A stretch of DNA of 63,937 nt from Desulfamplus magnetovallimortis (lineage in GTDB: Bacteria; Desulfobacterota; Desulfobacteria; Desulfobacterales; Desulfobacteraceae), in the NCBI RefSeq assembly GCF_900170035.1, contig NZ_LT828561.1:26286-90222 (forward strand), in the 5' to 3' direction. Numbering within the stretch: the stretch's first letter is position 1; every line of letters begins with the position of its first letter. The notes under the pieces were generated by a model. That model saw nothing but the letters and a program-made list of their open reading frames with translations, was not told where the DNA came from and ran no database searches. This document shows positions 1-63,937 of the stretch, piece after piece. The position numbers were made by a program, and so were the translations under genes.

Positions 1-78
1 CTGTACGAACCATTGTGACTATAACGGAGGTTTTGAGAAGCTTTACCCAAGCAAAAAAATAAACTTGTCCCCGTTTCG

Positions 79-107
79 GCATGTTTTATTTATCGGTTTA
101 CACCTCC
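79..107. repeat. Relic left half of the 8-bp-duplication MITE family (MITE-1)
   Basis: The sequence GGCATGTTTTATTTATC followed by GGTTTACAC matches the left arm of the elements at 50467 and 63669. No matching right arm or target duplication is visible, so this looks like a decayed or truncated copy just upstream of the nucleotidyltransferase gene. Confidence 0.5.
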
Positions 108-122
108 ATCGAAGGTGACATT

Positions 123-671
123 ATGAATTTTGAAATGGTATTTAAGCAGGTGATCCAACCTTTTGAAGAACAAGGAATCCAATATGGCCTCATTGGAGGG
201 TTTGCACTTGGTGTCATGGGCATTCTTCGTTCGACCATCGATATTGACTTCTTGATCCTGGTCGATGATCTTGAAAAAGCCGAAAAGGTTCTCTCTTCTG
301 CCATGTATTCATGTATTTATAAGACTGAAAATATTTCACAATATTCCTCCAGTATTAAAGCGTTGGGTAATATCGATATCATTCATGCATTCAGGCACCT
401 TTCCAAAGAGATGCTTACCCGTGTACAAAAATTTACGGTCTTTGATCAATATTCGGTAAAAGTACTTTCGCCTGAAGATATTATCGGCCTCAAAGTCCAG
501 GCGATTGCCAATGAGCCGTCACGCCATGCTGTCGATTTTCAGGATATGCGCTTGATTTTGAAGTATAAAAATATGAACCGACAAGATATCGACTGGGAAC
601 TTCTTAAAGACTATTTTGACCTTTTCAATAAACAGGACCTTCTGATCCAGCTAAGGGATGAATTTTTATGA
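123..671 (+). CDS. Nucleotidyltransferase-fold protein, AbiEii/MNT-like
   Basis: The 182-residue product carries a minimal nucleotidyltransferase signature near its N-terminus: a glycine pair (LIGGFALG), then R-S-T-I-D-I-D-F with the two aspartates expected to bind metal, and a later P-E-D-I-I-G-L-K stretch common in this fold. Such proteins are often toxins or antitoxins of toxin-antitoxin or abortive-infection pairs (family knowledge). The ATG at 123 was chosen because GAAGGTGA lies just upstream; an in-frame start at 81 would lie inside a repeat-like sequence. Its stop overlaps the next start by four bases (ATGA), implying translational coupling to the broken partner gene. The role in a defence or addiction module is inference. 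Confidence 0.72.
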   Translation: MNFEMVFKQVIQPFEEQGIQYGLIGGFALGVMGILRSTIDIDFLILVDDLEKAEKVLSSAMYSCIYKTENISQYSSSIKALGNIDIIHAFRHLSKEMLTRVQKFTVFDQYSVKVLSPEDIIGLKVQAIANEPSRHAVDFQDMRLILKYKNMNRQDIDWELLKDYFDLFNKQDLLIQLRDEFL

Positions 672-1004
672 AACTTTCAGAGCAGGCAAAGCGGGAACTT
701 GCAGCGTTCTCCGGTTCGGTTGATTTCAGCAACATCCAAAAGATCGAAATAGCCCAAAATCCCGGAACACAAGAGGCTACCAACCAGTTTACAGATTTTG
801 TCCAGGGGCTACACCGAATGGGTAATCACCCCACCAGGAAGCATAAGCTCATGGCGGGTTCTTTATTTCTATTATAGTGCAGATGAATCGGAATTGCCCG
901 AAAGAACCCATGCCGAGCTGGATCTGATCCGGCAAAAAGAGGTGGAAGATCTGTTTGCCATGGAAAAACCGGAAATAGCTTTTTCACGCCTGGAAAAGGA
1001 ATAA
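668..1004 (+). pseudogene. Frameshifted partner of the nucleotidyltransferase gene
   Basis: The reading frame starting at 668 (MKLSEQAKRELAAF...) runs to about 805 and then continues sensibly only in another frame (GYTEWVITPPGSISSWRVLYFYY...) to a stop at 1004. The two join cleanly at the run of four G near 808, where removal of one G would restore a protein of about 111 residues. Either the gene is inactivated or the base run is a sequencing error. It starts inside the stop codon of the upstream gene, so the two were one operon. The family is not recognised; a partner role in a toxin-antitoxin-like pair is inferred only from the overlap and size. Confidence 0.6.
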
Positions 1005-1007
1005 AAG

Positions 1008-1175
1008 ATGGTCAACAAATCCCACGATCACAATTTTAAAAATTTGTTGCTGGATTTTCCTGTAGAATCCCTGGAATTCTTTTTCCCTGAGGCCCTGCAG
1101 GAATGGGGCAGCGTGCAGAAGATTGTTTTTGGTCGCCAGGAACCTAAAAAACATGAGAGCGTTTTGGAGCAGTAG
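1008..1175 (+). pseudogene. Remnant of an Rpn/PD-(D/E)XK transposase-like gene (N-terminus only)
   Basis: A 55-codon frame begins MVNKSHDHNFKNLLLDFP and includes FFPEALQEWG. This resembles the start of proteins in the Rpn/PD-(D/E)XK 'putative transposase' group (DHNFKNL..DFP), which are normally near 300 residues. It stops after 55 codons and lacks every catalytic position, so it is best read as a decayed fragment. Two full-length members of the wider group occur at 52685 and 60791. Confidence 0.5.
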
Positions 1176-1278
1176 TAATTATTTCAGATTGTTATCTGTA
1201 TTTAACTGCCATGGGGGTTGCCAAAAGAAAAAGAAGTCATAGATTTAGAATTTGACATTTAAAAACATAAGAATAACT

Positions 1279-2088
1279 ATGGCTTATATAAATACCGAGT
1301 CTCACAATAATCAATTTACTGTCAAGACTCCATACTTTAAATTACAGTTGGCGGATTCCAATGAGAATCGAAAAATCCTGATGGTCATTTTTCGAAGCCT
1401 TCAAGATCTTGAAACAGGAAAGCATTTATTTACATTTCAAATGATTGCTGACACATTTGGTTATGGGGACCGCCGTAATGTGAACAATTATTGGCGAGAA
1501 TTTGAACAATGTGAAAAAAATATTCCGGATTACATTCAACGAAAACGCAAGGTTGACCAAGAGGTCGTTCAAGCAGTTCAAGCCGAATTAAAGGAAAATA
1601 TCCAGGCGCCTTTGCCTGAGCTATGTGAAAAAACAAATGAACGACTTGGTCGATCGGATTTAACATCAGCCAACATCCAGGCTGCTCTTGAACAAATCCC
1701 TTGTACTGTCATTCGAAAGGTTATCCGGTCCAGGTGGGAAGCCGGCACATTTTATCCCAAAGAGGAAGTGATTTTGGAAGAGGCAATGTCGGCGTTGCAA
1801 AGTAACTCTCCACAAAAGAAAAAATGCATGCTGAAGATTATGTCGGATCTTCAAATAGAAGGCCGTCTTCCAGATGAAGAAAAAGAGACATCCATCGACG
1901 AAAGGAAAGCAGCAGAACAACTTTTGGATATCAATGCCTCACCGAATGACATTTCTGAACCCGTACGTTTCAAAGTAGCTGCCATGGGTTTGTACTTCTG
2001 GAATGTGCCGTTGTCTCGTATCGGTCTCTGGCTGGGCAAAGGGAAAAGTACCATATGGAGTTGGGTGACCCTATTTGGTGAAAAATAA
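1279..2088 (+). CDS. Helix-turn-helix DNA-binding protein, possibly element-derived
   Basis: The 269-residue protein has two candidate helix-turn-helix regions, one around residues 50-75 (F-Q-M-I-A-D-T-F-G-Y-G-D-R-R-N-V) and one at the C-terminus (LSRIGLWLGKGKSTIWSWV) that resembles resolvase- or transposase-type DNA-binding ends. No catalytic DDE or nuclease motif is visible. ATG 1279 was preferred to the TTG at 1252. It could be the DNA-binding subunit of a larger transposase or a stand-alone regulator; neither can be settled from sequence. It sits between the Rpn remnant and the tmRNA gene, and tmRNA is a common site for integration. Confidence 0.5.
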   Translation: MAYINTESHNNQFTVKTPYFKLQLADSNENRKILMVIFRSLQDLETGKHLFTFQMIADTFGYGDRRNVNNYWREFEQCEKNIPDYIQRKRKVDQEVVQAVQAELKENIQAPLPELCEKTNERLGRSDLTSANIQAALEQIPCTVIRKVIRSRWEAGTFYPKEEVILEEAMSALQSNSPQKKKCMLKIMSDLQIEGRLPDEEKETSIDERKAAEQLLDINASPNDISEPVRFKVAAMGLYFWNVPLSRIGLWLGKGKSTIWSWVTLFGEK

Positions 2089-2121
2089 AAAACCCATTAC
2101 AATGAGAAATTGCAAGGGGTT
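2081..2121 (-). terminator. Intrinsic terminator of ssrA
   Basis: Read on the minus strand, AACCCCTTGCAAT pairs with ATTGTAATGGGTT (two mismatches) around a short loop and is followed by a T-rich run. It lies 35 bases beyond the CCA end of tmRNA and overlaps the 3' end of the convergent HTH gene. Confidence 0.65.
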
Positions 2122-2155
2122 ATGAAACTTTATGGTACTTTCCGAAATAACTAAA

Positions 2156-2514
2156 TGGTGGAGGCGGCGGGAATTGAACCCGCGTCCGAAAACAGTCAGC
2201 AGTGGCTTCTACATGCTTATCCTGAATTTTAAATTTTACTGATGATCTCTTTCAGGATAGATATGCAACAGTATAGCCTGAGAATTTTAACTTTACACAT
2301 GACAGGCACCTGTGTAAAGCAGTCCCGCATAGTCGACGCCCTTTACCGGAATCTGCAGGAAAAATCCCGGCAGGACGGAAGCTGCTTTTAAGCAGCTACA
2401 GCGTAATCGTAATCGTCTGCGATTATCTTTAGGTTTCCGCTGATTTTACGAGTCAACAGAAAACTCGGCATGCTACCAAAACCTCGTAATCTCCGTCGAA
2501 GCCTTTTCGCCCCC
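2156..2514 (-). ncRNA. ssrA: Transfer-messenger RNA (tmRNA)
   Basis: On the minus strand the molecule starts GGGGGCGAAAAGGCTTCGAC and ends with the tRNA-like arm GGGTTCAATTCCCGCCGCC followed by an encoded CCA, the hallmarks of one-piece tmRNA. Length is 359 nt. The tag reading frame lies at 2388-2420 on the minus strand: resume codon GCA, then GAC GAT TAC GAT TAC GCT GTA GCT GCT and TAA, giving the tag ADDYDYAVAA, which ends in the usual A-A degradation signal. tmRNA with SmpB rescues stalled ribosomes and marks the product for proteolysis. A CGAA-rich pseudoknot region follows the tag. Confidence 0.96.
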
Positions 2515-2670
2515 AAATTGTAAAAGATCAAAACAAAAGTAAATGACAAAGCTTAAATAAGACAACTTTAAAATTTTAATGAGATTACATCAAGCCGTGA
2601 TCATTTATTTCCACTAATTATATATATTGAGTTATATAAAGTCAACCTGAAGAAAAAATTTTGTAGAATT

Positions 2671-3228
2671 CTATTTTGGTGAATATACAAGTTCCGGCTC
2701 AAGATCATATGTCCATGGCGCTCCTGAGTTTATCCAGCCGTTAACAGTTCTTTTCCCGTTTTCATCCTTGTCGCCTTCAAATCCATCAATAATATTATAT
2801 ACGTTTGTAAATCCGGCAGATGCAATCTTGTTTATACAGGCAGCGCTTCTGGCACCTGATCGGCACATTACAAGAATTGTGTCATCTTTTTTAAATCTTT
2901 TTTCAATATCGGTAATGAAATTTTGATTGGGTGGCATTATGAGTTTTTTGGATTCATTAAGGCCAGGTTCAAGAAACATAAGAGGAATGTTCACAGCCAT
3001 TGGAGCATGCCCTACAAAAACATATTCACAAAATGTTCTTACATCAAGAATCTTTGTGTTTTCAGGTGCATTCTGAAACATTTCATATGCCTCTTTTGCA
3101 GTAATGTACTTTCCAAGAACAGTCTGTTTTTTGGCAGGAATTGCTGTTTCTGAAGATAAAGCGGTTGTTGTGGCAAGCAGGCATAAAGCCAAGGATAGTA
3201 ATGTTACCCTTAATAGATGTTTTTTCAT
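2671..3228 (-). CDS. Periplasmic rhodanese-domain protein
   Basis: The 185-residue protein starts with a Sec signal peptide (MKKHLLRVTLLSLALCLLATT, cleavage near residue 25). A single rhodanese domain follows, with the substrate loop C-R-S-G-A-R-S around residue 125 and the characteristic LDVRTFCEYVFVGHAPMAVN stretch before it. Rhodaneses carry a persulfide on this cysteine and move sulfane sulfur. An exported copy in a sulfate reducer may handle periplasmic sulfur species, but no partner is visible: the gene is transcribed alone, away from the MFS gene. Confidence 0.88.
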   Translation of the reverse strand: MKKHLLRVTLLSLALCLLATTTALSSETAIPAKKQTVLGKYITAKEAYEMFQNAPENTKILDVRTFCEYVFVGHAPMAVNIPLMFLEPGLNESKKLIMPPNQNFITDIEKRFKKDDTILVMCRSGARSAACINKIASAGFTNVYNIIDGFEGDKDENGKRTVNGWINSGAPWTYDLEPELVYSPK

Positions 3229-3544
3229 GGTTCCTCCTTTTTTGTTTTTTGATTATGGATTGTACCTTGGATAAAAAAACTTAATTTCCGGATATCAGAA
3301 TATACTCATAAATGTCAATTATATTATTTTACAAAAGAATTAAAAGTTTTTTTTAAGATAAGGAAGGTTCTCTCTGATTCATAACTCTCTTGACATTGGT
3401 TTAACAAACTTCTATTCAGAGTATTTACGTGTATTGCCATAGGGAATTCATAGCGAACAAGTTACCCACATCCAAAGAGAATTATTTTAAAAACAAACCA
3501 GCACAGGTAATATTGACAAAACAATCGGCAAGGAACCATATCAA
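3229..3544. other. Intergenic region between divergent rhodanese and MFS genes
   Basis: These 316 AT-rich bases separate two outward-facing genes and must hold both promoters. A good ribosome binding site (GGAGGAACC, read on the minus strand) precedes the rhodanese. No convincing -35/-10 pair, palindrome or repeat copy was seen. Confidence 0.4.
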
Positions 3545-4720
3545 GTGTCAGAAAAAATATTAAATCCTTCTCTTCAAATTAAAAAATTTCAGACAGGAAA
3601 TGTTCTTCTCTTATCATTTTCCCATTTTATCCATGACATCTATACAAGTTTTCTTGCCCCTCTTCTGCCACTCATTATTGAAAATTTTTCAATTACACTT
3701 GGCCAGGCAGGATTGCTCTCCACAGTGATGCAGATACCATCTCTTTTTAATCCTGTTATAGGTATGCTTGTTGACAGAAAAGGTCTTGTAAAGTGGCTCA
3801 TAATTTTATCTCCAACTTTAACAGCTATTCCCATGAGCCTTATAGGGCTTGCATCTTCCTATTGGATGTTGCTTTTTATGTTTTTTGCAGCAGGTATAAG
3901 TGTGGCAATGTATCATGTACCTGCACCGGTTCTGATTGCCCGTGTGGCAGGAGACAAAAAAGGACGTGGAATGAGTTTTTATATGACCGGAGGAGAGGCA
4001 GCAAGAACCCTTGGGCCTATTATTGCAGTTGGGGTGGTCTCTATGGGAGGATTGCAGGGTTTCTATCCCATGCTTCTTTGCGCTGTGTTTACCTCGGTTA
4101 TACTATATACCCAGCTTGCAGATGTTGATATGCCTGCACCATCTCCTGTTAAGCTTTCCATTGGCTCAACCATGAAGGAGATAAGAGAAGTTATGGTTCC
4201 TCTTGCAGGAATTTTGACTGCAAGGTCATTCATGCATTCTGCAATGGCTGTTTTTCTTCCTGTATTTATTGAAAAGGAGACCGGAAACCTCTGGCTTGCA
4301 GGCAGCGGCCTTGCTCTCTATGAAGCACTTGGAGTTGCAGGGGTTTTAAGCGCAGGAAGCTTAAGCGATCTTATGGGAAGGAAAAAAATACTCACAGCAG
4401 CAGTGGTAGCAGCTCCTGTGGCACTTTTTATCTTTGCGACAACAGATGGATGGGTAAGGATTGCCATGATGCTTATCACAGGCTTTACCCTGCTTTCAAC
4501 AACCCCTGTAATGCTTGCTGTAATACAGGAACATGCTGTGGAGAGTCCTTCGGCTGCAAATGGTCTTTTTATGATGGTCTCTTTTATTACCCGTGCTGTT
4601 GCAATGGTCATTGTGGGTGTGGTGGGAGATTATGCAGGTCTTGAGAATATGTACATTATATCATCTCTTCTCGGATTGATAGCAATTCCGTTTGTATTTA
4701 AACTTAAATGCAGCAACTAA
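3545..4720 (+). CDS. MFS transporter, fosmidomycin-resistance (Fsr)-like
   Basis: The 391-residue protein has about twelve hydrophobic segments. Its N-terminus, SFSHFIHDIYTSFLAPLLPLI, is typical of the Fsr branch of the major facilitator superfamily, as is the loop VDRKGLVKW after helix 2 and SDLMGRKK after helix 8. Fsr-type pumps export small drugs such as fosmidomycin in exchange for protons; the substrate here is unknown. The start is GTG at 3545. It is a single gene, convergent with the yejE-like gene. Confidence 0.85.
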   Translation: MSEKILNPSLQIKKFQTGNVLLLSFSHFIHDIYTSFLAPLLPLIIENFSITLGQAGLLSTVMQIPSLFNPVIGMLVDRKGLVKWLIILSPTLTAIPMSLIGLASSYWMLLFMFFAAGISVAMYHVPAPVLIARVAGDKKGRGMSFYMTGGEAARTLGPIIAVGVVSMGGLQGFYPMLLCAVFTSVILYTQLADVDMPAPSPVKLSIGSTMKEIREVMVPLAGILTARSFMHSAMAVFLPVFIEKETGNLWLAGSGLALYEALGVAGVLSAGSLSDLMGRKKILTAAVVAAPVALFIFATTDGWVRIAMMLITGFTLLSTTPVMLAVIQEHAVESPSAANGLFMMVSFITRAVAMVIVGVVGDYAGLENMYIISSLLGLIAIPFVFKLKCSN

Positions 4721-4838
4721 CTTGAGAGTCTTATACAGCAACTATCTCAAAAGTCTTAAAGATAGCAACAAACTCAAGAGTTGTTATTTAGTCAGGCGTT
4801 GTTTTACCGTGCAAGTATCACATAGTCTTTTGATACTA

Positions 4839-5921
4839 TTATTCGTAATATGAGTGCATTTTAGGATCAAACGCCTCACGAATACCCTCTCCTGTGAAGG
4901 TTACTGCCATAAGTGTCACAACAAGGGCAGACACAACAGAGGCTGAAATCCACCATGCGCTCATGTTTGTCCAACCCTGTTGAAGGAGTTCGCCCCAGCT
5001 TGGTGTAGGTGCCGGCAGACCAAAGCCAAGGTAGTCAAGGGATGTCAGGGAAACAATGCCGCCTGATATGGCAAAGGGTGCATATGTAATAATAACTGAA
5101 ATGGTATTAGGTATTATGTGTCTGAAGATTATTCTAAAACTGGATGCTCCAATTGATCTTGCAGCAAGTACATACTCCCTCTCTTTTTCCCTGTAGGTCA
5201 TGGTTCTCATGACCCATGTCATGTTGATCCAGCCAAAAAAGGCCATAATAACAAGAAGAATCATGAAGCTTGGCACCACAATTGACGATACAATGATAAC
5301 GACATACAGAAATGGAATGTTGCTCCATATTTCAAGTATTCTTTGGAAAAAGAGATCAAAACGTCCGCCAAAATAACCCATTGCACATCCAAGGGTGATT
5401 CCGATGGAGTAATTGAGCAAAAGAAGGATTGATGAAAATATCATGGCGGTTCTGAACCCATATACAAGTCTTGCCAGGATATCACGGCCAACGTTGTCTG
5501 TTCCCAGAAAGTGCCTGTCAGAAAATGAGGGGGGAAATGGCGGATATCTGTTCTCTTTCAGGTCATTTTCATAGGGGTTGAATGGCACAGGGGGCATCAG
5601 CACAAAGTTAAAGGTTCTTTTTTCTGTCCTGTCGAAACTTTTTTCTCTTGTCTGTGCATTTGTCCTGATTTTCTGTTTGAGTTCCCTGTAATTGGTCTCA
5701 TAATCATAGCCCAATCCAAACTGGCTGCCGGGAATCATCTCGCCATAGGTTGGAAAATATATTTTTCCATTGTAATATACCAAAAGTGCCCGGCTGTTGA
5801 TTAGAAGTTCTGCAAAAAGAGATATTGCAATCATTGCTGCAAGAAGTATAAAAGAGAAAAAGCCTCTTTTGATTGAGATAAAGCGTTTTAATTTTTTTCT
5901 GGTTACAGGATCTGTTTTCAT
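4839..5921 (-). CDS. ABC transporter permease, YejE-like (peptide uptake)
   Basis: The 360-residue protein has an N-terminal membrane helix, a long periplasmic loop (residues about 50-140, with PFNPYENDLKENRYPPFPPS and the LGTDNVGRDILARLVYGFR motif of oligopeptide permeases) and a six-helix DppC/OppC-type core with the ABC-binding EAA loop near EREYVLAARSIGASSFRIIF. The long loop is typical of YejE, the second permease of the YejABEF microcin C/peptide importer. The partner genes yejA, yejB and yejF are not adjacent, so this copy is either split from its operon or orphaned. Confidence 0.85.
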   Translation of the reverse strand: MKTDPVTRKKLKRFISIKRGFFSFILLAAMIAISLFAELLINSRALLVYYNGKIYFPTYGEMIPGSQFGLGYDYETNYRELKQKIRTNAQTREKSFDRTEKRTFNFVLMPPVPFNPYENDLKENRYPPFPPSFSDRHFLGTDNVGRDILARLVYGFRTAMIFSSILLLLNYSIGITLGCAMGYFGGRFDLFFQRILEIWSNIPFLYVVIIVSSIVVPSFMILLVIMAFFGWINMTWVMRTMTYREKEREYVLAARSIGASSFRIIFRHIIPNTISVIITYAPFAISGGIVSLTSLDYLGFGLPAPTPSWGELLQQGWTNMSAWWISASVVSALVVTLMAVTFTGEGIREAFDPKMHSYYE

Positions 5922-5973
5922 TTATAAACCTTTATGGCCGAATTCAACGGCCAGCCATAGACCATGAAAATCT

Positions 5974-6077
5974 GGCATACTTCATATTCCCACAAAAGTA
6001 CTTTACACTTTTTTGGGGGAAACACCCTGAAAACAAAGTTTTGTTTCAGAAAGTGTAAAGTGATTATGAAGCATGCC
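5974..6077. mobile_element. MITE-1 copy A with 8-bp target duplication
   Basis: The 104-bp element begins GGCATACTTCATA and ends TATGAAGCATGCC (12 of 13 inverted), and has a second inner inverted pair, ACTTTACACTTT and AAAGTGTAAAGT. It is flanked on both sides by the identical octamer GAAAATCT (5966-5973 and 6078-6085). No protein is encoded. It lies between the divergent yejE-like and EamA genes. Confidence 0.85.
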
Positions 6078-6253
6078 GAAAATCTTAACGTTTTTGAAAA
6101 ACAAAGCATAATGGCAACAACTTACGCCGGATATTCAAAAAAAAGGTACAACCATAAGCAATCTCGTATCACTCTTCATGTCAGCTTTAACAAAGCTGTT
6201 GCATTTAAATCAAGCAATTTTATATTCTTTTGCTTCAAAACGGTTATAAAAAT

Positions 6254-7183
6254 ATGGAACTTGTAAAAAAACATATTGGCAATAGTTGTGATACTGTGAG
6301 CAGCAATAATGAGCTACCAGTACAGGCCGCACTTTACACAGCGTTTCTCTGCACTCTGTTTGGTGCCAATGCAGTAGCAATAAAGATAACTTTGTCCGGA
6401 ATGGGTATTTTTACCAATGCCGGTATCAGGTTTGCCATTGCTGCAACAACTCTTTTTATATGGGCAAGATTAACCGGCCAGCCACTTTTACTTAATCGTG
6501 ATCAGGCAGTAAAAATGTTTATTCTCTCAATGATATTTACAGTGCAGTTGTCATGCTTCTACAATGGATTGAGCAGGACAACAGCATCCCATGGAACCTT
6601 GATCGCAAATCTTCTGCCTTTTGTGGTGCTGATTCTTGCTCATTTTTTTATTCCAGGAGATCGAATAACACTTAAAAAAATCAGTGGGATTTTATTTGGG
6701 TTCACAGGAGTTGCCTTCCTTTTTATTGATGGTCAAGCCATTGCAGGGGATCTTCTTACAGGTGATATCATTATTTGCTGTGCAGTATTTTTGTGGGGAT
6801 GCAATGCTGTTTATGTTAAAAGAGTTCTTGCAGGAATAAGTGCTGTTCAGATAACCTTGTATCCCATGATGTTTGGAGCCCCCCTTTTTCTGATTGCAGG
6901 TTTTTTATGGGACGGGGAGATGATAAGATTCATGAACCCATCCATAGTCAAGGCTCTTATCTACCAGAGTTTTATAACTGCCGCCTATGGATTTGTGGCA
7001 TGGAACGGACTTCTGCACAGGTTCGGTGCCACAGCTTTGCACTCATTTATTTTTATAATGCCGGTGTCAGGGGTGATTTTCAGTGTAATGCTTCTTGGAG
7101 AGCCATTGACCATGAACATTATTATTTCCATTATTCTGATAATTGCCGGAACTTTTGTTGTTAACAGACCTGCTTCGTCTTAA
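6254..7183 (+). CDS. EamA/DMT-family transporter
   Basis: The 309-residue protein shows the ten-helix, two-repeat layout of the drug/metabolite transporter superfamily: ALYTAFLCTLFGANAVAIK at the start of repeat one and ITGDIIICCAVFLWGCNAVYVK-like sequence at the start of repeat two. Members export amino acids, metabolites or drugs; the substrate is unknown. ATG 6254 was chosen over an upstream TTG at 6230. The next gene, the ACT protein, follows after 65 bases in the same direction, so an amino-acid-related role is possible but is inference. Confidence 0.82.
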   Translation: MELVKKHIGNSCDTVSSNNELPVQAALYTAFLCTLFGANAVAIKITLSGMGIFTNAGIRFAIAATTLFIWARLTGQPLLLNRDQAVKMFILSMIFTVQLSCFYNGLSRTTASHGTLIANLLPFVVLILAHFFIPGDRITLKKISGILFGFTGVAFLFIDGQAIAGDLLTGDIIICCAVFLWGCNAVYVKRVLAGISAVQITLYPMMFGAPLFLIAGFLWDGEMIRFMNPSIVKALIYQSFITAAYGFVAWNGLLHRFGATALHSFIFIMPVSGVIFSVMLLGEPLTMNIIISIILIIAGTFVVNRPASS

Positions 7184-7248
7184 TCCGTGAGAAGAAGTGA
7201 AAAGAGATCAGTACGTTCATGAGACTTTAAAAAAATTGAGGTTGCCAC

Positions 7249-7734
7249 ATGAAAAGAAGAGAAATATCATTTTTCCTCAGAAATATTCCTGGGGAGTTTG
7301 GAAAAATTGCGGATCTGCTTAAAGATAGAAATATAAATATAGAATCAATATCCATACAGGATGCTTCTGCATATGTGCAGACTCTTTTTAATGCAAGGGG
7401 TAAATCCCTGAAACGTATTGCATCCAATGGAAGCTATGTTTCCATGCAAAAAGACTCCTATGAATTTGCACTTGTAAGGCTTCTTGTTGACAAGACAGAT
7501 GCTGCAATTGACGTTATGAAAGAGTGCAACTATATTTTTGAAATTACACCTGTTGTTGCCATGTATCTGCCCAACAAGCCCGGAATTCTTGCGGATTTGA
7601 CATCTGAGCTTGGCAGAAACTCTATTAACATCAATTATATTTATGGTTCAACTTCGGATAAAGGAAAAAATTGTCTTTTTGTAATCAGTCCGGAAGATAT
7701 TGAGTTGGCAGAGGCAATTTTCGGGAATAGCTGA
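7249..7734 (+). CDS. Tandem ACT-domain protein
   Basis: The 161-residue protein has two ACT domains: residues 5-70 (ISFFLRNIPGEFGKIADLLKDRNINIESISI) and 80-155 (VVAMYLPNKPGILADLTSELGRNSININYIY). ACT domains bind amino acids or similar small ligands and control enzymes or transporters. Stand-alone double-ACT proteins of this size are common in sulfate reducers and other anaerobes. No catalytic domain is attached. It lies between an EamA transporter and a sensor kinase. Confidence 0.85.
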   Translation: MKRREISFFLRNIPGEFGKIADLLKDRNINIESISIQDASAYVQTLFNARGKSLKRIASNGSYVSMQKDSYEFALVRLLVDKTDAAIDVMKECNYIFEITPVVAMYLPNKPGILADLTSELGRNSININYIYGSTSDKGKNCLFVISPEDIELAEAIFGNS

Positions 7735-7855
7735 ACAATTCAGAAATATTTGAGAAATTCCGCAATAGCTGAGCAATTCGTAAGCGGCTGAATGATTTGG
7801 AAAAACAAAGAGTGATGTGCAAATACTCTATCAATTCCGAAATAGCTGAACAATA
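7721..7855. repeat. Three spaced copies of the ACT gene 3' end
   Basis: The motif TTC-CG-(A/C/G)-AATAGCTGA(A/G)CAAT occurs at the end of the ACT gene (about 7721-7741) and again near 7757 and 7831. The last two sit in the gap before the kinase gene and seem to be partial duplications of the gene end. Their role is unknown. Confidence 0.5.
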
Positions 7856-7882
7856 AACAATTTCCGCAACAAGGGTGTATCC

Positions 7883-10393
7883 ATGCGATTGAGAATGATA
7901 ATACTTGTTCTGGCTCTTCTTGCGGTGCTTTCTGCCTCTTCGGGTGGTTTTCTTTACTACTATTCATTAAAACATGCAGCTTTTCAACAGGCCCAGAGCC
8001 ATTCAGATACCCGGCTTGAACTATTGAGCCGGCAATTGAACTCCTATCTCTCGGAGCATGTCAAGCCGGTAAAGGTACTCTCATGTATGGAGGAGATGAA
8101 TGCACTGCTTCTATCTGCTGAGAAACTGGACGTTAATCCGGCGGATCGCTCATACATTGAAAAGTCAAGCCATTTGCCCTCCGGAGATGTTAGTATTGGA
8201 AATTCCGGCACTGATTCTGCTGTTGATTTATCCCTTGAAAAGCCCATTGATCTTCCTGCCGGCGATGTTAACATTGGAAAGATAAACTATATTCTTGATA
8301 ACTTTGCCCACTCCCTTACCCTTGAAGTGTGCTATATCATGAACAGGGATGGAGTCACCATTGCGTCAAGCAATCGAAACGATCATGACTCCTTTGTGGG
8401 AAAGGACTTTTCATTCAGACCATATTTTATGAATGCAATTTCAGGAATACCTTCCACCTATCTTGCCCTTGGAACCACCACACGTCAAAGAGGAGTTTAT
8501 TACAGTCATCCTGTCTATTGTTATGCCGAAGACAACAATTTTTCAGGTGAAAGTGCCCGTAATAATATAAGTGCCCGTAATAAAATAAGTGCCCTGAATA
8601 AAATTTCCGTTGATTCCGGCAAAGTCCATTCGCCTGGAAATTTTGTCAGAAATATTTATTCATCAGAACTTGTTCGGGATTATGTTTCATCTGAATCTGC
8701 CAAAGTCGGGCAGGTTTGCGGTGTTGCCGTTATCAAGGCATCGGTTGAACGAATAGAGTCCCGGCTTTTTGTTGGATCTGAAGGTATTTTGCTTGTTACG
8801 GATCCCAATGGTGTCATATTTATTGCCAACAGACGGGAGATGCGATTCATGCTTCTATGGAAGCTTGATCGGGAACAGATAGAAAAAATAAATGAAACAA
8901 GACAGTTCGGAGACGGGCCGTGGCTCTGGACAGGCTTTTCATTTACAGGCGACAACAGTGTGACAGACAGAAACGGTAAAGAGTATATTTACTCTGATAT
9001 GGCCCTTGAAGGATATGAAGGGTGGTGTATGGTTCACTTAAGAAGCCTTGATGAGATAAGCCGTCATCTTGCAGACCCCTTTATCAGGATAGTAGGGCCT
9101 GTTATTCTTGTAATTGCAGGCTTCATAGCTGTGTCGGTGTTTATTCTATACAGAAAGGCCCTTCAGGAGATTCTGCGCCGTAAAAAAGCTGAAAACGAAT
9201 TGCGCCTCAGTGAAGCCCGATATCGTCATATTTATCATAAAACTCCTGTTATGCTTCACTCCATTGACAGGGATGGATGTATTATCAGAGTGAGTGACTA
9301 CTGGCTGGAGAAAATGGGATATTCAAGGGATGAGGTCATAGGTAGAAAACTTACGGATTTTTATTCTGTTGCATCTAAAAAATATGCTGAGGAAGTTGTT
9401 TTTCCGGTTTTTTTCCAGACAGGTTTTTGCGAAGATGTTCCTTATACATATATTGCTAAAAATGGAAGACACATTGAGATTATGCTCTCCTGTTACGGAG
9501 TTCGGGATGATTCAGGACGTGTCATACGCTCGCTTGCCGTGAGTGTGGATGTTACGGAAAAAAATCAGGCACAGCACGATCTTGAAAAAGCACGTGAGAA
9601 ACTCTCCTGTTATTCCATGGATCTTGAGCAGCAGGTGGAAAAAAGAACTGATGAGCTAAGAAAAGTGCAGGATCAGCTTCGTAAGCTTTCCGGCAGTATA
9701 ATGGCTGCCCACGAGAATGAGCGTCGGGCAGTTGCAAGAGAACTTCATGATCATCTGGGGCAGATTCTAACAGCCCTTAAAATGGATGCTTCATGGATAA
9801 GCAGGCATCTTGAATCCCGGGATCAAGATGCTGCTGAGAGGGCTTCAAGAATATGTGGCCTTATTGATGATACAATAGCAGATGTAAGGGAGATGGCATT
9901 CAGGCTAAGACCTGGTGTTCTGGATGATCTTGGGCTTGTTGATGCCCTTGAATTTCTTGCAAGGGAGTTTGAGAAACGATCTGATGTCTCATGCCGCTTC
10001 AGGCAGGTTGGAGAGATGGTTCCCGACCTTGACGATACACTTGCCACAGCTCTCTATCGCATTGCCCAGGAAGCTCTCACAAACGCCTTGAAACACTCCT
10101 GTGCAACGGACATTCTGGTGACAATATCTTTTAAAGAGGTTTTTGATCATTCTCAAAATTTTTCGGAAATATCGGAAGGTAAGGGTATCGTTGATCTTTA
10201 TGTGGAAGATAACGGCTCCGGCTTTATCCTTCATGAAAGCAGGGAGTATCATGGATTGGGTTTGACCGGAATGAAGGAACGTGCCAATCTTGTTGGCGGA
10301 AAACTTGATATTATCTCTACTCCGGGCCAGGGAACCAGGATTGTTTGTCGTGTAATGCTTAAAAATGAGACAAAAAAAAGGAGAGAGCATTAA
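7883..10393 (+). CDS. Sensor histidine kinase, Cache-PAS-HisKA_3 type
   Basis: The 836-residue protein has a first membrane helix at residues 7-28, a large extracytoplasmic Cache-like sensor region to about 390 (with ITIASSNRNDHDSFVGKDFSFRPYF-type dCache sequence), a second helix at about 397-418, a PAS domain around 445-560, a coiled coil, then the NarX/DegS-type dimerisation domain with R-E-L-H-D-H-L-G-Q (the phosphorylated His) and an HATPase_c domain with D-N-G-S-G-F and G-L-G-L-T-G-M. The sensor region has small repeats near 8552-8605. Its stop lies one base before the start of the response regulator, its clear partner. Confidence 0.92.
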   Translation: MRLRMIILVLALLAVLSASSGGFLYYYSLKHAAFQQAQSHSDTRLELLSRQLNSYLSEHVKPVKVLSCMEEMNALLLSAEKLDVNPADRSYIEKSSHLPSGDVSIGNSGTDSAVDLSLEKPIDLPAGDVNIGKINYILDNFAHSLTLEVCYIMNRDGVTIASSNRNDHDSFVGKDFSFRPYFMNAISGIPSTYLALGTTTRQRGVYYSHPVYCYAEDNNFSGESARNNISARNKISALNKISVDSGKVHSPGNFVRNIYSSELVRDYVSSESAKVGQVCGVAVIKASVERIESRLFVGSEGILLVTDPNGVIFIANRREMRFMLLWKLDREQIEKINETRQFGDGPWLWTGFSFTGDNSVTDRNGKEYIYSDMALEGYEGWCMVHLRSLDEISRHLADPFIRIVGPVILVIAGFIAVSVFILYRKALQEILRRKKAENELRLSEARYRHIYHKTPVMLHSIDRDGCIIRVSDYWLEKMGYSRDEVIGRKLTDFYSVASKKYAEEVVFPVFFQTGFCEDVPYTYIAKNGRHIEIMLSCYGVRDDSGRVIRSLAVSVDVTEKNQAQHDLEKAREKLSCYSMDLEQQVEKRTDELRKVQDQLRKLSGSIMAAHENERRAVARELHDHLGQILTALKMDASWISRHLESRDQDAAERASRICGLIDDTIADVREMAFRLRPGVLDDLGLVDALEFLAREFEKRSDVSCRFRQVGEMVPDLDDTLATALYRIAQEALTNALKHSCATDILVTISFKEVFDHSQNFSEISEGKGIVDLYVEDNGSGFILHESREYHGLGLTGMKERANLVGGKLDIISTPGQGTRIVCRVMLKNETKKRREH
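8552..8605 (+). repeat. Three 18-bp in-frame repeats in the kinase sensor domain
   Basis: Three units encode SARNNI, SARNKI and SALNKI in direct succession. They lie in a loop of the extracytoplasmic sensor region, keep the frame, and look like a recent local expansion. Confidence 0.6.
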
Positions 10394-10394
10394 A

Positions 10395-11036
10395 ATGATT
10401 AAAGTGCTGCTTGCAGATGACCATAAAATAGTCAGGGAGGGACTCAGAAGGATTATTGAAGAGAGCGGTGAGATGACAGTTGTTGCAGAGGCTTCGGATG
10501 GTAATGAAACAATTCAGAAAACACTGAAATTTAAGCCGGATGTTGCTGTGGTTGATATTGCAATGCCTCCGGGAATGGATGGGCTTGAAGTTGTCTCAAG
10601 GCTTAAGTCCCATCTGCCTGACCTGCCGGTGCTAATTTTGACAATGCACGATGAGGATCAGTATGTTGTAAGAGCCATTGAAGCCGGTGCCATGGGATAT
10701 GTCACAAAGCAGTCAGCGCCGGAACAGCTCGTGGATGCTGTCAGAAAACTATGGTCAGGAGGACGATATCTTACGGAAAAGGCAAGTGAAGCTCTGGCCT
10801 TGAGGGTGGTAAGGGGTGACAGCAACAAATCTGCTGCCGAGTCTCTATCCATGAGGGAACTTCAAGTTCTGCGCAAACTTGCACTGGGACAGACCAATCA
10901 TGAGATTGCTGAAAGCTATAATATAAGTGTAAAAACTGTTGATACCTACCGTTCAAGAATTCTTAAAAAGCTGAACCTTAGAAATAATGCTGAACTTTCA
11001 CGTTTTGCCATACAGAACAAGATTATTGATCTTTAG
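10395..11036 (+). CDS. NarL/FixJ-family response regulator
   Basis: The 213-residue protein has an N-terminal receiver domain (acidic pair at L-A-D-D-H, phospho-acceptor in V-V-D-I-A-M-P-P, Thr in I-L-T-M-H, Lys in V-T-K-Q) and a C-terminal LuxR-type helix-turn-helix (MRELQVLRKLALGQTNHEIA...SVKTVDTYRSRILKKL). ATG 10395 is preceded by AAGGAGAG; a longer frame from 10365 would overlap the kinase. It receives phosphate from the kinase encoded immediately upstream and acts as a DNA-binding regulator. Target genes are unknown; the TRAP binding-protein gene lies convergent downstream. Confidence 0.92.
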   Translation: MIKVLLADDHKIVREGLRRIIEESGEMTVVAEASDGNETIQKTLKFKPDVAVVDIAMPPGMDGLEVVSRLKSHLPDLPVLILTMHDEDQYVVRAIEAGAMGYVTKQSAPEQLVDAVRKLWSGGRYLTEKASEALALRVVRGDSNKSAAESLSMRELQVLRKLALGQTNHEIAESYNISVKTVDTYRSRILKKLNLRNNAELSRFAIQNKIIDL

Positions 11037-11056
11037 GCTTTGTTTTTCAAAAACGT

Positions 11057-11113
11057 GAGTTCTTATTTCTGATTTTCGTGTTATTCTGGCAAGAGAATCA
11101 GAAAGGCTCTTGG
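11057..11113. repeat. 57-bp dispersed repeat (inverted copy of 14020-14076)
   Basis: The reverse complement of this stretch matches 14020-14076 at all but about six positions. It contains the internal inverted pair TTTCTGATT / AATCAGAAA. It lies after the response regulator gene and may act as a terminator-like hairpin for it. Confidence 0.65.
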
Positions 11114-11128
11114 GTATGACTCCTAAAT

Positions 11129-11171
11129 AACGTACATGGCGGATATCCGCCAAAATCGAAGGAATGAAAGT
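11129..11171. repeat. Dispersed repeat shared with the 79-bp tandem repeat at 41022
   Basis: AACGTACATGGCGGAT, then CCGCCA, AATCGAAG and ATGAAAGT are found here and, inverted, in unit 1 of the tandem repeat at 41022-41100. GGCGGATATCCGCC forms a perfect palindrome at the centre. It lies just beyond the 3' end of the DctP gene. Confidence 0.6.
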
Positions 11172-11173
11172 AT

Positions 11174-12187
11174 TTATTGACAATCCCTGATTCTTTTGAT
11201 CCATTCTTCAGGAACTATATCATAAAACATCTTTTCTGTTTCCTTTGCAGATTCCCTGAAGACCCTCTTCTCTTCCTGTGATAAATCAACAATTTCAAAA
11301 GAGCTATTTAATTCAGCATAATCCCTCAACATCAATTTGTATCTTTTTTCAAGGTCAATTGCCTTCTCCCTGACTTCTGCTGTAACATCTTTCAGGATTG
11401 CTGTCATCTGCTTGCGCATTGTCCAGGGAAGACTTTTCCAGAAATTCTGGTTAATAATAACAAGGTATCCCATGTAGCCATGATTGGAAAATGTGAGGTA
11501 ACGTTGCACCTTGTTATAGTTGAAATTGTATATATTGCAGGCACTATCTTCCTGACCATCCATAATTCCCCTTTCAAGCATTTCATATACCTTTGAATAT
11601 TCTGTCTGGTAGCCATATGCACCAAAAGCATTGATTTGTGCCTGAAGTATCTCAGAGTCCCCTATTATTAATTTAAGATCTTTAAAATCAAGGGGTGTTT
11701 GCAGCGCATTTGTATTGCAGGTGAACTGCTTGAACGAATTGTCCCAGAATCCAAGAAGGGTTATCCCCATTGCCCTTTGTTCAAAAAGTTCTTTTATCTT
11801 TCTGCCTATACCTGCGTCAATTGCTTTGTGAACAGAATTGATATCATTGAAAAGAAAAGGGATATCAAAAAGCTGCAAGCCTGGCACAAATCCCTTGAAT
11901 TTATCACTTGAAGGGGCCGCCATTTCAAGAGCCCCCATTGCAACGGCCTCGATTGCCTGATTGTCATTGTAGAGTACTCCGTCTGAAAATACCTCTATTT
12001 CTATTTTCCCTTCCATTGCCCTGTTGATTCTTTTTGCAAACTCAAGTGCTCCCCAGCCCCTGGGGGTATTTGCTCCATCAACATGTGAAAACCTTATCTG
12101 TACAGGGGAAGGTTCTGATAAGACTCTGGAATATGGTGCAAAGCATAAAAAAAGGAGAGCAATTAAAAAGAGAGGCAATTTGGGCAA
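11174..12187 (-). CDS. TRAP transporter solute-binding protein, DctP family
   Basis: The mature part (VQIRFSHVDGANTPRGWGALEFAKRI..., then ...FVPGLQLFDIPFLFND...ERGIMDGQEDSACNIYNFN) is a typical DctP-type periplasmic binding protein for organic acids. The frame is open back to an ATG at 12394, but this places the signal peptide (LPLFLIALLFLCFAPYSRVLS) at residue 72. The TTG at 12187 is preceded by GGAGGGAGA at ideal spacing and gives 337 residues, the normal family length, with a proper N-terminal signal; it is therefore preferred. The extra 69 codons consist mainly of a 39-bp repeat. The DctQ and DctM membrane partners are not adjacent. Confidence 0.85.
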   Translation of the reverse strand: MPKLPLFLIALLFLCFAPYSRVLSEPSPVQIRFSHVDGANTPRGWGALEFAKRINRAMEGKIEIEVFSDGVLYNDNQAIEAVAMGALEMAAPSSDKFKGFVPGLQLFDIPFLFNDINSVHKAIDAGIGRKIKELFEQRAMGITLLGFWDNSFKQFTCNTNALQTPLDFKDLKLIIGDSEILQAQINAFGAYGYQTEYSKVYEMLERGIMDGQEDSACNIYNFNYNKVQRYLTFSNHGYMGYLVIINQNFWKSLPWTMRKQMTAILKDVTAEVREKAIDLEKRYKLMLRDYAELNSSFEIVDLSQEEKRVFRESAKETEKMFYDIVPEEWIKRIRDCQ

Positions 12188-12188
12188 T

Positions 12189-12344
12189 TTTCTCCCTCCA
12201 AAGATATTTGCTCCTTTATGCTCTATCTTTCTCCCTGAAAAGATATTTGCCCCTGTATGCTCTATCTTTCTCCCTCCATGGATGTTTGCCCCTGTATTCT
12301 CTATCTTTGTTCCTCCACGGATGTTTGCTCCTATATGCTTTATC
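12189..12344 (-). repeat. Four tandem 39-bp repeats carrying Shine-Dalgarno-like boxes
   Basis: Four units of exactly 39 bp (12189-12227, 12228-12266, 12267-12305, 12306-12344) lie in front of the likely TTG start of the DctP gene. Read on the minus strand each has a purine-rich box related to GGAGGGAGAAA, the same box that serves the start. The repeats are open in frame with the gene, so they could alternatively encode a T-G-A-N-I-x-G-G-R-K-I-E-H repeat at the N-terminus. Confidence 0.85.
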
Positions 12345-12767
12345 AACCAGTATCTTGTTTTTGTTGTATGCTCAAATCCCATTTGTCTTCCCATATTTTA
12401 TAGCCCGTCAAAAAAGAGTAAAGAAGTAGTTGAATAATATCAAGGATGCCTGATTTTACATTCGGTCTTGCATGGAGACAATGGGAAGAATTCTGATTGT
12501 TATGTAGTCTTTTTTCTTACAAGGAATTTTTTCTATGTGGTTTTATGAAAAAATCTAAAATTAATACAGGTAGTTATGGAAAATAAAAAATATCTGATAT
12601 CCTTTTTGTAAGAAATATTCCTACAGAAGAATCAGAAATACATGGATTGTTTTTTTATCCTGATATTGGTAGTCCTCTATCAAGGTTATCTGACAGAAAT
12701 TAGATGCTTTTGATTTATGTGGAAAGATAGCAGTTTTTTATTTACAACCATTTATTCAGGAGGTTTT
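12345..12767. other. Divergent control region between DctP and TAXI genes
   Basis: About 420 AT-rich bases separate the two outward-facing TRAP binding-protein genes. It includes an inverted pair TTCTTACAAGGAAT and GTAAGAAATATTCC (about 12515 and 12608) that could be a regulator site. A strong AGGAGG precedes the TAXI start. No coding frame is convincing. Confidence 0.35.
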
Positions 12768-13742
12768 ATGAAAAAAGGGCGTTTTGGTATTAAATTGACG
12801 GTTGCGCTGTTCACTATTCTCTGCATGGTGTTCTCATCCCAGGCATTTGCAAAAACAAGAGTTATTTTTGGAGGTGGTCCTGCCGGCGGAACATTCCAGG
12901 TTGTTGCAAATGCAGTGCAGGTTTACAAACCTATAAAAGGAGCTGCTGATTTCAAGGTGCAGGCACAGTCATCAGCCGGTTCTGTTGAAAATTTAAGAAA
13001 AACAAATGCCGGTCGTCAACACATGAGTGTTGTCTATTCAGGTCATGTATGGCTGGGCTTAAATGGTAAAATGAAAAATGACCCTACTGTTTATGATAAA
13101 GTTATGGCAGTTGCCTATCTTTATGGTGCCCCTGCACAGCTTGTGACCCATGCCGGTTCCGGAATCAAGAGCGTCAAAGATCTTGAAGGCAAGAAGGTCG
13201 GTGTTGGAAATGCGGGATCTGGTGCTTTTGCCAATTGCGAGCTTTTTTTCACACACATGGGTGTATGGGATAAAATTGAGAGAAATGCAATGGGATATAA
13301 TGATGCAGCCCAGGCATTTGGAAACAATCAGCTTGATGCCTTCTGGCTCTTTACTGCCTTTCCAAGCGGTGCTGTTATAATGGCGGCACAGACAAACGAT
13401 ATTGAAATGGTTAATCTTGGTGCAGATGCTGAAGCCACTGGTTTCTATCAGAAATTTCCATATTTTGCAAAATTGAAAATCCCTGCCGGAACATACAAGG
13501 GCGTTGATGCAGATACTCCCTCATTTCAGGATTCAGCCCTGTGGGTTGCAAATGCAGATCTTTCTGATGATGTAGTTTATCAGATTCTTTCCATTATCTA
13601 TACTGATGAAGGTATTAAACATATGCATGACCAGAAAAAGACCTTCAAGGAGATGGCCATTGCAACCGGTATTAATGGTATTGTAACTCCAATGCATCCT
13701 GGTGCTGAAAAATTCTGGAAAGAGAAAGGTGTTCTAAAATAA
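12768..13742 (+). CDS. TAXI-family TRAP solute-binding protein
   Basis: The 324-residue protein has a Sec signal peptide (MKKGRFGIKLTVALFTILCM...SQAFA) and the TAXI-family pattern: IFGGGPAGGTFQVVANAV near the mature N-terminus, then QSSAGSVENLRKTNAGR, and DLEGKKVGVGNAGSGA. TAXI proteins bind acidic ligands such as glutamate or other dicarboxylates in the periplasm and deliver them to a fused DctQM permease. ATG 12768 follows AGGAGG by five bases; a longer frame from 12717 would bury the signal peptide. The permease gene follows 373 bases downstream. Confidence 0.93.
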   Translation: MKKGRFGIKLTVALFTILCMVFSSQAFAKTRVIFGGGPAGGTFQVVANAVQVYKPIKGAADFKVQAQSSAGSVENLRKTNAGRQHMSVVYSGHVWLGLNGKMKNDPTVYDKVMAVAYLYGAPAQLVTHAGSGIKSVKDLEGKKVGVGNAGSGAFANCELFFTHMGVWDKIERNAMGYNDAAQAFGNNQLDAFWLFTAFPSGAVIMAAQTNDIEMVNLGADAEATGFYQKFPYFAKLKIPAGTYKGVDADTPSFQDSALWVANADLSDDVVYQILSIIYTDEGIKHMHDQKKTFKEMAIATGINGIVTPMHPGAEKFWKEKGVLK

Positions 13743-13767
13743 CAAAAATTTGAATAACGTGAATAAA

Positions 13768-13799
13768 GGGGACAGATTTAAAATATTGAATCTGTCTCC
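13768..13799. terminator. Hairpin after the TAXI binding-protein gene (REP-like)
   Basis: GGGGACAGATT and AATCTGTCTCC form an 11-bp stem with one mismatch. Sequences of this GGGGACAGATTT type are common dispersed REP-like hairpins in bacteria. It may reduce transcription into the permease gene, which would give the usual excess of binding protein. No long T-run follows. Confidence 0.45.
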
Positions 13800-13849
13800 A
13801 AAGATCGAAAGCATTCAAATTAAGGGATTGGTTCTGAGTTTGGTCATTT

Positions 13850-13935
13850 GTCTGAATCAGGATATCCAGGATAACCAGGATGTTCAGGATAATTACTTAA
13901 TCCTGCCTGTTAATTTCGGGTATCCTGATTCAGAC
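13850..13935. repeat. GTCTGAATCAGGAT palindromic repeat
   Basis: GTCTGAATCAGGATA at 13850 pairs perfectly with TATCCTGATTCAGAC ending at 13935, around a core of AGGATAACCAGGAT-type sub-repeats. It belongs to the same family as the cores at 27495, 50383 and 58121. Confidence 0.75.
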
Positions 13936-14019
13936 ATCCCTACCAACATTTAACATTTTGTAGAAATTAGAACCCAATCCAAAATTAAATATCCATTCCT
14001 AACATAGACAAGCAATAAT

Positions 14020-14076
14020 CCAAGAGCTTTTCTGATTCTCTTGTCATAATAATACGAAAATCAGAAATAAGAATCT
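14020..14076. repeat. 57-bp dispersed repeat (copy of 11057-11113, inverted)
   Basis: Near-identical, in reverse orientation, to 11057-11113. It carries TTTCTGATT and AATCAGAAA as internal arms and lies 40 bases before the permease start. Confidence 0.65.
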
Positions 14077-14115
14077 AAATGATGTTTCAACAATTCTAAA
14101 CAAGGCAGGCAGACA

Positions 14116-15849
14116 GTGTACGAAAAATTAAACCGGTTTGAAAAAATAGTCTTTGATATTTGCTCGGTTGCGCTGGTGCTGTTTTATTCATACGCAGCAA
14201 TTATTCAGCCGGCATCCACCCAGTATCACAGGGGCATCTATGTGATTCTGACTTATATACTTGTATTTCTTATGTATCAATCAAAAACCAAAATCATGAG
14301 AGTGGTAGATTACATATTGATTCTACTTTCAATATTCTCTGTTGGTTATTGGATTATCAATTTTGAAGCTATCAACTACCGCACCGGTGCAGAGACTCCT
14401 TTTGATATGACTGTTGCTGTGATAGGTGTTCTTATCGGTATCGAACTTGCCAGGCGGGTGGTTGGAAACGTTTTTGTAATTATTGGCGTAATTATGCTGA
14501 CCTACGGAGTTTATGGATACCTTGCCCCGGATATAGTCTCCCATGCAGGAGCACCTTTTAAAGAGCTTTGTACAAGTATCTTTTATATGAGTGATGGTGT
14601 TTTTGGTATTATGGCCAATGTTCTTGCCACTTATGTTATTCTGTTTGTGCTTTTTGGTGCATTTCTTGAAAAATGCGGTGCCCAGAAATTTTTCATTGAC
14701 TGGCCACTTGCAGCAGTTGGACATAAAATTGGCGGACCTGCAAAGGTTTCTGTTATTGCAAGCGGGCTTTTTGGCTCAATTTCAGGAAGTGCCATTGCAA
14801 ATACAGTTTCCACAGGTGCTTTCACCATTCCCATGATGAAGAAAGCAGGCTTTAAACCCCATGTTGCAGGTGGTATTGAGCCGGCAGCTTCAATTGGCGG
14901 TATGTTCATGCCTCCTATTATGGGTGCCGGCGGATTTATCATGGCCGAGCTTACAGGGCTTCCATACTCAAGAATTATGCTTGTTGCCATTTTCCCAGCT
15001 CTCATGTACTTTTTCAGTGTTTTTGTCATGGTTCACTATGAGGCAAAAAGGTATAACATTGTTGGCGAAAAATCAAAACACAGCGCAATGGAGATACTTA
15101 AAAAAGAGTGGTTTTACATTCTTCCCCTGGCTGTTATAACCGTGTTCATGCTCACAGGGTTTTCTCCTGGCTATTCAGCCATTGTGGGGCTTATCAGTTG
15201 TATCATTATAAGCTGGTTCAGAAAAGATACACGTATTGGTTTAAAGGAGTTTGTTGAAGCATCCCGTGAAGGTACCCAGAACAGTCTAAAGATTGGTGCA
15301 ACAGTCGGGGTTATTGGTATCATAATTGGAGTTTTGACCTTTTCTGGTCTTGTGTTGACCTTTGCCGACATAATGATTGAGCTTGCAGGCGGTTCTCTTT
15401 TACTTACCATTTTTATGGTTGCTCTTGCCTCCCTTGTACTTGGAATGGGTGTACCTGTTACAGCAGCATATCTTATTACCGCTGTTGTGGCTGTTCCTGC
15501 CCTTACGCATCTTGGTGTTAACGAGCTTGCAGCACACATGATCGTTTACTGGCTGTCACAGGATTCCAACATTACGCCACCTGTCTGTATTGCAGCATTT
15601 GCAGGAGCTACCATTGCCAAGGCCAACATGTGGAAAACAGCTTTTACATCATTTAAATTTGCAAAATTCCTCTACCTTGGTCCTCTTCTTTTTGCCTATG
15701 TTCCAGGTTTCTCACTTGATGGCTCCACCATGGATATTGTCAAGGCATTTATTTACATAATGATTGGTACATATGCCTATGCATGGTTTTTAAGTTTTAT
15801 CTGGGTTGATTCAATTAAGAACGTTTTCAGAAGCAAGGCTGTCAGTTGA
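14116..15849 (+). CDS. TRAP transporter fused permease (DctQ-DctM, 4TM/12TM type)
   Basis: The 577-residue protein consists of a four-helix DctQ-like N-terminal part (to about residue 130) fused to a twelve-helix DctM part with conserved GxxSGSAIANTVSTGAFTIPMMKKAGFKPHVAGGIEPAASIGGMFMPPIMGAGGFIMAE. This is the arrangement that works with TAXI-type binding proteins; it drives uptake with a sodium or proton gradient. The start is GTG at 14116. The 373-base gap from the TAXI gene holds three repeat structures. The universal stress protein downstream is a frequent companion of TRAP systems. Confidence 0.93.
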   Translation: MYEKLNRFEKIVFDICSVALVLFYSYAAIIQPASTQYHRGIYVILTYILVFLMYQSKTKIMRVVDYILILLSIFSVGYWIINFEAINYRTGAETPFDMTVAVIGVLIGIELARRVVGNVFVIIGVIMLTYGVYGYLAPDIVSHAGAPFKELCTSIFYMSDGVFGIMANVLATYVILFVLFGAFLEKCGAQKFFIDWPLAAVGHKIGGPAKVSVIASGLFGSISGSAIANTVSTGAFTIPMMKKAGFKPHVAGGIEPAASIGGMFMPPIMGAGGFIMAELTGLPYSRIMLVAIFPALMYFFSVFVMVHYEAKRYNIVGEKSKHSAMEILKKEWFYILPLAVITVFMLTGFSPGYSAIVGLISCIIISWFRKDTRIGLKEFVEASREGTQNSLKIGATVGVIGIIIGVLTFSGLVLTFADIMIELAGGSLLLTIFMVALASLVLGMGVPVTAAYLITAVVAVPALTHLGVNELAAHMIVYWLSQDSNITPPVCIAAFAGATIAKANMWKTAFTSFKFAKFLYLGPLLFAYVPGFSLDGSTMDIVKAFIYIMIGTYAYAWFLSFIWVDSIKNVFRSKAVS

Positions 15850-15860
15850 TGAATTTTTAG

Positions 15861-15894
15861 ATGTGGCAGATAGCTCTGCCACATTCGTTATTTT
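15861..15894 (+). terminator. Hairpin between permease and uspA-like gene
   Basis: ATGTGGCAG pairs perfectly with CTGCCACAT across a six-base loop and is followed by TCGTTATTTT. It is a good stem but an imperfect T-run, so it may act as a partial terminator before the stress protein gene. Confidence 0.6.
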
Positions 15895-15948
15895 ATACTA
15901 TTCTTTGGGGATAAACTTGGCGCAACAATAAAAAAATGAGGTTTTTTA

Positions 15949-16485
15949 ATGATCTTACCTGAAGTGAATGTAAAAAATATTCTCTATCCCACTGATTTGT
16001 CAGACAATGCAAGGTATGCCTTTGCCTATGCTGTGAGTCTTGCCAATCTTTATGGTGCAAAAATTACAATTCTCCATGTGATGCCCGAGGATCAGAGCAT
16101 ATTTGAGTCCCATGTTGCAGGTTACATCAAATCTGAAAAATGGGAAGAGATCAAGGCTGCCCACTATAACCAGGCACGGGAGTCATTAATTGGCAAACAG
16201 CGGGATCATGTTATGATCCGTGAGGTTCTCGACCAGTTTTCTGAAGAGAGCAAGGGGCAGATGGGTAGAACCATTGGTGTTCCTGCTGATGAAATTCTAA
16301 TTGAGCGTGGAAACCCTGTGGAGCAGATCCTGAAACAGTGCAGGGAGAAAGCGTGTGATATGATTGTAATGGGAAGCCGTGGACACAGCACCCTTGCAGA
16401 TGTTGTCATGGGTACCATAACCAAACGTGTTTTGAGACGCTCTGAAAAACCGGTACTGGTTGTCCGTCTGCCGGATGAGGATTGA
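15949..16485 (+). CDS. Universal stress protein, UspA family
   Basis: The 178-residue single-domain protein starts with the UspA pattern KNILYPTDLSDNARYAFAYAVSLANLYGAKITILHV and ends with the ATP-binding glycine motif IVMGSRGHSTLADVVMGTITKRVLRRSEKPVLVV (G-2x-G-9x-G-S/T-like). It follows the TAXI-TRAP permease; stress proteins of this type are known to regulate TRAP transporters (TeaD with TeaABC), so a regulatory role in uptake is a reasonable inference. Confidence 0.9.
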   Translation: MILPEVNVKNILYPTDLSDNARYAFAYAVSLANLYGAKITILHVMPEDQSIFESHVAGYIKSEKWEEIKAAHYNQARESLIGKQRDHVMIREVLDQFSEESKGQMGRTIGVPADEILIERGNPVEQILKQCREKACDMIVMGSRGHSTLADVVMGTITKRVLRRSEKPVLVVRLPDED

Positions 16486-16618
16486 TAACGCAAGATTGAT
16501 AGCTGTTAGTCTGCCATCTATGACTGTTTATCTGTTATATTACGATTTGGAACAACAACATGAATTTGAAGCCTTGACAAAATAACGATTATTTACTAAT
16601 ACCGGATTTAATATAAAA

Positions 16619-16651
16619 GGGTCTCGACAGTTTGACGAGACCCTTTTTTTT
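16619..16651 (+). terminator. Strong intrinsic terminator before murA
   Basis: GGGTCTCG and CGAGACCC form a perfect eight-pair stem around a nine-base loop, directly followed by eight T. It ends the TRAP/usp transcription unit. Confidence 0.92.
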
Positions 16652-16705
16652 GGCATAAGGGCAAAACTGTTACTGATGGCATTGACGGGAAATCATCAAA
16701 AAAAT

Positions 16706-17986
16706 ATGGATAAAATAGAGATATACGGGGGTACCCCCTTAAAAGGAACTGTACATATCAGCGGTGCAAAAAATGCAGCTCTTCCTCTGCTGGCATCTTC
16801 AATTCTTGTAAATGATAGTGTAATGTTTACAAATATTCCTGATCTTGTGGATATAAAAAGTATCTGCATGCTTCTTCAGGATCTTGGAGCAAAAGTAAAA
16901 CGTTTTAAAAACAGTGCTACTGATTCCAATGCGGAAAATTCCGGAGTAGAAGTTGACGCATCAAGCTTGAACAAAATTGAGGCAGAATATGATCTTGTAA
17001 GAAAAATGAGAGCTTCAATTCTTGTACTTGGTCCCCTTGTTGCCCGTTTTGGCCATGCAAGGGTCTCTCTTCCAGGTGGATGTGCCATAGGAGCAAGACC
17101 TGTTGACATGCATCTTAAGGGACTTGAGGCGCTTGGAGCAGCTATCTCCATTGAACATGGTTACATTGAGGCAAAAGCAGGAAAGCTTAAGGGAAACGAG
17201 ATATATTTTGATCTTCCAACAGTGACAGGAACCGAAAATCTTATGATGGCGGCAACACTTGCAGAGGGAACAACAACCCTTAGAAATTGCGCAAGGGAGC
17301 CTGAAATTGTTGCCCTTGCCGATGCTTTAAAAGCAATGGGTGCAGATATTACTGGTGCTGGAACTGCCGTTATCCGTATAAACGGTGTTAATGAGCTTCA
17401 CCAGGCTGAGATAAAGGTGATTCCCGATCGTATTGAAGCTGGAACATTTATGGTTGCAGCAGCAGCCACAAAAGGAGATGTTGTGGTTCAAAACTGCGAC
17501 CCTGAGCATATGGGGGGGATCATCAATAAACTTCGGCAGAGTGGTGTTGTTGTAGAAAACTTTGAAAATGCAGTAAGAGTGAAATGCCCAGGAACAATGA
17601 GGGGCACTGATATAAAAACCCTTCCATATCCGGGATTTCCAACAGATATGCAGGCTCAGTTTATGGTACTTATGGCCATAGCTGAAGGAAACAGCGTTAT
17701 ACATGAGACAATCTTTGAAAACCGCTTCATGCATGTCAACGAGCTGCAGAGAATGGGAGCTGATATATCCATCTCCGGTGGTAACTATGCAATGGTCAGG
17801 GGAGGACGGATTCTATCGGGGGCACCTGTTATGGCATCTGATCTTCGTGCCAGTGCGTCTCTTGTTATTGCAGGTCTTGTAGCAGAAGGGATGACAACCA
17901 TAAACCGTGTCTATCACATTGACAGGGGGTATGAAGCCATTGAGAAAAAATTTTCGGAACTTGGGGCACAGATCCGGAGATGCTGA
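16706..17986 (+). CDS. murA: UDP-N-acetylglucosamine 1-carboxyvinyltransferase
   Basis: MurA transfers enolpyruvate from PEP to UDP-GlcNAc, the first committed step of peptidoglycan synthesis, in the cytoplasm. The 426-residue protein has SGAKNAALP (catalytic Lys) at residue 20, the mobile loop [12 protein letters not shown] with the reactive Cys that is the fosfomycin target, and [15 protein letters not shown] and [11 protein letters not shown] near the active site. ATG 16706 gives the standard MDKIEIYGG start; ATG 16676 would add ten residues. The comEC frame overlaps its 3' end. Confidence 0.96.
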
Positions 17987-20945
17987 AAAGCCTGGGACTT
18001 CACGGCCAAATTCTCCAAAAAAAACTGGAACTTCACGGTCAAGCTATTCAATCCCTCCTTTGATTCCATTTTTTATAATCCTTTGTGCCGGAATAATTAC
18101 ATCTGAACACCTTCCAGGGTTTCAGATGCCGGCACTGTGTCTTGCAATCTTTTTTGTGATTAGCCTCTCTTTTATTTACTTCATTCCTGATAATCTCCCC
18201 CGAATCATTTCTTTTACTTTTTCAAAAAAAGTCTCTCTACTTGCCATTTTTTTTCTTGTTGGATACTACCTTGCCCACACTGTTTTCCATCCTTTTTTGC
18301 CTGAAAATCATGTTGTCAACTTTGCAGACAAAGGAGATTATGAAATTACAGGCACCATTGCATCAGAGCCGGAAGAGTTATGGAAAAGGGTCAAGTTCAG
18401 TATGGATATCCATTCAGTATCAAAAGAAATGGTCAATCATGATTTGATTAAAAAAAATGAGTTGCCTGAAAAAAACGGTAAATTACCCGAAGGAAAAAGC
18501 AAATTACCCGAAACAAAAGGTGAGTTACCTGAAAGAAAAGGCAAATTACCCGAAAGAAAAGGCAAATTACCCGAAAGAAAAGGCAAATTACCCGAAAGAA
18601 AAGGCAAATTACCCGAAAGAAAAGGCAAATTACCTGAAAGAAAAGGTAAATTACCTGAAAGAAATGATAAAGTACCTGAAAGAAGTGAAGCCATGGGGAA
18701 AGTACAGGTAAATATTTATACTCCCCTTGAAACCTACAGAAAAGGAGACTTGCTGAAGTTCAGAACAGATATTCGCTCATTGAGAAATTTCAATAATCCT
18801 GGTGGGTTCGACTATGTCAGATACATGAGAATGAAGGATATATGGGGGCGTATAAATATAAACGGCAAGAAAGTTGAAGTTATCAAAAGGGGGCTCGGCT
18901 CCGGTAACAGCTTCAGAAAAGATTTTATCAGGTTTATAGAGGAGCGTATTAAGGATAAAAATGCAGCAGCAATTCTGGTGGCATTGACAACCGGTTACAA
19001 GGATTTGATTCCGGATAGCCTGCGCCACGATTTTTCAGTTACAGGGGCAAGCCATATTCTCGCAATTTCAGGATTACATTTATCAATGATAGCAACTATC
19101 TTTTATTTTTGTTTTAATTTTTTATTATCCATGCTTACACCGTTGCTTATAAGAGGTTGGAGTCGTAAGCTTGCAGCGCTTCTGACACTCGTTCCGCTCT
19201 TTTGGTATGCTGTTATGTCAGGTTGGTCACCGGCAACAAGGCGTGCAATGATAATGATAATGATGTTCATGGCAGCATGGGTTACAGAGAGGGAAAGCGA
19301 TGGTTTCAACTCCCTTTCAGCCGCAGGAATACTCATACTTCTGCTTGAGCCGGAAGCCATTTTCTCAATATCATTTCAGCTCTCTTTTTCGGCTGTTCTG
19401 TTCATTCTTGCAGGTATTTATCTTGTCAGGTTAAATCACAATTATCTTATTAGAGAACATAATTGCCTTAATGTCGAAAAAGGCTCTAATCTTACTGTTA
19501 TCTACCAATACATCAAAAAAATTCCTTTCATGAAACAGGTAATAAATCTGATCTGGATATCTTTTTTTGCAACCCTGGGAACCCAGATACTAGTGATGCA
19601 TTATTTTAATGTTTTTTCATTTTCAGGCATATTTACAAATCTCATTGTTATTCCTCTTATAGGGTTCATATCCCTTCCCCTTGGTTTGGTTTCACTCGGC
19701 ACATATTCATTTTTTCCAGACCTTGCAAGTGCGCTTGTATCAGTTGCCGGTTATATCCTTTCCTCATGTATCTATTATATAAGGTTTCTTGGAGCGCTAT
19801 CATTTACCTCCATTGAGACATTCACTCCAGATGGCCTGGAGATATTTTTTTACTATTTTTTTATGCTTTTGCTTTTTATGCGCATAGCAGAGAGTATCAA
19901 AAAAAGAGATAAAACAGAAATATCCGTATTTATGTTAAAAGGAAAATCTGTCAGGGTTATTATGCTTGTTCTAATCATCTTCTCTTCGTTTTTGTATGAG
20001 TTATGGTGGATAAAAAAAAGATTTTTCAATCATGAGATGGTTGTCACAATATTGAGTGTGGGGCAGGGCAGTTCCGCACTTCTTGAAATGCCTTACGGGA
20101 AAACCGTTCTGGTTGACGGTGGAGGATTTTCATATTTTTCAAGGTTTGACACAGGAGAGCATATTATTGCGCCCTTTTTACGGCAAAAAAAAATTCTTAC
20201 CCTGGATGCTGTTGTCCTGACCCACCCTGAATCTGATCATATCAATGGGCTTGTATATATTATGGAGCATTTCAATGTAGGGGAGCTTGTCAAAAATCCC
20301 GATAAAAGAACGACCTCTGCATATAAAGATTTAATGACGGTTGTGGCTGAAAAAAAGATTCCTCTTTGTAATATAGTAGGCGCTGACAATATATTTGAGC
20401 CTATTCTGATAAAAAAGCTGGGTAAGGCTGAAATGCATTTTCTGCATCCTGTCAAAAACTTTCTTGAGGTATCTGGTGGAAATGACGACGTGAAGGTATC
20501 AGGTAAAAGGGGCAAAATTGAAAATATAAAAAAAGGTAAAACAAAAAACACAGTTGATTACAACAACCACTCCGTGGCATTCAGATTGATTTTTGGCAAC
20601 AACACTATTTTTTTTCCAGGGGATATTATGTCATATGCAGAAGTAAATTTATCGCAACGTTATGGAAATAAATTAAAATCCGATATCCTTGTTTCGCCCC
20701 ATCATGGAAGCTCTACTTCAAGCACTGATTTTTTCCTTGATAATGTTGCTCCTGAAAGTGTAATCATATCTTGTGGATGGGATAATCGTTTTGGTTTTCC
20801 CCATGAGCCTGTGATAAAAAGGTACATGAAAAGAAATATTGCCATATACAGGACTGACCTGAATGGTGCTGTCACTCTCTCTTCGGACGGGGTGCGATGG
20901 AAAATTTCACCGTCAGTAAAGTCCCTTGTTACATTACAAAATTAA
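17931..20945 (+). CDS. comEC: ComEC/Rec2-family competence DNA-uptake protein
   Basis: The 1004-residue membrane protein has an N-terminal DUF4131-type domain with membrane helices, a central competence domain ([22 protein letters not shown], near residue 370), about eight further helices, and a C-terminal metallo-beta-lactamase-like domain with the metal motif [10 protein letters not shown] and a later SPHHGS. ComEC forms the inner-membrane channel for single-stranded DNA in transformation. The soluble part of the N-terminal domain holds eleven seven-residue repeats (see 18462-18692). The exact start is uncertain: GTG 17907 and ATG 17931 both lie inside murA. Confidence 0.9.
18462..18692 (+). 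repeat. Eleven in-frame 21-bp repeats within comEC
   Basis: Eleven units of 21 bp encode L-P-E-R-K-G-K and variants; the six central units are nearly identical in DNA, with the outer ones diverged, as expected for growth by slippage from the middle. They add 77 lysine/glutamate-rich residues to the periplasmic part of ComEC without breaking the frame. Confidence 0.95.
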
Positions 20946-20994
20946 ATGGTATTACAGGTTCTACAGAGCCTTGAATCCCTAAAGGAGATACAGC

Positions 20995-21822
20995 TTGTTT
21001 TTTATCTATTTTCCCTGTGCTTTGATTGTCGCAATTGTTGTCTATTTTGATTCTATTAAATATAAAATGCCTGTTTGGTGGGCTCCTCTTGTGTTTTTTG
21101 CTCCTGCTGCCACTCCGATTTACCTTATCAAGACACGACGTAAAAAAAGCGTTATTCCAATAGCAGTTTGTCTTCTCATATCAGTTGTTGTGTTAGCAGG
21201 GGAGGGTTTTCTCTTTTCAAAGGCAAAGGATAAGGCTGAACTTGCAAGCCACTCTCCTGCTGCAAGAGAGATTATAAAATTTACAGACAGGATTAAGGAT
21301 GTAGTAAATACTCTCAATTATTATACTATCAAACTTGAAGAGGTCAGCGGAGTTGGTGCAAGTACTGCCAATATCAACGAGACCCTTGACTTTGTAACGG
21401 ATATGAAAGCCCTGCTGCGTGAGCATGAGAATCTGATAAATGGTTTTACCATGACAGTTAATGACTACAGAAATCTTCTAATTGCTGAAAAATTGGGATG
21501 GCTTCTTAACATTGAGGGATATTATACTGAAACAGTTGTTGTTAAATATCTTAAAAGCTTTGATGCTTATCTGGAATCTTTTGAATCTTTGCTGAAATAT
21601 ACAGGAGAGTATTTTGATGAGATTCAGATGAAAAGTTTAAAACACCGGAAGAATTATGACGGTTATTACATGAATTATGCCAGAGCTTTGGACAGGCACA
21701 GCAGAATTGATGTGGGCAGAATGAAGTATCAGTATAATTTTTTAAAGCACTACCCTGATCTGGAACCATATTTGCCAAAGGTGTTGGACAGTCGTTTTTT
21801 CAAGATATGGGTTAAAAAATGA
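20995..21822 (+). CDS. Membrane protein of unknown function with coiled-coil region
   Basis: The 275-residue protein has two or three N-terminal helices (residues 1-22, 27-47, 52-72), then a soluble, mostly helical region beginning KAKDKAELASHSPAAREIIKFTDRIKDVV. No family is recognised. The TTG start at 20995 is supported by AAGGAG eight to nine bases upstream; no ATG is in a suitable place. It follows comEC by 49 bases on the same strand and may be co-transcribed with it. Confidence 0.6.
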   Translation: MFFIYFPCALIVAIVVYFDSIKYKMPVWWAPLVFFAPAATPIYLIKTRRKKSVIPIAVCLLISVVVLAGEGFLFSKAKDKAELASHSPAAREIIKFTDRIKDVVNTLNYYTIKLEEVSGVGASTANINETLDFVTDMKALLREHENLINGFTMTVNDYRNLLIAEKLGWLLNIEGYYTETVVVKYLKSFDAYLESFESLLKYTGEYFDEIQMKSLKHRKNYDGYYMNYARALDRHSRIDVGRMKYQYNFLKHYPDLEPYLPKVLDSRFFKIWVKK

Positions 21823-21943
21823 TATGACCGTAGTGCACTGTCAATACTTAATCAATACTTAATTTTAGGGTTATCTACAACGTAGAGACAAGGCATAACT
21901 TGTCTCTATTGTCACCCCCAAATATAAAAATGATAGTCATTTT

Positions 21944-22036
21944 GGCATCCTTCATATCATACAGAAAGTACGAACAGTATCCCCTAAAAACGGGCATTCT
22001 GTTCGGGAAAGTGTAAACTGGGAAATGAAGGATGCC
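21944..22036. mobile_element. MITE-1 copy B with 8-bp target duplication
   Basis: The 93-bp element begins GGCATCCTTCAT and ends ATGAAGGATGCC, a perfect 12-bp inverted repeat. The octamer GTCATTTT flanks it directly on both sides (21936-21943 and 22037-22044). An inner pair CGAACAG / CTGTTCG makes a long hairpin possible. It lies in the 330-base gap between convergent genes, which otherwise holds only another imperfect palindrome (about 22050-22125). Confidence 0.9.
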
Positions 22037-22152
22037 GTCATTTTCACTGTAAAGGGTTTAAGGATTAACATGATGAAAAATCAGGCTAATCCCTTAATCA
22101 TGCAAATCATGTTTTTAAAAAATGTTAACTGATAAATGAAACTTGCCTGCAC

Positions 22153-25100
22153 TCATATGATTTTCTGCTTCAGAAGGCTACTTCTTGTCTCCCTTCCATA
22201 CTGAAGAAATGGAATAATTACCCTGTTCTTATTTCCTCCAAGTGCATCGTAGGTTACACTTACCACAGGAACTCCGGTCATCTTTTCGATTTTTGCAGAC
22301 ATGGCTTCGGTTACAAGAGCAGGACAGCAAAATGACGGGCTTGCCTGTACAAAAAGGGCAAGATCAGGATTTTCCTTTATGGTGTAATGAATTTTAAGAA
22401 GGTTATCCATGGATTCTCCCGTATGTTCCGGCAGAAGTCCATATTGTGCAAGCACCTCTTCAAAAGAGTCATTGTATATGTGGTCAGGTTCATTAAAAAG
22501 CGGCTCAAAATGCCTGTAGTAGCGCTTTTCCATCTGGGTCATGGCAGTTAGAATCGCCTTGTATGACAGAAGGCTTGCATATTTTCCCTCCTTAAACCAT
22601 TTCTTGAAATATGAACCTGCAATCATTTTTGCAAATCTGTAATAGGGAGTTGTTACAACTTCTCCGCCATGTTCCTCAATAAAATGGATCAGGTTTTGAT
22701 TCATGATATCGTTGTCCCTGGCATAGAGGTCACCGAAAATACCAACTTTGGGCCTGTTATCCCTTGGTATTGTCCTGATTTTTTCAAACATGCCCAGAGC
22801 AATTTTCAATGTCTCTTCCCTGTCGCTTTTACCTTCAAAGGCCATTGTCAAGATATCTACAGCTTGTTTTATGGCTCTGTCTGTCTCACCTTTGACCTTT
22901 TCATAGGGGCGAAGTCTGCATCCAAGTGCTCTTAAAAGCCCGCCAAACATATGTGAAAAATAGGCATTGATGGCTGCGCTCATGGATATTTCACTTAAAG
23001 AGAGCTCCCCTTTATAAACTTCAGCTTTTTCAAACAAATCTGAATCTACATGAGAAAAGGAGCCCAGGATTGTTTTTATGTGATGGGGATAGAGCTTTAT
23101 ATTGCAGGCAATTTCCGATTTGCTGATCCAGAGGACGCACTTTTGGGGATCAAGATCATGATTGATCATTGTCTGAATATACCCGCTTGCAATGGCATTG
23201 AGAGGAAGGCATTGGCCGGTGTTGGTTTTCAGGCTCTGCTTTATGGTTTCAGGGGTCTCTTCCATGAGTATTGCATTATAACCTTCTCCTCTTAGTGTTG
23301 CAGCCAGAAAGTGACAGGTGATGGAATCCCAGTTGGGCACAATAATGGTCTTATGGTTAAGTGATGTTGCAAATTGGGGATTTATGTGGGAAAGCTCAAC
23401 CTTATGGCGAATATTACCGTGGGTGTTGAAGTTCCTGAATGCCCTTACCGCCGCTTCAATGCGGGTCTCATAGCCGACACTTGAGTCATGTTCATCAAGC
23501 TCCAGCACAAGGTAGGGTTTGTCATGGGCCTCCATGATCTTTTTAAAATAATCCACGCCAAATGAGTCAGGCGTACACTTAAATGACGTCACATATACAG
23601 GAAAAAGGTTGGGGGTTCTTGCAACAACAAGAGCTGTTTTAAGAATAGTTGCTGCGTGTTGCCAGTGGATTTCCCGAAGAAGCGGTTCTATTTCCGAAAA
23701 ATCGTGGGAATCAAGATCCAGCATATCCTGGAAAAATGCCTTTACATCAAGGGATGAAAAAATATCAGGGATTCTGCTGTTAAGGGAGTCTGACAAAATT
23801 GTGTATGGTCGCCCCAGAAGTACAACTTTAATGTCATCAGAAACTTTATTATCAATGTTCAGTTCTGGTTTTTCCTGTTTTTGCATGGCTTTATCAGGTT
23901 GATGATCAGAATTGTTTTCCCATTCTTGGCTACCTTCTCCATTAATGCCTCTGTTAATAGGAGTATCCATGCAGATGTTCATGTTGGCATTGAACAGGTC
24001 TTTGAGTTCCTCGTCAGCACCTCTTTTCCACTCAACTGCCTTGTCATAGGCAGCGGTTATTTCAAAAAAGCTGATATCTGCCCGGTCAATTTTTTTTAAC
24101 GCCCTGTAAATCTCTATTTTAGTATAAAAATTTGTATAGAGATCTTTCACAACTGGTGAAATAAGTCGCTTTTGCTCCATTGAAGGTACAGATGCAAGTA
24201 CAGAAGGCAGATACTGGGTGTAGTAACAGTATTGCCGCCTTATTTTTTTATCTCTGTTCTTGTTTTCAAAGTAATAGGGCAAAAAGACATAGTCTGCCTT
24301 TTCCATGAGATGGTCAACATGACCATAAACAGATGTGGCAGGGGTACAAAACTCTGCACTGGCAAGTGCTCTGCCACGGCTTACCGGATTTTTCATCTTT
24401 CCACTGGTGATGATTTTAATACCAAGATAGTTGAAAAAAATCTTCCAGAAATCAAGGTCTTCAACCATATGAAGCGCTGCCGGAATTCCCATGCTAAATG
24501 AGTGTTTTGCAGGTGATGGATGGGGAAGTGTCACAGCTTTTTTGCGTGCCTTAATAAGATGAAAAATTTTATCTTTTGGCACATAATGATCTGTCTGGTA
24601 ATCTCTTCCGCACAAAAAACCAAATGCCACAGTCTCCTGAGGCATTTCAACAATTGTCAGTTTGCAGTGGTTGGTACACAGCCTGCATGTCTCCTGGCGG
24701 ACAGGAATGTTCTGTTTCCATAGATCAACACCCCTGAAACTGCTTGATTCTGCTCTTGGGTTGTCATTTTCGTTGAGTTGCTCATGGGGCAGAAGATTGT
24801 TTTTTGTCTGTATATCTTTTAAGGTAAGTGCAACTCCAAGGGCTCCTGTCAGATGGCAATATTTTGATACATGGAGAGGTTTTTTAAGTCTCTGTTCAAA
24901 TGCAGCCACAAGTGCCCGGTTTTTTGCAGTTGCTCCCTGGAAAAGAATTGTGTTGCCGATTTTGGCTTCTGTTGCAACCTTGGTCATGTAGTTGTCCCTT
25001 ACAGAGTGCAGGGCAGATGCCAGAACCTCATCTACGCTGTATCCTTCAGAGAGGAAATGGTTCATGTCCCTCTCCATGAATACAGTGCATCTGTCACTTG

Positions 25101-26748
25101 ATGTTGGGGACTTTACAGATTCAGTTCGTGCTGAATATTCAGAAAGAGGGCAGCCAAGTTTTGATGCCTGCTCCTCAATGAAGCTGCCGGTACCTGCGGC
25201 GCATACTGTATTCATGAAGGAGGAGGTTACAACTCCGTTTTTCATGGTTGTGAACTTTGCATCCTGCCCACCAATTTCAATTATGGTATCAACATTTTCA
25301 TTGAGTTCATATGCTGCCCTTGAGTGTGCCGTGATTTCATCAAGAACAAGATCTGCTCCTATGATACCGGCAGAGAGTTTTCTTCCTGACCCTGTTGTTC
25401 CGCATCCCTTTACAATTAGATTCAGATCATGCTCTTCTGTAAAATTGTGTAGCGCCTTGAAAAGTGCCTGCACTGCCTGGACAGGTCTTGATGCTGTTCT
25501 TGTGTAAAATCCGGCAACAACTTCTCCTTTTTCTGTAATGACAACTCCCTTGGTACTTGTTGAGCCTACGTCAAGGCCAAGGTAGCAGGGCAGGGTGGTT
25601 GTGGAAGATGACTTTTCGATATTTTTAATTGAAACGTTATTTTTAATTGAAACGTTATTTTTAATTGAAATGCTATTTTTGATTGATGATGGATCCATGT
25701 AGATATCTGTTTCAACATTTTCATATATATACTGACTGAAGCTTGTGAAATCAGGATAGCTTGACAGGACAAGATCAAGTTCAGGGTAAAAGAACTTGTT
25801 CTGTTTTTCACGTTTTTCAATGAGTGAACTTGCTGATTCAATGGTAAAAGAGAGAATTTTTCCATCATCATTACTGTTGTCATCTGATTTCAGCCAGCCA
25901 TTAAGGTTCTCTGATTTAAGATCGCATGAAGAGAGTGATTGCGGGCAGCTTATAGATGTTTCATTCAGATTCCTGATTTCGTCTGCAAGGCAGAGGGCGG
26001 CTCCAATGGCTCCGTAAAGATGTGAATATCCGTCATCACGCAACAATGGTGTGCCTGTGAGTGCTTCAATATGGTTTTTAACAGAGTCATTTCTTGAAAC
26101 ACCGCCACTGAAAATAACAGGGGTTCTTATGGTCTCATTGCTGAAAAGAGTGTTATATATATTTTTTGCAAGACCCTTGCAAAGCCCATCACATATTTGT
26201 GGAACAGAGAAGCCTTCCTGCTGGGCATGGATAAGATCTGTTTTTGCAAATACCGCGCACCGAGTTGCAATGTCAGGGATGTCAAGGGTATTTTCAAATG
26301 CTGCCTGACTCAATGCCTGGGGGGATAGAAGACCAAGTCTTGTTGATTGCTGGTCAAGGAAACTGCCGGTTCCGGCAGCACATGATGTATTGTTTCTGGC
26401 CCCGCAATAGTTTTGCATCTCATCAAAAAGACTGAGACTGAATCTTTCCCCTCCAACATGGAGAATTGAACCTATATCACTGTGAAAAAATTGAGCTGCC
26501 TTTATGATGGAAACCTGATCATCATAGGTCATGCTTCTTTTTACTGTTAAAGGGGTGGAGGCGGTGGCTGCAACATGGGTAAATTGATTGAGATCAATAT
26601 CAGAGAGAGCTTTTTCAATACCTTGTTCAACATTACCGTGGTGAAATGCAGAGTTGCGGCATATAATTTCCCTGTCCATTGTAATGCCGGCAATTGATAC
26701 AGATACTGAACCAATATCTATTCCCAGAATAACATCAACTTTTTTCAT
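22153..26748 (-). CDS. CoA-substrate enzyme activase: two BadF/BcrAD ATPase domains fused to DUF2229/HgdB-like part
   Basis: The 1531-residue protein has two ATPase domains of the 2-hydroxyacyl-CoA dehydratase/benzoyl-CoA reductase activase family: residues 5-260 (ILGIDIGSVSVSIAG, C-A-A-G-T-G-S-F-L-D) and about 388-650 (LGLDVGSTSTKGVVI, C-A-A-G-T-G-S-F-I-E). A cysteine motif CRLCTNHC near residue 690 and a DUF2229/HgdB-like region follow to the end. Such activases use ATP to push one electron into a radical dehydratase; the physiological substrate of the giant fused form is not established. The linker between the ATPase domains has an in-frame repeat (25621-25692). The RHH gene upstream is three bases away. 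Confidence 0.88.
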   Translation of the reverse strand: MKKVDVILGIDIGSVSVSIAGITMDREIICRNSAFHHGNVEQGIEKALSDIDLNQFTHVAATASTPLTVKRSMTYDDQVSIIKAAQFFHSDIGSILHVGGERFSLSLFDEMQNYCGARNNTSCAAGTGSFLDQQSTRLGLLSPQALSQAAFENTLDIPDIATRCAVFAKTDLIHAQQEGFSVPQICDGLCKGLAKNIYNTLFSNETIRTPVIFSGGVSRNDSVKNHIEALTGTPLLRDDGYSHLYGAIGAALCLADEIRNLNETSISCPQSLSSCDLKSENLNGWLKSDDNSNDDGKILSFTIESASSLIEKREKQNKFFYPELDLVLSSYPDFTSFSQYIYENVETDIYMDPSSIKNSISIKNNVSIKNNVSIKNIEKSSSTTTLPCYLGLDVGSTSTKGVVITEKGEVVAGFYTRTASRPVQAVQALFKALHNFTEEHDLNLIVKGCGTTGSGRKLSAGIIGADLVLDEITAHSRAAYELNENVDTIIEIGGQDAKFTTMKNGVVTSSFMNTVCAAGTGSFIEEQASKLGCPLSEYSARTESVKSPTSSDRCTVFMERDMNHFLSEGYSVDEVLASALHSVRDNYMTKVATEAKIGNTILFQGATAKNRALVAAFEQRLKKPLHVSKYCHLTGALGVALTLKDIQTKNNLLPHEQLNENDNPRAESSSFRGVDLWKQNIPVRQETCRLCTNHCKLTIVEMPQETVAFGFLCGRDYQTDHYVPKDKIFHLIKARKKAVTLPHPSPAKHSFSMGIPAALHMVEDLDFWKIFFNYLGIKIITSGKMKNPVSRGRALASAEFCTPATSVYGHVDHLMEKADYVFLPYYFENKNRDKKIRRQYCYYTQYLPSVLASVPSMEQKRLISPVVKDLYTNFYTKIEIYRALKKIDRADISFFEITAAYDKAVEWKRGADEELKDLFNANMNICMDTPINRGINGEGSQEWENNSDHQPDKAMQKQEKPELNIDNKVSDDIKVVLLGRPYTILSDSLNSRIPDIFSSLDVKAFFQDMLDLDSHDFSEIEPLLREIHWQHAATILKTALVVARTPNLFPVYVTSFKCTPDSFGVDYFKKIMEAHDKPYLVLELDEHDSSVGYETRIEAAVRAFRNFNTHGNIRHKVELSHINPQFATSLNHKTIIVPNWDSITCHFLAATLRGEGYNAILMEETPETIKQSLKTNTGQCLPLNAIASGYIQTMINHDLDPQKCVLWISKSEIACNIKLYPHHIKTILGSFSHVDSDLFEKAEVYKGELSLSEISMSAAINAYFSHMFGGLLRALGCRLRPYEKVKGETDRAIKQAVDILTMAFEGKSDREETLKIALGMFEKIRTIPRDNRPKVGIFGDLYARDNDIMNQNLIHFIEEHGGEVVTTPYYRFAKMIAGSYFKKWFKEGKYASLLSYKAILTAMTQMEKRYYRHFEPLFNEPDHIYNDSFEEVLAQYGLLPEHTGESMDNLLKIHYTIKENPDLALFVQASPSFCCPALVTEAMSAKIEKMTGVPVVSVTYDALGGNKNRVIIPFLQYGRETRSSLLKQKII
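25621..25692 (-). repeat. Four in-frame 18-bp repeats in the activase linker
   Basis: Four 18-bp units encode S-I-K-N-x-x repeats between the two ATPase domains. Two units are identical. The frame is kept. Confidence 0.8.
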
Positions 26749-26750
26749 CT

Positions 26751-27224
26751 TCAGATTTTCTCCTTTACTTCATTCCAGAACTCTTTGACTCCCTTCCGCC
26801 AGCCATCAAGGAAGAGTTTGCCATATTTATTAATGGTATCAGAGGATATATCAATAAAATGGTCAGATTCTGCAAGCTCACTGAAATAGCTTCCAAGCAT
26901 TTTATCTGATGCCATCTGGGAGTGCCCCTTTAATTCAAGAGCATACATAAGATCCTCATAATGGGCGCTTTTTGCCCATTTGAATCCGTGCATTTTTCCG
27001 TTTTCAGAATAGTTGCCCTCTGATTGTCTTTTTTCATTTTTCAGACGTTCAATTATCTGGGACATGTCATGGTCTTCTTTTATACGCCTTTGAAATTCCT
27101 CTTTTTTATGGATAGCTTCTGTAAGAGCATCCTGAAACATTTTTGATAGATTGAATGATTTTCTCCAATCTTCCATCTTTTCGTACAGCATATCAGGAAT
27201 GCTCAGTGTTATTTTACGTGTCAT
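26751..27224 (-). CDS. Small ribbon-helix-helix-like protein
   Basis: The 157-residue protein starts MTRKITLSIPDMLYEKMEDWR, the beta strand and first helix of a CopG/Arc-type ribbon-helix-helix fold, followed by a charged helical region (KKEEFQRRIKEDHDMSQIIERLKNEKRQ) and an uncharacterised C-terminal part. ATG 27224 puts the strand at the N-terminus, as is normal for the fold; a longer frame from 27302 adds 26 unlikely residues. It stops two bases before the activase start, so the two form an operon and it may regulate it. This link is inference. Confidence 0.65.
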   Translation of the reverse strand: MTRKITLSIPDMLYEKMEDWRKSFNLSKMFQDALTEAIHKKEEFQRRIKEDHDMSQIIERLKNEKRQSEGNYSENGKMHGFKWAKSAHYEDLMYALELKGHSQMASDKMLGSYFSELAESDHFIDISSDTINKYGKLFLDGWRKGVKEFWNEVKEKI

Positions 27225-27355
27225 AATGTGGTTATCCTGTTTTTCAGGTTTTAGTGGTGCTGGAAATATTCTGGGTCTGTTGGTGCCGGAAATATTTTGC
27301 ATTTCAATACGTACTGTATTTTTGAGGTGGTGTCAATCTAATGGTTATGTAATGT

Positions 27356-27570
27356 CTCAAGATCGACATCTTATTGCTTTTTGCTATTTGCTGAGTGTTC
27401 TTTCAAGGTTTGATTGTCGGGTAGAAAATGCCTTGAACCTTTGAAAAGCCTTAAAAGTAAGCCGACAGTTTAAACTTGAAGAAGCACTGAGTTTGTCTGA
27501 ATCAGGATAACCAGGATAAACAAGATGTTCAGGATAGATAATCCTGCCTTATCCTGTTAATCTAATGTCA
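27356..27570. repeat. Compound palindromic repeat, interrupted copy
   Basis: From CTCAAGATCGACATCTTATT at 27356 to the TATCCTGTTAATC near 27570 this matches the reverse complement of the intact element at 58078-58261, except that a 91-bp insertion (27396-27486) divides it. The far arm is missing. Confidence 0.75.
27396..27486. mobile_element. MITE-3 copy A, 91 bp, with 5-bp target duplication
   Basis: The element begins TGTTCTTTCAAGGTTTGATT and ends with the related inverted sequence AAACTTGAAGAAGCA. CTGAG flanks both sides (27391-27395, 27487-27491). Removing it and one CTGAG restores similarity to the uninterrupted repeat at 58078. The element at 35741 has the same length and ends in opposite orientation. 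Confidence 0.8.
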
Positions 27571-27748
27571 GTCATTATTGTGCACGGCATCAGATTTGCA
27601 TACACATTCAAAGGTTTTCATAAATAGAGATTGCCGTGAATTACTACAGTTGGGGATTAAAGATGCCTGGAAATGATGTTATATAAAAAGTTTACTTTTT
27701 ATATTCTTTATTATATTAAGGAGTTGATTTTTAATAACTTGCCCATTC

Positions 27749-27792
27749 ACCTCATCCCCCAGCCACCTCTTACAGACTTGCGAGGGGGAGCT
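27749..27792. repeat. CCTCATCCCCC...GAGGGGGAG hairpin repeat
   Basis: CTCATCCCCC and GCGAGGGGGAG pair around CTTACAGACTT. The same type of hairpin occurs at 38597-38636 and 50291-50322. It lies between the RHH gene and mlaE. Confidence 0.6.
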
Positions 27793-27876
27793 TGGGAAAG
27801 TTATTTCAGACTCATTCCTAAGGGAATTCATTGAACACGTTTTTTTGAACAAAAACTTTGGGCTTAATAAAAATAG

Positions 27877-28668
27877 ATGATTACAGAATCCATCCGGAAA
27901 GTTGGCTCCGGCACAATTGACATGATAGAAGGTACGGGAAGATTTTTTGTTTTTCTGTTTTCAGGTATTTTCAATATCTTTACTTTTCCGTTTCAGCTAT
28001 GGAAGATTATTGAACATACCTGGTTTATGGGAGCCAGATCCATGGGTGTTATCCTGCTTACAGGAACGTTTACCGGAATGGTTCTTGGGTTGCAGGGATA
28101 TTATACACTGACAAAATTCGGCTCAGAGGGGATGCTTGGCTCTGCTGTTGCCTTGACTCTTATAAGGGAACTTGGTCCTGTGCTTACAGCAATAATGATA
28201 ACAGCAAGGGCAGGTTCAGCCATAGCCGCAGAAATTGGAGTTATGAGAATTTCAGAGCAGATTGATGCCCTTGAGACAATGGATATTAATCCTGTCAGGT
28301 TTGTCTTTTCTCCACGCCTTGTGGCAGCACTGATAAGTTTTCCTCTTTTGACCGCTCTTTTTGATGCCATAGGAATTTTTGGGGGTTTTATCACAGGCTC
28401 GTGGCTACTTGGTATTAATGCAGGTATTTATATTTACAGGGTTGCAGACAGCGTTGTAATGGCAGATATTACTGGTGGTTTTGTAAAATCATTTGCTTTT
28501 GCAATAACTGTTACAACTATTTGCTGTTACAGGGGCTTTTTTACCCATCTTCAGACAAGTGGCGGATTCGGGGCAAAGGGTGTCAGCTCTTCAACCACAA
28601 GGGCTGTGGTAAACTCCTGTGTTCTTATCCTGATTTTGGATTATATAATTACATATTTATTGCTTTAA
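27877..28668 (+). CDS. mlaE: MlaE-family lipid ABC transporter permease
   Basis: The 263-residue protein shows the MlaE/YrbE pattern: five to six helices with FTGMVLGLQGYYTLTKFGSEGMLGSAVALTLIRELGPVLTAIMITARAGSAIAAEIGVMRISEQIDALETM, the conserved EQIDAL coupling segment. MlaE is the inner-membrane permease of the Mla system, which moves phospholipids between the outer and inner membranes. It heads an mlaEFDCA operon; mlaF starts 13 bases later. Confidence 0.95.
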   Translation: MITESIRKVGSGTIDMIEGTGRFFVFLFSGIFNIFTFPFQLWKIIEHTWFMGARSMGVILLTGTFTGMVLGLQGYYTLTKFGSEGMLGSAVALTLIRELGPVLTAIMITARAGSAIAAEIGVMRISEQIDALETMDINPVRFVFSPRLVAALISFPLLTALFDAIGIFGGFITGSWLLGINAGIYIYRVADSVVMADITGGFVKSFAFAITVTTICCYRGFFTHLQTSGGFGAKGVSSSTTRAVVNSCVLILILDYIITYLLL

Positions 28669-28681
28669 AGGCTTTGTTGTT

Positions 28682-29434
28682 ATGACATCCCCGTTGATTG
28701 AGCTTAAAAACATTCATAAAAAATTCGGCACAAACCATGTAATGCAGGGAGTTGATCTCTCAATTAATGAAGGGGAGATTACAACTATTATCGGCAAGAG
28801 CGGTACCGGCAAGAGCGTTCTTCTCAAACACATTATAGGGCTTATGCATCAGGATTCCGGAAAAATAACTTTTTCAGGCAAAGATACAGGCACCATGACC
28901 CACAAGGAGCGCAGGGCATTCAAACAGAGGTTCAGCTACATGTTTCAGGAGAACGCTCTTTTTGATTCCATGACAATCTATGATAATATTGCTTTGCCAC
29001 TTTCGGAAAAAGCTGTTTTTCCACGGGATATTATAAGAGCAAAAGTTAAGACCAGAATGGAGCAGCTTGATATTGGAGAGACTGCATCAAAATATCCGGC
29101 ACAGCTTTCAGGGGGAATGAAAAAAAGGGTAGCCCTTGCAAGAGCACTTGTCACAGAACCTGATATTGTGCTTTTTGATGAGCCTACAACAGGGCTTGAT
29201 CCCCTCCGTAAGAACGGAGTCCATAAAATGATCCACTCCTATCAGAAGATGTTTGGCTTTACAGCAGTGGTTGTGAGTCATGAGATACCCGATATATTCA
29301 CAATTTCCCAGAAAGTTGCCATGCTTGACAAAGGCAGAATCATTTTTCAAGGCACTCCGGAGGAAATTATGAATTGTGAAGTTGAAAACATCTATTCGTT
29401 CATTCATGGCAAGGGGGATGTTGAGTTTGAATAG
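28682..29434 (+). CDS. mlaF: MlaF-family ABC transporter ATPase
   Basis: The 250-residue ATPase has Walker A (G-K-S-G-T-G-K-S), the Q-loop in FSYMFQENALFDSMT, signature LSGGMKKRVALARAL, Walker B VLFDEPTTGLDP and a switch His in VVVSHE. It powers MlaE. The signature with MKKR is typical of the Mla branch. It lies 13 bases after mlaE and 77 before mlaD. Confidence 0.95.
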   Translation: MTSPLIELKNIHKKFGTNHVMQGVDLSINEGEITTIIGKSGTGKSVLLKHIIGLMHQDSGKITFSGKDTGTMTHKERRAFKQRFSYMFQENALFDSMTIYDNIALPLSEKAVFPRDIIRAKVKTRMEQLDIGETASKYPAQLSGGMKKRVALARALVTEPDIVLFDEPTTGLDPLRKNGVHKMIHSYQKMFGFTAVVVSHEIPDIFTISQKVAMLDKGRIIFQGTPEEIMNCEVENIYSFIHGKGDVEFE

Positions 29435-29511
29435 TTGAATGCTCTCTCCATTTGTAGTAGTGTTATCCCTTTGTCAGAAATTAAAGCCATATTTGCTTCA
29501 GGAAAATTAGT

Positions 29512-29967
29512 ATGAAAAAAGAGAAGATGGAATTTTATGTTGGTATTTTGATGATCATTGGTCTTTCTTGTTGTGCCTATCTTATAATTGTGCTGGGTGG
29601 TGCCAATGTAATCAATAAAAATGATTACAGGGTCTTTGCATATTTCAGCTCTGTTGCAGGGCTTAAGGCTGGTGCAAATGTGGAGATGGCAGGTGTCGAG
29701 ATCGGAAATGTCATATCCATATCACTTGATATGGAACGTCTGCTTGCAAAGGTTGAACTTGGAATCAGGGAGAATATAAAACTTGCTGAGGATGTCCTTG
29801 CGTCTGTTAAGACATCCGGTGTAATAGGAGATAAATATATAAATTTATCACCTGGGGGGTCGGAAATCTTTCTGGAGTCCGGAGACACCATTTTTAATAC
29901 AGAATCTGCCATTGACATTGAAGCTCTTGTGAGCAAGTACATTTTTGGAAAAAAGGAGGAAGAGTAG
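29512..29967 (+). CDS. mlaD: MlaD-family membrane-anchored lipid-binding protein
   Basis: The 151-residue protein has an N-terminal membrane anchor (MEFYVGILMIIGLSCCAYLIIVLGG) and one MCE domain (FAYFSSVAGLKAGANVEMAGVEIGNVISISLD... ASVKTSGVIGDKYINLSPG). MlaD hexamers sit on MlaE and pass lipids to or from MlaC. It ends directly at the mlaC start codon (TAG-ATG). Confidence 0.94.
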   Translation: MKKEKMEFYVGILMIIGLSCCAYLIIVLGGANVINKNDYRVFAYFSSVAGLKAGANVEMAGVEIGNVISISLDMERLLAKVELGIRENIKLAEDVLASVKTSGVIGDKYINLSPGGSEIFLESGDTIFNTESAIDIEALVSKYIFGKKEEE

Positions 29968-30777
29968 ATGGAGAACTGGTGTAAAAAAATATTAAATGGA
30001 TTTGTCCCAATAGCAAAATTTTCACAGTTTTCATCAACTATCCTGCACCATGAGAATAATGAGTGCTTTTTTCATACTGAATCTTTGTGCCCGAACTCAA
30101 CGCTTACCCTCGACCATGAAATGACTAAAGGAAATTCTCATGGTAAAAGAGTTATCACATTAGCCTTCTGTTTACTGTTTTCTCTTTTGTTTTTTTCTCA
30201 AGCTCTTGAGGCACAGACTAAATCTGCTGATGTTGAGTCCCATGAGGTATTGAAAAAAGGCATTGATGATATTATATCCATTATTAACAGTCCTTTGTAT
30301 TCCGAGGAGAGCCAGAAAAAGGCAAGAGGAGATCTTCTCTTTGCAAAAGCCGAAGAGCTGTTTGATTTCAGGGCTTTTTCCATGGGAGCTTTAAGCAGGA
30401 ACTGGCGTCGTTTTTCAGATGCTGAACGTTCTGAATTTACAAAATATTTTGCAAAACTTATTGCAAATACATATTTGTCAAAAATTGATGACAGCAGCTT
30501 TAAAAACCTTGACATCAGATATACCAAGACAGAAATGCTTGAAGCCACAAAATCAGGCATTGAACGGGTGGATATCTTTACAGAAGTGCATCACAATGAT
30601 GTGGTAACACCTGTTGACTACAGAATGATGAAAGAGCCTCAAGGTAAATGGCAAATTTATGATGTAAAGATTGAAGGAGTAAGTCTTGTTGGTAACTACA
30701 GGGAGCAGTACAGAACCCGTTTTAATGACAAGCCGGAAGACTTGATTCTTGAAATAAAGGAGAAAATCAAGCAATGA
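29968..30777 (+). CDS. mlaC: MlaC-family periplasmic phospholipid-binding protein
   Basis: From about residue 75 the protein has the MlaC (Tol-toluene tolerance Ttg2D) pattern: long helices and FDFRAFSMGALSRNWRRFSDAERSEFTKYFAKLI. It carries lipid across the periplasm. The ATG at 29968 has a strong AAGGAGG and abuts mlaD, giving 269 residues, but the Sec signal peptide (VITLAFCLLFSLLFFSQALEA) then starts near residue 60. ATG 30121 would give the usual 218 residues with a correct signal, but has no clear ribosome site. The extra 51 codons contain a piece resembling the intergenic repeat near 5938. Start uncertain. Confidence 0.88.
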   Translation: MENWCKKILNGFVPIAKFSQFSSTILHHENNECFFHTESLCPNSTLTLDHEMTKGNSHGKRVITLAFCLLFSLLFFSQALEAQTKSADVESHEVLKKGIDDIISIINSPLYSEESQKKARGDLLFAKAEELFDFRAFSMGALSRNWRRFSDAERSEFTKYFAKLIANTYLSKIDDSSFKNLDIRYTKTEMLEATKSGIERVDIFTEVHHNDVVTPVDYRMMKEPQGKWQIYDVKIEGVSLVGNYREQYRTRFNDKPEDLILEIKEKIKQ

Positions 30778-31928
30778 GATTGTTTATTACTTCAGAGGGT
30801 TTATTAGAAAGTCTCCGTAACATACTGATATACAACTACTATAATGTTTTCGTTGTGATGCGTCAGAAAATATGGGGGGGGATAAGAAAATTCCCCTATT
30901 TTAAGGTTCTTCTGGATTTTTATACTTCTTTGTGGCAGATGGTGCTGCCATGGCTGTTTATAATAAAATTCCTGTCTTTTGAGGCTGTTACGGGCTTTTA
31001 TACTTTGTTGTGCCTACCTAAGCATGGGGGTGGAGGTGAAAATCTTGGTAAAGGGATCTCTTTAATTGGTAAAGGGAGCTTTTTAAAAAAACTTTTAGTC
31101 TGTTTTTTTATTGTTTCAATATTACCTGTAAATTTTATTTTATCATCAGAGAACAGTTGGAAAATTGAGATCAAGCATGCTGTTGCTATGGCTGTTGAAG
31201 ATTCAACCAATGTAAATGAGGATATAGAGAGCAGTAAAGACTCTAAAGCCATTGAGTATGAAGATATGGGCGTAATGGATGAACTTTTTGAATATGATGA
31301 GCCTGAAACTTCTGAAAAGGATGATTTTGTAGCTGATCCCCTTCATACTGTAAATCGCGCCTTGTTCTATTTTAATGATAAATTTTACTTCTATCTTTTA
31401 AAGCCCGTTGCTTTGGGATATCAGAAGGTAACCCCTCTTTTCCTCAGAAAAGGCGTTGCTAATTTTTTTAACAATACTCTTTTTCCTTTAAGGTTTGTCA
31501 ATAATATCCTCCAGGCAAAATTCACAAGGGCAATGACAGAAGGTAAAATATTTTTCATCAATACAGTTGCAGGTGGATTGGGCTTTGCAACTCCTGCCCA
31601 GGACTATTTTGAATTGAAAAACTACCCTGAAGATCTTGGGCAGACCCTTGGAAGCTATTCAATTGGAGAAGGATTTTATGTTGTTCTTCCTCTTCTTGGA
31701 CCTTCAACTCTAAGGGATCTTGTAGGAACAGCAGGAGATTACTTTTTAAAGCCCGTCACTTATGTTGAGCCGGCAGAGCTTGCCATCGGGGTTAGCACAC
31801 TAAATACCGTTAATGCAACCACTTTCAGGATAGGTGATTATGAAGCTCTTAAAAAAGCAGCTCTTGATCCATATGTGGCATTAAAAGATGCCTATATTCA
31901 GATGCGCAGGAAAAAGGTGGAAGAGTAG
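30774..31928 (+). CDS. mlaA: MlaA/VacJ-family outer-membrane lipid transport protein
   Basis: The C-terminal part (residues about 185-380) has the MlaA pattern: DPLHTVNRALFYFNDKFYFYLLKPVALGYQKVTP...GVANFFNNTLFPLRFVNNILQ...LGFATPAQDYF...EDLGQTLGSYSIGEGFYVVLPLLGPSTLRD. MlaA removes phospholipids from the outer leaflet. The start overlaps the mlaC stop (ATGA). The first 185 residues are unusual: several hydrophobic stretches, then an acidic segment; no lipobox cysteine is seen where E. coli MlaA has one. The true start may lie further in, before LKKLLVCFFIVSILPVNFIL. Confidence 0.9.
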   Translation: MRLFITSEGLLESLRNILIYNYYNVFVVMRQKIWGGIRKFPYFKVLLDFYTSLWQMVLPWLFIIKFLSFEAVTGFYTLLCLPKHGGGGENLGKGISLIGKGSFLKKLLVCFFIVSILPVNFILSSENSWKIEIKHAVAMAVEDSTNVNEDIESSKDSKAIEYEDMGVMDELFEYDEPETSEKDDFVADPLHTVNRALFYFNDKFYFYLLKPVALGYQKVTPLFLRKGVANFFNNTLFPLRFVNNILQAKFTRAMTEGKIFFINTVAGGLGFATPAQDYFELKNYPEDLGQTLGSYSIGEGFYVVLPLLGPSTLRDLVGTAGDYFLKPVTYVEPAELAIGVSTLNTVNATTFRIGDYEALKKAALDPYVALKDAYIQMRRKKVEE

Positions 31929-31941
31929 GAGGGTATAGTGT

Positions 31942-32559
31942 TCATAAGTCAGCTTTTTTTATTTCCGAGCGAATTATATGTAATAATATTCCCATGATGG
32001 TACCAATTTGTTCTATATAATACTCTTTGATATCAATATATAACCTGTCGTCAAGTTTTAGAAATCTCCAGTTGCTTCCAGTTGTTACGACACCATATAT
32101 GTTTTTTATTTTACACTTTTTTTGTTCATTAAAAATTTTTGAGGCTACCATTTCTGCCGCACATTGTGCCAATCCGGATTTTATATTATCATTTTTTGCT
32201 TCTACAATTAAAACAACAGGAGAGCTTACATAAAGCTGTTCCTCAGAGAGTGAAATAATATAGTCACAAATTCCGTTGAGCCCCTTTTCTTTATCAACAT
32301 TGAATTCAACACCTGAGAAGAGACTTATTCGATGTTCCAGAATTTTTCTAAGTTCAATGAGAATTGGTGTCACTATCATTTCGGAACGGGCTTTTTCTGT
32401 ATGTATTGCAAGAGCAAGAGGAATGTTTTCTTCGAGAATTTCGTTTAACGAATCGCTGATTTTCTCCTTTTCAATATTGGGAAAAATATTTGTCTTTTGC
32501 TCTATTTTTATATTAAATTTATCTTTTATATCACTTATTGTATAATCACTGTATGACAT
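31942..32559 (-). CDS. PD-(D/E)XK nuclease-fold protein of unknown role
   Basis: The 205-residue protein has the order expected of a restriction-endonuclease fold: G-I-C-D-Y-I-I-S-L (metal Asp), then V-V-L-I-V-E-A-K (E-x-K motif) and a following Gln-containing helix (GLAQCAAEM). It resembles the small stand-alone relatives of type I restriction HsdR N-terminal domains. ATG 32559 is preceded by AGGAGG; the frame is open to 32586. It is convergent with mlaA and 51 bases downstream of the ahbA-like gene. No partner methylase is present. Confidence 0.65.
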   Translation of the reverse strand: MSYSDYTISDIKDKFNIKIEQKTNIFPNIEKEKISDSLNEILEENIPLALAIHTEKARSEMIVTPILIELRKILEHRISLFSGVEFNVDKEKGLNGICDYIISLSEEQLYVSSPVVLIVEAKNDNIKSGLAQCAAEMVASKIFNEQKKCKIKNIYGVVTTGSNWRFLKLDDRLYIDIKEYYIEQIGTIMGILLHIIRSEIKKADL

Positions 32560-32610
32560 ATTCAATACCTCCTGCTTCTGATACATCTGGTATCGTATGA
32601 AAGATGCCTA

Positions 32611-33069
32611 CTATTTAACCTTGAAATTTGCGCTTATTTTAAAAAGATCCGTTGCAGGAAGATTTAGAATATCGGTAACGCCTGTTCTTTCAGATATTTC
32701 AGCCAGATTCTGTTCAATAATTGACATTGATTCAGCTATGAATGTAAACCAGATGTTATATTTGTGATTTCTCATGTAGTTATGTGTAACTCCAGGATAT
32801 CCATTGACCACATCTGTAAACTTGCTGACTTTATCTTCTGGTACATGTGCTGCGCACAATGTACTGAAGAAGCCCAGTTTGTAAGGCCCGAAATTTCCTC
32901 CGATCCTCCTTATAATTCCATCCCTTTTCAGATTTTGTACCCTTTGGATAACCTCGTCTTCTGTCAGACCGAGTTCTTCTGCAATTACAGCATAGGGTCT
33001 TGGGTCAATGGGAAAAAATGTCTGTATCCGGTTAATGATTTTTTTGTCAGTTTCATCAATTTTGGCCAT
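32611..33069 (-). CDS. ahbA: Siroheme decarboxylase subunit, AhbA-like (Lrp/AsnC fold)
   Basis: The 152-residue protein has an N-terminal Lrp-type helix-turn-helix (RPYAVIAEELGLTEDEVIQRVQNLKRDGIIRRIGGNFG) and a C-terminal ferredoxin-like domain with FFSTLCAAHVPEDK and P-G-V-T-H-N-Y-M-R-N-H-K-Y-N-I-W-F-T. This pattern marks AhbA/AhbB (NirD-like) proteins, which decarboxylate siroheme to didecarboxysiroheme in the alternative haem pathway of sulfate reducers. The His-Asn-Tyr-x-Arg segment favours AhbA, but A versus B cannot be fixed here. It fits the large haem demand of the Hmc operon next door. Confidence 0.82.
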   Translation of the reverse strand: MAKIDETDKKIINRIQTFFPIDPRPYAVIAEELGLTEDEVIQRVQNLKRDGIIRRIGGNFGPYKLGFFSTLCAAHVPEDKVSKFTDVVNGYPGVTHNYMRNHKYNIWFTFIAESMSIIEQNLAEISERTGVTDILNLPATDLFKISANFKVK

Positions 33070-33140
33070 ATTGTTATTTCCGTCAGTTGCTTGTTTTGAT
33101 ATACTCGTCTCATCTTTGTTTTAAAAAAAATGATGTTATC

Positions 33141-33215
33141 GTAAAAAGTCCAAAACGCCAAAGTCGCTATTAATATGGGTTACGGCTAAAAAAATCCCAA
33201 AATCGGACTTTTTAC
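33141..33215. repeat. 75-bp imperfect palindrome
   Basis: GTAAAAAGTCC at the left end and GGACTTTTTAC at the right are perfectly inverted. No target duplication is evident and no second copy was seen in the window. It lies between dsrC and the ahbA-like gene. Confidence 0.6.
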
Positions 33216-33240
33216 AGGTTCATCAAATTTAAAAATAAAA

Positions 33241-33287
33241 AAGACTCTGCAAATTGATCTTGATGAAGATCCATGCAGAGCCTTTTT
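33241..33287 (-). terminator. Terminator of dsrC
   Basis: CTCTGCA and TGCAGAG, with an inner GATCTT / GAAGATC pair, form a long hairpin. On the minus strand it is followed by T-rich sequence (complement of AAAAATAAAAAAGA). It lies 29 bases beyond the dsrC stop. Confidence 0.8.
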
Positions 33288-33315
33288 ATAAAGCTATATC
33301 ATATGGCTTAAAGGA

Positions 33316-33633
33316 TTATACGCAGCCGGTTGGTTTTGGAAGGCCGGCCATTTTACATGCTCCCTTTCCAGGTCCTGACGGAAACAGCTCATAGATGTGT
33401 TTCAGTTTGTATTTTGTCAATTTGGAAAGTACACGTACCATTGGCGCAATACCATTTTTCTCATAGTAGTCCTGAAGAACGTTAACAACTTTCCAATGCT
33501 CGTCATTCAGCTCATCGATACCTTCCTGCTGTCTTACATATTCAACCCAGTCATTTGTAAAAGTTTTGTAGTCAAGCAGAAATCCATCTTCATCGATCTC
33601 AAAAGTTGTTCCATTCATTTCTACGGTTGCCAT
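33316..33633 (-). CDS. dsrC: DsrC sulfur-carrier protein
   Basis: The 105-residue protein ends G-A-C-K-M-A-G-L-P-K-P-T-G-C-V: both conserved cysteines of true DsrC are present, the penultimate one and the one eleven residues before it. In sulfate reduction DsrC carries sulfur as a trisulfide formed by DsrAB, which is then reduced by membrane complexes such as DsrMKJOP. TusE-type relatives lack the inner Cys. The start at 33633 has a clear AGGAGG. It is divergent from hmcA, whose complex is a candidate electron route. Confidence 0.96.
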   Translation of the reverse strand: MATVEMNGTTFEIDEDGFLLDYKTFTNDWVEYVRQQEGIDELNDEHWKVVNVLQDYYEKNGIAPMVRVLSKLTKYKLKHIYELFPSGPGKGACKMAGLPKPTGCV

Positions 33634-33976
33634 TAAACTACCTCCTGGTTAAAAAAAATAATTGATGTTCTATAAAGTAAGCTTGCCGTCTTATCTCTTA
33701 GAATTGATAATTCTTTACATTATCCCACACGGATACTCTTGTCAATATGTAGATTTAAAGGTTTTAAAAAAAATCTCTGAAAGTGGTGTATAGCTGCTTT
33801 ATCCCTTACATTCAATCTTTGTTTTGAAATTTGTAAAATTTTATTTTTTTTAGGGTTGACAAGCCTTAAAAACTCATTTAATGGTAAATCATACTAAATT
33901 AGTAGGGATATATCCAACCTATTTGGTCGGGTATAAGATGAAAAACACATTTTTGATTCAAAACGAGGAATTAACC
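33634..33976. promoter_or_regulatory. Divergent control region of dsrC and the hmc operon
   Basis: These 343 bases hold both promoters. A consensus -35 box TTGACA lies at 33856-33861 on the hmc side with only a weak -10 candidate 17 bases on. Just downstream are two perfect palindromes, ACTAAATTAGT (33893-33903) and GGATATATCC (33906-33915), which are candidate operator sites, for example for the Rrf2 protein encoded at the end of the operon. Binding is not shown; the assignment is inference. Confidence 0.4.
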
Positions 33977-35701
33977 ATGTCCAAACTAAAATTATCTCTG
34001 AGGTTGATGTTTGCGTATTTCGCAGCTTTCCTTGCTTTCTCCTTTCTGGAGCAGCCTCATCTTTATGGTGAGGATGAGTCTCTCCATAAAGGCAGAAGCG
34101 ACGGGATTGTTATTGACCTCCCGACATCCCCTGGTGGAGAGCAGATGCCAGGGGTAACATTTTATCATGATCTTCATACTAAGCAGCTCAATGATAAAGA
34201 GAAGGATTGCAGCGTATGCCACATGAAGGAGCCAAATGAAGATCGTTTTGTTTTTAAGTACAAGCGTTTAAAAGATAGTGAAACTGAAACTGACATGGCT
34301 GTTTATCATGATAACTGTATTGCCTGTCATGAGGATGTAAAGAGTAAGAGTAAAAAGAGCGGCCCCCTTGAAGCCCAGTGCAGGGAGTGTCACAACACAA
34401 AAGATGGTGATATCTCCTCATGGCAACCCATTGTTTTTGATAAATCTCTGCACAATCGCCATGAAACAGCTAAAGCTATTGTAAGCCCCATGGGCAAAGA
34501 TGAGCCCAATTGCAGCGCCTGTCATCACGGTTATGATGAAAAACTTGACAAGCTTTTTTATGACAGAGGGCAGGAGGGCTCATGCCGTTACTGCCATAAA
34601 GATTCAGGTTCTGCCCCTTTTGAAACACCCTCAAAAATTATTTCTTCCTCAAATTCTGCTCAAAAATCCATAACATTGCAAAAAGCTTCTTCCATGAGGG
34701 ATGCATCTCACAATTCATGTGTAAACTGCCATATTGTTGAGATGAAAAAATTTGCAGGTCCTGTTAACTGTAGTGGTTGCCATGATCTTGAAGAGCAGAA
34801 GAAAATTGATAAACTTCAGGTGGTGCCTCGTCTTAAAAGGGAACAGCCGGATGTTGCAATGATAACAGGATGGGAACCTGCTGCTTCCATGGAGAGCAAT
34901 CAATCCCAGGAAGAGATAGAAAAAATTGTTGAGAACATTAATCAGTATATGAAACCGGTTGTTTTTGACCATAAGAATCATGAGAACAATACAAAGGATT
35001 GTAGAACCTGCCACCATGACACACTGAAAAATTGCAAAGAGTGCCATACCCTTAAAGGGAGTGACAAAGGCGGATTTGTCAACCTTGAAAGCGCCATGCA
35101 CGATATCAAGAGCGACAGAAGCTGTATGGGATGTCACGAAATGTATAAGGCAGCGTCTGATTGTGCTGGCTGTCATGCCCAGATGCCTGAAAAATCCTTT
35201 GCTCAGACTGATAGTAGTTGTGCTGTATGTCACGTTGTAGATGCTGTTGAATCCGGACTTCAGAAAATGGATAAAACTGCAATGAATGCTGCGGCAGAAG
35301 CTCTTTTAAAGGCAAAAACAGATGAATATCAAAAAGTTGCCAATGATAAAATTCCTGAAAAAGTTACCATTGGCTATATTGCTGATAAGTATGAACCATC
35401 TGAATTTCCCCATGGCAAAATTGTGAAAGCCATAGAAAAACGCATTGAGAAAAGCAAAATTGCCAATGCATTTCATAAAGATGGCACGACTCTTTGTGCC
35501 GGATGTCACCACAACAGCCTTCCAACTGAAAAACCCCAAAAATGCATATCCTGCCATGGAAAAGGCGATATGCTAAAAAATGACGGGCGTCCAGGCCTTA
35601 TGGGAGCTTATCATGGCCAATGCATTACATGTCATCAGAAGATGAATGTTGAAACTGTTGCTGCAACGGATTGCAATAAGTGTCATAAGGAAAAGAAGTA
35701 A
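33977..35701 (+). CDS. hmcA: High-molecular-weight cytochrome c HmcA, 16 haems
   Basis: The 574-residue protein contains sixteen C-x-x-C-H motifs (CSVCH, CIACH, CRECH, CSACH, CRYCH, CVNCH, CSGCH, CRTCH, CKECH, CMGCH, CAGCH, CAVCH, CAGCH, CISCH, CITCH, CNKCH), the number found in HmcA of Desulfovibrio. A signal peptide (MSKLKLSLRLMFAYFAAFLAF) sends it to the periplasm, where it accepts electrons, for instance from hydrogenases via type I cytochrome c3, for transfer through the HmcB-F membrane complex. ATG 33977 has GAGGAA upstream and gives a proper signal; ATG 33881 would add 32 residues. It heads hmcABCDEF. Confidence 0.95.
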   Translation: MSKLKLSLRLMFAYFAAFLAFSFLEQPHLYGEDESLHKGRSDGIVIDLPTSPGGEQMPGVTFYHDLHTKQLNDKEKDCSVCHMKEPNEDRFVFKYKRLKDSETETDMAVYHDNCIACHEDVKSKSKKSGPLEAQCRECHNTKDGDISSWQPIVFDKSLHNRHETAKAIVSPMGKDEPNCSACHHGYDEKLDKLFYDRGQEGSCRYCHKDSGSAPFETPSKIISSSNSAQKSITLQKASSMRDASHNSCVNCHIVEMKKFAGPVNCSGCHDLEEQKKIDKLQVVPRLKREQPDVAMITGWEPAASMESNQSQEEIEKIVENINQYMKPVVFDHKNHENNTKDCRTCHHDTLKNCKECHTLKGSDKGGFVNLESAMHDIKSDRSCMGCHEMYKAASDCAGCHAQMPEKSFAQTDSSCAVCHVVDAVESGLQKMDKTAMNAAAEALLKAKTDEYQKVANDKIPEKVTIGYIADKYEPSEFPHGKIVKAIEKRIEKSKIANAFHKDGTTLCAGCHHNSLPTEKPQKCISCHGKGDMLKNDGRPGLMGAYHGQCITCHQKMNVETVAATDCNKCHKEKK

Positions 35702-35740
35702 AATAGTCGAGATGTCAGGATAAATTTTTAGGTAACATAG

Positions 35741-35831
35741 TGCTTCTTCAGGTTTAAACTGTCAGGTGAATTTTCAAAAAATTCAAAGCTTCAAGATATT
35801 TTCTACCTGACAATCAAACTTTGAAAGAACA
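35741..35831. mobile_element. MITE-3 copy B, 91 bp, between hmcA and hmcB
   Basis: It begins TGCTTCTTCAGGTTTAAACT and ends TCAAACTTTGAAAGAACA, matching in inverted orientation the ends of the 91-bp element at 27396; the inner pair CAGG / CCTG extends the arms. The flanks share only ATAG (four bases). It ends 18 bases before the hmcB start and leaves room for the AGAGGAAA ribosome site. Confidence 0.75.
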
Positions 35832-35849
35832 ATAGATAGAGGAAATATT

Positions 35850-37049
35850 ATGGCAATTACCCGAAGGAAATTTTTGGGCTGGGTAGGCAGCGCAGCAGCA
35901 GGATCGGCCATGCTGGCCGGAACATCTGCCCATGGTGCCTCCAACAGGGAATTTAAAGGTTATCCCGAAAGCTTTGGCGTTCTTCATGATACAACAAAAT
36001 GCATAGGATGCCGAAAGTGTGAACAGGCATGTAACGAAGTCAACCACATGCCTGCCCCGCAGGAGACTTTTGATGATTTAAAAGTTTTGGAGGTGGAGAG
36101 ACGGACAACTGCTGTTACCCATACAGTGGTCAATAAATTTGGCAAAAATCGTGGCACTGCACTTTCTCATGGGACAGATGCTCTTTCTAAAGGCCTTCAC
36201 GCTGATAAGGAAAATGGAGTTCCTGTTCCAGTAGGATTGGAAGCCAACAGGGAAATATTTGTAAAAAAACAGTGTAATCACTGCCTTGAGCCAGCCTGTG
36301 CATCGGCCTGCTTTGTAAAGGCGTTTAATAAGGATAAAAGCGGAGCTGTCACATATGACGCTTCTCTTTGTGTTGGTTGCCGATACTGCATGATTGCATG
36401 TCCATTTAATATTCCAACCTACGAATATGATGAACCTCTTACCCCGAGGGTCATGAAGTGTACCATGTGTCTTCCGCGTATAAATGAGGGAAAACTTCCA
36501 GGTTGCGTGGAAATCTGCCCAAGAGAGGCTCTTCTCTTTGGAGAGCGTGATGAGTTGATAAGGCAGGCCAGGATGAGAATTCAGAAATATCCTGACCAGT
36601 ATGTGGATCATATCTATGGTGAACATGAGATGGGCGGAACAAGCTGGCTCTATCTCTCTTCTGTTCCATTCAGTGAGATTGGCATGAGAGAGGATCTGGG
36701 AACTCACTCAGCTCCGGAGCTTACATCTGGTGCCCTTTCGGCAGTACCAATGGTTGTTGGTCTGTGGCCGGTACTTCTCACCGGTGTTTATGCCATCTCT
36801 AAACGCAAGGATAAAATTGCTGAAGAGGAGAAAGTCGAAGCAGTTGCAATGACAAAGTCGGATGCAGAAAAACAGAAGAGTGAAGAGCTTTCAAAACTCA
36901 AGGAGAAGATGACAAAGGAGAAGGATACGGCTGTTAAAAATGCTGTAAAAAAAGCGCTGGATGATGCTGCAAAGGCTGCCGAAGAGGCAAAAAAGGCTGC
37001 TGCAGAAGCAGAAAACGCTGATGAACCGGCATCCGGGGAGGACAAATAA
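35850..37049 (+). CDS. hmcB: HmcB iron-sulfur protein (ferredoxin-type, Tat-exported)
   Basis: The 399-residue protein starts with a twin-arginine signal (I-T-R-R-K-F-L-G-W). It has four ferredoxin-like cysteine clusters: [35 protein letters not shown] and CTMC...CVEIC, as in DsrO and HybA relatives. A C-terminal membrane helix ([20 protein letters not shown]) is followed by a long charged, alanine-rich coiled coil (residues about 325-399). HmcB links HmcA to HmcC electronically. The stop overlaps the hmcC start by one base (TAATG). Confidence 0.94.
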
Positions 37050-38224
37050 TGGCTTTCAGGAAACCACTTGTGAATACAAAAATTGAAGCCACACCAGTGA
37101 ATATAGTGACAGGTATTATTCTGGTTGTGGGTCTGATACTGACTGCGGCACGTTTTTTTGGCGGCCTTGGTACAGTCACAAACCTTGATAACAACAACCC
37201 CTGGGGGATATGGATAGGCTTTGACCTGCTTTGCGGTGTTGCCCTTGCTGCCGGCGGTTATGTCACCTCTGCCGCCTGCTACATTTTTGGGCTGAAGAGA
37301 TTTCATTCAGCGGTACGTCCCGCTATCCTTACGGCATTTCTTGGATATGCCCTTGTTGTCTTTGCGCTCAACTACGATGTCGGACGCCCCTGGAGACTTC
37401 CATATCCCATATTCTTCTCTCCTGGCACATCATCGCTTCTTTTTGAAGTGGGCCTGTGCGTCTTTTTGTACCTCAACGTACTTTTTATTGAGTTTACCCC
37501 TGCTGCACTGGAGTGGCTGGGACTTGGTAAAATCAGAAATTTTGTGGTGAAGCTGACCCTTGTTCTGACAATATTTGGTGTTGTCCTTTCCACCCTTCAT
37601 CAATCTTCCCTTGGTGCTCTTTTTCTGATTGCACCTTCAAAACTTCACCCCCTCTGGTATTCCGGATACCTTCCTGTTTACTTTTTTGTATCAAGTATTT
37701 TTGCAGGCATGTCAATGGTGATATTTGAAGGTTCCCTTGCCCATCGTTATCTCCATGATAAAATGGATGATACTCATCTAAGTGAAAGTGACGGTGTTGT
37801 CATTGGATTTTCAAAAGCCGCTTCCTTTGTAATGATGGCATACCTTGGCATCAAGCTTGTGGGGCTTGCCATTGATAACAACTGGCACTACCTCTTTACA
37901 GGTTGGGGTATGTGGTTTCTTCTGGAGCTTGTGGGTTTTGTGGCACTGCCGGGTTTTATGTATGCTGTAGCTGCCCGTGATAAAAATGTCAAACTTGCAA
38001 GGATAGCCTCTGTTTTTGCGGTGCTTGGTGTTGCCTTAAACCGCCTGAACATATCTCTGATTGCCTTTAACTGGCATCTTCCATCTGCCCAGCGCTATTT
38101 TCCAAGTTGGATGGAGATTGCAACATCCATTTTTATTGTGACCCTTGGTATTACGGTTTATAGATTTATCACAAATCATATGCCGATTTTGTTTGAGTAT
38201 CCTGAATACAAACAGGAGCATTGA
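37049..38224 (+). CDS. hmcC: HmcC, NrfD-family membrane subunit
   Basis: The 391-residue protein has about ten helices in the NrfD/PsrC pattern, including NNNPWGIWIGFDLLCGVALAAGGYVTSAACYIFG near the N-terminus. NrfD proteins interact with quinones and iron-sulfur partners and carry charge across the membrane. Its start overlaps the hmcB stop. hmcD begins 154 bases later. Confidence 0.94.
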   Translation: MAFRKPLVNTKIEATPVNIVTGIILVVGLILTAARFFGGLGTVTNLDNNNPWGIWIGFDLLCGVALAAGGYVTSAACYIFGLKRFHSAVRPAILTAFLGYALVVFALNYDVGRPWRLPYPIFFSPGTSSLLFEVGLCVFLYLNVLFIEFTPAALEWLGLGKIRNFVVKLTLVLTIFGVVLSTLHQSSLGALFLIAPSKLHPLWYSGYLPVYFFVSSIFAGMSMVIFEGSLAHRYLHDKMDDTHLSESDGVVIGFSKAASFVMMAYLGIKLVGLAIDNNWHYLFTGWGMWFLLELVGFVALPGFMYAVAARDKNVKLARIASVFAVLGVALNRLNISLIAFNWHLPSAQRYFPSWMEIATSIFIVTLGITVYRFITNHMPILFEYPEYKQEH

Positions 38225-38378
38225 TTTTAAAAGAGAGCTATACTAAAGAGAGCTATACTGTTCCAGATAATTAAATTGGCAAGCAGTGTAGGGGCAATCC
38301 CTTGTGGTTGCCCTTCAGAATTGAGAATGCCAAAATATTTTTCTGGAAATCTATAAAATATCAACAGGAGATATTGTC

Positions 38379-38522
38379 GTGGAACATATTTTTTATACAT
38401 TGCAGGATTTTATGGTTTACACCAAAGGCATTACCTACCTCATTATGGGTGGGCTTCTGGTTTTTTTTCCTCTCTTTTGGCTTTTTCTGACCGGAAGAGA
38501 TGAAAAGAACAAAACTTTTTAA
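38379..38522 (+). CDS. hmcD: HmcD small membrane protein
   Basis: A 47-codon frame with GTG start encodes one membrane helix (GITYLIMGGLLVFFPLFWLFL) followed by a short charged tail (TGRDEKNKTF). AACAGGAG lies eight bases upstream. Position between hmcC and hmcE, size and topology match HmcD of Desulfovibrio, a tiny subunit of the complex. The frame is too short for many gene finders. Confidence 0.88.
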   Translation: MEHIFYTLQDFMVYTKGITYLIMGGLLVFFPLFWLFLTGRDEKNKTF

Positions 38523-38844
38523 ATTGTCAGTAAATCTCCATTTTACGATCTGGAATAGCCGGGGTTCGGGGACTATTAAGTTTTAATCAGGAAAAGCTCA
38601 CCATCTTCCCCTCTCAAAGAGTTGCGAGGGGAGAATAGTCCAAAAAAGGTACACTCAAATCAATCCAATATGCCTTATTATCTTATCCTGGTTTCTTACA
38701 GATCGTTAAAAAATTGGTAGTGTCATAAAAGTGTTGATATCTTTTTGTGAAAGCCCTGCTGAATCAAGGTTTGTGAAGAGCTCATCAACATATTTGGGAC
38801 ACCACCAAAAAATTAAATAAATATAAAATAAGTACAAGGAGGCA
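38523..38844. other. 322-base gap between hmcD and hmcE
   Basis: This unusually long gap inside a conserved operon holds a hairpin repeat at 38597-38636 (CTCACCATCTTCCCC... GCGAGGGGAG) and the MITE at 38716-38806. An AAGGAGG just before hmcE (38836-38842) gives it an independent ribosome site. No coding frame is convincing. Confidence 0.6.
38716..38806. mobile_element. MITE-2 copy A, 91 bp, inside the hmc operon
   Basis: The ends GGTAGTGTCATAAAA and TTTGGGACACCACC are inverted relatives over about 23 bases (inner GTGTTGAT / ATCAACAT). The octamer AAAAAATT flanks both sides (38708-38715, 38807-38814). The copy at 45986 has identical length and strongly similar sequence. Confidence 0.85.
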
Positions 38845-39525
38845 TTGATGTACGAATTTATAACCGGTTTTATGTTCTGGCTCTCCCTTGGAGTCTGCCT
38901 TGCTGGGATGCTCATCCGTACCGTTCTCTATTTCAGGGGGCTTGCATGGAATCTTGACCGGGTTGCATACAAGGCATATCCAAAGGATGGTTTTAATGGT
39001 GCTATGCGTTCCATTTATAAATGGCTTCTTCCTTTTGGAACACATGGCTGGAGAAAACAGCCCTTTATGACAGTAATTTTTTTCTGTTTTCACATTGGTG
39101 CGGTGATAGTTCCTCTTTTTCTTGTGGCACACAATCTTTTCCTTGAGAAGAAAACCGGACTGAGCCTTTTTACAATCAATAACAGTGTTGCAGATTTTTT
39201 GACCTGGCTTGTGGTGGCAAGCGCTATACTTATTGTTCTTCGTCGTATTGCCCTGCCGGAAGTCCGTATTATGACCACATGGTATGATTACCTTATAATT
39301 CTTATCTCTGTACTTCCTTTTATTACAGGTCTCATGGCCAGGTACGAGGTGGGTAATTATAACTTCTGGCTTCTTGCTCATATATTAAGTGGCGAAATTC
39401 TGTTGCTCGCTATACCCTTTACCAAGTTATCACATGTATTTCTCTTTTTTGCCTCCCGAGCCCAGCTTGGAATGGATTACGGCATTAAACGGGGTGGTTT
39501 AAAAGGGACAAAAATGGCCTGGTAA
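38845..39525 (+). CDS. hmcE: HmcE, cytochrome b-type membrane subunit (DsrM/NarI-like)
   Basis: The 226-residue protein has five to six helices with histidines placed as in the NarI/DsrM haem-b family (FFCFHIGAVIVPLFLVAHN and WLLAHILSGEILLLAIPFTKLSHVFLFF). It should bind haem b and pass electrons to HmcF on the cytoplasmic side. ATG 38845 follows AAGGAGG. Confidence 0.93.
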   Translation: MMYEFITGFMFWLSLGVCLAGMLIRTVLYFRGLAWNLDRVAYKAYPKDGFNGAMRSIYKWLLPFGTHGWRKQPFMTVIFFCFHIGAVIVPLFLVAHNLFLEKKTGLSLFTINNSVADFLTWLVVASAILIVLRRIALPEVRIMTTWYDYLIILISVLPFITGLMARYEVGNYNFWLLAHILSGEILLLAIPFTKLSHVFLFFASRAQLGMDYGIKRGGLKGTKMAW

Positions 39526-39605
39526 TAATTAGAACCAAAATATTTTGATTTTCATGATGCGGTGTGGTCACTTTCAGGCCATGACCGTCAGGGAGAATTA
39601 GATTT

Positions 39606-40994
39606 ATGCCAGAAGGTATATTTTGCAATAAAAAACCCGTTGAGACTGAAGAGGAGTTGACAGCTCTTCTGGGGGATACAAGCGGGACCCAGTACTATAA
39701 AGAGATGAAGGAGCTTGATGTTGACTCAAAGCTTCTCTGGACAACCATACAAAACACCTGCAAGTCCAGAATCAGAACCTGGCTTGAGATCTGTGCCCAT
39801 TGCGGAATGTGTGCAGACAGTTGTTTTCTCTATCTTGTCAATGACAGGGATCCAAAACAGGTTCCTGCATACAAAATTCAGTCAACCCTTGGTGAGATCG
39901 TAAAGCGTAAAGGTAAGGTTGATAACGAGTTTATGAGAATGGCAATGGAGACGGCCTGGGCAAAATGTACATGCTGCAACCGCTGCGGAATGTACTGTCC
40001 ACACGGAATTGACATGGGCATCATGTTCGGCTATCTGCGGGGACTTCTCTATCAACAGGGTTTTGTACCCTGGGAGATGAAGATAGGTGCCGGTATGCAC
40101 AGGGTTTACAGGGCTCAGATGGATGTCTCGGAAGAGGAGTTTGTTGAGACCTTTCAGTGGATGGTGGAAGAGTATGAAGATGATTATGTTGGTCTCACTG
40201 TACCTGTTGATGTTGAAAATGCCGATATCATGTACACCGTAAATGCAAGGGAGGTTAAACACTATCCTGAGGATCTTGCAGAAGCCGCCATTCTGTTTCA
40301 TGCAGCAGGTGAAAACTGGACAATTCCGAGCAAGGGATGGGAATTGACAAGCCTTGCAATGTTTGCAGGAGACTGGGCTGCCTGTAAAATGCAGGTGGAG
40401 TCTGTCTATGAGGCAATGGAGCGCCTGAAACCTAAAAGAATGATTGGAACAGAGTGCGGGCATGCCCATCGTGCAACAGTTGTTGAAGGCCCTTACTGGG
40501 CAGGGCGTAAGGATGGCAGGCCTCCGGTGGAGTCTATCCATTATATTGAATGGCTTGCAGAGGCCCTGCGAGAAGGAAAACTTAAAATTGACCCTTCCAA
40601 ACGCATTAAACAGCCAGTTACCCTTCAGGACTCCTGCAACTATGTCAGGAATCACGGCCTCAGGGAGACTGCAAGAGAGATCGTAAGTTACATTGTGGAA
40701 CCTGGCTATTTTAGGGATATGTCCCCCAGAAAAGAGCATAATTTCTGCTGCGGAGGCGGGGGTGGATTCAATGGTATCGGTCTTTTCAGGCCCCAGCGTA
40801 ACAAGGGGCTTATTACCAAAAGGGATCAGATTATAGCAACAGGTGCAGAACTTGTTCTTGCTCCCTGCCATAACTGTTGGGATGCCATCCGTGACCTGGA
40901 AGAAGAGTATGAAATTGGTATTAAATGGTCTTTTCTCAAGCCTCTTGTGATCAGTATGCTTGAGCTGCCTGACCATATGAAGCCAGAAGAGTAA
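39606..40994 (+). CDS. hmcF: HmcF, cytoplasmic iron-sulfur subunit with CCG domains (DsrK/HdrD-like)
   Basis: The 462-residue protein has two [4Fe-4S] clusters near the N-terminus ([11 protein letters not shown] and [11 protein letters not shown]) and a C-terminal CCG region ([32 protein letters not shown]) like that of HdrD and DsrK, where a noncubane cluster reduces disulfides. HmcF is the likely site where electrons from the periplasm reach a cytoplasmic disulfide or trisulfide such as oxidised DsrC (inference from DsrK). It is the last structural gene of hmcABCDEF. Confidence 0.94.
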
Positions 40995-41021
40995 TCTCCC
41001 ATGAAACCGGAAAATCTTTTT

Positions 41022-41179
41022 ATATGAAAGTCTCGGTAACAGCCTGTTTTTAAAACGACTTTCATCTCTTCGATTGTGGCGGTAATCCGCCATGTACGTT
41101 ATATGAAAGTCTCCGCAAGTGGCTGTTTTTAAAACGACTTTCATTTCTTCGATTGTGGTGAAGAACTGCCATGGTCGTT
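41022..41179. repeat. Two tandem 79-bp repeats
   Basis: Unit 1 is 41022-41100 and unit 2 is 41101-41179. Each starts ATATGAAAGTCTC and has GAAAGTC and GACTTTC arms around CTGTTTTTAAAACG, then TTCGATTGTGG and CC-A-TG-(T/G)-CGTT. The second half of unit 1 is found inverted at 11129-11171. They separate hmcF from the stress protein gene and could form two stem-loops in the operon transcript. Confidence 0.85.
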
Positions 41180-41194
41180 ATTAAGGAGGGTGAT

Positions 41195-42091
41195 ATGTTT
41201 AAAAAAATTCTATTTGCCACGTCTGCAACCGAAGCAAGCGACCATGCTGCCCGGGTTGCCTTTAACATGGCAACGACTCTCAAGGCCCATATAAACCTGT
41301 TTCATGTTCTTGGAGTACCAACAAGGGGATTCAGCCAGGTTGTGCTTGATGTTAAAACAAAGGAAAAGGTTGAAATTGATGACGAATACATCAAATGGGT
41401 TGAGGATGAAGTAAAGACCTATTATGCAAACCAGTTGACCGACGGCATTGACGCTTCGATAAAGGTTGCTGTTGGTTTTCCACACAGGGAGATATTGCGG
41501 CAGGCAAGGGAAATAGAGCCGGATCTCATTGTAATGGGTGGCAGCACCGGCGATGAGAGCGATTCTGTTTACAAGGCAACCACAGGTTCTACTTTGCAGA
41601 GAGTTGCCAAGGCTGCCCAGTGTCCGATTATGGTTGTAAACCGGCCTGCAGCATCTTTCTGGGGCGGTATGTCAAGTATTGTTTTTGGTACTGATTTCTC
41701 AAAGGCATCTGACAAGGCATTTGATTTTGCCTTGAAAGCTGCCGGTGAACTTGGCTGTGAGATGAACATTTTCCATGCCCTTGATATCAGCTCCAGTCAC
41801 ATGGGTTTCACTCTCTCCCAGGATGAAATTGAAGAGCGTATCCGAAAGGCATATCGTGTGATTCGTTCAAGATATGTATCAAAAATGGAAAAAAAGAGTA
41901 ATTTTTCCATGGATGTGTGGGAGGGGATTCCCTATGTGGAAATTGTTAAATATGCAAGGGAAAAGCATGCCGATCTGATTATCATGGCCCATAACTCCAG
42001 AAAACTTGATGGTGATGCTCCCAAGATAGGCAGTAATATGGAGCAGGTTATTGTACGTGCAGGGTGTCCGGTTATCAGTATTAACCGTTAA
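41195..42091 (+). CDS. Double-domain universal stress protein
   Basis: The 298-residue protein contains two UspA domains: residues 1-155 (FKKILFATSATEASDHAARVAFNMATTLKAHINLFHVLG, ending IVMGGSTGDESDSVYKATTGSTLQRVAKAAQCPIMVV) and 160-298 (SIVFGTDFSKASDKAFDFALKAAGELGCEMNIFHALD, ending LIIMAHNSRKLDGDAPKIGSNMEQVIVRAGCPVISI). ATG 41195 follows AAGGAGGG. It lies between hmcF and rrf1 in the same direction; such a gene is not part of the described Desulfovibrio hmc operon. Confidence 0.9.
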   Translation: MFKKILFATSATEASDHAARVAFNMATTLKAHINLFHVLGVPTRGFSQVVLDVKTKEKVEIDDEYIKWVEDEVKTYYANQLTDGIDASIKVAVGFPHREILRQAREIEPDLIVMGGSTGDESDSVYKATTGSTLQRVAKAAQCPIMVVNRPAASFWGGMSSIVFGTDFSKASDKAFDFALKAAGELGCEMNIFHALDISSSHMGFTLSQDEIEERIRKAYRVIRSRYVSKMEKKSNFSMDVWEGIPYVEIVKYAREKHADLIIMAHNSRKLDGDAPKIGSNMEQVIVRAGCPVISINR

Positions 42092-42331
42092 TGAAATAGG
42101 CTGCCCACTGAAGATGGACATTTTTTTAGCTTTGTTGAGGAATGAGTACGAAGTAACTTTCCCATTTTGATTGACACTAAGAGGACGGGTATGCCCACGA
42201 TCCTGGATATAAATGGGCACGTTATTTAAAACCAACTCCTTAAGCTTAATTTAAAACCTCTCCCGGTTATGGATTATAAATATTGTCCCGCTTCAGAGAG
42301 GTAGCCATGAAATATATGTTAAGAGGTGATT

Positions 42332-42682
42332 ATGAAAAAGATACTTATTGTTGATGACGATCCCAATATCAGGGACTACCTGGTCTCTTTACTTGAAGAT
42401 AATGGATATGCAACCTGTACTGCCAATGACGTCCGTGACGGTTTGAAGATTGCAAAGGCAGAGCAACCTGATCTGATCACCTTAGATCTTGAGATGCCCG
42501 GAGAGTGGGGACCAAGGTTTTATCGTCAGATTTCCCAGGATAAGGATCTGAAAAATGTGCCGGTCATTGTAATAAGTGGCTTGTCAGGCAATGATTATGC
42601 CATAAGCAAAGCTGTTGCAACCCTTAGTAAACCCTTTGATCGTGAAGAGCTTCTCTCTCTTATAAAAGAGAATATTCTATAA
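42332..42682 (+). CDS. rrf1: Rrf1-like single-domain response regulator
   Basis: The 116-residue protein is only a receiver domain: V-D-D-D-P, phospho-acceptor Asp in L-I-T-L-D-L-E-M-P-G, V-I-S-G with Ser for the usual Thr, and L-S-K-P-F-D. There is no output domain. In Desulfovibrio the hmc operon is followed by rrf1 (receiver) and rrf2, matching the order here. ATG 42332 follows AGAGGTGA; GTG 42326 is possible. Confidence 0.85.
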   Translation: MKKILIVDDDPNIRDYLVSLLEDNGYATCTANDVRDGLKIAKAEQPDLITLDLEMPGEWGPRFYRQISQDKDLKNVPVIVISGLSGNDYAISKAVATLSKPFDREELLSLIKENIL

Positions 42683-42752
42683 ACCAACAGAGCCTCCTTA
42701 TAGCTTATTTACCAAATAGGAGGACGGGGATAAAGTTCAGTAACGCTTATTT

Positions 42753-42842
42753 GGTGGTATCCCGAAACTGTGAATAACTCTTCGGAAATGCCTTGGGGGA
42801 TTTTCGTTTTTTTATTCTGATGAATGGGTTTGGGATACCACC
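42753..42842. repeat. 90-bp long-armed palindrome between rrf1 and the kinase gene
   Basis: GGTGGTATCCCGAAAC and GTTTGGGATACCACC are inverted with one bulge. The length and the ends resemble the 91-bp MITE-2 elements (GGTAGTGTCCTAAAC), so it may be an old relative, but no target duplication was found. Confidence 0.55.
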
Positions 42843-42891
42843 CTGGTAAAATTACATATTTTTATTTATTTCTAACCTGGAAAAAAACGTC

Positions 42892-44484
42892 ATGGCAGAA
42901 AAAATTCTTTTAATAGATAACAGTGAAAGTCATGCAAGAGCATTGAAACTCTATCTTGAACGAAGTCGGTTGAGTGTTCTTATTGCCTCTTCTTCAGGTG
43001 AAATGGAGAAGCAGTTTGAAAAAAGAGATTTTGATATTCTGTTGGTCGATCCCTTTTTCCAAGGGGGGGACATATCTGCGGTAATAGAAAAGTTTAAAGC
43101 TGTCAATCCGATGGTGCAGGTGATCGTTTTCTGCGAAAAAAAGCATATTGACAAGGCAATGGATAATCTCGGTTCTGTTGCAATAAATTTTCTGGAACGC
43201 CCTGTAAACAGCAAAGCCCTTGATCTGGCAGTTGTTCATGCCAAGCGCTGTATCTCCAATGAAAGGCGCCTTGCAAACTATTCCCAGAGATTAAGTGACC
43301 TGCAAAATGCACAGGCCCTTTACCATCAGCTTTTTAATGAATCCCCATGTTATATATCAGTACAGAACAGGGATTTAAGGATAACTGCCGCAAATACTTT
43401 GTTCCAAAGGGACTTTGGAAAACAGATTGGAGGGCACTGCTATGAGATCTATAAACATCGTGAATCTCCCTGTCCTGACTGTCCGGTAGTGCAGACATTT
43501 GAAGACGGGAAGTCACGGAATACCGAAGAGATCGTAACATCAATTTCAGGCAAGCAGTACAATGTCCTGACCCAGACAGCTCCAATAATTGATGATAACG
43601 GAGAGATAACCCAGGTGATGGAGATGTCCACCAATATTACACAGATAAGGCAGCTCCAGGATCATCTATCTTCCCTTGGCCTTATGCTGGGTTCCATGTC
43701 CCATGGTGTTAAGGGAATGTTAACAGCCCTTGACGGCGGAATTTATCAGATGGAATCTGGTATGAAAAAAAATGATCCCGAAAGAACCGAAAAAGCATTT
43801 GAGCTTATCAAACAGATGGCAGACAGGATTAAAAAGATGGTTCTTGAGATTTTATATTATGCCAAATCAAGGGAGCTTCAGTATGAAAGTGTTGGTTCAG
43901 TTGAGATGTTTAATACGGTAATCTCCACCATCACAAACCTTGCTGCAAATAATAATGTCGCAATTAAAACTCAAATTCCCCAAAACCTTGGAGAAATAGA
44001 GATTGATCCCAACTGGGTGCAGTCTGCACTTGTCAATCTTGCGGAAAATGCCGTGGATGCTTGCAGATATGATAATGATAAGGATAAAGACTCCCATCAG
44101 GTTGAGTTCTCAATGTGGGAAGAGAAAGATGCTGCTGGTGAAAAAATATGTATTTCCATATGTGACAACGGCATGGGGATGGATCAGGAGACCAGAGAAA
44201 AGATGTTTACACTGTTTTTTACTTCCAAAGGATCCCAGGGTACAGGCCTTGGTCTTTTTATTGCCAACAGGGTTATAAAGCAGCATGGTGGAAGTATAAG
44301 TGTTAAATCATCCCCTGGCAAGGGCACCTGTTTTGAGTTGTGGCTGCCCAGAAAAAGGAGTGATGTTTCCATGGTGGAAAAGAGTATTGAGTCATTGCAT
44401 AAAACAAAAAATTGTAGTACAGAAGGAGTTATGATAAAAGAGACTATTATGGATTCTGGATTAAATGATGCGTCTTACCACTAA
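42892..44484 (+). CDS. Histidine kinase with receiver-like and CxxC-PAS domains
   Basis: The 530-residue soluble protein has an N-terminal receiver-like domain (LLIDNSESHARALKLYL, Asp in D-I-L-L-V-D-P-F-F), a PAS domain (residues about 145-260) with the GHCYEIYKHRESPCPDCP cysteine motif common in anaerobic sensors, a dimerisation helix with S-M-S-H-G-V-K-G (candidate phospho-His), and an HATPase_c domain (NLAENAVDAC, D-N-G-M-G-M-D, GTGLGLFIANRV). It overlaps the start of rrf2 and lies between rrf1 and rrf2, so it is the obvious partner for Rrf1. Its cysteines suggest a redox signal, as inference. Confidence 0.9.
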   Translation: MAEKILLIDNSESHARALKLYLERSRLSVLIASSSGEMEKQFEKRDFDILLVDPFFQGGDISAVIEKFKAVNPMVQVIVFCEKKHIDKAMDNLGSVAINFLERPVNSKALDLAVVHAKRCISNERRLANYSQRLSDLQNAQALYHQLFNESPCYISVQNRDLRITAANTLFQRDFGKQIGGHCYEIYKHRESPCPDCPVVQTFEDGKSRNTEEIVTSISGKQYNVLTQTAPIIDDNGEITQVMEMSTNITQIRQLQDHLSSLGLMLGSMSHGVKGMLTALDGGIYQMESGMKKNDPERTEKAFELIKQMADRIKKMVLEILYYAKSRELQYESVGSVEMFNTVISTITNLAANNNVAIKTQIPQNLGEIEIDPNWVQSALVNLAENAVDACRYDNDKDKDSHQVEFSMWEEKDAAGEKICISICDNGMGMDQETREKMFTLFFTSKGSQGTGLGLFIANRVIKQHGGSISVKSSPGKGTCFELWLPRKRSDVSMVEKSIESLHKTKNCSTEGVMIKETIMDSGLNDASYH

Positions 44485-44932
44485 AAGCAGATATGGAACA
44501 CGCTTGATACTTGACCTTGCAGTTTATGGTAAGGATGGGCCGGTGCCCTTAAGTGATGTTGCAAAACGTCAAAATATATCCCTGAAATACCTTGAACAGC
44601 TTATAAGTAAACTTAAGAAAGACGGTTTCATTAACAGCCAAAGAGGCCCGTTTGGCGGCCATATGCTGGCAAAAACGCCGAATGAAATCAATGTTGGAGA
44701 TATTGTCCGTTCCCTTGAAGGCAGTGCAGCCATTACCGAATGTGCAGAAGAGGATGAAAAACTGTGCGGCATCTGCAACAAGGCAGGTGACTGTCTATCC
44801 CGATGGGTTTGGATGGAGGCAAGCAGAGCAATGTTTCAGCGCCTGGATGCTATCTCCATATCTGACCTCATGAAAAAAAATAAGCATCTATTACAAGCTT
44901 TTCCTAACCCTCCTGACATGGGAAATCCATAG
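44468..44932 (+). CDS. rrf2: Rrf2-family transcriptional regulator
   Basis: The 154-residue protein starts MRLTTKSRYGTRLILDLAVY and has the winged helix-turn-helix of the Rrf2 family (SDVAKRQNISLKYLEQLISKLKKDGFINSQRGPFGGHML). The cluster-binding region carries four cysteines (C-x7-C-x2-C-x5-C), so an iron-sulfur cofactor, as in IscR and NsrR, is possible. Rrf2 was first named from this position downstream of hmc in Desulfovibrio, where it represses the operon. It overlaps the kinase 3' end by 17 bases. Confidence 0.92.
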   Translation: MRLTTKSRYGTRLILDLAVYGKDGPVPLSDVAKRQNISLKYLEQLISKLKKDGFINSQRGPFGGHMLAKTPNEINVGDIVRSLEGSAAITECAEEDEKLCGICNKAGDCLSRWVWMEASRAMFQRLDAISISDLMKKNKHLLQAFPNPPDMGNP

Positions 44933-45074
44933 CCAACAAGGCTTTCCATCTCTTTTGTCCAAAAAGTATTCAACTCAAAAAAATTTGCAACTTAACCTTC
45001 ATGGCCAAATTCAACGGCCACCCCCTGCCATTAACATCATTTGGGGGACTTTCACGGTAAATTCCCTTTTATTC

Positions 45075-45998
45075 ATGAAAAAAATAATAATAATATGTGG
45101 CCCCACCGCTGTGGGTAAAACCAGCTTTGCCATCCATCTTGCTGAAAAGTGCAATGGTGAGATTATTGGTGCCGATTCCATGCAGATATATAAATATATG
45201 GATATTGGAACCGCAAAACCAGATATGGATGAGAGGCAGATGGTTCCCCATCATCTAATTGATTTTCTTGATCCTGATAAGGATTTTGACGCAGGTCAAT
45301 ATGTTGCCCATGCAGATTCTGTGATAGAAGAACTTTACAGCCGATCTAAAGTTCCTGTGGTTGTCGGTGGAACCGGATTTTACATCAAGGCACTTATGCA
45401 TGGACTTTTCAGGGAGCGCACAGCAGATAAAAGTGTGCTTGACCGTCTTGAAAAGGAAAAAGAGGAGAGGGGAAACCTTGCTCTTTATGAAAAGCTTGCC
45501 ATGCTGGATCCGGAATCTGCTCTACGCATTCATCCAAACGATTCTTTCAGGGTAATAAGGGCTCTTGAAGTCCTTGAAGTGACAGGCAAAACAATATCAT
45601 CATACCAGAATCAGCATGGATTTACCCCTCAGCGCTACACTGCCCTTAAAATTTGCCTTAACATGGAACGATCCTTGCTTTATCATCGTATCGAAAAAAG
45701 GGTTGACCAGATGATGTCCCAGGATTTAGTTAATGAAGTAAGAGCGCTTCTTCGCATGGGTTACTCCTGTGACCTTAAGGCTATGCAATCAATAGGATAC
45801 AGGCATGTCTGTGAATATCTTAATCAAGGTGTATCTTTTGATGAAACAGTTCGTCTTCTGAAAAGGGACACCAGAAGATATGCCAAACGTCAATTGACAT
45901 GGTTCAGAAATGACAGAGATATCATCTGGATGGAGCCTTGGGAGACAAAAAGAGCTATTGAAGCAATATCAGGGTTTCTTTTATCGGTAGTGTCCTAA
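45075..45998 (+). CDS. miaA: tRNA dimethylallyltransferase
   Basis: MiaA adds an isopentenyl group to A37 of tRNAs reading UNN codons. The 307-residue protein has the P-loop G-P-T-A-V-G-K-T-S, GADSMQIYKYMDIGTAKP, HHLIDFLDP and VGGTGFYIKAL. ATG 45075 is the natural start; the frame is open from 44955. The final four codons (V-V-S and stop) come from a MITE inserted at 45986; without it the protein would end S-S-P. The upstream gap has the repeat piece CATGGCCAAATTCAACGGCC near 45000, also seen near 5936. Confidence 0.95.
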   Translation: MKKIIIICGPTAVGKTSFAIHLAEKCNGEIIGADSMQIYKYMDIGTAKPDMDERQMVPHHLIDFLDPDKDFDAGQYVAHADSVIEELYSRSKVPVVVGGTGFYIKALMHGLFRERTADKSVLDRLEKEKEERGNLALYEKLAMLDPESALRIHPNDSFRVIRALEVLEVTGKTISSYQNQHGFTPQRYTALKICLNMERSLLYHRIEKRVDQMMSQDLVNEVRALLRMGYSCDLKAMQSIGYRHVCEYLNQGVSFDETVRLLKRDTRRYAKRQLTWFRNDRDIIWMEPWETKRAIEAISGFLLSVVS

Positions 45999-46076
45999 AC
46001 GTGTTGATCTCTTACTGTGAGAGCCTTGCTGAATAAGGATTTGTGGAAAGGTCATCAACATATTTGGGACACTAGC
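45986..46076. mobile_element. MITE-2 copy B, 91 bp, at the miaA 3' end
   Basis: It begins GGTAGTGTCCTAAACGTG and ends with the inverted TATTTGGGACACTAGC. CTTTTATC flanks it on both sides (45978-45985, 46077-46084). The element supplies the miaA stop codon (TAA at 45996-45998). Same length as the copy at 38716. Confidence 0.9.
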
Positions 46077-46091
46077 CTTTTATCGTCTCCA

Positions 46092-46207
46092 TGAGAGTAC
46101 TCAAGAGTTATAATATTTCGGTTTTAATATTGTATTACGTAACATCGAAAGCCTGAAATAACAACTTATGGTGGTGCGACAGAAGAGTTTATAACTCAAG
46201 AGAAAAC
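46092..46207. repeat. Imperfect palindrome before the lipoprotein gene
   Basis: CTCAAGAGTTATAATATTTC at the left and TTATAACTCAAGAG at the right are inverted at 12 of 14 positions. It may be a further repeat element or a control site for the LpoA-like gene. Confidence 0.4.
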
Positions 46208-46263
46208 AGCAGATGTTGTTTGAAAAAAACAGCATCCATATGATTTTGCAGGAGGTTTTTTTG

Positions 46264-47856
46264 ATGGCACATCCCGGGCGATATTATTTATTGATTATTT
46301 TTATTTTTTCCATTTCTTTTTTTGCGTCATGCGGTGTCAAAGAGCAGCCTGTGCCAGATATTGCAACATCTCCGCCGAATGTTGAAACTGAACCGCTTGA
46401 ACCAGCTTTGCCACCTTCTGAAATTCCTGAGTTAACTCCCCTTGAAAAGCGTGAAAAAGAGGCAGATGCAAATGTCCTGTCTGGTAATTACAGAGCTGCT
46501 GTAAATATTTACAACTATCTGCTTGGAACCTACCCTTTGGAAAAAAGGCAACCTGTATTAGAAAAGATAGAGTCTCTTCTTTCTCAAATGGAGAGCAATG
46601 ATATAGAGATGATCATGAACTCTAAGATAAACAGGATTCTGGAATCCATGCTTCTATACAGGCTGGGTTTAAGTTATGCATCAAAAGAGCAATATTCCCG
46701 ATCCCGTGATATATTAACCTTGTTTGTTACAAAATACCCTGGGCATCCTGATGCAAAGGATGCAATGGATATTCTTGGGCTTCTTAGGGATAAATCATTT
46801 GAAAATAACAAAGTGGGGTGCATTCTTCCTCTTTCAGGAAAGTTTGCACTTTTTGGCACTAAAGCCCTCAAGGGAGTTCAGATGGCTTTAAGGGATTTAA
46901 CACCCCTTTATAAGGACAAAATCACTCTGATTATAAAAGATTCCGAGTCAAATGATGAGCGTGCGGTTGCTTGTGTAAGAGAGTTGGCAAAAGAGAATGT
47001 TGCAGCCATTGCAGGCCCCATGGTAACTGCAATGGCTGCTGCATCTGAAGCACAGATACAAAGTATCCCCATGATATGCATGACCCAGAAGAGTGAGGTG
47101 ACAGAGATTGGGGATTATATCTTTTCCAATTTTCTTACACCGGAGATGCAGGTCAATGCTCTTTTAAATTATTCAGGCAATAATCTTGGTGTAAAACGGT
47201 TTGCACTCCTCTATCCTGATGATAAATATGGAACAACCTATATGGAGCTTTTCACAAAAATGGCGGAAGAGGGGGGCTGGCAAATTGTAGGAAGTGAATT
47301 TTACAGTCAGGATAAAATAGACTTTGGAGATAGTGTCCTTAAACTGAAACGATTTTTGGGCAGTAGCTCATCTTCTGCTTCCGGTATTGAAAAGGCGGTA
47401 TTTATTCCTGATTCAATCCCCAAGCTTGCAATGATTCTTCCCCAGTTTGCCTACCATAATGTTAATGATATCTATCTTTTGGGTACAAATATATGGCACA
47501 ATCAGAATCTGCTCAGGGATGCAGCAGGGTATGTTTCCAATGCGGTTATTACAGAAGGCTTTTTCCCGGAAAGCCGCAAAGAGGTAACTTCAAAATTTGC
47601 AGAGTCCTTCAGATTGATTTATGGAGAATCCCCAGGATTTATTGAAGCCATTGCCTATGATACAGTCTCAATACTCATTAAAACTGCCATGGACAAGGAG
47701 GTTGCTTCAAGGGCATCCCTTAAAAATATCCTTGCTGGAAACCGCATGTATGAAGGCGTAACCGGAAATACCATGTTTGGGGTAAGTGGAAAACCACACA
47801 AGGAACTATTTTTATTGACAATAGAAAATAATCAATTTGTGGAGATAAGTCATTAA
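46264..47856 (+). CDS. LpoA/YraM-like lipoprotein with periplasmic-binding fold
   Basis: The 530-residue protein has a lipoprotein signal ending F-F-A-S-C (lipid-bearing Cys 23), a helical TPR-like part (residues about 65-180, with AAVNIYNYLLGTYP and SRDILTLFVTKYPGHPDA), and a C-terminal type I periplasmic-binding fold (VGCILPLSGKFALFGTKALKGVQMAL...). This layout matches LpoA-like activators of penicillin-binding proteins and related branched-chain amino acid receptor lipoproteins. ATG 46264 follows AGGAGG. Its stop overlaps that of the convergent phosphofructokinase gene by four bases. Confidence 0.82.
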   Translation: MAHPGRYYLLIIFIFSISFFASCGVKEQPVPDIATSPPNVETEPLEPALPPSEIPELTPLEKREKEADANVLSGNYRAAVNIYNYLLGTYPLEKRQPVLEKIESLLSQMESNDIEMIMNSKINRILESMLLYRLGLSYASKEQYSRSRDILTLFVTKYPGHPDAKDAMDILGLLRDKSFENNKVGCILPLSGKFALFGTKALKGVQMALRDLTPLYKDKITLIIKDSESNDERAVACVRELAKENVAAIAGPMVTAMAAASEAQIQSIPMICMTQKSEVTEIGDYIFSNFLTPEMQVNALLNYSGNNLGVKRFALLYPDDKYGTTYMELFTKMAEEGGWQIVGSEFYSQDKIDFGDSVLKLKRFLGSSSSSASGIEKAVFIPDSIPKLAMILPQFAYHNVNDIYLLGTNIWHNQNLLRDAAGYVSNAVITEGFFPESRKEVTSKFAESFRLIYGESPGFIEAIAYDTVSILIKTAMDKEVASRASLKNILAGNRMYEGVTGNTMFGVSGKPHKELFLLTIENNQFVEISH

Positions 47857-49190
47857 TTTGTATTACAATCGTTAACAAGGCATCCCTGACCAGTTGCTTC
47901 CAGAACTGATTGCCAAAGTTTTCCCTGGGGATCGACATTTTTTCTTTTTCCTGCCGACGCTTCCATTGGAATATGCACATAGTTGTTGTTCCAGTGGCTG
48001 ACTAAAAGCTTTGTTTTGCCTGCCATACCTGCATGTACTGCATCTCTTCCCAAAAAACCACAAAACACGCTATCATTTGCATTGGCAGGAAGACTTCTGA
48101 TCATATAGCTTGGGTCAATATATTTTAGGCTTACTGGAATATTTTTTTCTTTAAACCATGCAATGATCTCGTTTTTAAGGAATACTCCAATATCTTTAAG
48201 CTTTATGTTTCCGGATGGATCATACTCTGTTTTTTGGTCAGAAAAGAATTTTTGCCCTGCGCCTTCTGCAACCACAATCACAGCATGCTTTCTTTCAATC
48301 AGTCTCTTTTCAAGGGAGCATAGAAATCCTGATTCTCCGTGGAGATCCATCTCAATTTCCGGTATGAGTACAAAGTTTGCATCCTGCTGTGCAAGAGCTG
48401 CTGTTGCTGCAAGAAAGCCTGCATGACGCCCCATAAGTTTTATAAGGCCAATGCCGTATGGGTATCCGGCAGCTTCGTTGTGAGCGCCTTTAATGGCATT
48501 GGTGGCAATGTCAACCGCTGTATCAAAGCCAAATGTTTTTGAAACAAGATATATATCGTTGTCAATTGTTTTTGGGATTACAATAACGCTGATTTTAAGA
48601 TTTCGGCTGTTGATCTCATCTGCTATCTTGTTTGCAGCCATGAGGGTTCCATCCCCTCCCACCATAAAGAGAATCCCTGTGTTCATGCGCTCAAGGCAGT
48701 CAACAACACCGCCTATATCCTGTGTTCCCCTTGAAGAACCAAGTATGGTTCCGCCCATATCAAGTATATTGGAGACAGTTCCGGGCGTAAGGTCAACGAC
48801 ATCATGCCCATACTCCGGCATGAAGCCTTGAAGGCCGTATTTTATGCCGTAAATATTTCTGACACCGTAACAGTGGTGGAGCTCAAGTACAACTGATCGG
48901 ATAATGTCATTCAGGCCTGGACATAGCCCTCCACAGGTGACAATTGCACATTTTAGTTTGCTTGGATCAAAATATATCTTTTCCCTTGGGCCTGCTTTTT
49001 CAAAGCTTGGAATTTCAAGGTTGTTGTCAAGATAATGCTGAATATCCTTTTTCTCAACAGCACAGATAATTCTTTCATCTTCACTGACAAAACGGTTGGT
49101 GTATCCGCCTTTAATTTTGCCGCTTAAAGGAGAAGGAATTCTTGGTTCTCCAAGTATCTGTATTTTGGTCTCTTTGGAATCAATTATCAT
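47853..49190 (-). CDS. 6-phosphofructokinase, group II / clade X type
   Basis: The 445-residue enzyme phosphorylates fructose 6-phosphate. It has GGLCPGLNDIIR, the donor motif G-G-D-G-T and P-K-T-I-D-N-D-I. Pyrophosphate enzymes usually have G-G-D-D; Gly here with Lys in place of the Gly of standard ATP enzymes is the combination of long ATP-dependent forms (for example trypanosomal). ATP use is therefore inferred. It is 58 bases from kdsD on the same strand. Confidence 0.9.
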   Translation of the reverse strand: MIIDSKETKIQILGEPRIPSPLSGKIKGGYTNRFVSEDERIICAVEKKDIQHYLDNNLEIPSFEKAGPREKIYFDPSKLKCAIVTCGGLCPGLNDIIRSVVLELHHCYGVRNIYGIKYGLQGFMPEYGHDVVDLTPGTVSNILDMGGTILGSSRGTQDIGGVVDCLERMNTGILFMVGGDGTLMAANKIADEINSRNLKISVIVIPKTIDNDIYLVSKTFGFDTAVDIATNAIKGAHNEAAGYPYGIGLIKLMGRHAGFLAATAALAQQDANFVLIPEIEMDLHGESGFLCSLEKRLIERKHAVIVVAEGAGQKFFSDQKTEYDPSGNIKLKDIGVFLKNEIIAWFKEKNIPVSLKYIDPSYMIRSLPANANDSVFCGFLGRDAVHAGMAGKTKLLVSHWNNNYVHIPMEASAGKRKNVDPQGKLWQSVLEATGQGCLVNDCNTN

Positions 49191-49248
49191 TTTGTTGTTT
49201 CCTCACCATATTGAAGTGATATTTGTTTAAGTTGGCAAATCAAGGAAT

Positions 49249-50244
49249 TTATGATTTATGATCTGTAAATTTCAGTGTTCCTTTTCCAAGGATATCATGG
49301 AGATGTAAAATCCCAAGAAGATGTTTTTCAGAGTCAGTTACAGGGAGAATTGTAATCTGATGCTTTTCCATTATATTAAGGGCATCGTAAAGGGGAAGAT
49401 CAGGAAGAATGACATGGGGATCAAAGGTCATTACATGCTCGACAGTAAAAGAATCGAAATCACATCCTGTAAATGGTGTTTTTTCTGCAATCAGGTGACG
49501 GATATCTCCATCAGTAATAATACCTTTTAATGTGTTGTTTTTATCCAGTATAAGCACTGCTCCAAGTCGGAATTTCTCCATCTCTTTTACAGCCGTGGTC
49601 ATTGAACTTCCTGACTCCACACGGGGGATGGCACTCCCGCTGTACATAAGTTCTCCTACCATACAAGAGAGTCTCTGTCCAAGGGAACCGCCGGGATGTG
49701 AGCGTTTGAAATCGCTTGTTTTAAAGCCCTTTTTGTTGATCAGAACAACTGCAAGGGCATCCCCCATGGCAAGCTGTGCTGTTGTACTGCATGTGGGGGC
49801 AAGTCCAAGAGGACATGCCTCTTTTTCAACGCCTGTATCAATTACAAGATCGCACTTTTTTGCCATGGTAGATGTAAGATTGCCTGTGAATGCAATCATG
49901 CTGCATCCAAGGGCACGTATGGAGGGAAGCAGTATATTAAGCTCCGGAGTTTCTCCGCTGTTGGAGATGGCAATAAAAATATCATCTTTTGTGACCATGC
50001 CAAGATCCCCGTGCATTGCTTCCACAGGATGCAGAAACATTGCATTTGTGCCTGTGCTGGAAAGTGTAGCTACAATCTTTCTGCCAATCAGGCCGGATTT
50101 GCCTATACCCGATATTATGACTCTTCCTGTAGAATTACAGATCAGGTTAACCATCTCCTCAAAATCATGACCGATTTTTTCAGTCAGGTTGAGGATACTT
50201 TCTGCTTCCTGTTTAAGTACATTTACAGCTTCTTCAATGATCAT
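49249..50244 (-). CDS. kdsD: Arabinose-5-phosphate isomerase, KpsF/GutQ family
   Basis: The 331-residue protein has an N-terminal SIS sugar-isomerase domain (GIGKSGLIGRKIVATLSSTGTNAMFLHPVEAMHGDLGMV) and two CBS domains (residues about 205-325). It converts ribulose 5-phosphate to arabinose 5-phosphate, the first step to Kdo for lipopolysaccharide. The start at 50244 is a simple ATG. It lies downstream of a repeat-rich gap and upstream of the phosphofructokinase. Confidence 0.92.
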   Translation of the reverse strand: MIIEEAVNVLKQEAESILNLTEKIGHDFEEMVNLICNSTGRVIISGIGKSGLIGRKIVATLSSTGTNAMFLHPVEAMHGDLGMVTKDDIFIAISNSGETPELNILLPSIRALGCSMIAFTGNLTSTMAKKCDLVIDTGVEKEACPLGLAPTCSTTAQLAMGDALAVVLINKKGFKTSDFKRSHPGGSLGQRLSCMVGELMYSGSAIPRVESGSSMTTAVKEMEKFRLGAVLILDKNNTLKGIITDGDIRHLIAEKTPFTGCDFDSFTVEHVMTFDPHVILPDLPLYDALNIMEKHQITILPVTDSEKHLLGILHLHDILGKGTLKFTDHKS

Positions 50245-50290
50245 CTTTGTGTTCTCGTTTTTGTCAGGTCTTTTTTATTAGAAAGTTTAC

Positions 50291-50322
50291 CTCACCCCCT
50301 CTCACAGACTTTGGAGGGGGAG
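50291..50322. repeat. CTCACCCCC...GGGGGAG hairpin repeat
   Basis: CTCACCCCCTCTCACAGACT followed by TTGGAGGGGGAG: same family as 27749 and 38597. Confidence 0.6.
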
Positions 50323-50466
50323 TTATTAAGGACTTTCATACTCAAAGTCGAAACCTATGATTTTGTAAGCCTTGTCAACAGTGTCTGAATCAGGATTCCC
50401 AAGATTAACAAAGATAAGGCAAGATTATTTATCCTGATTCAGACAAATGCAATAACTTCTGAAAAT

Positions 50467-50650
50467 GGCATCTTTCATTTATCGGTTTACACTTTTTGAG
50501 GCTTATTCTTTTGTCTGAATCACGGATTAAACGGATTAAAAGATTACACTGATTGAAAAAATCTGTGTAATCAGCGTAATCTGTGGCAATCCGTGATTCA
50601 GACAATTAAAGAAAAGTGTAAACTACTTTTAAGCTGATATGAAGGATACC
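50467..50650. mobile_element. MITE-1 copy C (184 bp, enlarged by a nested palindrome)
   Basis: The ends GGCATCTTTCAT and ATGAAGGATACC, the inner arms GTTTACACTTTT and AAAAGTGTAAAC, and the flanking octamer CTGAAAAT on both sides (50459-50466, 50651-50658) identify it. It is longer than other copies because of the insert at 50511-50605. Confidence 0.9.
50511..50605. repeat. 95-bp palindrome inside MITE-1 copy C
   Basis: TTGTCTGAATCACGGATT and AATCCGTGATTCAGACAA form a perfect 18-bp inverted repeat. The core has degenerate GATTACACTGATT / AATCAGCGTAATC arms, so the whole unit can fold into one long hairpin. Confidence 0.85.
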
Positions 50651-50711
50651 CTGAAAATGCAATAAAATGTCGATTTTGAGTATATAATAGTTCCAAAAGG
50701 GTACGCCCTTA

Positions 50712-52454
50712 TTATTTCTTATTTACCTTTGCCCAGGTATCCCGCAATGTAACAGTTCTGTTAAAGACCGGGTGCTCTGGGGTTGACTCCTTTGAATCTG
50801 CACAAAAATATCCCAACCGTTCAAACTGATATACTTTCTCAGGTTCTGCATTGGCAAGGCTTTTTTCCACCCTGCACCCTTTAAGTGTCACCAGGGAATC
50901 AGGATTGAGGTTTTCTGTAAAATCGTCTCTGTCTGCTTCAGGATCCTCATTTAGAAACAGCCTGTCATACAATCGTACAGTTGCCGGAATGGAGCCTTCT
51001 TCCGATACCCAGTGAAGGGTGCCTTTTACCTTTCTGCCGTCCGGAGAATCTCCGCCACGGGTGGCAGGGTCATAGGTACAGATAAGTTCAATTACTTCAC
51101 CGTTCTCATCCTTTATAACCTCTTTGCATGTGATGAAATAGGCATACCTGAGCCTGACTTCTCTTCCCGGAGCAAGCCTGAAAAACTTTTTTGGGGCATT
51201 TTCCATAAAATCCTCTTTTTCAATGTAAATATGCTTTGAAAAGAGTATCTGCCTGGTGCCCATTTCAGGCTTCTGGGGATGATTTAATGCTTCAAGGGAT
51301 TCAATTTTTAACGTGCTTCCACAGGAGGTCTCCTGCTGACTTTTGTCATCGTTTTTTTGTTCTGAATTACAGTTCTCCTGGTTCCAATTTGCAATGGTAA
51401 CTTTTAACGGATTTATAACAGCCATAACCCTTGGAGCTTTTTCATTGAGATCATCACGAAGGCAGTTTTCCAGAAGCCCTACATCAATGCGGTTTTCCCT
51501 TTTTCCCACACCAATGGCATTGCAGAAATTTCTTATTGCAGCCGGTGTGTAGCCACGGCGCCGGATACCTGCAATTGTGGGGAGCCTTGGGTCATCCCAT
51601 CCATCCACAAACTTTTGTTCAACAAGCTTCTGAAGCTTTCTTTTGCTCATGACCGTATAGTTGAGATTCATCCTTGCAAATTCAATCTGCTGGGGATGGC
51701 AAGGTGCGCTCACTTCATCAAGAAGCCAGTCATAAAGTGGCCTGTGATCCTGAAATTCCAGTGTGCATAATGAGTGGGTGACCCCTTCAAGGGCATCGGA
51801 AAGACCGTGTGTAAAATCATACATTGGATAGATGCACCATTTATCTTTGGTTCTTGGATGTGACATCTTTTTTATTCGATATATTACAGGGTCACGCATG
51901 TTTATATTGGGGGATGCCATGTCAATTTTTGCTCTAAGTACATAAGCACCATCTTCAAACTCGCCGTTTTTCATTCGTTTGAAAAGATCCAGGTTCTCGG
52001 CAATCGGGCGGTTTCTGTCCGGGCTCTCTTTGCCTGGTTCTGTGAGGGTTCCCCTGTATTCCCTCATCTGATCGGCATTTAGCGTACACACATAAGCCTT
52101 GCCTTTTTCAATCAGCTCCACGGCATAATCATAGAGATTTTCAAAATAGTCCGATGCATAGTGAATCTTATCTCCCCAGTCAAAGCCGAGCCATTTGACA
52201 TCGGAAATGATAGAGTCAATATATTTTTGATCTTCCTTTGCAGGGTTTGTGTCGTCAAACCTAAGATTGCAGCGGCCGTTGAACTCATCGGCAACTCCAA
52301 AATTGAGGCAAATTGATTTTGCATGGCCGATGTGAAGGTAACCATTGGGCTCAGGTGGGAAACGTGTAATGACCCTTCCGTCATTTTTTCCCCTTTCAAG
52401 GTCTTCGGTGATTATTGTTTTTATAAAATTTCCTTTTATTTTTTTTTCTTCCAT
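50712..52454 (-). CDS. glnS: Glutaminyl-tRNA synthetase
   Basis: The 580-residue class I enzyme joins glutamine to tRNA-Gln. It has the HIGH motif ([15 protein letters not shown]), [10 protein letters not shown], and the KMSKS-type V-M-S-K-R-K-L, followed by the beta-barrel anticodon-binding domain ([12 protein letters not shown]...). ATG 52454 has GAGG upstream and gives the common start [10 protein letters not shown]; the frame is open to 52535. Bacteria with GlnS often gained it by transfer, known for the family as a whole. Confidence 0.96.
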
Positions 52455-52593
52455 GGATACCTCTTCATCCTTTTTATCTGTAGTTTTTGTGTTTATTGTT
52501 GTTGAATTTGGAATTGGAACGCAGTGGATTATCATACATTTTTTGCAGAGTTTTGATTTAGTATATTAACATGCACAAGAATTCCAGCTCTCA

Positions 52594-52642
52594 TACTTAT
52601 AAATCAGTCAATAAAAGCAAAGCATACCGGAACCTTCATCCC
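52594..52642. repeat. 49-bp dispersed repeat (copy of 58530-58578)
   Basis: The stretch TACTTATAAATCAGTCAATA...CCGGAACCTTCATCCC is nearly identical to 58530-58578. One copy lies upstream of glnS, the other upstream of uvrB. Confidence 0.75.
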
Positions 52643-52684
52643 TGCATCCTGCAAGAGACTACCAGCAGTGGTAATTAAGCATGC

Positions 52685-53641
52685 CTATTTTTTTGATTTA
52701 ACATGAAGCCATTGGTACTCTATCTTTTCAAGCATTGCTTTCAGTTCTTTAACAGTCAGCTCTTTCAACTCATCACGTGAAGGAACCGAAAGCCCCAATA
52801 TCTCATGAAAAAGCTGTATTTTACCTATAATTTCACCTTCTTCTCTGCCTTCTTCCCTGCCTTCTTCTCTGCCTTCTTCCCTGCCTTCTTCCCTGCCTTC
52901 TTCTCTGCCTTCTTCCCTTCCTTCTTCTCTGGCAGATTCAATTCCTGAATAATAATCCCTTTTCCACTTCATATGGGCTTCATAGGCATCAACGAGTTTT
53001 TCATCACGGGTGAAGGCCTCATATTTTTCATGGGCCTTACTTATCTGGGGATTCTCTTTGAGCAATATTTTCATGGCTTCATCCTCTTCTGTTTTACCTT
53101 CATTTTTCAAATAATAGAGCCATTGCTCCAACTGCTTTTCCTTATTATAATTTGCAAGTTCCGGAAGTTCAAGAAAATGCATTACAAGGTGATCTGTCAG
53201 ATAAAGTTCAGGGTTGTTACATTCCCTCAACATAAAACCAAGATGATATCTGCCTGTCTCTTTGAAAAGCTCAAAATCAAGTATATTGATACAGATGACC
53301 GGACAAAGTTTTTTGTACACCACACCTTCTTCAAGCTGGGATGAGTATAGTTTTGACCAATAGTACAAACTTCTATTTCTGAATACATTATTCCCTGATG
53401 TCTGTACCTCTATATTATATATCTCTTTGGTTTCAGATATTGCTTTAATGTCAAGAATTGATTCCTTATCAAATACAAGCTCCTTGATATTAAAGGGATT
53501 TTTTAGCTCTACTTTCTCTATCAAGGGAAAATTCATATTACCTTGAACTGCATTTATGAAATCAAGCAAAAGGCTTTTATGCTCTTCTTTTCCAAATAGA
53601 TATTTTATGAAGATGTCTGATGTTGGCTTTACATATATCAT
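52685..53641 (-). CDS. Rpn/PD-(D/E)XK transposase-like nuclease
   Basis: The 318-residue protein starts MIYVKPTSDIFIKYLFGKEEHKSLLLDFINAV, typical of the Rpn-like PD-(D/E)XK 'putative transposase' family (PF12784-type). The active-site order is S-I-L-D-I-K-A, then N-I-E-V-Q-T. Rpn proteins are DNA nucleases that can promote recombination. Near the C-terminus is a run of E-G-R-E repeats (52838-52930) before a final helix. A second member is at 60791. Confidence 0.85.
   Translation of the reverse strand: MIYVKPTSDIFIKYLFGKEEHKSLLLDFINAVQGNMNFPLIEKVELKNPFNIKELVFDKESILDIKAISETKEIYNIEVQTSGNNVFRNRSLYYWSKLYSSQLEEGVVYKKLCPVICINILDFELFKETGRYHLGFMLRECNNPELYLTDHLVMHFLELPELANYNKEKQLEQWLYYLKNEGKTEEDEAMKILLKENPQISKAHEKYEAFTRDEKLVDAYEAHMKWKRDYYSGIESAREEGREEGREEGREEGREEGREEGREEGREEGEIIGKIQLFHEILGLSVPSRDELKELTVKELKAMLEKIEYQWLHVKSKK
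52838..52930 (-). repeat. In-frame 12-bp repeats encoding EGRE
   Basis: About eight 12-bp units encode G-R-E-E tandem repeats near the end of the Rpn protein, with silent C/T changes between units. Frame is kept. Confidence 0.9.
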
Positions 53642-53675
53642 TTTTTCAACCTTGATGTGTCATTTTAGTCTAATT

Positions 53676-53789
53676 TGTCTGAACCTTGATTTTCCTGATT
53701 AAGGGATTCCCATGATTTGCACCAGACAAGCATAAATGCAGGAATAAAATCATGGTCATCCCTTAATCCTTTTAATCATGGTTAAGACA
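53676..53789. repeat. 114-bp imperfect palindrome
   Basis: TGTCTGAACCTTGATT at the left and AATCATGGTTAAGACA at the right, plus inner TTAAGGGATTCCCATGATTT and AAATCATGGTCATCCCTTAA, pair over most of the length. It belongs to the broad family of GTCTGAA-ended palindromes. Confidence 0.6.
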
Positions 53790-53854
53790 CCATTCCGTTC
53801 CGTTCCGATGCGGATTCCTGCCGGTTCCTCACTTACATGAAACCTCCGGCTTGT

Positions 53855-54799
53855 TTACTGCTGACCTGGGGAGAGGACAAGCCGGAAGCCTACGTAGTTG
53901 TATCTGTAGTCCAGAAAGCCGCGGTTCCGGTACGCCGACCGGCAGCGCCAGGCATCGTAGTTCCAACTGCCTCCTCGAACCACACGGAGGGAGCCTGTCG
54001 ACGGCCCTTCGGGGTCTATCAGCGAATCAGTCGTATAATTCCCATACCAATCCTGGCACCACTCATAGACATTGCCGTGCATATCATACAAACCCCAGTC
54101 ATTGGCTTCTTTTTGTGCCACTGAACGTGTTGTATTACCAGAATTTCCACAATACCAACCCATGAGATCCAGGTTGGGGTCATAAGCACAAAGTGTTTCG
54201 GTTATATCTCCATTGGCAAAGGCAGTTGTTGAACCTGCACGGGCACTGTACTCCCATTCGGCTTCAGTAGGCAAAAGGTAGGTACCATCTCCAAGTGCAT
54301 TCAGGGCTGTAATAAAATTCTGAATATCATTCCAGGAAACATACTCTACAGGACAGTCAGCACCGCACTCATCATGATATGACGGGTTGCTGCCCATCAC
54401 AGCTTCCCACTGCCCTTGGGTCACTTCCGTGGTCTGCATGTAGAAGGAGTTGGTCAAGGTTACTTGGTGCTGGGTTTCATTTGAAACTCGGCCAGGTTCA
54501 TCAGATGGTGAACCCATCATAAAAGTACCGGCAGGTATAAGGTTGAAGGTCATGCCAAGGGAGTTGGTTATTGTTTCCCCTTGATATCCTGATGGATCTA
54601 TACCGTCACAGTTCTGGTCAATGCCGTCTCCGGCTATCTCTGTGGCTCCGGGATGGATAGTGGCATCTGTGTCATCGCAGTCGGTGTGGTCAAGGACATA
54701 GCCTGCTGGCTGGGAGGTGGCTTCGTAAGGGTGGTCTTCGTCTCCGTAGCCGTCTCTGTCTGTGTCGGGGTAGTAGGTTGTTGTATCCAGGGGTGGGTC
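53855..54799 (-). pseudogene. 3' part of a split gene: metal-binding repeat plus FGE-sulfatase domain
   Basis: An ATG-initiated frame (53855-54553, 232 residues) encodes a formylglycine-generating-enzyme-like (SUMF1) domain: [62 protein letters not shown] and [20 protein letters not shown]. The same frame stays open upstream to 54799 and encodes a second copy of the 67-residue metal-binding repeat seen at the end of the neighbouring gene. The part therefore belonged to that gene before a MITE inserted at 54807. Whether it is still translated from the internal ATG is unknown. Confidence 0.85.
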
Positions 54800-54806
54800 T
54801 ATACCA

Positions 54807-54931
54807 CATACGCATCAAGCTAAGGTTTTCAAAGCCTTATCAGACGGGTTTTTCTAATTTTTGTTGTTAAGATGTTTGATTTTATATTTATAATAAAAAC
54901 AAAGTCTTATATTCTTAGCTTGATGCGTATG
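54807..54931. mobile_element. MITE-4, 125 bp, 18-bp perfect inverted ends, 10-bp target duplication
   Basis: The ends CATACGCATCAAGCTAAG and CTTAGCTTGATGCGTATG are perfect inverted repeats. GTCTATACCA flanks both sides (54797-54806, 54932-54941). The ends resemble those recalled for the IS231 group of the IS4 family (CAT-x-CCCATCAA-x-TTAAG), which also makes 10-12 bp duplications. It encodes no transposase and contains the stop that ends the gene to its right. Confidence 0.93.
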
Positions 54932-57871
54932 GTCTATACCATCACAGTTCTGGTCAATGCCGTCTCCGGCTATTTCTGTGGCTCCGGGGTGTATACTGGC
55001 ATCAGTATCATCGCAGTCGGTGTGATCAAGGACATAGCCTGCTGGCTGGGAGGTGGCTTCGTAAGGGTGGTCTTCATCTCCGTAGCCGTCTCTGTCTATG
55101 TCGGGGTAGTATGTTGTAGTTTCCAAAGGTGGATCACAATTCTGGTGTACGCTTGCATCTGTGTCATCGCAATCATCATCATTGGAAACATATCCATCTG
55201 GTTTTAATACAGCCGTTATTGTGTGCTTTTCATCACCATAACCGTCATTATCATTATCGCGATACCAGATCGAGGGTGAAGAAAACATTTTAATATATTT
55301 ATCAAGATCCGTCAATCGTTCGTTAAATGCCTTGAGAGTATATATACCTACGCTCTTTTTTGTACCATCAGATGTAGAAAGTGTTATATGTGTCCAAATA
55401 TCTTTATTATTCTCTAATTCTGGTATCACCACAGTCGAATAGGATGCACTAACAAGGCTACCGTATAACACTGCAAGACCATCCACCAGCAATCCTAATT
55501 CATTTGCAGCTTGGCCAGCCAATACCGCACCAGAGGGCATCAACGCTGCAATTTCCATTTGCATCCTAGCACTCTCAAAAGCATGGGCTGCCAGTGCCAC
55601 AGCCTCAGCCATGACATAGGTTTCCAATATAGATAACTCTTCTTTACTATCAATAAAACGAGGAACACTAAGCAGCCAATTGGCACGAGTTTCTTTTAAC
55701 ATCTCAAGAATATCGTTTTTGGATTTACCCTGATCCATATCTTTTTGAATTTTTGAAGAAATATTGTCAAAATCGCTATAGAAAGACTCAAGAAGATGAT
55801 ATGAAAGGGCTGCGTAGTAACAATACCAGCCAGTGCGGTCTGCAGCTATTGACTGAACTTTCCCCATATTCAGATCAGATGCCCAATAGGCACCTCCATT
55901 AAGGAATTCAAATATTGGTGGATCTCCGTTTGTGTAGATGGTACTAAATTTTGAAATACCGGCTTTATTATTGATCTTTACTAATGCCATGTTAAGTTTT
56001 GTAACTAATTCATTATAAACTTTTGCCGCATTCTTTTTGAAACAAAAGAATCCATAGGTGTGGTTCTTCAGTTCTTCTGCGATGTTACCTGTCCTAACAA
56101 GTTCAAGAAAAGAGTATAAGGCTTCACTCACCAATATTGCTGCATACTCTCCCCCTTCATCATCGGAATTAAGTTCTTTGATATTATCGTCATCCCCAAG
56201 GGCTTCAATTAAATGCTCAATAAAATCAAATGATTCTTTAGAGTCATCTATTAGTTTATCAAGAGTAAAAGTGGTGCCTAAATTATATTTTTTACTTTTT
56301 TCTAAAAAACCATACGGAGAAAAACTGACAACGGAAAAAGTAAGTTTTCTTGTGTTTGCATCATAGCTGTCTGGATAAATATTTTCAGTTTTTCCGGTTG
56401 CTGATATAACATGCACCAAAAAAATATTTTCAGGGTCCTGATCTTCGCCAACAGTATAATTAAATGTTACAGGGCCATCAAGCTGGCTTTCTGCCTGGAG
56501 ATCAAATGCAGCAAGCGGTGTGCCGGCAACCATGGAACTTATCTCATCTGTCGATATTTTATAGGCGATTACCTTGGTTGGTTCATTAAAGGTCAACTCC
56601 CCTGCTTGCACTTCCAGCTCGTCCAGCTCAAGAAACGTACCTCCACTTGAAGAGAGAGTGGCTTCTGCACTGTTCAATGGCTGCATCACATAAAATGAGA
56701 GAATTAAAACAGTCTGAGCCTGGCCATCTCCGGCAATTTCGATCGTTACTTCACCGTTACCATCTCCGGTAGGCGCACCTATCGTAACAGAAATGCCATT
56801 TTCAGTCTTAACCACACTATCTTCTGTTGTAACATGACTGACAGCTATATCCAGTCCATTGTCCAGAAGATTGCCGGGCAGACCGATGTTTGTTACTGAA
56901 TTTGCGATAAAAAAGAATGGCCAGAGAACCTCAATGGTTTTTGATAAAAGCTCCACTCGATATTGATTCAAATCAGTGGCATCAGGATTTTCATAATATG
57001 ATGATATCCATTCAGCAAGGGTATTAATCTCTTCATTTGATGTTGAAACAGGTTCTCCCCATGCAGATATTTCAATAATGTTTGCAAGGTATTGAGCCGG
57101 CGAGGTTATATTTCTGGCATCTGCAATTTGCCAGGCAGCCTCTGTATAATGGCTTATAATTGTCGCGTCCGAGCTGAATCTACCGTTTTCTGGAATATCA
57201 GCGCTGTTAATTATGCTGTGAATTTCAAGCCCGTTTTGGGGATTGACTGCTGTCAGTAAAAGAAGGTCATGTGAAGCGGCAGCTTCAGGACTTAAAGATA
57301 TGAACCATTCACCGTTATTATCCGCAACAGCGCTGCCCAGAGAGTCTGAATGACCTAAACCAGAGACTGTTACAACGGCCTGCGGCACAATATCGTCATA
57401 AACCTTCCCTGACAGGATTATACCGGCTCCCTCAATTCCTGCAGGAACTGCATTGACGCTATTGCTTCCCAGCATCACCTGACCCGATTCGATCTTCAGA
57501 ATCAGGGAACCATTATCGAAGGTGATAATCTGGGATGAGGTTGTTGCCGGCAGCTTGACCAATGTACCGCCTGTACCTTCAAGAATAACCACGGCACCTG
57601 TTCGGGACACTGTAAAACTGTCTGAATTTGAAGCAATGGTTATGGTGTTGCTGCCAGGAAAGTTTACGATCTTTACATTTGCTCCTGTAGCAACGGTCAC
57701 ATGGTTATCTCCTGCACTGCCAAAGATGGTTACCGTCTCCCCGGATGATACTGTGGTATCGGGGCTGGTATCCGTTAAAACAATGCTTTCACGGGCACTC
57801 GCCGAAAAAGACGCAAGCACCACAACCACAGCCAAAAGCGTAAACAAGAAAATCTTTGCTTTCTTTTGCAT
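54854..57871 (-). CDS. Large secreted protein with C-terminal MopE-like metal-binding repeats, truncated by MITE-4
   Basis: The 1005-residue product starts with a signal peptide ([26 protein letters not shown]), then a beta-rich region ([24 protein letters not shown]...) and a long helical region. Two copies of a metal-binding motif follow ([12 protein letters not shown]...[11 protein letters not shown] and [12 protein letters not shown]...[29 protein letters not shown]), as in MopE-type and thrombospondin-3-like calcium or copper binding repeats. The last 25 residues ([10 protein letters not shown]...) are encoded by the inserted MITE. ATG 57871 was chosen over 57922 because the signal peptide starts there. 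Confidence 0.85.
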
Positions 57872-58077
57872 TTTTACTTTTTCCTTTCTTTGTTTGATTG
57901 AATCAATGGATTGCTGAATCACAACTCAATGGAATTGAGAATCAGGTTACACACTTCTAAATATTTTGAACCATGATTAAAAGGATTTAAGGATTAACAT
58001 GATTGAACCTTAATGACTGTCAATGGCCGTTTAAAGCTGCCCTGACCATGAAAAACAAATGTGTTTATTCGGTAATA

Positions 58078-58261
58078 ACTCAAAATCGACACCTATAACC
58101 TCTTGAGTCTTGTCAATACTGTCTGAATCAGGATTTCCAAGATTAACAGGATAAGGCAGGATTATCTATCCTGAACATCTTGTTTATCCTGGTTATCCTG
58201 GTTATCCTGATTCAGACAAATTCAGTAAATGGAAAAAAGCAATAAGATGTCGATTTTGAGT
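58078..58261. repeat. Compound palindromic repeat, intact copy (184 bp)
   Basis: The outer arms ACTCAAAATCGACA and TGTCGATTTTGAGT are perfect inverted repeats. The inner arms GTCTGAATCAGGAT (58121) and ATCCTGATTCAGAC (58204-58217) enclose AGGATAAACAAGATG and GGTTATCCT-type sub-repeats. It is the reference for the interrupted copies at 27356 and 50340. Confidence 0.85.
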
Positions 58262-58529
58262 AATAATAATCCTTAACCCATTTCAAAGGTAAAACAAATA
58301 ATATTTTTCTCTTTTTCTAAAAAATCTATCGCCAAAAGAACCATTTCCTTATCATCCTTTAGATATTGATGGTAACAGTTCTTGTTTTTCAATTAAATGG
58401 AAATTTTGACAGGGCTTCTTGAAGAGCAACAATGGCTGTGTTACTATAAATATATGGAAAAAAAGACACAAGAAATCATGCTTCAAACAGTCAATCCGTT
58501 TCAAACAATCAATCCGTTTGGAAGTCTAA

Positions 58530-58578
58530 TACTTATAAATCAGTCAATAAAAGCCAACCACACCGGAACCTTCATCCC
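58530..58578. repeat. 49-bp dispersed repeat (copy of 52594-52642)
   Basis: Matches 52594-52642 at nearly every position; ends 45 bases before uvrB. Confidence 0.75.
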
Positions 58579-58622
58579 CTTCTACACCGGAAATTGAACA
58601 ATACCCACACTGGAAATTAAAA

Positions 58623-60695
58623 ATGCCTTACAAAAACCTTTTCAGTATCCACTCCCCATTCCAGCCCACAGGCGATCAGCCTGCGGCAATTGAGTATCTT
58701 TCAAATGGGATTTGCAATAATGAAAGTCAAGCTGAAACACATCTTGAAACTCATCATGAAACACACCAGGTTCTCCTTGGTGTAACAGGCTCCGGAAAAA
58801 CATTTACCATGGCAAATATCATAGCAGAAGTTGGAAAACCTGCCTTGATTATAGCTCCAAACAAAACTCTTGCTGCCCAGCTTTATAATGAATTCAAGTC
58901 CCTCTTTCCTGAGAATGCTGTGGAGTATTTTGTAAGTTATTATGATTATTATCAGCCGGAAGCATATATTCCATCAAGTGATACCTATATCCAGAAGGAT
59001 TCGGCCATAAACGAGATGATTGACAAGATGCGCCACTCTGCAACACGCTCTGTTCTGGCAAGAAAAGATGTTATTGTGGTGGCAAGTGTCTCCTGTATTT
59101 ACGGCCTGGGAGCTCCGGAAGATTACCTTGCCCTAAGAGTTGAGGTGGCAGAGGATATGGAAAAATCCAGGGAAAAATTGTTGTCAGAACTTGTGGGTAT
59201 TCAATATGAGAGAAATGATATTGATTTTCACAGGGGCACCTTCAGGGTCAGGGGAGACAGGGTGGAGATTTTTCCTGCATATGAAGAGGCAAAAGCATTG
59301 AGGATTGATTTTTTCGGGGATACCATTGAAAGTCTAAGCGAGATTGATCCCCTGAAAGGCGATATACTCAACAGCCTCAAGGCCACGGCCGTCTATCCGG
59401 CTTCTCACTATGTCACCCAGACAGAAACCCGTAAACGTGCGGTGCAGGGCATAATTGAAGAGCTTAAGGAACGCCTTGAATATTATCACAAAGAGAATCG
59501 GCTTCTTGAGGCACAGCGGCTTGAAGAACGTACCATGTATGATCTTGAAATGATTAATGAAATGGGCTACTGCAATGGTATTGAAAACTATTCACGGCAT
59601 CTTACCGGCAGAAATCCAGGGGAGCCGCCTCCCACACTTCTTGACTATTTTCCCGATGATTTTCTCATCTTTTTTGATGAGAGCCATATATCTGTGCCCC
59701 AGATTGGTGCAATGTACAAGGCTGACCGTTCACGAAAAGATACCCTTGTCCTTCACGGGTTCCGGCTGCCCTCTGCAATTGACAACCGGCCACTTAAATT
59801 TGAAGAATTTAAAAACAAAGCAAGGCAGGTTATCTATGTTTCTGCCACCCCTGCTGACTACGAGCTTAACAAGGCAGGTGACCGTATTGCTGAGCAGATA
59901 GTAAGACCAACAGGGCTCCTTGATCCCCTTCTTGAGATACGAGGTGCAAAAACACAGGTTGATGATCTTTATGAAGAGATTGTAAAAAAGGTTGAGATGG
60001 ATGAACGTGTTCTGGTGACAACTTTGACCAAGCGCATGGCCGAGGATTTGACCGACTATTTTTCCGATCTCTCCATCAAGGTAAAGTATCTCCATTCCGA
60101 CATTGGTACTGTAGAGCGAATAGACATCATCCAGGATCTTCGAAAAGGCGTGTTTGATGTGCTAATTGGCATAAACCTTCTGAGGGAGGGACTTGATATT
60201 CCTGAAGTCTCCCTTGTTGCTATTCTTGATGCAGACAAGGAGGGTTTTCTCCGGTCCTTCAGATCGCTTATACAGACCTTTGGGCGTGCTGCAAGGAATG
60301 CATCCGGAAAGGTTATAATGTATGCAGATCGTATCACCCCATCCATGAAAAAAGCCATGGAGGAGACTGATCGCAGACGGGAGATTCAAGAGGCATATAA
60401 TCAGAAACATGGTATTATTCCTTCAACAATTATGAAGGATCTCAAAGCGTTTGACTATACCATGGAAAAGTCGGTTATGCCCTTTGAGGCTAACAGTCAC
60501 AGTGAGCTTACAGTGGCCGAAGCTGTTGCTGTTTACGGTTCAGACCCTGACGGTTCCGATCATCAGGAGACTCTTGAGGATATCATCAAAGGCTTTGAAA
60601 TCGAGATGAAGCATGCTGCAGCAGAGATGAAATTCGAGAAAGCTGCCGAGCTGAGGGACAGGATAAAAGAGCTTAAAAAAATCAAGGAAATGTAA
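58623..60695 (+). CDS. uvrB: UvrABC excision repair protein B
   Basis: The 690-residue helicase-like protein has Walker A ([10 protein letters not shown]), the beta-hairpin region [42 protein letters not shown]-type F-F-D-E-S-H, motif VI (QTFGRAARN) and a C-terminal UVR domain ([17 protein letters not shown]) that binds UvrC. UvrB verifies lesions after loading by UvrA. A small low-complexity insert (H-L-E-T-H-H-E-T-H) lies just before Walker A. uvrC is two genes downstream. Confidence 0.97.
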
Positions 60696-60790
60696 AATTT
60701 TCCGCAAAATGATTATAAATAGAACCTGTAAGACATGGATAATGGTGAGTTGAGTTATAGTGTTTGAGTGTTTTTGAATAAGGAAAGTTT

Positions 60791-61762
60791 ATGAAATATT
60801 TTATTGATCCCACAGTTGATTGTGTATTCAAAAAACTTCTTGGTTCTGAGGAGAACAAGAATTTGCTGATTCATTTTTTGAATGCAGTACTGCGTTCTTC
60901 CATTTTGAATCCAGTAATAGATGTTGAGATATTGAATCCATATAACGAGAAAGATTTTTTAACAGATAAGCTCTCCATTGTGGATGTCAAGGCAAAGGAC
61001 AGTGAAGGTCGTACCTTTCAAGTGGATATTCAGTTATCAATTCATCCAGGGCTTAAATCAAGGATTCTTTACTGCTGGAGTGATATTTATGCATCCCAGC
61101 TTTTAAAGGGTGATGATTACTCCAAGTTGCAGCCTGTTATATCCATCTGGATTATAACTGAGAAACTTTTTTACGAGAGTGAAGGATTTCATTACCATTT
61201 TCAGATATTCGATCCAGTGAACAGGATAGCATTAAATGAGGAATGTGCAATCCACATAATGGAACTTTCAAAGTTTACAAATATGGAGATTAAAAATGAG
61301 CTGGAAAGGTGGTTGGCATTTTTCCGGCTGGGCAGGGATATTGATGATGAGCTTATGCCCGATTTTATGAATACAAAAGAGATGAGGCAGGCCATGGAAA
61401 CATTGAAGGTTTTTTCAGAAAAGGAGAGAGAGTATCATCTATACCAGAACCGTATGAATACCATAAGACTTCAAAGAACCATTGATAAAGAGATGAGTAG
61501 ATTGAAGCAGGCAGTGATAATTGCTGATAAAGCCCTATACGAGGCTGAAGAAAAGAAGCAGAAGGCTGAAGAAGAGAAGCAGAAGGCTGAAGAAGAGAAG
61601 CAGAAGGCTGAAGAAGAGAAGCAAAAGGCTGAAGAAGAGAAGCAAAAGGCTGAAGAAGAGAAACAAAAAGCAATAAAAGAAAAAGAAGAATCTCTGAAGC
61701 GAGAGCAGGCGTTGATCGAAAAATTGAAACAGATGGGCGTTGATATTGACGCTGAGACATAA
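60791..61762 (+). CDS. Rpn/PD-(D/E)XK transposase-like nuclease, second copy
   Basis: The 323-residue protein starts MKYFIDPTVDCVFKKLLGSEENKNLLIHFLNAVL and has L-S-I-V-D-V-K-A-K and F-Q-V-D-I-Q as active-site positions of the family, here with D-x-Q in place of E-x-Q/K. The C-terminal part has six in-frame 21-bp repeats (K-Q-K-A-E-E-E) that form a charged coiled coil. It lies 95 bases after uvrB and seven bases before uvrC, so it probably shares their transcript. Confidence 0.85.
   Translation: MKYFIDPTVDCVFKKLLGSEENKNLLIHFLNAVLRSSILNPVIDVEILNPYNEKDFLTDKLSIVDVKAKDSEGRTFQVDIQLSIHPGLKSRILYCWSDIYASQLLKGDDYSKLQPVISIWIITEKLFYESEGFHYHFQIFDPVNRIALNEECAIHIMELSKFTNMEIKNELERWLAFFRLGRDIDDELMPDFMNTKEMRQAMETLKVFSEKEREYHLYQNRMNTIRLQRTIDKEMSRLKQAVIIADKALYEAEEKKQKAEEEKQKAEEEKQKAEEEKQKAEEEKQKAEEEKQKAIKEKEESLKREQALIEKLKQMGVDIDAET
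61544..61669 (+). repeat. Six in-frame 21-bp repeats encoding AEEEKQK
   Basis: Six units of 21 bp start at 61544; the middle ones are nearly identical in DNA. They give a lysine/glutamate coiled coil at the end of the Rpn-like protein. Confidence 0.93.
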
Positions 61763-61768
61763 ACATAT

Positions 61769-63664
61769 ATGGTAAATTTGAAAGAAGATGGCATTCCTGC
61801 TTCTGTAATGGAAAAATACACACTTTCACCTTCAGAGCCAGGCGTATATCTGATGAAAGGTAGCCGAGGCAGGGTCATTTACGTTGGTAAAGCCAGAAAT
61901 CTGAAAAAAAGGCTTGCCTCCTACTTTGTAAGGGAGATCGGTCATGATCTCAAGACTGCGCTTCTTGTAAGAAATATTACAGATTTTGATATCATTGTAA
62001 CTGCAACTGAACATGAAGCCCTGATCCTTGAAGCCACTCTCATAAAAAAGCATAATCCCAAATACAATATCATCCTCAAGGATGGGAAAAATTACCCTTG
62101 CTTTCGTATTGATACCTCCCATGATTACCCTTCACTCCAGGTTGTCAGAAAAATAAAGAAGGACAATGCAGTCTATTTTGGTCCTTATTCTTCTTCCTAC
62201 AGTGTTAAAAAGACAGTGAAACAGGTTAACCGGATTTTTAAACTTAGAAAATGTCGTGACTCCCAGTTTAAAAAACGATCAAGGCCCTGTCTTCAATATC
62301 AGATAAAGGCGTGCCTTGCCCCTTGCTGCAATGATGTTCCAAAAGAAACCTACAGTAAGATTGTCAGTGATGTTATTCTTTTTCTTAAAGGAAGAACAGC
62401 AGAGCTTATAAATGCCTTGAAAAAAGAGATGATGGCTGAGTCTGAAGCAGAGCGATTTGAAAATGCAGCTCAGATTCGGGATACTGTTTTTGCCATTGAA
62501 AGGATAATGGAACAGCAGGTAGCAGTGACTTCTGATATGATGGATAGAGATGTTGTTGCCTGTAAAGGAGAGCAGGGCAGGGCAGTTGTGACAGTTCTTT
62601 TTGTCCGATCAGGTTATGTAGTTGGCACAAGGCATAGCACCTTTGATATGCACTGGAAGAATACATCAGAGATCATGGCAGCATTTTTGAAACAGTATTA
62701 TCAGACCAGTGCCTTTATTCCACCACAGATTCTTGCTGCTGAACCTTTTGAAGACAGAGAAGTTCTTGAAGAGCAGCTTTCCCTGGAAAAAGGAAAGCGG
62801 GTACACATTCTAATACCTGAACGTGGAGATAAAAAACGTATTGTTGAAATGGCGATACGTAATGCAGAAAGTGAACTCTCCTCAACATTGTCCAGGGAAA
62901 ATGATACAACTGAAACCCTTGAAATGCTAAAAAAACTGCTTGGTATGGAGCAGATACCGAGACGAATTGAGTGTTTTGATAACTCCAATCTTGCCGGAAC
63001 TGATCCTGTATCTTCCATGGTTGTATTTATTGATGGGGAGCCTGATAAATCCCTTTACCGGAAGTTTATCATAAAAGATGTTGCAGAGCAGGATGATTAT
63101 GCATATATGACAGAGGTACTTACAAGACGTTTTTCATGTAAACCAGGCAAATTAGACGAGAGCAGGAAAAAAAGCACTGCGGAGACCAGAAGCGAACTGC
63201 CTGATCTTCTTGTAGTTGATGGTGGCAAGGGGCAGTTATCAATGGCTGTGGCAGTTTTGACTGATTTAAAACTTATGGACAGGATAAAGGTTGTGGGGCT
63301 TGCCAAAAAAAATGTACTCAATGGTGAAACACATGACAAGATATTTGTGCCGAACCGTTCCAATCCCCTGAATACTTCCCTCTCTCTTAAAGCCCTCTAT
63401 CTTCTGCAGCGCCTCAGAGATGAGGCTCACGATTTTGCCATTACCTTCCAGAGGAAACGTCGTTCAAAACGCATGACAGTCTCTTTGCTTGACGGCATTC
63501 CAGGTATTGGGAAAAAACGCAAATCAATGCTTTTAAAGCATTTCAAAGGCGTATCTGCCATGAAAGATGTAAGTATGGAGGAGTTTGCCAAACTTCCTGG
63601 CATGACACAAAGTGCTGCAAAAGCTCTTTATTCAGCGCTCAAGACTTCAAAAAAGTATTCTTGA
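61769..63664 (+). CDS. uvrC: UvrABC excision nuclease subunit C
   Basis: The 631-residue protein makes both incisions in nucleotide excision repair. It has an N-terminal GIY-YIG domain (PGVYLMKGSRGRVIYVGKARNLKKRLASYF), a UVR motif (ESEAERFENAAQIRDTVFAIE), an RNase H-like endonuclease domain (ECFDNSNLAGTDPVSSMVVFIDG, PDLLVVDGGKGQL) and a C-terminal helix-hairpin-helix pair (LLDGIPGIGKKRKSMLLKHF). The stop codon lies within the target duplication of a MITE (63661-63668). Confidence 0.97.
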   Translation: MVNLKEDGIPASVMEKYTLSPSEPGVYLMKGSRGRVIYVGKARNLKKRLASYFVREIGHDLKTALLVRNITDFDIIVTATEHEALILEATLIKKHNPKYNIILKDGKNYPCFRIDTSHDYPSLQVVRKIKKDNAVYFGPYSSSYSVKKTVKQVNRIFKLRKCRDSQFKKRSRPCLQYQIKACLAPCCNDVPKETYSKIVSDVILFLKGRTAELINALKKEMMAESEAERFENAAQIRDTVFAIERIMEQQVAVTSDMMDRDVVACKGEQGRAVVTVLFVRSGYVVGTRHSTFDMHWKNTSEIMAAFLKQYYQTSAFIPPQILAAEPFEDREVLEEQLSLEKGKRVHILIPERGDKKRIVEMAIRNAESELSSTLSRENDTTETLEMLKKLLGMEQIPRRIECFDNSNLAGTDPVSSMVVFIDGEPDKSLYRKFIIKDVAEQDDYAYMTEVLTRRFSCKPGKLDESRKKSTAETRSELPDLLVVDGGKGQLSMAVAVLTDLKLMDRIKVVGLAKKNVLNGETHDKIFVPNRSNPLNTSLSLKALYLLQRLRDEAHDFAITFQRKRRSKRMTVSLLDGIPGIGKKRKSMLLKHFKGVSAMKDVSMEEFAKLPGMTQSAAKALYSALKTSKKYS

Positions 63665-63668
63665 TTTC

Positions 63669-63774
63669 GGCATGTTTCGTTTTCTGGTTTACACTTTCAT
63701 GAAGCAGATCCCCATTTTTAGGTAATCTCTCACAAAAAAGTGTAAAGTACTTTTGGGGTCATATGAAGGGTGGC
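63669..63774. mobile_element. MITE-1 copy D, diverged, at the uvrC 3' end
   Basis: It starts GGCATGTTTCGTTTTCTG and has inner arms GGTTTACACTTT and AAAAAGTGTAAAGT. Flanks TTGATTTC (63661-63668) and TTGATTTA (63775-63782) match at seven of eight positions. The right end (ATGAAGGGTGGC) has drifted from the family sequence. Confidence 0.7.
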
Positions 63775-63811
63775 TTGATTTATATTTACTGTATTTTTAA
63801 GGTTGTATTAT

Positions 63812-63937
63812 ATGGGACAAAAAATGTTTGTTACGGATCTGGATGGCACCCTTTTCACAGACAAAAGAGAGATTGACGATGAAAACCTAATTGCCCTGGA
63901 GCTTCTTGGCAGGGAAGGTGTGGTAAGCTTTGTTTTT
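63812..63937 (+). CDS. HAD-family hydrolase, N-terminal part (runs off the window)
   Basis: The first 42 codons (MGQKMFVTDLDGTLFTDKREIDDENLIALELL...) hold the haloacid dehalogenase motif I, D-L-D-G-T-L, with the nucleophile Asp, in the Cof/YbjI pattern. Such phosphatases act on sugar or other small phosphates. The rest of the gene lies beyond the window end, so the subclass cannot be set. Confidence 0.85.
   Translation, partial: MGQKMFVTDLDGTLFTDKREIDDENLIALELLGREGVVSFVF

Follow-up and report, generated by a model that had tools for sequence, protein, structure and literature searches.

FGE-type targets of DGRs are described in Treponema denticola (PMC4891356) and are reported also from other organisms (PMC3521204), and DGRs with C-type lectin targets are known in sulfur-cycling bacteria, as described in PMC10686091. 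DGR loci can themselves be attacked by mobile elements; in Thiohalocapsa PB-PSB1, transposons and MITE-like repeats are described as degrading them, with RT genes and a template repeat among the parts affected (PMC10907252). Among insertion sequences, IS231 is described with ends of the pattern CAT-------AA--TAA--- and a direct repeat of 10–12 bp (PMC2266710).

The locus considered here lies in Desulfamplus magnetovallimortis, within a window of 63,937 nucleotides (the whole stretch of DNA that was analysed, on contig NZ_LT828561.1), and seems to bring such systems together. The preferred reading, to which a probability of about 0.8 is given, is that a secreted DGR-type protein, composed of a signal peptide, a first domain, a metal-binding stalk and a lectin-fold head, was cut between stalk and head by a MITE. 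Each of these ingredients is already known and the combination is informative, but its novelty is modest, since mobile-element damage to DGR loci has already been published. A text search of one open-access library that paired DGR with MopE or with a metal-binding motif found no paper containing DGR together with either. The genome that was searched is a draft of 6,677,998 bases (6.68 Mb) in 108 contigs and is 97.3% complete.

The Interrupted Gene

The N-terminal fragment of the gene (54854–57871, minus strand), delimited by frame reading, starts at ATG 57871 and has 1005 codons followed by a TAG stop. It comprises a predicted Sec-type signal peptide (recognized by eye), a first domain for which Pfam gave no match, a long middle and a MopE-type repeat, and its final 25 residues are encoded by the element. 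Two stalk repeats of 203 bp with 92% identity lie on either side of the insertion, both on the minus strand. Repeat 1 (54933–55135) holds the Pfam match to Cu-binding_MopE (PF11617), which reaches 45.8 bits against a gathering score of 27, and repeat 2 (54597–54799) is judged by its identity to repeat 1. The insert and one duplication amount to 135 bp, that is, 45 codons, and thus the reading frame is kept. The gene is broken only by two in-frame stops inside the element, TAG (first base 54856) and then TGA (first base 54817), after which the frame continues stop-free to TAA 53857. Stop-codon read-through was considered as an explanation and set aside, since the two stops are different and 13 codons apart. 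When the insert and one duplication are removed, a continuous frame of 1293 aa results. Hence, the sequence-only reading was right in placing the element between near-identical metal-binding repeats and in proposing that deletion of the element with one duplication restores the frame; however, the length of about 1330 codons that it gave for the original gene has to be corrected, 1339 codons (stop included) being the length with the element.

That there was one original continuous gene is well supported by comparison with relatives, since the paralogs C9 (1079 aa) and C17 (1481 aa) of the same genome carry the first domain and FGE on one unbroken frame, and a relative, L080, which belongs to the same taxonomic order but to another family, carries MopE repeats and FGE on one frame. 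In C17, the first domain immediately precedes FGE. The fused paralogs were two of the five first-domain paralogs examined, out of at least six, with eight of 39 own-genome candidates scored, and L080 was one of 11 distinct MopE-repeat genes of relatives examined, several of which were cut at the locus edge. Fused homologues on a single frame, for which the earlier reading had proposed a search, are therefore available, and its description of the MopE and FGE combination as unusual is correct in the sense that the combination is uncommon (one of the 11 genes) but not in the sense that it is unique, since L080 has both. A whole-gene orthologue is absent from the matches listed for 97 other genomes, in which the longest single stretch extends over no more than 444 of the 1004 first-piece residues. 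The neighbouring gene (52685–53641, minus strand) encodes, according to Pfam, a transposase-type protein of the PD-(D/E)XK nuclease family, and a paralogous copy of the FGE–PDDEXK gene pair is located at C1.

The Severed Head and Its Putative Variable Region

The severed head (53855–54553, minus strand), which has 232 aa if ATG 54553, the first one beyond the element, is taken as its start, is assigned to the FGE-sulfatase type with a C-type lectin fold by Pfam, PDB match and model. Among PDB entries, the closest in sequence is TvpA from Treponema denticola (2y3c, E 7.2e-27). The model, obtained with a 24-row alignment (pLDDT 89.8, pTM 0.90), has the same 2y3c as its closest fold, with a TM of 0.86 on the query, followed by PvdO and human FGE. 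The head's 3'-terminal 115 coding bases (53858–53972, minus strand) form a putative DGR-type variable region, delimited by comparison with paralogs and DGRs, which terminates in an IMH-like 3' end (53858–53887, minus strand). These final 30 coding bases are identical at 29 positions to the variable region of G004, a genome of the same genus in which a template and a variable region accompany an SQ-motif RT and in which 20 of the 23 template-to-variable differences are located at template adenines. The target gene of G004 is frameshifted. A search with the window's last 206 bases against 389 genomes (own genome included, with no more than two scored candidates from each) found matches in 44 of them, G004 among these. 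The head therefore displays two features expected of a DGR target, namely, a C-type lectin fold with the variable region at its C-terminus and a shared 3' IMH.

The principal alternative, although unlikely, is that the head is a divergent FGE-type domain that underwent fast surface evolution by mutation and selection, a retroelement never having been involved. Several observations on the variable region speak for such ordinary evolution. The differences between the window and paralog C1 are rich in transitions (20 against nine transversions) and 12 of the 29 occur at non-adenine sites, a transition excess that is not expected from purely random adenine changes; moreover, divergence from C1 is no greater in the variable region than in its flank, the 3' 206 bp having 76% identity and the enclosing 788-bp alignment 75%, and a cognate template was not found in the assembly. 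Against this, 17 of the same 29 differences fall at adenines of the G004 template, which occupy 32 of the 115 positions (Fisher p 6e-5). Direct comparison of the window with that template, a non-cognate proxy, counts on the other side, since only 17 of 37 differences are located at its adenines, which make up 32 of the 115 sites (p 0.004). In favour of a DGR, nonsynonymous codons are enriched in the variable region, where they amount to 15, 18 and 19 of 29 in comparison with C1, C9 and C17, respectively, versus 54/191, 50/192 and 62/192 upstream (p 0.017, 0.0002 and 0.0008), in three comparisons that share the window sequence and, hence, are non-independent. The 3' end common to the window and a complete same-genus DGR and the finding of TvpA as the best match by both sequence and fold argue against ordinary evolution as well, whereas synonymous conservation of the 3' tail is weak when taken alone (p 0.04 and 0.10).

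Complete DGRs are present both in G004 and in the own genome. According to the DGR RT motif (I/V/L)GxxxSQ, as given in PMC3521204, two RTs of the own genome, at C6 and C10, are of the DGR type, among five distinct RT genes with six matches. The C6 template differs from its three FGE-type variable regions at 18, 14 and 27 positions, of which 18, 14 and 21, respectively, are template adenines, and the C6 targets are two caspase–FGE fusions and a third that is cut by the contig start. Both the C6 template and the C10 RT neighbourhood were considered as the source of the window's variable region and neither matched: the search with the C6 template returned only itself and the three C6 variable regions, and nothing in the 6 kb around the C10 RT corresponded to the region in question. 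In the 97.3% complete assembly, no cognate template for this region was found, and only paralog C1 was matched. Since neither a cognate template nor a cognate RT was found in the assembly, the head is classed as an orphan DGR-type protein and not as a working DGR target. This assignment seems probable, and a lower confidence is given to recent DGR activity on the head. A hairpin on the 3' side of the variable region (window fold of -19.6 kcal/mol) was also evaluated as a DGR feature and was left unused, since the same form is absent in C1 and G004.

The Miniature Element

The element, delimited by genome search and end comparison, occupies 125 bp (54807–54931). Its ends, CATACGCATCAAGCTAAG, form terminal inverted repeats at 54807–54824 (plus strand) and 54914–54931 (minus strand) that match at 18 of 18 positions, and exact copies of the 10-bp target-site duplication GTCTATACCA are found at 54797–54806 and 54932–54941. 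Short, bounded by terminal inverted repeats, devoid of a transposase gene and present in several copies, it can be considered a MITE. The search of the own genome with the 125-bp element yielded 11 matches, corresponding to 10 full copies and a 32-bp fragment (88%). Eight of the full copies are identical and the other two have 124 bp at 96%. All 10 are flanked by exact duplications, nine of 10 bp and one of 11 bp; those of copies L008 and L010 have the same sequence on opposite strands, those of the other copies differ, and that of the window copy is common to no other. Allowing up to three mismatches, the 18-bp end is found at 22 places in the own genome, including 20 in the 10 copies, a solo end at C12:169597 and a three-mismatch site, versus one place for a reversed control pattern. 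Beyond this genome, and allowing up to two mismatches, the end is present in 41 of 389 genomes (own included). Of nine genomes of the same genus, eight are without it and the ninth has just one site, with two mismatches. The identity of the copies and their confinement to the own genome among the genus genomes searched suggest a recent burst of the element family, and the insertion in the window gene likewise seems to be recent, judging from the identical copies and unchanged duplications. Long frames that enter one side of the element and leave the other occur in two of the 10 copies, namely, that of the window and that at C7:140100; at a third copy, L006, 112 codons lead in and 209 lead out on one strand. 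The C7:140100 copy sits in a surface-protein gene that appears RCC1-like from its repeats.

Regarding the family of the element, its end agrees with the IS231 pattern at all eight published positions and the duplications of 10–11 bp lie inside the 10–12 bp given for IS231 in PMC2266710. Exact matches to the 18-bp end come from several phyla and lie on at least 114 genome contig stretches, in records that include Methylococcaceae, Candidatus Jettenia, Chloroflexi, Chlamydiae, cyanobacteria and Desulfobacterales. Paired ends (loci L083 and above) define 27 candidate elements, 15 of them with exact duplications of 9–11 bp, and two of the 27, L140 and L175, are candidates of about 1.4 kb with an IS4-family transposase. 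In L175, from a Chloroflexi contig, a single transposase frame lies between matching ends with an 11-bp duplication, GGGCTTGACCC, and is identified as IS4_1 with 173 bits versus a cut-off of 115, while in L140 the transposase frame is broken and an exact duplication is absent. Transposases situated between matching ends in other genomes therefore do score above the IS4_1 cut-off. Nevertheless, inspection by eye indicates that alanine replaces the tyrosine of the YREK signature in the transposases of both L175 and L140, and for this reason the element is termed IS231-like and not regarded as a proven member.

In its own assembly, the end search with up to three mismatches found no intact partner with matching ends, and the NF033592 (IS4_1) profile detected six stretches, none above the cut-off of 115, the best of them having 66 bits and being part of a decayed relic at C1:1087824-1088268. 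The transposase at C12, which the solo end adjoins, was considered as a partner; it is a DDE_5, IS701-like transposase and was rejected because it has its own CAATGGTTCGGACAGTTTT-type ends in two relatives. A scan of the genome collection with the C12 transposase found no relative, and text searches of the literature for the end sequence found nothing. The partner transposase may have been lost, may be unassembled or may have acted from outside. Thus, most of what the sequence-only reading had stated or implied about the element is sustained, that is, perfect 18-bp inverted ends with a 10-bp duplication, an apparently recent insertion with unchanged duplications, further copies of the ends in the genome and ends of the IS4-family type, while the IS4-family transposase with matching ends for which it had proposed a genome search was not found in intact form in this assembly.

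Consequences of the Insertion

The gene has suffered an insertion with a target duplication, has acquired premature stops, and its head is separated from the piece that bears the export signal. The events that led to this state would begin with a non-autonomous miniature element of the IS231/IS4 type, presumably moved by cut and paste as its family suggests, that landed in the stalk-coding part of a gene for a secreted multi-domain protein, made the 10-bp duplication and introduced the two in-frame stops at which translation would end. The original product would have been exported, with a signal peptide, a first domain, a long middle, a MopE-type stalk and a C-terminal lectin head, which may have bound a ligand and may have been diversified by a DGR that has since been lost or remained unassembled. 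The first piece could still be exported, headless and with a 25-residue foreign tail, while the head piece, if made, would start internally, for instance at ATG 54553, and remain in the cell. In this manner, what could be taken for a routine gene interruption becomes an episode in the history of a binding protein that was probably diversified.

It is improbable that the split is functional, with the pieces used as two proteins and the element providing a stop and spacing. The frame is kept over the 135 bp and both flanking frames are intact, which would favour such a use, but inspection by eye shows no signal peptide on the head piece, its first ATG (54553) omits stalk repeat 2, and the insertion looks recent, with eight of 10 copies identical and duplications unchanged. 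Precise loss of the element would restore the frame, since the duplication is intact and, together with the insert, accounts for exactly 45 codons; the MITE might then act as a reversible switch, with a diversified surface lectin turned "off" and the head gene serving as a silent variable cassette, which is a speculative idea of even lower probability. An assembly or binning artefact that joined repeat copies at this junction is very improbable; a draft of 108 contigs and a repeated element flanked by a 92% direct repeat could give rise to it, yet the duplication is an exact 10 bp and both flanks fit in frame, every one of the 10 copies is bordered by matching duplications at its own two sides, and the window duplication is found at no other copy. 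Finally, despite the Pfam FGE-sulfatase match of the second piece (E 1.9e-43), an active formylglycine-generating (sulfatase-maturing) enzyme on a metal-binding stalk is a hardly credible reading of the head, since all eight NCBIfam matches are under their cut-offs and the catalytic cysteine pair is absent, Tyr and Ala occupying the corresponding positions in an alignment with human SUMF1 that was read by eye (336 and 341, identified from the mutant titles of structure matches).

Accordingly, the C-terminal FGE-sulfatase domain reported by the sequence-only reading is retained as a Pfam match and abandoned as an enzyme label. Judged by sequence and model comparison, this label is misleading and the head is closest to a DGR variable protein; an "FGE-sulfatase" annotation can conceal a DGR-type lectin head.

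Comparison with Known Systems

If the preferred reading of a DGR-type protein cut by a MITE is confirmed, an exported MopE-stalked architecture would join the repertoire of DGR targets, and an IS231-like MITE would be described whose ends are common across phyla and for which its own assembly yielded no intact partner transposase. The element resembles IS231 and the IS4 family in the CAT...AA..TAA end pattern, in the duplication length and in the IS4_1 transposase that lies between such ends elsewhere. However, its 18-bp end spans several phyla, whereas IS231 is described as almost restricted to the Bacillus cereus group (PMC2266710, 2008), and the two linked transposases are without the YREK tyrosine. 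Unlike the mobile-insertion-cassette derivatives of IS231, it carries no passenger gene.

The Asp-rich repeat is related to MopE by its score above the Pfam cut-off for Cu-binding_MopE (PF11617) but, in contrast to MopE proteins, it would serve as a stalk before a lectin-fold head. This head shares with TvpA, a DGR variable protein, the FGE-type C-type lectin fold and a C-terminal region aligned to RGGSW...GFRL, although the window protein has, in addition, a long N-terminal part and a metal-binding stalk, is interrupted, and had no cognate template found for it. As in the DGR loci of Thiohalocapsa PB-PSB1, where C-type lectin targets, some of FGE type, and mobile-element damage are described (PMC10907252), a lectin gene of this kind appears to have been hit by a mobile element; nevertheless, the damage described there affects RT genes and a template repeat, whereas here a target-like gene is cut between its stalk and its head.

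Diversity-generating retroelements and FGE-type genes

The genome of Desulfamplus magnetovallimortis contains, on contig C6 (L235, 1236-2461, and L260), a complete diversity-generating retroelement (DGR) consisting of an SQ-motif reverse transcriptase, a template and three variable regions of the FGE-sulfatase type, and 53 of the 59 differences between the template and these regions fall at template adenines. Two of the three targets are caspase-FGE fusions; the third is truncated by the contig start. A further SQ-motif reverse transcriptase of 544 aa is encoded on contig C10 (L237, 2404-4035), flanked on either side by reading frames that, by eye, resemble Lcl_C/DUF1566 proteins, and this locus is probably a second DGR. 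In the same-genus genome G004, the target gene of the DGR on contig C114 (L305) carries a frameshift at the edge of the variable region.

Contig C1 (L234, 163000-173000) holds an FGE gene and a PD-(D/E)XK gene that are paralogous to the window pair and identical in order; the two PD-(D/E)XK copies share 83% identity over 956 bp, and a further copy of the window MITE lies about 60 bp beyond the C1 pair.

Repeats and MITE-like elements

Five tandem repeats lie within long reading frames of the window, with units that are all multiples of three: 39 bp (12189-12344), 21 bp (18420-18713 and 61521-61709), 18 bp (25617-25686) and 12 bp (52812-52958). Six of the ten MITE copies (L003, L009 and L004, L007, L008, L010) are located, by eye, within short GC-rich repeats of two kinds, one of which is also present at window positions 41058-41111.

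Elements of exactly 125 bp occur in other Desulfobacterales, at L083, L086, L150, L165 and L216, one of them in Desulfonema magnum, with ends identical or nearly identical to those of the window MITE and different interiors. Elements of 136 bp are likewise recurrent, at L217 and at places recovered by an end search of 389 genomes (at most 2 mismatches), and are longer than the 125-bp ones by one helical turn. Compared with the window MITE, the 125-bp elements of other Desulfobacterales are alike at 66-74 of 125 bases, 36 of which belong to the ends.
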